Shown piece after piece: positions 1 through 64,000 of a stretch of 64,000 nt of DNA. The stretch comes from Mermis nigrescens (lineage: Eukaryota; Nematoda; Enoplea; Mermithida; Mermithidae). Location of the stretch: NCBI GenBank assembly GCA_036768485.1, contig JAVLUZ010000142.1, forward strand, positions 6,340,006 through 6,404,005, read 5' to 3'. A model generated the notes under the pieces. The model worked only from the letters and a program-made list of their open reading frames with translations, was not told the DNA's origin and ran no database searches. The first letter of the stretch is position 1, and each line of letters opens with the position of its first letter. Both the position numbers and the translations under genes were made by a program.

Positions 1-46
1 ATTTAATTTTTTAAATTTGAATTTGATTTGAAAATTTGAATTTAAG

Positions 47-33743
<33,697 letters not shown>

Positions 33744-33774
33744 GCGTGACGTCACGGGTGCGTTTTGCGCTTTT

Positions 33775-33780
33775 AATAAA
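33775..33780 (+). terminator. Poly(A) signal of the zinc-finger gene
   Basis: AATAAA lies 32 bp after the stop codon and is followed by AT-rich sequence and a T-rich stretch (33828-33837). The 3' UTR would be very short. Confidence 0.75.
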
Positions 33781-36151
33781 TTTAAATTAATTATTTACTA
33801 AATTATTATAAATTATATTATTTAAGTTGACTTTTTTCAAAAAATTATGTTGGGCGTTCCTTTTCTAACCGCACGTGGGTGTGGATAGAGAGTTCCATCC
33901 CGGAATCCAAAATACCGATTACTATAAACCTCGCGTAATTGCATTTATTTATTGGTGCTTTTTTGCCATTTTGCCTCCTCAGCCGACCCTCTCAAAATTT
34001 GGTTGTCATCTGGGAGTCCTAAAGATGCAATATCTTTCTAAAAATATCGAGTGGGTGGGGGCTTAAAGTCCTTTTTTCAGGGAATCGGGGCGACCTGCTT
34101 TCGTTTTGTATCTCTCAAAAACACCCTGTTACATGCATTGCCCTAACGTTTCATAACAATTTAAAACGTCGTTTCTCATAATTCAGACGAATGTCAACAT
34201 AAAATATTGAGCTTTTTTGCATATGCGGATAAAAATGTTCATTTAATCGTGTATTCTCAATTTTGGCTAACTGCCAGTGATTCGTGCCCTATGGCGACGT
34301 GATTATATGCTTTCCTAATCTACTTTATGGTTGTGAGTAGAAGTAGCTAGGAGGATAGCATGTAAACAAGCCGCTGGCAGCTGGCCAAGATGTTTTATAT
34401 GGTTTAACCCTCCCTTTCCCATCATGTTTTTGCAGTCGAAGAGCACCATCATAGCAGAAACTTCCAGTCCATATTAAGCAACACCTTCTTTACAAGCTGT
34501 GACAGTTATTACTTTCATTTAGTGCAATTTTTTAGCCCTTTCTAAATATGTATATTATTTTCTGTGAAAATTATTTTTGAAAGAGGTACAACTAAAAAAC
34601 TGTTACAATGCATAAGAATAGGCGCCTGGTTATTCATGAAAAAGCAAGAAAAAATATATTTCTGTTGCGTTATACACAGCCAGGAGTTGCATTTGAAAAG
34701 CTGGAGTGGAATAAACCACTACATTTTTTATTAGAACCTTATTTTCCCATTCCGAGTTTTTGTGATATCACATACATATGTATTAGCCAAAATTATGACG
34801 TGTTACATTTGGGTGTAGCCTTTTTGGACCTCCACTTATGAAGTATTATTAACCCTCCATTTACCATCATGTTTTTGCAATCGAATGGTAAATTTTCTTA
34901 TTATTTTTTTACTAAATTTTTTTATTAAAACCTTATTTTCCAGTTTTGAGTTTTTGTGAAATTACTGTGAAAAGGCCGAAAAACGCTCAACTGCTCTATA
35001 AGTTCTCATCGAGCTAAACCATTAAAAACGATGTAACTGGAGCCAAAACGAGGCTGGACAAAGTTCTAGACACAGGGATAAGGAGAATCAGAAAAAAATA
35101 CCGATTAAGTATGACTCCGTAATAGGACACGGGAAACAGGGTTGATTTTCCGATCGTTCGTTGAACGACTCAAGATTTTACGAAAAAATCTTAAAGAAGA
35201 TATATTAGGCCAGCGGAATTCCAGATAAAAATTCAAAATAAAGAAACATGCCCCTTCCCAAGTTTTAAATTCGAAATTCAAATAAGGTTCTGGCATGAGG
35301 CTTCCCTGCTCTGTGTACTGTAGCATCTGCTCGTTGATTAGAAATGAGTCGGTCGACGGAAATTTCAAAGAATAAATAAAACGCCGAAAAATTATTTTGC
35401 TTGAAATCATGGGTGCATAATAGCAAGTATTGGGATACATAAATGACGTTCATAATCACTCGACTACATAGTTTGTCCTGGTTTTAAATTGCCCAATAAA
35501 TTTGCATGCATCGTTCGTGTCAGATATTTATTCTTGCTGTATACATATTTTCATTTTTAGTGGCCCACCCGTTTCTACTCGTATTGCATGGATATGCGCT
35601 AAAGCATGGTCTGGAAGAAAGCCATCCACAATGCGGAATGTAGAGACAAACTAACTTGAAATTTCCAGCCGCAGATTTGAGAATTTGCGAAAAATGTTGC
35701 GTGTTCGTATATTGTGTAAAGTTTTTGTTGTTGAACGTATTTGAATGTAGGTACTTCGTTTTCTTTACATGTAAATGTGAGTCATCGATTCCGTTCCTTA
35801 TTTTTACCTTCTAATCTGTAACGTGTTCATGTTGTGTATATCTTTTTTTGTTTACACGCGTCTAAATCGAATATGCGTAGGTTTTTTCTCGTGATTTTAT
35901 GCAAATCGTATTGTATAGTGCATAGGTATCACGAATTTATCGTGGTTATAATTTTTTCGTGGAGTAATTGAACGGTGATATTTCAATAAATTAACGGTCT
36001 GATAACTGAGTCGAATTTAGAGACGATATTAGCCTTCAAGAAGGACATTTAGCTCGAGGAGAACGATTTTATCTTTTAAGTCTGCATTCATTGGTACATA
36101 AGTGTAGGTATGTACGTATAATGAGACGATCACGTGTGCATAGGTTTGGTC

Positions 36152-36375
36152 CATGCGTGGGCAGCAAGAAAATTCTGGAGGGGGGTGTGCAAGATTTTTT
36201 GAAGGTCAAAAAATGTTGTGGTATGGCGATAAAAACACCATTTTTCGACGTTTCTCATCAAGCACTATCCATTGGCATTAAAAAATTGCGAAAAAACGAA
36301 AAAAAATTTCCAAAAATTGAATTCTGGGAGAGTATTTTGGTTTCTGGGGGTGCATAACCCCAACGCCCAGGTGTG
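36152..36375 (+). mobile_element. hAT-like MITE, family D
   Basis: 224 bp; exact 8-bp duplication GTTTGGTC (36144-36151, 36376-36383). The ends are CATGCGTGGGCAGC and, reversed, CACACCTGGGCGTT. Confidence 0.88.
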
Positions 36376-36629
36376 GTTTGGTCTACCCGACCCTGCAAAT
36401 AGAATTCCTATCGCAAGTGAACATTACTTTCATTCCATGAAATAATACCTGAACATTATTCATGACTTAGATGACTCCTCTGACTCTTTATGAATTCGTA
36501 GAGCAATGTGTAACAATTTATTAAATCAAATCAATATGTGTAAGAGCAAGTTATTTACTTTTGCTAAATATAACAAAATTGCTTTTTTACTGTTGACGAT
36601 GTACCAAGCAAGCATGCATGCATGCGCCT

Positions 36630-39106
36630 CGGGAGTTGCCAGATGCAGGAGAATTCTCCTGAATTCAGGAGAATCTAAAATTTTCAGGAGCAGGAGCAGG
36701 AGAATGGGCTTTTCAGGAGAAATTTCAGGAGAAGTTGTAAACATGCAGGAGAATGCAGGAGAATTTTAAAATGTCAGGAGAATTCAGGAGAATCCTGAAA
36801 ATCTAGGAGAATTCAGGAGAATTTTCAAAACTTAAACAGCAAGTTATAATGATTATCATACATTAACCTTCTTACTGTACTTACTGTAGTTAGTCAGTTG
36901 TTTCACATTAAGAATTTATTTCGTTCATAGTTAAGACCTAAGTGTTAAGTTATAACTATATCCAAATAAGTTTCGTGCTTCCGTAGTAAATCATTCATTC
37001 ATTCATTTATTTATTCACTTAATATCACGAAGTGCAGAAATACATAGCTTTACACACCGTCTAATTGTTTTTATCAGTTTCATAGACGTTTGCAAACACC
37101 GTTTTTTCCACTTTTTGGTCTATTTGTCAACCAAAATTTTGGGAAATGGAAAAAATTTTTGGGCTTGGTTGGCATTTGTGGAAACTTTTTGTAATGTTAA
37201 AAATGCGTTTTAGAGAGTTAAAACTTCAAAAATTTTTCGGCGCTTCGCATAGGCGTAGCCAGGATTTTCGCCAGGGGGGGAATTCCAAAAAATTTTTTTC
37301 GTCTAAAAAACTCGTAAAAACGCGCAGGGCCGTTAAATAACGTGTTTTTTGGGCTTTTCACATCATCCTGCACGATTTAAGCCATTAAAAAATTAAATTT
37401 TCTCAAAATTTTTTTCATGTTTTTGACGGAAAAAATGCTTCTTATGCGCGCGAAGCGCTAATTTTTTGATTTTCCACCAATAAAACGGTAGAAACTGCCA
37501 AATAATAGAATAAACCGGCGCGAAGCACCGAATTTTTCGATTTTAATCCTTAAGCCGCGCCGCGCCAATTGCAGCATTTTTATCGACAATCTGGTCTAGA
37601 ACTTCACTACGATTGAAAATCCTTATCTTCTGCACGGATTCAGTTAGTTTTTGTAATGCAAAAATGCGTTTTAGAGAAGTGAAACTACAAAAATTTTTCG
37701 GCGCTTCGCGCCGAATTGATTTAATTCTTTTTTGTTATTAATATTTGAGCCGCGCCGCGTCAACTGCAGCATTTTTATCGAAAATTTGATCTAGAACTTT
37801 ACTACGATTGAAAATCCTTATCTTCTGCACGGATTCGGTTAGTTTTTGTAATGCAAAAATGCGTTTCAGAGAGGTGAAACTACAAAAATTTTCGGCGCTT
37901 CGCGCCGAATTGATTTAATTCTTACTTGTTATTGTTGTTTAAGCCGCGCGGCGCCAATTGCAGCATTTTTTATCGATAATCTGGTCCTAGAACTCCACTA
38001 CGATTGAAAATCCTTACCTTCTGCACAGTTTTTGAAATGCAAAAATGATTTAAAGAGCTAAAATTTCAAAATTTTCTAGCGCTTCGCGCCATTTGATAAA
38101 TTATAGTTTTAATTGTCAAAAACGACTTCAGAATTGGCTAAAATGCTTTACTGAAGGAAGGAAATTCAAGTTTCAACATAAATAACGTTACTGATCGTGA
38201 TATTCTTGTAGAGCGCGAAATTTTTATACAAAAAGTGCATCAAACACCGCTATTGCATGTGTACATAAAATTTTCCACTTAAAAACACTGATTTTTCAAC
38301 ACAGGCGCTCTATTTCGAACGTTTTTAGACCTCCCAAAAAATGTGGAAAAAAGTCGGAAAAAGTGGAAAAAAATTTTGGGTTCGGTCTATAATGTCAACC
38401 AAATCGCTGGGAAAAAAACGGTGTTTGCAAAGCGCCTATAAACATTTTTTTGATATATTTCAAAACGTAAGGATTTGCTTGCTACTGAAGTACATACAAT
38501 TAGTAATAAAGTATTATTTATTTTTTCAAAAGACATTGCAAACAGGGCTCTTTTCAGAAATTTTTGATGATGTAAGTGCAACTGAAAATTGGCGGTCACT
38601 GTTTTAAGCACAGAAACTGTTTTTTCGAATAATGTGTATTGTAAACAATGCGACCTCTTTAGCTTAGGCCCTTGAGCAGTATATCCTGATGAAGATCAGG
38701 AATCTGTTATTGAATGTTTGTCAGCTGTTGATGTTGAATAAAATGTTATACTTTGTGGTGCAGCATTAGTCTTCCATTATTTTTGCATCTGCCTGTATAA
38801 TGCAGATATGCTCCATGAGCTTTTTGTGAGAGAATTAATGTTCATTATTTAGCCTTGAGTGTCCTTAGGATTAACAGGCAAGAGATCAGAATAAAATAGT
38901 TGGGTGAACCAAGGTAAATTGGCCTGAGCATGCTTGATATGCATGTGTACATACAATTGTAGATCTGCTGTACAACCTTTCCTGCAAAATATGAGCCAGG
39001 AGAATTTTCAGGAGAATCAAAATATTTTCAGGAGAATTGCAGGAGAATTTTTCCCCAATTTTACCTCTGTGCAGGAGAATCTGAATTTTGGGACCTGGCA
39101 ACACTG
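36630..39106. mobile_element. 2.5-kb hAT-like element with CAGGAGAAT subterminal repeats
   Basis: Exact 8-bp duplication ATGCGCCT (36622-36629, 39107-39114). Termini CGGGAGTTGCCAG and, reversed, CAGTGTTGCCAG. Dense CAGGAGAAT motifs lie inside both ends (about 36650-36825 and 38998-39082), as expected of transposase-binding subterminal repeats. An inner inverted pair (TTTGCAAACACCGTTTTTT, 37090 and 38415) brackets a ~195-bp tandem array. No transposase recognised, so it is non-autonomous. Confidence 0.8.
37500..38100. repeat. Three tandem ~195-bp units inside the 36630 element
   Basis: Each unit runs from a CGGCGCTTCGCGCCG hairpin through GCCGCGCC(G/A)CGCCAATTGCAGC-like sequence to TTTTTGTAATGCAAAAATGC. 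The GCCGCGC blocks fall at about 37552, 37750 and 37943. Confidence 0.8.
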
Positions 39107-39409
39107 ATGCGCCTGCGCTACGATTATTGCACGCAGGGTTGACCGTTAAATCCCTTATCGCTCTTCTCGGACAGTAATTATAGGTCTCATTTTTTTGCTG
39201 TGCATCGCTCGTTTCATTGCTAATATGTTTTTCTCACTGACGTAGCTAGGGCGGAAGGAGGAAATCCCCTCTGGGAAAAATTTCGAGATGTTCGAGCACT
39301 GAGCAATATGGTTGCATGATGCTGTTCTGCGGCGTAAATCGAATAATTCTGCGCTTCGCGGCGATTTCTTCTGTCTTCTGGCAGTTTCTGTCCTTTTATT
39401 ACGGCAGTA

Positions 39410-40140
39410 ATTATTTGCAGTCAACTGCAAATAATTTACCATACCTACGGTGAAATATTTTTTGTAGTCACCAGTGGAACAGACTGCAAATAAGATTGGA
39501 CACAGTGCAATATTGTTTGCAGTCAAAAACCAGCGACCCAGACTGCAAATAATACCGCGCCCAGCGTAGTATTCTTTGCTGTCAAAAATCAGCTAATTTT
39601 ACTTTAAATAATAACGCGCATCGCGCACAGTGTAGTATCATTTGCAGTCAAAAAGCAGCTAATTTTACTTTAAATAACGCGCACAGTGTGATATTATTTG
39701 CAGTCAACAACCAGTGGTCTAGACTGCAAATGAGATCGGACACGGTTTAATATTATTTGCAATCAAAAACCAGCAGCCTGGACTGCATATAATAACGCTC
39801 ACAGTGTAATATTATTTTCTGTCGAAAATCAGCAACCCTGACTGCAAATAATTTAATACAGTGCGAATGCAAAAATGTTGCTCGATGAGAAACATTGAGA
39901 AGTTGTGTTTTTCGCCATACCACCATTTTGAGGGTATTTTTTGACCTTTGAATAATATTGCACATCCCCATAGAATTTTGGTGCCAACTGCCAATCTTAT
40001 TTGCAGTGTAGGCTGCTGGTTTTTGACTGCAAATAGTATTACACTGTGTCCGATCTTATCTGCAGTCTAGGCCACTGGTTTTTGACTGCAAATAATATTT
40101 CACTGTATCTTAAATTATTTGCAGTTGACTGGAAATAATT
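39410..40140. repeat. ~60-bp tandem repeats in inverted arrangement around a family-D fragment
   Basis: About seven units (TTTGCAGTCAAAAACCAGC then GACTGCAAATAAT then CACAGTGTAATATTA) run from 39410 to 39860. About three units in opposite orientation run from 39990 to 40140. Between them lies a partial family-D sequence (39885-39985). Confidence 0.85.
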
Positions 40141-40670
40141 ACTGCCTTTAATAGCAGGAAAAGTCAAAAAACTTTAGCGCTTCGCGTGCAATATATGCAT
40201 TTTTCGTCAAAAACGTAATAGAATTTCAAAAAAAAATTAATTTTCTATTGCTTACATAGTGCAGGACGATGTGAAAAACTCAAAAAAACGGGTTGTTTAA
40301 CTGGCTTCCGCCCGTCTTTATGGTTTTTTAGATGGAAACATTTTTTTGGATTCTCCTTTGGTGAAAATCTTGGCTACGCCTATGGTTTTTCTTATTTTTT
40401 CTCATCATAGGGAACTGTCACACGCACCGTCTTTTTCCTAGCGATTTGGCTGCGCGGGGGGGGAGGGGGAATCCCCCATAGTGAAAATTTTGAATTTTTC
40501 AAATGGGCGTCAAACCCGAAAAATTCGACGCTTCGCGCTGATTTATTCTAGTTTGATAACGAAGAGGGCACTTCTGTAGAATAGTTATTATTATGACGTT
40601 ATCAGACAAACTAATGCCTGTATCTCGACCAAAACGGGAGTGATACTGACTTAAGCAGGAGTACTAGCAC

Positions 40671-40885
40671 CATACGTGGGCAGCACCGAAATTCTGGGGG
40701 TGCAAGATTTTTCAAAAGTCAAAAAATTGTCTAAAAAATGGTGGTATGGCGAAAAACACTACTATTCAACCTTTCTTATCGAGCACTATCCATTGGCATC
40801 AAAAAATTGCGGAAAAGATCAACAATTTTCAAAAATTGAATTCTGGGGGTATTTGCATATTCCCCAACCTCCCACGCCCAGCTGT
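40671..40885 (+). mobile_element. hAT-like MITE, family D
   Basis: 215 bp; 8-bp duplication ACTAGCAC/ACTACCAC (7 of 8). The ends are CATACGTGGGCAGC and, reversed, CACAGCTGGGCGTG. Confidence 0.82.
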
Positions 40886-41554
40886 GACTACCACTCACAT
40901 AAATCTAAGCTTGAGCCTAGGAAAAATTAATCAATAAGTTTGGAAAAATCAGTGACTGTTGCGTTTATACTTTTCACAACAACAGTTACTATTCTGTATA
41001 AGTGCGACAAAGAATTAGAAAGCGTTTGTTGCCATGAGAAGATTGCCCATTTGCAAACATTTCTAGTCATTAGAAATTCAAAAGTATGCAGAAAATTCGT
41101 GCGCTTTGTACAGATTGCGTTTTTAGAAGTTGTTTAGCATAGAAAATATGACAGGTCTACAAAAGATTCTCATCTCATGCGTTTTAAGATTTTTTCAGTC
41201 ATTTTGGCTTGGAAATATCAGAAAATTTTCCCGCTTAGCGCCAGTCTATTTTATCTATTTATCAGCTGAATTTAGGCGCCACCTCAGACCCCCCAGCCCC
41301 AGAAAAGAGGTTTTCCGATGCATTCTCTGTAATCTAAGGTTCTACCCGTGTAGTATAACTTACAAAGTGCGCAGCGTTATGTATTTGTGAAAATTTTCAG
41401 AAAAAAATTTTTTTACTCTGCATTTTAATTGTTGCATGACGATGTGAAAAATTCAAAAAAGGCAATATTTATGCCTAGGACGCATTTTAATACGTTTTGA
41501 TGGGCTCATAAAAAAATTTTTGGACTTTTTCCTGGCGAAAATCCTGGCTACGCC

Positions 41555-42306
41555 CAGTGTTTTTTTTTGTATTCGGCAAAGATTTTTCCCCGTGTACGAA
41601 GACCTTTGGGGACCGTCTTTGTACATGTACAAAGATTTTTGGTAAGACAAAAATTGCAAAAAAGGTCTGAAATTTGCAAAAATTTTCGGCGCTTTTGCGC
41701 CGAAATGAGTAATTGTGTCTTCTATGTATCTTTATAGTGGCAGAAATTGCATTTCAAAAGGAAAAATGTAAAATTTTTCGGCGCTCCGCGCCGTTTTGTG
41801 ACGATTCTTATTGATTTTTGACCTGACCCAGAAACTAGCTAAAATACACTACCAAAAGTCAAGCAACTTTGTTTTTATCACACTAAAATCGCTACTGTAC
41901 CATATTATAGTACCCAAAAATTTGTGTGTACAAAATGTACAAAGATTTTTCAAGGACAAAAACTGTAAAATGGTGTAAAATTTCCAAAAATTTTCGGCGC
42001 TTCGCGCCGAAATGAGTAATTGTTTGTCCTATATATCTTTAAAATGGCAGAACCATTTAGAATGGAAAAATGTCGAATTTTTGGCGCTTCGCGCCGTTTT
42101 GAGACAATTTTTTGTAATTTTTGGCGTCAGAAAACCAGAAATTAGCTAAAATACACTACTAAAGATCGAAAACCCTGTTTTACCACACTAAAATCGCTAC
42201 TGTACTATATTATTGTACACAAAAATTTGCATGTACAAAATGTACAAAGACTTTTGGGAACCATCTTTGTACATGTACAAACGGACCTTGTACAAAAAAA
42301 ACAATG
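41555..42306 (-). mobile_element. hAT-like MITE, family A, long form
   Basis: 752 bp; exact 8-bp duplication GCTACGCC (41547-41554, 42307-42314). The ends are CAGTGTTTTTTTTTGTA and, reversed, CATTGTTTTTTTTGTA. It is inserted in the GGCTACGCC end of another repeat. Confidence 0.9.
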
Positions 42307-42747
42307 GCTACGCCTTTGTTTGTTTGTCATTATAGAGAAGACCGAAATTTCCTCCCACATCTTTTTGTAGGTCCAAAATAAGCCTTTGATCATCGCCCTT
42401 TCATTATGTTATTTTACCGGTTTTCATTTTTTCTGACAGTAGATGCTTTCTTATCTTGCAAGATACCTACATAGACATTCGTGTTCTTAATTCCTATTAT
42501 TAAGTACAATTTAAATCGGCTCAAAGAAGGATATTTTGACGAAAGACAACTCTGATTTTACGTTATGAGAGAAGATAATCATGCACGTATGTACCTTCTC
42601 GTACTTTTAAATTAGATAGAAGTTCGAAATACTGGTATTATTCAGAAGTGCAATTTTATCTTTACTCTGCCGTTTGCTCGTTTTCGGGTTTATTTTACTT
42701 TTTAGTCGTACATATTTACTGAGGAAATTTATTCATTCACCTACCGT

Positions 42748-43125
42748 ACATGCACAGCATGGGTATTCTGGGGAGGGATGAAATTATAACGTGCCTTTTT
42801 TGGGTTCAAAAATGGTAGGTACGCAACAAAAACATCGTTTTTCAGCGTTTCTGACAATGCTTTATCTTTCTAGAGCATAAAAATAAAAAAATCAAAAAAT
42901 CAAAAAGTCGGAACAAATTAAACATGCGCGAAGTGCCGCAAATTTGGCACTTTTGAGTAAATAGCTAAAAACGCTTAAAAAAGCATCTTTTCTACAAATT
43001 TTTATAATTTTTTTTTAACTTTTAGAAAATCGCCAATTCTAGGGGGTGAAAAAATTTTAGGGGGATGAACATTTTTTGGGGGTTGAAGCCCCCCCAAACC
43101 CCTTCCCAAGATCATGTATGCCACA
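42748..43125 (+). mobile_element. MITE, family C
   Basis: It starts GTACATGCACAGCATGGG and ends CCCAAGATCATGTATG. The interior matches the other family-C copies, with a degenerate GCGCGAAGTGCCG hairpin. Confidence 0.7.
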
Positions 43126-43313
43126 CACAGGCTTATGTTTGTAACGTCTACGTGTATCTGCAAAGTTCGACAAATTCTTGTTTTTGATTCCTTTTATCAA
43201 GCAATCCCAATTTAAATCGACGTGAAGAGAAAAAATTTGACGAAAGACAACTCAGATTTTACGACAGCTTTGTAGTGGCTCTCGGTTGTTTTCAATCTTG
43301 CTGTAGCGTACTG

Positions 43314-43320
43314 TATAAAA
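43314..43320 (+). promoter_or_regulatory. TATA box and initiator region of Sulf1
   Basis: TATAAAA lies about 28 bp before a CTCAATGG initiator-like site (43339-43346) and about 190 bp before the predicted start codon. This would give a 5' UTR of roughly 160 nt. The flanking sequence is not part of any repeat family I recognised. Confidence 0.5.
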
Positions 43321-43502
43321 GCAGAATGATAGCTACTACTCAATGGTTATTTTGTGAACTTCGCTTGTCCCAGTATTTATTTTTTCTATTTTCGACACCT
43401 TTAAATCACTTAATTGAAATATAGTACGAAAAGGTGCCTTTCGTTGTTTTTTATTCCAATGACTTAACGGTGGAACATTGCCTGCTTGCGGCCACACGTA
43501 TT

Positions 43503-43546
43503 ATGTTAGCAGCAGGACCATACTTGTGGATTTTCTTTGCTTTTGA
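43503..43546 (+). CDS. Sulf1: Sulf1 exon 1, start codon and signal peptide
   Basis: ATG at 43503 has A at -3. It encodes [14 protein letters not shown], a short hydrophobic signal sequence, ending at a strong donor (GA|GTAAGT). The two leftover bases join G at 43712 to give Glu and the frame of RPNIIL, which supports both this exon and the next acceptor. An alternative start at ATG 43638, reading straight into exon 2, also gives a hydrophobic N-terminus but would ignore two acceptor-like sites. Confidence 0.7.
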
Positions 43547-46500
43547 GTAAGTATAGGTGCGTCGCATACTACATGAAGCTATACATAGACTCGTTGTGAC
43601 TAAAAAATTAACGGCTATTTGATTTGAAACGCTTCACATGCATGTAAAGAATTGTCATCGAAATCATCGAAATCTTCTACAGGTCTTTTTTGGCTTTGTT
43701 TTGTATTTTAGGATTGGGCGCAGCGTGCTAGCTATAGCGAGGCCGAATATTATTCTCTTCATATCGGATGACCAAGATATAGAGTTAGGCTCGTTTAAGC
43801 GGGCATATTATGTGTCATAGTAGAACATATATAGAACGCAATGTTGTTTTTATCCACATGCCGATTATAAACACGTTGCTCTGCAGAAACTAAATCAAAT
43901 TATCTTAAAAATAATCTAATCATTACAAATTTTATGAAAACGAACATGCATCGGCAGGCCCGCATCCAGGATTTAGTTTCGGGGAGGGGGGCAAGACTGA
44001 AAGTTTTTAAAAACATAAGGGGACCAAAGGATGGATTAAAAAAGACGTTTTACGACCACTGGAACTACACACCTTGTAAATTTTGCTGCCGAAGTACCTT
44101 AGTTATAGTGAGCAATTTGCATCCAAGGGACTCCCTCTGATGGGTCTGGGTGGCGCCCTCAAGCGCCCCCAGCGGGGTCCGCGGCAGAGCCCCGGGAAAA
44201 CTGTGAAAGATCGTTATCTTAAAACTTTCATAAAATCAGCCTTATTTCGGTTCTGAAATCAGTCTAAAAATAGTCAAGGTTCATAATTATACATGCACAG
44301 CTTGGGAATTCCGGGGTGTGAAGAACAAGCGTTTAAAGACTGCAGCCGGTGCATGTAGAAAACATAGCTAACGTAATAATTTTTTTGGTTTTTCTGGCTT
44401 ATTTATTCCAAATAGTGAACTTTGAAGGTGCTTGATCCTTAATTCTTATTTAGGCTCAGTGAGTGTCAGGTGCAGTTTTAAGACACTCCTGGGGTGAAAT
44501 TTTAAAATGCCCGTTTTGGGCCTTAAAATAATGGGTACGCGTAAGAAAACATAGTTTTTCGGCGTTTTTGGCGATGCTCTATCTTTCTGGAATACAAAAA
44601 AAGAAAAAAATAAAATCTAAAAAGTCGAATAAATTGAACAAAATGTGGTTATAACCTGAGTATATGGCGCTAATCGCCAAAAATTTGACACTTCTGAGCA
44701 AATAGATAGCTAAAAACGCTTAAAAAGGCACCTACTCTGCGAATTTTTAAGTGAATTTATGGAAAACTTGGTAAAATCGCGAATTCTGGGGAGAGTTAAA
44801 AAATTTCTAGGGGGAAAAATTTTTCTGAGGGGGTCTAAACTCCCCTGACCTCCCCCATTGATTATGTCTGCTCATAACTAAAATTCTTTGTCATATCGCC
44901 AAAAAAAGTATCATTCTCGTTCGCACGAATCTAATTTTCTGCGTAAAACCTGCAAAAAAACAATGGACATAGATGCAAAATATTCTTTAGGTTGTATAAA
45001 CATTGAATAAATATGGGGTGTTTCAACCGCGCGTTTGGGATTAAATAGATTACAGTTAATTGTGAAATTCGACGGAAAAGTTTTTGCGATGTTTCGCTAA
45101 AAGAGCAAATTGTGGAATTAAGGAAAAATCATTCTCGAATTTCATTCTGAGAGGGGTTGCAAGTGCCCCCCCTTTATCCTCCTGGATACGGGCCGGTGCA
45201 TCGGTATGATCGATAGGTATTCGACAAATTTTTAGGTTATTTCGCTTGTTTAAACGTAATATTACTGGTTTTATTTAGCTGATATTGGCTCGGAATTATT
45301 TTTTGTGATCTTATAAGGTGTTGTGCGTGAAGTGGCTTTAGTACGCAGGGCTTGGTTGGTTTCCTATGTTTGCTTTTTTGTATGTAAGTAAGAATGCATA
45401 CAACGTGGTTATATTCTTATGGACAAAGTACGCAGGAAAATGCATATCTTGTTTGGCTTTCAATTATATTTCCTGCGAGTTTTTCGGAAAAATGCAGTAG
45501 TCGGGACGATACGAGATAAAATGCCAACTAAATTTAGAACCTAGAAACATTTTATTTACAGTTATTGGGTCATAACTTAAAGGCTGGTAATATGTAAAAA
45601 ATGTGTGCAGTATACCAATGTAACGGGTGTCCCCTAAAAATCTGGAATTTCTGAGACCATAATTTATTTTTAAATCAAAAATAGAAGAGATATATGGATC
45701 GAAAGAACAAGAAAAGGCGATTCAAATGAGCTTATTTGCATTTCTCATGCGTTCATTCCATGCTGAGACGTAGACTTCAAATTAAGGCACTCCTTAATGA
45801 CATTTGTACAAGCTCTATCAGGCGATTGTCTACATATAGGTTTTTTTCGCTATTATTCGATATAAGCGAGCTGACGTCATAAATGCCGCTATTTTTTATT
45901 ACCCTGAATCGATTTCTAAAAGAAAGACTGAATTTTTTTCAATCTATATTGGGTCCAAAGGCAAAAAACTCGGCCAGGACAAAGGTTGAAACACTGTAAA
46001 TTTTCTTCAGAGAAAGTGCGACATCGAAATCGGTCAAAAAAACAAAATTAAGTTTTGTTTACTCAATTGCATACAGAACGATGAACGTAAGGTGGATTCG
46101 CTTTAGATATATCAAGAAAAAAATTCATTTTCACTGTATATAACGGTCGAATTTGACTAGCGAAGCTATGTGTGGCTGAATGTCCCGAAAAAACTTATCG
46201 GAATAAAAATTTTTTTACAGTCAGTTGTACTTTATATTTTCTTGCTTCACGAGGAATGGAAACAGGTGGAAATGAACTAAAAGTCCTTTTAAAATCCACC
46301 GGGTGCGACTTGACAAAAATCTATCAGTGTTGAGTACCACGGGCCCAAGGGGTATTAGCCAACTATTGACTTAAATTTGGCTGTGTTAGCTCATTAGCCA
46401 AGCTAATTGTTGGAATATTCATAATATACTGAGGCAATTGCATTTTCAGCAAAACGTAATAATAATAACTAGATATCTAAAAATGTGATTTTGTAAACCA

Positions 46501-49500
46501 TTTGTTAAATCCGTTTTGTGCCCGTACAATTCATTCTGTAGAAGGCATTCCGAGTTATTTTGATTTCCCTGCTTCTGCTTAGGGATGGCTAGTCAATAAC
46601 ATCAGTTCGTTAATTGTCTGTGTTTAATTTCGTTTCGAGAAAGTGGACAGACATGTTGTACAATAAATGTTTTTACAAAACCGTAAAAAGTGTTTACACT
46701 TTAGAATAGTAAGCTTATAGAAAATTGAATAGAAAAAAATTTTTTCGCCTCAAGCTTTTCGGAGATCTTTGTGAATGTACGAGTATAAAGAGTCTTGTAC
46801 AAAAAGTTTTTTAATAATCATAGTTGTGTAAGGTCAGGTCGGAATGGTCAGAGGGAGTAAAATCCAGAAAATCATCTTGCAGATAATGGTCATAACATGC
46901 CCTTTTTATCATTTTGAATGTTATTACGTCTTTGTTTCAAAAATCCTTATTTTTTATCATGTTTCATCCAATTAATCCTATCTGTGTGGCAGCGAATGGA
47001 AACTAAAAAACGAGTTTGCAGGCAAATTATTAGTAATAAAAAGATCAACTTAGTTAATTTGCTTTTTTTTTAATTATTTGATTTTTTTCCAATTTCAATC
47101 AACTTCGTATAAGATAAACAGTTTTCCTGCAAAACCTTGCATTTGTTCTGAAATCGCATAAATGTACCCGATATTTCGGAAATTTTCGGGGAGGTAGGGT
47201 TTCCAGTTTACCTCTCGTAGAATTTTTGATTTTTGAAGAAATTGTATAAAAGAACTTGTTATAAGCATTTTCTAACGATCTTTTGGCTCAAAAGTCAAAT
47301 TTTTGTCGCTTCGCGCATATGCTTATTTTGGACTATACGTATGTTCTTCAATTTACTCGACTTTTTCATATTTTTTTCAAAAATTTTTATGTGTTTATGT
47401 TCTAGAAAGAAAAAGCAGCGTCAGGAATGCCAAACAATGGTTTTCTTCGGCGCGTACCCACAATTTTTGAAACCGAAATAGGCACTTTAAAAAATGTTGT
47501 TTTGGCCCCACAATTTTATGCTGTATCTGGTGATACCTCCTCATTACACATGGGCATGGGGATCTGGACCCCCAATTCGGCTGACCCCTTAAAATCGATA
47601 GACCCCCAGAATTGAATTTTCGGTGCTATTTTTGACAATTTTTCCGTATCGAACCCCCAGAATTTGGCTGCTGCCCTTGTATACTCCTCCCTTGTGCCCT
47701 TGTGTGTATTAAAAGAATTCATATTATGGTTGTTGCGCGTTACTTATCGGCATTTTGTCGCCAATCGGAATGGTTTATGTAAGCAGATCGAGCAGATTAC
47801 ATTAAATTGAACATTTTGCGGAACAGGTGACATTCGGTTTCCAATTTTAAGTCTTATGTTGTTTTTTGCTAATTTACTGAAAGTTTCTCGCAAATCAATT
47901 CTTAATCGAGTTTCTGCCATTTATTTACATATATGTATAGAGGATCATCTCTTGAAGAAAATGTTATTTATGAGTATATGTTAATGAGTCCTTTCAAAGT
48001 TTTAGGAAAGATTTTTTATTTCAGTAAAAGTCGATTTCAATGAGTACATTATTCAGGCTTGTTTGTATATAGTTGTTGATTGCACTCAAGGCGAGGCTGG
48101 TTCTTTGTTTATAAATTTTCATTTCTGAGATGCTGAGGCGGCTGAGATAATTAACCAAAATTGATTTTACTCTTACGCTTGCTAGTAATATTGAAATATT
48201 TACTATGACTCACATATTTATTTTTTATCGCTGCCTATCATCCTTTTTTGTCATTTTCGAATACTTTTATCTATTCTTAATTTTTCACATGCACAAATCC
48301 TTCAGCGTCGATTGTGTTTTACTAGGCTCGATGGAATATATGCCGAAAGCGCTGCAAATATTCCGCGATGGAGGGGCTGAGTTTTTGAATGGCATGGTAA
48401 CGACTCCGATTTGTTGTCCGAGTCGTAGTTCTATCCTAACAGGTCTTTACGTGCATAATCATAATGTACATTCGAACAACGACAATTGCACAGGATCCCA
48501 TTGGCAATCTCAGTTCGAGCCTTGGACTTTTGCTACTTATTTGGCTAAGAATGGCTATAAAACTGGTAGAAGGCCATTATATTGAGCAAATAACAATTAA
48601 TTTTTAACTAATTAATTCTTTTCATTTTATTTTAATCGCTTTTATTTCTTTCTTGATAAAATCAATTAAACGTATTTATTAACACACAAACACTTAATTA
48701 CAAAAAACTCCTGATACTACGTATGAAAATGGTTCTCTGTTCTGTTTTAAACGGACTTTAAGTTTTCTATTCGTGATTTGCCTGATTAGCCTGCGTAGTC
48801 AGTCATTCATTATTCTTCTTTTATTCGTGCAAGTTTTTTTCGATTTTGAATCATTATTTTGACGTTGATAAGAATCGACTCATCTAAACTTTTTTAGCTG
48901 TTCCTCGACGCACTGTAACATTTTGTTTCTTCCCATTGCTTCTTTCAACTTTTTTAGCAATAACTTTTCAATTGCTTCTCTGAAGCTCAGTTAACAGGAA
49001 AATCAACCCAGATAAGAGGCCTGTCCGTATGCATGTCCATCCAAAAAATTGAGAAGTTGAGTTTTAGATTTACTTTCTTAATTGAACAGAATATGTAAAA
49101 ACACAAAATAAGGAGGCGTTACGAAAAATATGCAAGATTCTTGCCTTAAAGTTTATGCAATGAGATATTCCTCAATAAGCGCGTTTTAACCATGCCAACT
49201 TGGTACCTGCGCGACATATTCGTTATATAGTGCTATCCTCTAAAAACAATTTTTTACTTTTCGTGCTATTTCTCTTTACATATATCCTTGGTCTCTGGTT
49301 TTTGGGCTTGTTTATCGTGGCTACACTATGGCCAGGTACCTACTCCACCACTCATTTTGATTCAATATTTCTTCGTTATCGCAATATTTTCAAAAGAAGT
49401 GCAACTTTTAAAATCCACTGTTTCCTAAAAACCATTTTGTCACAAAAAATCCATCCTTTAAAAATTTTTCTCTCGAATTTTATCAATCATTAATCCGAGT

Positions 49501-52500
49501 TCTTTGGAATGTTATAGATTTTTGAATTTTTAAAATAGAATTTTTTAGAACAGCTTAGATTGTTTGCATATAATTTAGAACTTGTATGCAATATTTACGA
49601 TTCGACGCGGAGGATGAAAACTTTTTTCTAGAAAGTTCATGACTTGCACATGTCGCGTATGATGGCTGTAATGCTTATGTACATACCGGCCCTTGTTTAG
49701 GGGGGCGTCCCTCCTGGAAAAAGAAGATAATTTTTAAAACACGGAAGGGTCCCCCAAAGAAAGAAATGAAAAATTCTTGAAGTAGGTCTAAAACACCGCT
49801 AAAACATGTTTTTTGCGCACTTTTGAGCTAGTTAATTTAAAATTTTTCGGCGATTCGCGCCAGATTTATCATTTATCTATAGTTTTTGTTTTTTAGCCTG
49901 CCCAAAACCGCTCAAATTCGAGTTAGACATGTAGAACATATCAAATTTTTCGGCGCTTCGTGCCGAATTATTATTTTTCTGTATTGCTTATGTTTGTAAA
50001 TCACAAAGATTAACTACAAAGAAAGAAATTATGAAATTATTTGTTGATTGAATGATGAGAAATCAGTTGTGTAGATTGGTTAAACGATAGATCTGTGTAA
50101 TATGAATAAGAAATGAAGTGAAAATTTTTGAAAATTTTCTTCGCCAATTGCACAGGATCCCATTGGCAATCTCAGTTCGAGCCTTGGACTTTTGCTACTT
50201 ATTTGGCTAAGAATGGCTATAAAACTGGTAGAAGGTCATTATATTGAACAAATAGCAATTAATTTTTAATTAATTAATTCTTTTCATTCTATGCTAATCG
50301 CTTTTGTTCCTTTCTTGATAAAATCAATTAAACGTGTTTATTAACACACAAACACTTTATTACAAAAAACTTCTGATACTACGTATGAAAATCATTCTTT
50401 GTTCTGTTTTGATCGAAATTTAAGTTCTCTATTCGTGATTTGCCTGAGTAGCCTGCCTAGACATTATTTATTATTCTTCCTTTATTCGTGTGAATTTTTT
50501 TTCGATTTTGAATCATTATTTTAACGTTGATAAGAATCGACTCGTCTAAACTTTTGAGCTCGTTGAGATCCGCTTAGAAGTGCCTTTATTTCTGCCCATC
50601 TCCTAATGGTTCTCGAGATATGTGACCTCAAAATTTTCGCTCTTCCCCTGAAATAAAATCCTAAATACGGGCCTGTGTACATGTAATATGTGAAATGAGT
50701 ATCTTCCATTCAGACTAAGTCATTCCACCGGCCTTTAAAAAGGAGGACTTTCCCAAACCCGATTTGTAAGGAAAACTTTTTTTTAAAGTTTGAAAATCTT
50801 TTAAAAACTTTCTTTTTCTTTGTATTTTTTCAGGCGTTTTCATCGCTGTTTCGTTAAGAATAGAAAGTGAGTTACAGTACGTGGGCTAAGTGCGGGGGAG
50901 AGAATTCGCAATTGATGATGCGCTACAAGAAGTCAGTCATTTCACTTCCCTTGAAATTTAAGACTCCCTCTTTCTCAACTAAATTTTGTAGACATTTTTC
51001 GCCGCTTCTCGTCAAGAATCGTGATCCTTTTTGTTGTCCCAAAAATGGCCGACTAATCCTAACCAACCTTTTGAAGTATTATATGTATGGTATGTTTACA
51101 TGGTCATATCAATTATGATTATCGTGCCATTTTAAAATATTTTTCATTTAAATCATTTAAAAATCTTCATTGTATCATTATTATTATTATTTTGTCTTGA
51201 AAATTATTTAGCGTATTTCGGTAAATATTTGAACGAATACAACGGATCATACGTACCAGCCGGTTGGACCGAGTGGATGGGCCTGGTGAAAAATTCCCGG
51301 TTTTACAACTACACGATAAATTACAACGGAGCCAAAATCAAGCACGGTTTTGACTTCGAACGCGACTATTTCACTAATTTAATCGTTAACGATAGTTTGG
51401 CGTTTTTAAAACGGGAGCTGACGTCATTTAGTGGCCATTCTGTAATGCTTGATAAGAGTAAGCTTAAACTATGTAATTTTGTATCATGTCTACCATGATC
51501 ATACATGCAAAAGGGTGATGGAGGATTCCCCACCTGAAACTGGTCGTCTTACCATACCCGTAACCATATATGCACATAGGGGGTGAGGGGGGTATAACCC
51601 CCTCCTCCGTGTAGGGTCAGCCGTACAGGTACCGTCCGGCGATTTTGAGCTGATAGAACGTTTTTTGCATAATTTTTGAGGTCAAAAGCAGTAGAAACGT
51701 CAAAATTTTTCCGGCGCTTCGTGCCAGATTAGTACTTTCAAGTACTTTGTACTCAAAAAGCGCCCAAAATTAATAAATTTTGCATTTTTTAGTGTTAAAA
51801 GTGATATAACTCAGTCAAAATGGATTAAAAATGCTTTTAGAATGCGATATTACCACAAAAAAACGTTGTATGGGCTATTTTGACCATTTTGATCATTAAA
51901 ACAGCAGAAAAAAATCGTGAACGTTTAATTTGCTGTTTTGGATTCTTGGGATTTCACCCCCCTGCTGACCCTGACCTTGTGCACCTATGCCCCTAACCCG
52001 AAAAGTTTTGACCCTTCCTCCGGTTTTTTGCCAAAAATAGCGTTTTTTAGGCGTTTTTCAATTATTTGTGGCTGTTCTTAGCTATTTTTGGCCATTTTTG
52101 GTCGAAATTTGGAGGTCATTCCTCGCCCCCTGAAGGTACCCGGGATCATAGATGCACAACATGGCCAAGTTGGTGAGAGGTCCGTTGGTCTTATAAAGGG
52201 TCAAAAAGTGAGCTTTTTCGGGGCCAAAATGACCTCAAAAACTGAATTAAGCGCTAAAATACCGCTAAAACTACGTTATTACATAGTTTCTGGTCAATTC
52301 AAAGCACATTTCAAGAAATTTTTAATTCTAATCCTTTTTTGGCCTTCATTTCCTCTTATTTTTCCCAAAAAATTTCCCATTTTTCCATCCTGAGGTTTTA
52401 GACCCCTTACGTGCATGGTTGCCCTGGACCTCCACCCAAAATTTAATTTTTAGCCTGTACAAACACGTACAAATGATCACGATATTTACAATGTACGAGG

Positions 52501-55500
52501 TTTGTTAATTAAGTTCGTTTTAGCTGTCTAATAACTTTTTTCTGTATGAGAGATATCAACATGTGATTTTTTCATATGGTGACGCAACTTCTGCGTTACA
52601 ATACTAGTAGTCACCATTTTTTTCTATTTTTTCCGCCTTTTCTAGAAAAATTTTTTAAAATACCTTACTTCTTCGGTTGAAAAAAACAACTTTTATCTTG
52701 TCGCAGCTTGGGCACTGATTAGCATTTGATCTCAAAATTTCGGTAAAACAAAGTCAGTTTATGACTTTCATTGATGCACTACCAAAAATCCCATTGTGAT
52801 TAATTTTCTCTTTTTAGTGATGCATTTTTCGTTAAAACTCAATTTTTTGCTGATTTTAACAAAACATTTGCTTCATCACAAATGTACGTTTTATGAACAA
52901 AAAACATTCTAAAAAGTGCTTTACAATGTTGGATACTCTCAGCTAAAATATCTATCCTTTTCCTTGAAGAATGAAGTCATGGGACCTTCTGTTTAGGACT
53001 ATATTTTCAATCAATTTTTAATCTATGATAAAACAACACTATTTTACTGGATAGCGGAAAAAATTTAAGAAGAAATGATGAGTTCAGGAGATGTAAAGCA
53101 GAAGTTGCAGAATACCGAGCAAAAACCGCGTGTTGATATGATAACTCTGATAGGAAAAAGTTATCAGACAGCTAAAACGAACTTAATTAACAAGCCTCGT
53201 ACATATGGATTATAACGAATACTTTTAAAGACTTACATATGTAAAGGTATGTATATAGTAGCTAATAATGCAAGTTTTTAACTAAAATTCGAATGTGGGA
53301 CACAGATGCACAGCATGGGAATTTAGAGGTTTGAAATCGAAAATTTTTCAGTGCCTTTTTGCGCTCAGAAACTATTGATGCGCGTCAAAGTACATTATTT
53401 TTGTCGTTTCTGTCAATGATCTGTCTTTCTAGAACGTAAAAACGTAAAAAAATCGAATAAATTGAACAAAATACCGTAAAAATTAGTACATAAGCCCGAG
53501 CGCGAAGCGCCGAAAAATTTTACGTTTTAGAGCAAGCTTAAAAGAGCACCTTTTCTACGAGTTCTCTGGAAATGACGGATTCTGGAAGGGTGAAAATAGT
53601 TCTGTGGGAGGGGAGATTCTTTTTGAAGGTTGAAAAACCCCTAGATCCCTCCAAGATCATGTAAGGAGTGTAGCTAAAAAAATCACAGTTTTTAGCAGAC
53701 TCAAGGGACGAGTGACTTTAAGTGGGAGGGAGGGAAATTCTCCACTCCCTACCCTGTTACTTACATAATGAAAAAGCGTATTCAATACTTGTAAGTGCAA
53801 TTGTGTAACAACATGATAGATTCGCTTCAAATCACTACAGTTAATTGTGTAACCGTAAATTTACATGCATAATAACGGATGTGAGAGGGACTTAAAGCTT
53901 ACTCTTAGTCATGTTGAAGCCTCTCCTCTTTTCTGCGCCGAAAGATAGTGTAAATTACAAATTTTAGTATAAATTTTTTCAGTTTTTGTTTTAATTTTTG
54001 TTCGTAAATTATGTCCTATTTTTCGTTCATTGATCGAACTTCTTCTTAGATCTGGTAGAAAACTTTAGTTTTTAACTTTACTAAAAAATGTAGATAGTAC
54101 ACATCATAATTTCCCAAGGTCCAGAGTTGAAGGAGGGCTGAAATCCCAAAATGGGGGACCAGTAAATTAAGTGGTGTATTATTATTAGCCGACACTATTT
54201 TTAGTACGAGCTTCCTTGTTCATGTACAAAGATCTCCGAAAAGGTCTTTGTATGAGCGAACAACTCTTTATAGATACATTATATTAATATATTTTTAAAG
54301 ATACACATTTTTACATACTACCAGCGTGTGACCTGCGACCAGCACCAGTCCTAAACAGTGTTTTTTTGCACAAGTTAGCTTTGTACATGTAGGAAGATGG
54401 TACCCAAAAGTCTGTCATTTTTTACATGCAAATTTTTGTGTACTATAATATGGTACAGTAGCGATTTTAGTGTAATAAAACAGGGTTTTTCGACCTTTGG
54501 TAGTGTATTTTAGATGATTTCTGGGTTTCTGAATATTTGACATTTTCCCATTCTAAATTCAAATTCTACCATTTTAAAGATAAATAGGACAGAAAATTAC
54601 TAATTTCGACGCGAAGCGCCGGAAATTCTTTGGAATTTTACATCTTTTTACAGTTTTTGCCGTCCCAAAAATCTTTGTACATACATGTACAAAGACGGTC
54701 CTGAAAAGTCCTTGTACATCGGGAAAAATCTTTGCCGAATACAAAAAACCGTGGTCCTAAATGTGATAATTTGGCTTGAATTTAGTTGATAATATTAGTT
54801 CGGCGCGATGCGCCGAAATTTTATGAGCTTTTGATGGAATTTACGCATAAAATTCGTTTGAGAAAGCTAGAACAACTTGTACTACAAAATTGGAAATATT
54901 ATAGAAATTGTAATATGTTAATTAAATCTTGTGATAAGCACCACTGCGCTCATAAATCCAATGCAACATCAAAATAAATTAGTCAATTTTATCTTTGAAC
55001 GGCAAAAAAATGCAAAATTATTAAATAGTACTTATTTTTGCATAGAATTTTTCAAAACAGTAGAAATAGATACAGCAGATATTTAAATCTGCATAAAGAT
55101 GCCTAGATTACACAACGATTGATTTTGGAGTGTTTAATGCCCCTGCTTGAATCTAAATACAGTATATTATCGATATTTAGCGCGGAGCGCCAAAAATTTT
55201 TTGAAATTTCCTAAAAAATACTGAAAAACGTTAAAACTAATATCACTTTACTCCAGAATGTATGTTAACATTGCATAAAAATGGCTCCAAAATAGAGCAC
55301 GAGCCGAAATCGATTTTTGGCGAAAAACTGCATTTTTTGGTCATTTTGCGGTGCGTTTTTGTGCTTTTCAGCTGAAAATTGGTGGCCATTCACCCCCCCC
55401 CCCAGAAAAATGGCCAGGGGCTTTGGGTAATCCCCCACATAGGTTTGGTCGTCCTCCCCACACCCCCAACGTTAGAAAATTTGACCCACCCTCTTACATT

Positions 55501-58500
55501 TTTGGCGAAAACTTGCGCTTTTTGGCTATTTTTAGGTGTTTTTGCCACTTTTGGTCCAAAATCAGAGCCGCTTACCCCCCCCCCTCCTAAGAATGGCCGA
55601 GAAATATACATGTAACAGGGGGTTTGGGCCATCCCCACCCACGCTTTTAAGCCCCGAAATCCCCCCTGTAAAGTCAGAGAAGTTTTGATCACCCTCTCCC
55701 ATTTTTGTCGATAACTTGCGCTTTTTGGCTATTTTTAGGTGTTTTTGCCTCATACCTAAAATTGGAGTCGCTAACCCTCTCCCCTCCTTCTAAAAATGGC
55801 CAGAGACTCCTACACGAAATTCTCAGCCGTTACATGTATGCTGAGGACCCCCTCACCCAAGATTTTGTGCTGCTACATGCAGGTTTTATAGTGATAGTTT
55901 GACTATTTACTCTTGCTTACATTCAAAAATACTGTATCACTTCGTGAAATTCTAATAGTTAGGTGGACTTTTACCATACCAAAAATTAAGTTCAAAAAAT
56001 TCAACGGGTTTTCACCAAAAATCGTCTGACAGTGACTTGAGTCTTGGACCTGGAGGGGGGTAATACCCCCTCACCCCCTATGGGAATGTGTGGTACACAT
56101 CCTATTCTGATGGCGGAAATCAGACCATGACCTATTATGTATGTACTAGCTACCGCAGTCATGCACCAAATAAAATTTTTTCTGATACCTACCTTATTAT
56201 TTCCTTCAGAGCCTCTCTCTTTAATCTCTATATGGATGGATTATACATACAGTGTTACCTGTTTTATGGCATTCTTTTTTCCGATATTCTATTCTTCGGA
56301 TCATTTATATAAAATAATCAGTTTACTCTGCTAATTGATACTAGCTTTGTCTATATGGAAAATAAAAAATGAATAATGTATTAGATGATATGTCGAAGAT
56401 ATTCCTTAATCGCAATAATCGAGAAAGTTCGCTAGAATAATACGACGTAGTGTAGGATGAAGCAAAAAGGATACATCTTGTATCTAGTAAAAATGTTTGA
56501 TACTTATCAGCCTAAAATTTATCGAATTTTTATTATGTAAATGCTAAACTTGGTGAGTTAAATTTGGCCAAAACATCACTTTAGCTGAAAATCATTGTTT
56601 ACTTCGATTTCGTGCGCAAGTCATCGATGATCATCGATTTTTTCAAATTTTCTTCACATTATCGAACAAAAACAACTTACACATTAAAAATCAATTTCTG
56701 TATGTTCGTACGTTAAGAACATCAACGGAGATAAATATGAGCGCCCGTCTGTGCTGATGGTGATGAGTTTCCCTGCTCCGCATGGCCCCGAGGATCCGGC
56801 TCCTCAATACAGCGACTTATTTTATAACGTCACTTCGCACAGGTTAAATTTATTTGTTTACCATTTTTTCTCCTAGACACAATAGCCTTCCAATTTTTTT
56901 TGTTTATTTTTGATCTTTTTATTATTTATTCCTTTCGGAATCCATTGTTTCTTCCCGAAAAATATCTTTTTCAAGTTTGTAAAATATTTACGTTTTAAAA
57001 AATTCTAAGATAATGATTTTTGAAAACGTGTATCAAGACAGGACCTCTGAATGCATTGATTGGAAAATTTCTAATCTTCTCAAGGGTGACTATGGCCCGA
57101 AAAAGGCCACACTTCGACGTGGCAGGCGACAGGTCCTAACTCCGGCTGCTATGAACATAAAACTTTAGGATGCCTGCATTAGATAGATAAAAATGTCTTC
57201 TTCCAACACATATAAAAAATTTCGCCCAGATGTTAACGGTTTGGGCGCTACCCCAATTTGTTTACACCTAATTGTTTAAACGCCAGAAGCGTCACTTGTT
57301 CGGTCATCAATTTGCTCCCTCTTTTAACGACATCGTAAAGTTTTATCAAATAATAAGATGAATATAGAGGTTTAAACATTGTGCTAATTAATTTTTTGAC
57401 CGCATATATCACCAGAAAAGAATACATACGCAGTAACGTGATGCAATGCAGAAACTCCGGGTTTGAACGATGTCAAGGTAAGGTTTAAACAAATCGCTTT
57501 AGCACACGAGCCGCCGGTAGCTGACTAAAATTTTTTGCGCGGTTTGAAAGAAGACATGTTTATCTATTTAAGACAGCTGGTCACACATTGGAAAAGGGGG
57601 CATAGATAGGCAAGGTATAGGTGGCCAGAAGAGGGTGAAATCCAGGAATGGTCTTATAGTAAATTTTGGCCATTGTTTTTCGCGTAGTCTCTTTGTTCAT
57701 TTATAAAGACGGTCCTCAGAATTTAATTCACATTCTGCGCATGTAAATTTCAGAGCATTATTGTATGGCGCAGTGGGACGCTGTGTGCCGTAAACTGGGT
57801 TTCTTGACCTTTATTAGTAAATTTTAGTCAATTTATGAATTTCTAGCGATGAAAAATACAAAAATTTATTAATACGCGCGAAGCACTGCAAAATTTTAAT
57901 ATTTTTAACATTTTCACGCAGAATTTTTGGCCTCATTTCCTCGGTGAGCTGAAAAAAGTTTCTTGCAGCACCAGACCGTAACTGCTATGCAAATGCAACT
58001 GTGGCTGAAGTTATAACTCAGCTCGGCACCATTCAGCAAATTCTTGTTACATAGGTGCAAAGTTGTTAACTTCATTGATTGACCTAATTATCAATTCCAT
58101 CAGTTTTACCGCCTCCAAAGAATAAAATGCCTTAGTTAATTGACATCTATACCGAAATAAAAATTTTACTGATGGAACTACATCAGTTTCAGTCATTTTC
58201 GCACTCAATCAAGGCAACAATTTACATCTAGAAACAATATTAAAATTTTCAGGCCCGGTGCCAAGGCCAGCCTGGCCCCGGCCCTGGGCCTGGGCCCCGG
58301 AGCCGGGGCCATTCCCGGTACAGCTCTACCTGAAATTAATATGTACAAAATGTAATTTAACTTTTAAAGACCGTCTTTGTACATATACAAAGAGGCCTTT
58401 TATATAAAACAATGACCACAATTTACTCTATGACCTTTCCCGGATTTCCTTTCCTCTGGCCACTTCTACCTGTCTCATGTATGCAGCTGGTCTTGAAATT

Positions 58501-61484
58501 CTACATATATCAACAATACTAAAGGTATGATGTGACATCGGGGTGTTGCCTTTTTTGAGCTACGCTTTATGTGTATGTGTGTACGCCACAGAGTAGTTTA
58601 AAGATCTGTTTTTTCATTCTTATACAGAATTCTTTGTTACGTATACTTGCAAATTTGCATTCTGTTGCTCAAATCAGTGATCGGACCGAGGCCTCGGCCT
58701 CGGCCTCGGCCTCGGCAAGCCTCGGCGTTTTTTGGAGCCTCGGCCTCGGCGCCGAGGGCGAAGCTAAAAAGTGCCGAGGCGCCGAGGGTTAAAATCAAAT
58801 TTGAGTACATATGTTTAATATATCCGTTGAATATTAACTATTTAGAATACATCTGCAGTACACAGGCTATTTTTTACCTATAGACTTTTCTTATGGTTTT
58901 ACTCGCGTACCCAGTTACAATCGAGTTACATACAGCAAAGTGCCGATTTATTATTCATGTGATGACTTAGTTTTAATTCTCATGCTCGCTACATGGATCG
59001 GAAACACACATTCCCAAAGGGGGTGAGGGAGGGTTATAACCCTCTTCTTAAGGTACAAGACTCAAGTCACTGTCAGACGATTTTTGGTGCAAACCTTTTG
59101 AATAATTTTTGAAGTTAATTTTTACTATGGCAAAAGTGCAGCTAACTATTAGAATTTCACGAAGTGATACAGTATTTTTGAATGTGAGCAAGAGTAAATA
59201 GACAAACTATCACTATGAAGCATGCATGCAACAACTCAAAATTTTCGTAAGGGGCTCCTCGGCTTACATGTAACGGCTTGAAATTTCGGGTAGGGGTCCC
59301 TGGCCATTTTAGAAGGAGGGGGGATTAGCGACTCTAATCTTATGTCAAAAATGGCAAAAGCACCTAAAAATAGCCAACAAAGCGCATAATTTTGCGCCAA
59401 AAGTGGGGAGGGTGGGTTGACGTTGGAGGGAAGGGTGTGGGAGGATGTCAACCCTGAGTAAATGGGGAATTCACCAAACCCCCTTGTTACACGTATGGTT
59501 TTCGGCCATTTTTATGGGAGAGGGGTAAATGATCACGAATTTTCGGCCGAAAATCGCAAAAATGCACCTAAAAAAGGCCAATAAATGCAGGTTTTGCCAA
59601 AAATCAATTTCGGCTCGTGCATTATTTTGGAGCCATTTTTATACAATGTTAAAATACTTTCTTGGGCAAAGTGATCTTTATTATATCGTTTTTCAGTATA
59701 TTTCGGGAAATTTCAAAAAAATTTTCGGCGCTTCGCGCAAAATATCGCTAATATACTGTATTTAGATTGAAGCAGGGGAAATAAACACTCCAAAATCAAT
59801 TTTTGTGTAATCTAGGCATCTTTATGCAGATTTAAAAATGTTTTGTATCTATTTATACTGTTTTTTAAAAATTTTATGCAAAATAAGTACTATTTAATAA
59901 CTTTGCACTTTTTTGCCGTTCAAAGATAAAACTGACTAATTTGTTGCATTGGATTTCTAAGCACAATAGTGCCTATTACAAGATTTAATTGGCATATTAC
60001 AATATCATAATATTTCTGATTTTGTAGTACAAGTTGTTTTAGCTTTCTCAGTCGAATTTTATGTGTAAATTTCATCAAAAGCTGATAAAAATTTCGGCCC
60101 TTCGCGCCGAACTAATATTATCAACTAAATTCAAGCCGAGTTCATAACATTTAGGGCCACGTTTTTTTGTATTCGGCAAAGATTTTTCACCGTCAATGTA
60201 TAGAATCTTTTCAGGACCATCTACATACACAAAGGTTTTTGGAGAGACAAAAACTGTAAAAAGGTTTAAAATTTCCGAAAATTTTCGGCGCATCAGTAAT
60301 TGTCTGTCCTATATATCTTTAAATAGTAGAATTTGCACTTAGAATGGAAAAATGTCAAATGTTCGACCAGGAATTAGCTAAGATACACTACCAGAGGTCG
60401 AAAAACCCTGTTTTACCACACTAAATCGCTACTCTGCAATACTATATAGTACACAAAAATTTGCATTTACAAAATGTTTAAAGACTTCTGGATACCATCT
60501 TTGCACACGTAAAAGGTATCTTGCACAGAAAAAAACACTGTTTAGGACTGCATGCCAGTTGCAGGTCACACACTGGCAGTATGTAAAAATGTGTATGTTT
60601 AAAAATATATTTATATAAAATATCTACAAAAATTTGTTCGCTCATACAAAGACACTACTTAATTTACTGGTCCCCATTTTGGGATTTCACCCTTCCCTCA
60701 TCTCTGGACCTTGGGAAAGTATGACCAGGAAAGTACACTGCAGTTTCCGTCATATTGCCTGCACACACCAGAATTGGATGACTGAAAAAACGTGTTTAAA
60801 TATGCATTACTGCAAAAGCGAGCACAACAATGGCTACAGTTCTGTCTTTACTTATCTTATTTCGTTTGTTCGTTTATTTCTTCGACACTGTTTTCTTATT
60901 TATAGTAATAAAAGTTTTTAAGTGCTTGTTCAGCCATATTTTTTATAAACTTTTCCAAGTCTTCATCAAAGGCAACTTGTTAAATTAAGTATGTCTTCAT
61001 GCTGCTGACTTTATTCAATAAATCCTTCACACATTTAATCAACTATTATTGAAAATAAAAATGAATTGTTTGACATTCGATAAAGTGTTTAATATTACGA
61101 TTATTCTCTAGCTCATGTGCACACAAAATATTCTTAGAGTACTATTTATGGGTATAGGTATATAAGCTTGACCCTCGGCATTACCCTCGGCCTCGGCCGA
61201 GGCAAGGCTTTAAGTCGCCTCGACCTCGGCCGAGGCCGAGGGTCCAAAAGTACCCTCGAGTCCGATCACTGGCTCAAATATGGATTTTATTATAATTTGC
61301 ATTTAATTTAATTATAAATAATAATTAAATTATTATATATCATAAAGTTTCATTGAATTTTTCGAAAATTTTTTATCTTTTTGTCGTCTAGGAAGAAACA
61401 TCGTCATAAACAACCCAAAATAATCTTTTTGACGCATATCCATCTTTTTGGGCCCAAAAGGTACTTCAATTTTTTGCTTTTTTG

Positions 61485-61525
<41 letters not shown>

Positions 61526-63145
61526 GAATTAGCATAATTTCATGAAAAATATATGCTATGTTTTAATTTTTTTAATTGTCTAATACTAGTGCTGAATTCG
61601 GATAAACGCAAGGGTAAAACGTCGCAATTAAAAATAAGATAGCACATATAAAATGCGAATGTCCTGGATACACAGGCAAATAATCGCGCTCACATGATGT
61701 TTTTGTCCAAGATCTGAAGCTTTGGCTATTGCCCAGGTGTTTGAGAGGGTGAAATTTGGAATTTATATGACAATAAAATGCGTTTATTAGGCACCTATAT
61801 CATAGATGCACATGGTCATATTGGCCACGGAGGGGTAAAATCAAGATTTTTGTGTCAGGGAGGGGTAAAATCGAGATTTTTGTGTCGGGGAGGGTGAAAT
61901 CGAGGGTTTTTACCACAGTTAATCGCGCTTTCAGCTATTTTTGCGCTAAAATCGCTTGAAAATACACTGTTTTTGGCTCAAACTGCTTAACAATACCTAA
62001 CTTTGAACCCTCCAGCTTAGGGTAATACCTTCTCTCACCCCTCCCTATGTGCATGTATGACCTATATTAGGTCCAAGATCCTAGTGGTTTTTGCGTTTTT
62101 ATTTGTTACGACCATAATTTCTTCGCCCTTATGAACTATCCATGCAAATACCTAGTTACAGCAACGTCACCACAATTAACGGCTTCAAATTGTCGAAGGA
62201 GGGTAATCGGTCATCTCTGGGAGGTAGACTTTTTCGACCGAAAATTGCAAAGAATAACCCCTAAATGTTCTAAGAGCGTACTTTTTTACCGAAAATGGGT
62301 AGGAAAAATCATCTTTCGGGGATATGGGGGGACTGACCTTTGGTGAAGGATCCCTCATCCCCTGCATGGCAACATAACGTAGTCATCTATCTACAAAGTC
62401 TCCGTTTTATTCTAGAACTCCGAGCTGGAATTACGCTCCGAATCCCGATAAGCAATGGCTTTTGCAACGTACAGGAAAGATGGAACCGATTCACGTCTCT
62501 TTCACCGACTTTTTGCAACGCAGACGCCTACAGACACTGCAATCGATCGATGACGCCGTTCAAAGAGTAAAGCTGAAATGATTGTTGTGCGTATGTGACA
62601 TTTCTCGTATAGTTGACATGTGGATTGGAATTAAATGTGCAGACAAGAATAATTCATAATTAATTGATTAATTAATTAGCAATCTAATACCGTTTTATTC
62701 CATTTTCATGTGTAACAGTGAATTGATTTTTGCGTAACAGTCATAATCGGGGTTATCGCTGCTTCTGTTTATGCTCGTTTATGCCGTGAACTAATCTTTT
62801 CATCGATTTTTTAGTCTCTAACTATTGATTTTTATCTACAAAATTGGTTTGATAAAAGACCGTCGCTAGGGCTATTTTTCAGGCGTAAGGGCTTAATTTT
62901 TGTCACTATAGTTAATGATCTCCACTTGATGCTTTAAATGCCTTATCCGCATGTGAAAACAATTCACAGGTTTATGACGAATTGAAAATGTTGGGGCAGC
63001 TGGAAAACACTTATATGATGTACACATCGGATCACGGTTATCATTTGGGTCAATTCGGTTTGGTGAAAGGGAAATCAATGCCTTACGACTTCGATATTCG
63101 GGTTCCATATTTTATACGTGGCCCTGGCATCGTTCCAGGAGCAAG
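43503..63145 (+). CDS. Sulf1: Extracellular heparan sulfate 6-O-endosulfatase Sulf1, N-terminal half (gene continues beyond window)
   Basis: Secreted or cell-surface sulfatase that removes 6-O-sulfates from heparan sulfate, so tuning Wnt, FGF and BMP/Hedgehog signalling (established for SULF proteins). Seven exons match the family in order. They show a signal peptide; RPNIIL...DDQD (metal ligands); [15 protein letters not shown], containing the C-x-P-S-R site modified to formylglycine; [40 protein letters not shown]; and [20 protein letters not shown]. The wording is closer to Drosophila Sulf1 than to vertebrate SULF1/2. The catalytic residues seen are intact. The remaining catalytic-domain end, the hydrophilic domain and the C-terminal domain lie past 64000. 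Exon 4/5 junction and the exon 2 donor are ambiguous. Confidence 0.96.
43712..43788 (+). CDS. Sulf1: Sulf1 exon 2, metal-binding DDQD
   Basis: The pyrimidine-rich acceptor TTGTATTTTAG ends at 43711. It encodes [20 protein letters not shown] and then QDIELG, the first conserved sulfatase block with the two Asp metal ligands. By homology the exon must stop inside GGC so that it joins GC|TCG of exon 3. There is no GT there; the best donor is G|GCTCGT, a GC-type site inside a TAGGCTCG repeated at the intron's other end. Confidence 0.85.
43789..48325. other. Sulf1 intron 2 (4.5 kb), GC-AG type
   Basis: It is bounded by the direct repeat TAGGCTCG (43786-43793, 48323-48330). It holds the 43955-45196 element. 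A mariner-like start (GGGTGTCCCCTAAAAATC) is at 45629. 47430-47690 has a family-D/E-like fragment. The rest shows no features. Confidence 0.6.
43955..45196. mobile_element. 1.24-kb hAT-like element with nested family-C MITE
   Basis: Exact 8-bp duplication TGCATCGG (43947-43954, 45197-45204). The ends are CAGGCCCGCATCCAGGA and, reversed, CCGGCCCGTATCCAGGA. A family-C copy (about 44292-44873) lies inside with its own 6-of-8 duplication. No coding capacity. Confidence 0.82.
48326..48565 (+). CDS. Sulf1: Sulf1 exon 3, formylglycine active site
   Basis: The acceptor TTTTACTAG ends at 48325 and the donor ACTG|GTAGAA is at 48565. It encodes [20 protein letters not shown] and the catalytic [11 protein letters not shown], then [14 protein letters not shown] and [12 protein letters not shown]. 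It enters needing two bases and leaves with one. Its last ~83 bases and ~330 bp of following intron are copied at 50145-50557. Confidence 0.96.
49686..50675. mobile_element. 990-bp hAT-like element carrying a captured piece of Sulf1
   Basis: 8-bp duplication TGTACATA/TGTACATG (49678-49685, 50676-50683; 7 of 8). The ends are CCGGCCCTTGTTTAGG and, reversed, CAGGCCCGTATTTAGG (13 of 16 match), the same terminus family as 407-773 and 43955-45196. The left part has two CGGCGCTTCGTGCCG hairpins. The right part, 50145-50557, is a copy of Sulf1 48483-48896 in the same orientation, exonic part identical and intronic part diverged by about one base in ten. Non-autonomous. Confidence 0.82.
50156..50227 (+). 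pseudogene. Captured copy of Sulf1 exon 3 end inside a transposon; possible cassette exon
   Basis: Bases 50145-50227 are identical to 48483-48565 of Sulf1 exon 3, including the donor ACTG|GTAGAAGG. The rest of exon 3 is absent. A pyrimidine-rich run followed by GCACAG makes a plausible acceptor at 50155. The piece from 50156 to 50227 is 72 nt. It enters with GA, which joins the leftover G of exon 3 to make Gly, and leaves with one G, as exon 3 does. If spliced in, it would add 24 residues repeating the exon 3 end without breaking the frame. Otherwise it is a dead fragment. Confidence 0.7.
51212..51457 (+). CDS. Sulf1: Sulf1 exon 4
   Basis: The acceptor AAATTATTTAG ends at 51211. G from exon 3 plus CG makes Ala, then [41 protein letters not shown] and NDSLAFLK, all conserved in SULF proteins. 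The 3' end is uncertain. A|GTAAGC at 51457 is the strongest donor (phase 1), GTAATG at 51441/51442 is phase 0, and GTGGCC at 51430/51431 would give a length nearer to Drosophila. Confidence 0.9.
51565..51989 (-). mobile_element. hAT-like MITE, family B
   Basis: 425 bp; 8-bp duplication CCCGTAAC/CCCCTAAC (7 of 8). Reverse-complement copy of 2241-2661 and 12549-12973. Confidence 0.85.
52496..53199. mobile_element. Non-autonomous mariner-type element with ~55-bp inverted repeats
   Basis: 704 bp flanked by TA. Both ends read CGAGGTTTGTTAATTAAGT with one or two differences and continue through TTCGTTTTAGCTGTCTAATA. No transposase. Confidence 0.85.
53298..53665 (+). mobile_element. MITE, family C
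   Basis: It starts AGATGCACAGCATGGGAAT and ends CCAAGATCATGTAAGG. It contains a GAGCGCGAAGCGCCG hairpin. Confidence 0.65.
54106..56093 (+). mobile_element. 2-kb hAT-like element, left partner of an inverted pair around Sulf1 exon 5
   Basis: Exact 8-bp duplication TACACATC (54098-54105, 56094-56101). The ends are ATAATTTCCCAAGG and, reversed, CCACACATTCCCATAGG. It contains a short family-A MITE (54356-54753), several hairpins and a family-E-like G/C-run block (55290-55850). It matches 59003-60725 in reverse complement over most of its length. A 63-codon open frame (54786-54977) is not convincing. Confidence 0.8.
54356..54753 (+). mobile_element. hAT-like MITE, family A, short form (nested)
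   Basis: 398 bp; exact 8-bp duplication GTCCTAAA (54348-54355, 54754-54761). Confidence 0.85.
56731..56842 (+). CDS. Sulf1: Sulf1 exon 5
   Basis: It encodes [20 protein letters not shown], then [16 protein letters not shown], near-identical to Drosophila Sulf1 in the [10 protein letters not shown] block. The donor CACAG|GTTAAA at 56842 leaves AG. The acceptor is uncertain: GGAG|AT at 56730/56731 fits the phase-1 donors of exon 4, while GTTAAG|AAC at 56717/56718 has a better pyrimidine tract and fits the phase-0 donor at 51441. The exon lies between two inverted copies of one transposon. Confidence 0.9.
57085..58575. mobile_element. Degenerate mariner-type element, interrupted
   Basis: 57085-57581 and 58492-58575 form the two parts of a relative of 3809-4375 (shared TTAGATAGATAAAAATGTC, TTTATCTATTTAAGACA and TTTTTTGAGCTAC end blocks). 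They are split by 57582-58483. Outer ends are approximate. Confidence 0.55.
57582..58483. mobile_element. 902-bp hAT-like element nested in the mariner remnant
   Basis: Exact 8-bp duplication CAGCTGGT (57574-57581, 58484-58491). Inner end blocks AGGTGGCCAGAAGAGG and, reversed, AAGTGGCCAGAGG. A GC-rich tract (GGCCCCGGCCCTGGGCC-like) lies at 58252-58330. Confidence 0.75.
59003..60725 (-). repeat. Right partner of the inverted pair around Sulf1 exon 5
   Basis: Reverse-complement match to 54106-56093. Examples are the ACTTAATTTACTGGTCCCC block, the family-A copy at the same relative place with the same (now 7 of 8) target duplication, and the AAGCAGGGG...AAACACTCCAAAATC block. Divergence by eye is moderate, with some indels. 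Confidence 0.85.
60158..60540 (-). mobile_element. hAT-like MITE, family A, short form (nested)
   Basis: 383 bp; 8-bp duplication TTTAGGGC/TTTAGGAC (7 of 8), equivalent to that of 54356-54753 in reverse complement. This shows that the two arms descend from one copy. Confidence 0.8.
61488..61522. repeat. (AT)n microsatellite
   Basis: About 35 bp of AT alternation. Confidence 0.95.
61801..62059 (+). mobile_element. hAT-like MITE related to family B termini
   Basis: 259 bp; exact 8-bp duplication ACCTATAT (61793-61800, 62060-62067). The ends are CATAGATGCACATGG and, reversed, CATACATGCACATAGGG. It lacks the usual hairpin. Confidence 0.85.
62416..62566 (+). CDS. Sulf1: Sulf1 exon 6
   Basis: The acceptor TTATTCTAG ends at 62415. 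AG from exon 5 plus A makes Arg, then [40 protein letters not shown] and QR. The donor AGA|GTAAAG is at 62566, phase 0. The N-x-N-P-D-K-Q-W block is as in Drosophila Sulf1. Confidence 0.96.
62567..62969. other. Sulf1 intron 6 (403 bp), no features seen
   Basis: AT-rich, non-repetitive in this window. Confidence 0.8.
62970..63145 (+). CDS. Sulf1: Sulf1 exon 7, [10 protein letters not shown] block
   Basis: The acceptor AATTCACAG ends at 62969 and the donor GCAAG|GTAACA is at 63145, leaving two bases. It encodes [20 protein letters not shown], then [20 protein letters not shown] and [17 protein letters not shown]. The Asp-His pair supplies conserved sulfatase active-site/metal ligands. The next exon (expected to resemble IVPQIVLNIDLAPT) is not seen before the window ends. 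Confidence 0.96.
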
Positions 63146-64000
63146 GTAACATTCATAGGTCTAATGATGCTAAAGCGCACATTCAATTATTTTGGTGCCC
63201 GAAAAAATACGTACGTGCATCACTGCTTTTTTGCATTCGGCAAAGATTTTCCCCGATGTACAAAGACTTTTCGGGACCGTCTTTGTATATGTACAAAGAT
63301 TTTTGGGAAGACAAAAACTGTACTTCACGAAATTTTTGGCGCTTCGCGCCGAAATGAGTAATTGTCTGTCCTGTTTATCTTCATAATGCAGAATTGGCTC
63401 AAATTTTTTATTTTCAATAATTTTTGGCATCAAAAACCCATGAATTAGCTAAAATACACTACCAAAAGTCAAAATACCGTGTTTTACCACAGTAAAAGCG
63501 CTACTGTACCATATTATAGTACCCTAAAATTTGCATGTGCAAACTGTACAAAGACTTTTGGTTGGGTACCATCTTTGTACATGTATATGCAAAGGGATCT
63601 TGTACGAAACAAACTTTGACGTGCGCACGTACTTGTCGGAGCTCAAATTTTTAGCTATGAGCAAAAATGCGTAGAAATGGCTTTATGAAACATTTTTTGC
63701 TTTAAAATTCAGGTGGGATACAAAAATCTCACATTTTTGAACATGTTCATACACAAATGTATGTGAGGCAGGTCATAAGAATGATCAAATCGAAAGCATA
63801 TGGTCATGACGGAATGAGGTTCGGAATTTTTGTTACAGTAACTGGGTTTAATTGATATCATCGGACCAAAATTTCATGATAATAGCTTGCTTCGGGGTTG
63901 TTCGATTGTACGTGAATTCTGGACCTATATCAGTAGGAGTAAACACCTCTCAACCCTGCGTTCATGTATTTATTTACAGTACGCCTTGTTACGCTGATGT
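63146..64000. other. Sulf1 intron 7, incomplete, with family-A MITE
   Basis: Apart from the MITE at 63221-63618, it holds unique AT-rich sequence to the window end. Confidence 0.7.
63221..63618 (-). mobile_element. hAT-like MITE, family A, short form
   Basis: 398 bp; 8-bp duplication ACGTGCAT/ACGTGCGC (6 of 8). The ends are CACTGCTTTTTTGCATTC and, reversed, CAAAGTTTGTTTCGTACAAG. Confidence 0.75.

Follow-up and report, generated by a model that had tools for sequence, protein, structure and literature searches.

A hAT-like MITE lying in intron 3 of the Sulf1 gene of Mermis nigrescens carries within it a 410-bp copy of Sulf1 itself, and it is highly probable that this piece was acquired in place, when a break in the element was repaired by template switching (gap filling). 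The mechanism is a known one, that of gap-filled single-copy Pack-hAT-like elements, and what appears new is that one joint coincides with an acceptor-like motif belonging to the MITE, with the result that an in-frame 72-nt cassette exon of Sulf1 is predicted. Positions are those of the window, that is, the whole stretch of 64,000 nucleotides that was analysed, and the features are collected in Table 1.

Table 1. Features of Sulf1 and of the loaded element in intron 3 (window positions)
Feature	Position	Strand	Basis
Exon 3 of Sulf1, the source gene (3' end in phase 1)	48326..48565	+	tblastn with Sulf sequences; Pfam PF00884
Source segment: 82 bp at the 3' end of exon 3 and, with the donor, 328 bp of intron 3	48484..48893	+	alignment, genome search
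Left target site duplication, TGTACATA	49678..49685	+	sequence, TSD+TIR scan
Left arm of the hAT-like MITE, starting with the terminal inverted repeat CCGGCCCTTGTTTAGG	49686..50145	+	TSD+TIR scan, genome search
Predicted 3' splice site, made up of pyrimidines of the MITE and CAATTGCACAG of exon 3; also microhomology zone of the left joint (MITE CCATTGCATAG)	50136..50155	+	scoring, joint analysis
Captured Sulf1 piece (410 bp)	50146..50555	+	alignment, genome search
Predicted 72-nt in-frame cassette exon (24-residue repeat)	50156..50227	+	translation; same sequence as the exon 3 end
Donor GTAGAAGG, identical to the exon 3 donor over the first 8 intronic bases	50228..50235	+	alignment, scoring
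Right arm of the MITE, ending with CGGGCCTG	50556..50675	+	TSD+TIR scan, genome search
Right target site duplication, TGTACATG	50676..50683	+	TSD+TIR scan
Sulf1 exon 4 (joining partner for the predicted cassette)	51212..51457	+	tblastn

The host gene, the element and its family

Sulf1 encodes an extracellular sulfatase of the Sulf type. Sulf protein sequences used as tblastn queries placed conserved exons in the window at 43740, 56739, 62414 and 62967 in addition to exons 3 and 4, and the C-terminal part of the gene lies about 23-24 kb past the window end. The translated exons 3-4 match Pfam PF00884, and exon 3 contains CCPSR, which we take to be the sulfatase motif. With exons 3-4 as the query, 183 homologous proteins were obtained; among the 120 listed, the named species span nematode, vertebrate, spider, insect, mollusc and annelid Sulf pieces. 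Among the species-named entries of these 120, the highest identities were those of Anisakis (70%), Aphelenchus (68%) and Trichinella (67%), covering 48-81% of the query, and the lowest E-value was that of a turkey protein (61% identity over 99% of the query).

The MITE occupies 49686-50675 and its own ends are CCGGCCC...GGGCCTG. Its target site duplication (TSD) is identical at 7 of 8 bases and its terminal inverted repeats (TIRs) match at 13 of 16 positions in the scan, which found 36 complex TSD+TIR pairs in the window; because four Markov controls also gave such pairs (16, 14, 12 and 11), a pair of this kind is by itself little proof. Judged by eye, two of the 36 pairs start with C?GG (49686 and 43955) and none does in any Markov control. 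The element is confirmed independently by a family with similar ends elsewhere in the genome, its left arm being 82-88% identical to the left arms at the 38 other genome places listed. The inverted ends and the 8-bp duplication with 7 matches lie where the preliminary description puts them. The first bases of the intron 3 MITE have drifted, with CCGGCCC in place of the family's CAGGGCC.

The genome search covered 523,963,438 bases in 860 contigs; the published genome report gives 524,220,005 bp in 867 scaffolds, 22% DNA transposons and 6.6% heterozygosity (PMC10989877). The full-length element was found in intron 3 only, while its arms (element positions 1-456 and 871-990) recur side by side elsewhere. 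The 38 relatives are all the other places listed, from 40 scored of 4862 candidates, and form a non-random sample that includes near-identical pairs. The two arms are separated by 8-33 bp in 35 of the 38 and by 132 bp in one, and the right arm is absent in two; at E 0.01, none of the 38 fetched relatives had a Sulf1 match. The genome search for further copies with and without the Sulf1 piece, which the preliminary description had asked for, gives 38 relatives, none of them found loaded, and the piece itself in two places.

The family is a MITE of about 600 bp with the ends CAGGGCC...GGGCCTG, that is, CAGGGCCGTATTCAGGGG...CGGGCCTG. Both ends were recognisable in 27 of the 38 copies, and an abutting 8-bp duplication with 7 or 8 matches was found in 14 of these 27 and not in the other 13. 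The family 5' end CAGGGCCGTATTCAGGGGGGC (exact 21 bases) had 18 matches in the genome and its reversed control none; of 12 additional loci sharing this 5' end exactly, three had a TSD-matched far end by a strict pattern. The family is called hAT-like on two features of that superfamily read from its sequence, the 8-bp TSD and the short TIRs of the CAGGG type, which are presumably of the hAT kind.

Several family loci deserve mention on their own. Each of four pairs (L011/L033, L012/L034, L041/L042 and L043/L044) shares its flanks between two places, as segmental duplication or unpurged haplotigs would produce, and the number of independent MITE copies is therefore below 38. In L048, the copy with 132 bp between its arms, the right arm seems to be tandemly duplicated. 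At L057 and L061 a family MITE, with both end motifs and no TSD by the strict pattern, stands beside a chaperonin exon that we take to be CCT5-like, which may reflect duplication of the locus or another capture event.

Other repeats were also noticed in the window. A second hAT-like element occupies 43955-45196 in Sulf1 intron 2, with a perfect 8-bp duplication TGCATCGG and the ends CAGGCCCG / CCGGCCCG, and a 367-bp element found by eye and absent from the scan list occupies 407-773, with the 8-bp duplication GTTAGATG on both sides and the ends CAGGGCCG / TAGGCCCG. Moreover, a hairpin-forming motif, CGGCGCTTCGCGCCG, has 33 window matches at two mismatches or fewer against 0.03 expected, one place being counted on both strands (for example 37699-37713, 37893-37907, 41995-42009, 49848-49862 and 49951-49965); two of its matches fall in the MITE left arm.

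Capture of the Sulf1 piece

The genome search located the Sulf1 piece at two sites only (two candidates, both scored), which lie on the same contig and the same strand and 1.66 kb apart start to start. The alignment upholds the copy of 48483-48896 that had been described inside the element and refines its limits to those in Table 1. It likewise upholds the identity of the exonic part and the drift of about one base in ten in the intronic part: the exonic bases are identical at 82 of 82 positions and the 328 intronic bp contain 32 differences (30 substitutions and two single-base indels).

The relatives read TTTTTTTAACCATTGCATAG / AGCTCGTTGAG at the break zone, the loaded element reads TTTCTTCGCCAATTGCACAG / GATCC...CTAAACTTTT / GAGCTCGTTGAG, and exon 3 reads CGACAATTGCACAG / GATCC. 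The left joint falls where the MITE (CCATTGCATAG) and exon 3 (CAATTGCACAG) are alike, ATTGCA being exact. The best 11-base match there is 9, which was equalled at 17 of 3000 sites sampled from 45-54 kb, the true neighbourhood included. At the right joint AGCT alone is in common, and as 1658 of 3000 sampled sites are as good, this is not above chance. Immediately upstream of the left joint, about 14 MITE bases are absent or cannot be aligned unambiguously. Judged from these alignments, microhomology is therefore apparent at one joint, the left.

The age of the element relative to the capture was estimated in several ways. The own arms of the intron 3 MITE depart from the 38-copy majority at 66 of 527 sites, and its terminal branch is 0.127 with 38 copies and 0.139 with 20, while the K2P distance between source and copy introns is 0.098 in total, or about 0.05 per lineage. 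Assuming an equal share between the lineages, the ratio of capture depth to insertion depth is 0.35 (0.22-0.55); assuming all change on the copy lineage, it is 0.71, with 6% of bootstraps at 1 or above. A strict count of private sites (25/503) makes insertion and capture about equally deep, with a ratio of 0.95 (0.55-1.67). Of 65 differences in the own arms, 22 are common to one other copy and 18 to two or more; the private-site count is taken as an underestimate of the branch because it drops every site common to any other copy. The MITE thus looks older than the capture by the tree and the majority distance, and of equal depth by strict private sites. On the tree and the majority distance, insertion first and in-place capture later is the best reading, and the single loaded copy adjoining its source favours the same order without any dating.

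The events may then have run as follows. The MITE, to judge from its divergence, would have settled in Sulf1 intron 3 long before the capture. A break near CCATTGCATAG / AGCTCG would have left a 3' end, which could have paired with CAATTGCACAG of exon 3; synthesis would have run on for about 400 bp into intron 3, with the template exon 1.7 kb away, and the new strand would have been sealed back at GAGCTCG.

Alternatively, a MITE copy may have picked up the piece elsewhere or earlier and then been inserted into Sulf1 intron 3, that is, by transduplication and reinsertion. The 7/8 TSD shows that an element of such a kind was inserted here, the strict private-site count allows insertion and capture at equal depth, and hAT elements hop locally. 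A second loaded copy was, however, not found in the genome, a chance insertion at a distance of about 0.8 kb from the source is very improbable in a genome of 524 Mb, and the arms are older than the capture by the tree and the majority distance, so we regard this course of events as very unlikely. In-place filling is preferred because the piece was located in two places only, none of the 38 fetched relatives matches it and the element looks older; on the same grounds, the earlier statement that the piece was reinserted one intron away is not supported. It was also considered whether the second copy might come from a haplotype or a mis-joined long read, since the Mermis nigrescens assembly is Nanopore-based with purged haplotigs (PMC10989877). 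Such an artefact is extremely unlikely: both joints lie inside one MITE with a matching TSD on its two sides, and a mis-join would not be expected to set the piece between the two arms of a single element and at a microhomology.

Relation to Pack-TIR and Pack-MULE elements

In-place filling agrees with what has been described in animals. A survey of 100 animal genomes reported 370 Pack-TIRs, of which hAT was the commonest carrier (208/370), and attributed most single-copy Pack-TIRs to gap filling, on the grounds of a nearby source, microhomology, small element loss and an element that predates the capture (Tan et al. 2021, PMC8277862). According to the portions of that survey drawn on here, insect reference genomes yielded none and the worm four, exonic capture made up 13.4%, and the transcribed cases comprised retained introns, UTR changes, ncRNA and the Ssk-FB4 genes (PMC8277862). 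The Sulf1 element resembles gap-filled single-copy Pack-TIRs in that its TIRs flank a non-TE piece of a few hundred bp with a parental copy, in that it is single-copy with the source 1.66 kb away in cis, and in the microhomology at a joint; in addition, the element loss is small, the break being internal at the same point at which 35 of the 38 relatives have 8-33 bp. Unlike the Pack-TIR cases, the Sulf1 exon was captured in sense, together with its donor, from the very gene whose intron hosts the element, so that the prediction is one of an internal coding exon in frame. Among the papers listed by the literature searches, none was seen to describe a Pack-TIR that gives its own source gene an internal coding exon in frame.

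The Pack-MULEs and plant Pack-TYPE elements are likewise DNA transposons carrying a piece of a host gene. However, a larger share of Pack-MULEs is multicopy (36% in rice, as quoted in PMC8277862) and spread by transposition, whereas the Sulf1 element is single-copy and adjoins its source. The anatomy of the Sulf1 case is unusually readable, with empty relatives, an order of events that can be inferred and a microhomology joint, and a genome with 22% DNA transposons (PMC10989877) would be a place to seek more filled MITEs.

The predicted cassette exon

Translation of exon 3, the 72 nt and exon 4 in succession gives a stop-free product in which a 24-residue repeat stands ahead of AYFGKY, and the phases join 1-to-1. 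The acceptor candidate at 50155 and the 72-nt unit phased between exons 3 and 4, both named in the preliminary description, hold good in this translation, and the in-frame cassette geometry is supported as a prediction. Since the copy brought the donor phase with it, the phase match has by itself a chance of 1 in 3. Eleven in-phase AGs occur inside the element, and the frame is open from 50155 only; the other ten were ruled out as acceptors, since each of them leads to a stop. The 24-residue repeat was absent from six Sulf homologues inspected, a result of little weight because the length range of the search left out full-length relatives. Eight sulfatase-type sequence matches were obtained among solved structures, which are too distant for close placement of the 24-residue insertion.

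Splice sites were scored with a generic matrix, which may not suit the host species. With a score of 5.8, the acceptor at 50155 comes second among the 105 AGs of intron 3 and falls within the top 0.5% of the 2950 plus-strand AGs in the window. In its original setting within exon 3 this AG scores -1.4, and when the break-zone AG was scored in 20 MITE copies, 15 gave 1.0-2.4, three hit other spots and two lacked the motif. The predicted acceptor is thus a hybrid of MITE pyrimidines and the exon's CAG/G. The pyrimidine stretch of the MITE and the exon CAG would thus form the predicted acceptor, and the copied donor would provide the other end of the exon. The copied donor, at -1.0, is 14th among the 124 GTs of intron 3, the acceptors assigned to Sulf1 exons 3, 4, 6 and 7 score 1.5, -2.0, 1.8 and -0.4 (the exon 5 acceptor being left out), and the real exon 4 acceptor ranks 38 of the 105 AGs of intron 3. 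The low copied donor and the rank of the real exon 4 acceptor make this matrix a poor guide for the species.

The identity of the exonic part could reflect use of the cassette. The probability of no difference in the 82 exonic bases of a neutral copy is 0.007 when the copy-lineage share of the divergence (f) is 0.5, 0.025 when it is 0.3 and 0.06 when it is 0.16, compared with 0.16 under protein constraint. With the 6.6% heterozygosity of Mermis nigrescens (PMC10989877), allelic difference could account for two thirds of the divergence in the intron, giving an f of about 0.16, at which the ratio of the constrained to the neutral probability is only 2.7. A recent neutral copy could therefore look identical, exon identity is weak evidence of constraint or use, and coding constraint on the copy was dropped as a main argument. 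The constraint or conversion on the coding part at which the preliminary description had hinted is accordingly weakened, the source exon being constrained in any case. Gene conversion between the two copies, which would bear on exon identity only, is suggested by their lying on the same strand 1.66 kb apart and by the left identical run of 90 columns, by far the longest (the next is 27); when the differences were placed uniformly by permutation, a left run of at least 90 columns arose in 0.03% and one anywhere in 0.9%. The first difference is, however, at 48574, and a conversion tract would by chance have had to stop within 9 bases of the exon border, which makes conversion quite unlikely.

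We lean slightly towards a capture that is real and a predicted cassette that is never or almost never spliced in, its identity being due to recent copying from a diverged allele whose exon is under constraint; this is compatible with gap filling. The heterozygosity and the small ratio of 2.7 speak for such an unused cassette, and a 24-residue insertion adjoining a conserved stretch would probably be harmful. On the other side, the predicted acceptor scores well, the donor is intact, the frame is open, and the neutral probability is 0.007 under an equal split. Detectable inclusion of the predicted cassette in mRNA is accordingly a real possibility, though one on which we would not quite count, and a selected function for it is unlikely.

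A stronger and rather doubtful proposal is that the family MITE carries a ready-made 3' splice site (a pyrimidine run and CATTGCATAG) at its break point, that microhomology repair fused this acceptor to the exon and its donor in one step, that repair of an intronic MITE alone can thus make a working in-frame duplicate exon, and that Sulf1 uses it as a cassette. In TE exonization, such as that of Alu exons, the TE likewise gives a splice site and a pyrimidine stretch for a possible new exon; in contrast to Alu exons, the Sulf1 MITE would give the acceptor side only, the coding sequence and the donor being copied from a real exon. The arrangement is also like tandem exon duplication and mutually exclusive exons, with a phase-compatible duplicated exon in a neighbouring intron, but here only the 3' part of exon 3 is duplicated, inside a MITE with its own joints. 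The repair of a broken intronic transposon can, on this evidence, copy a neighbouring exon behind a possible splice acceptor, and if mRNA includes the cassette, this would be a one-step route to exon duplication in which no transposition of the piece is needed.

Outside the MITE, intron 3 also contains a candidate 33-nt microexon (50834-50866, 11 residues), which is stop-free and phase-compatible and is framed by the top-scoring acceptor (50833, 8.0) and the top-scoring donor (50867, 4.2) of the intron.
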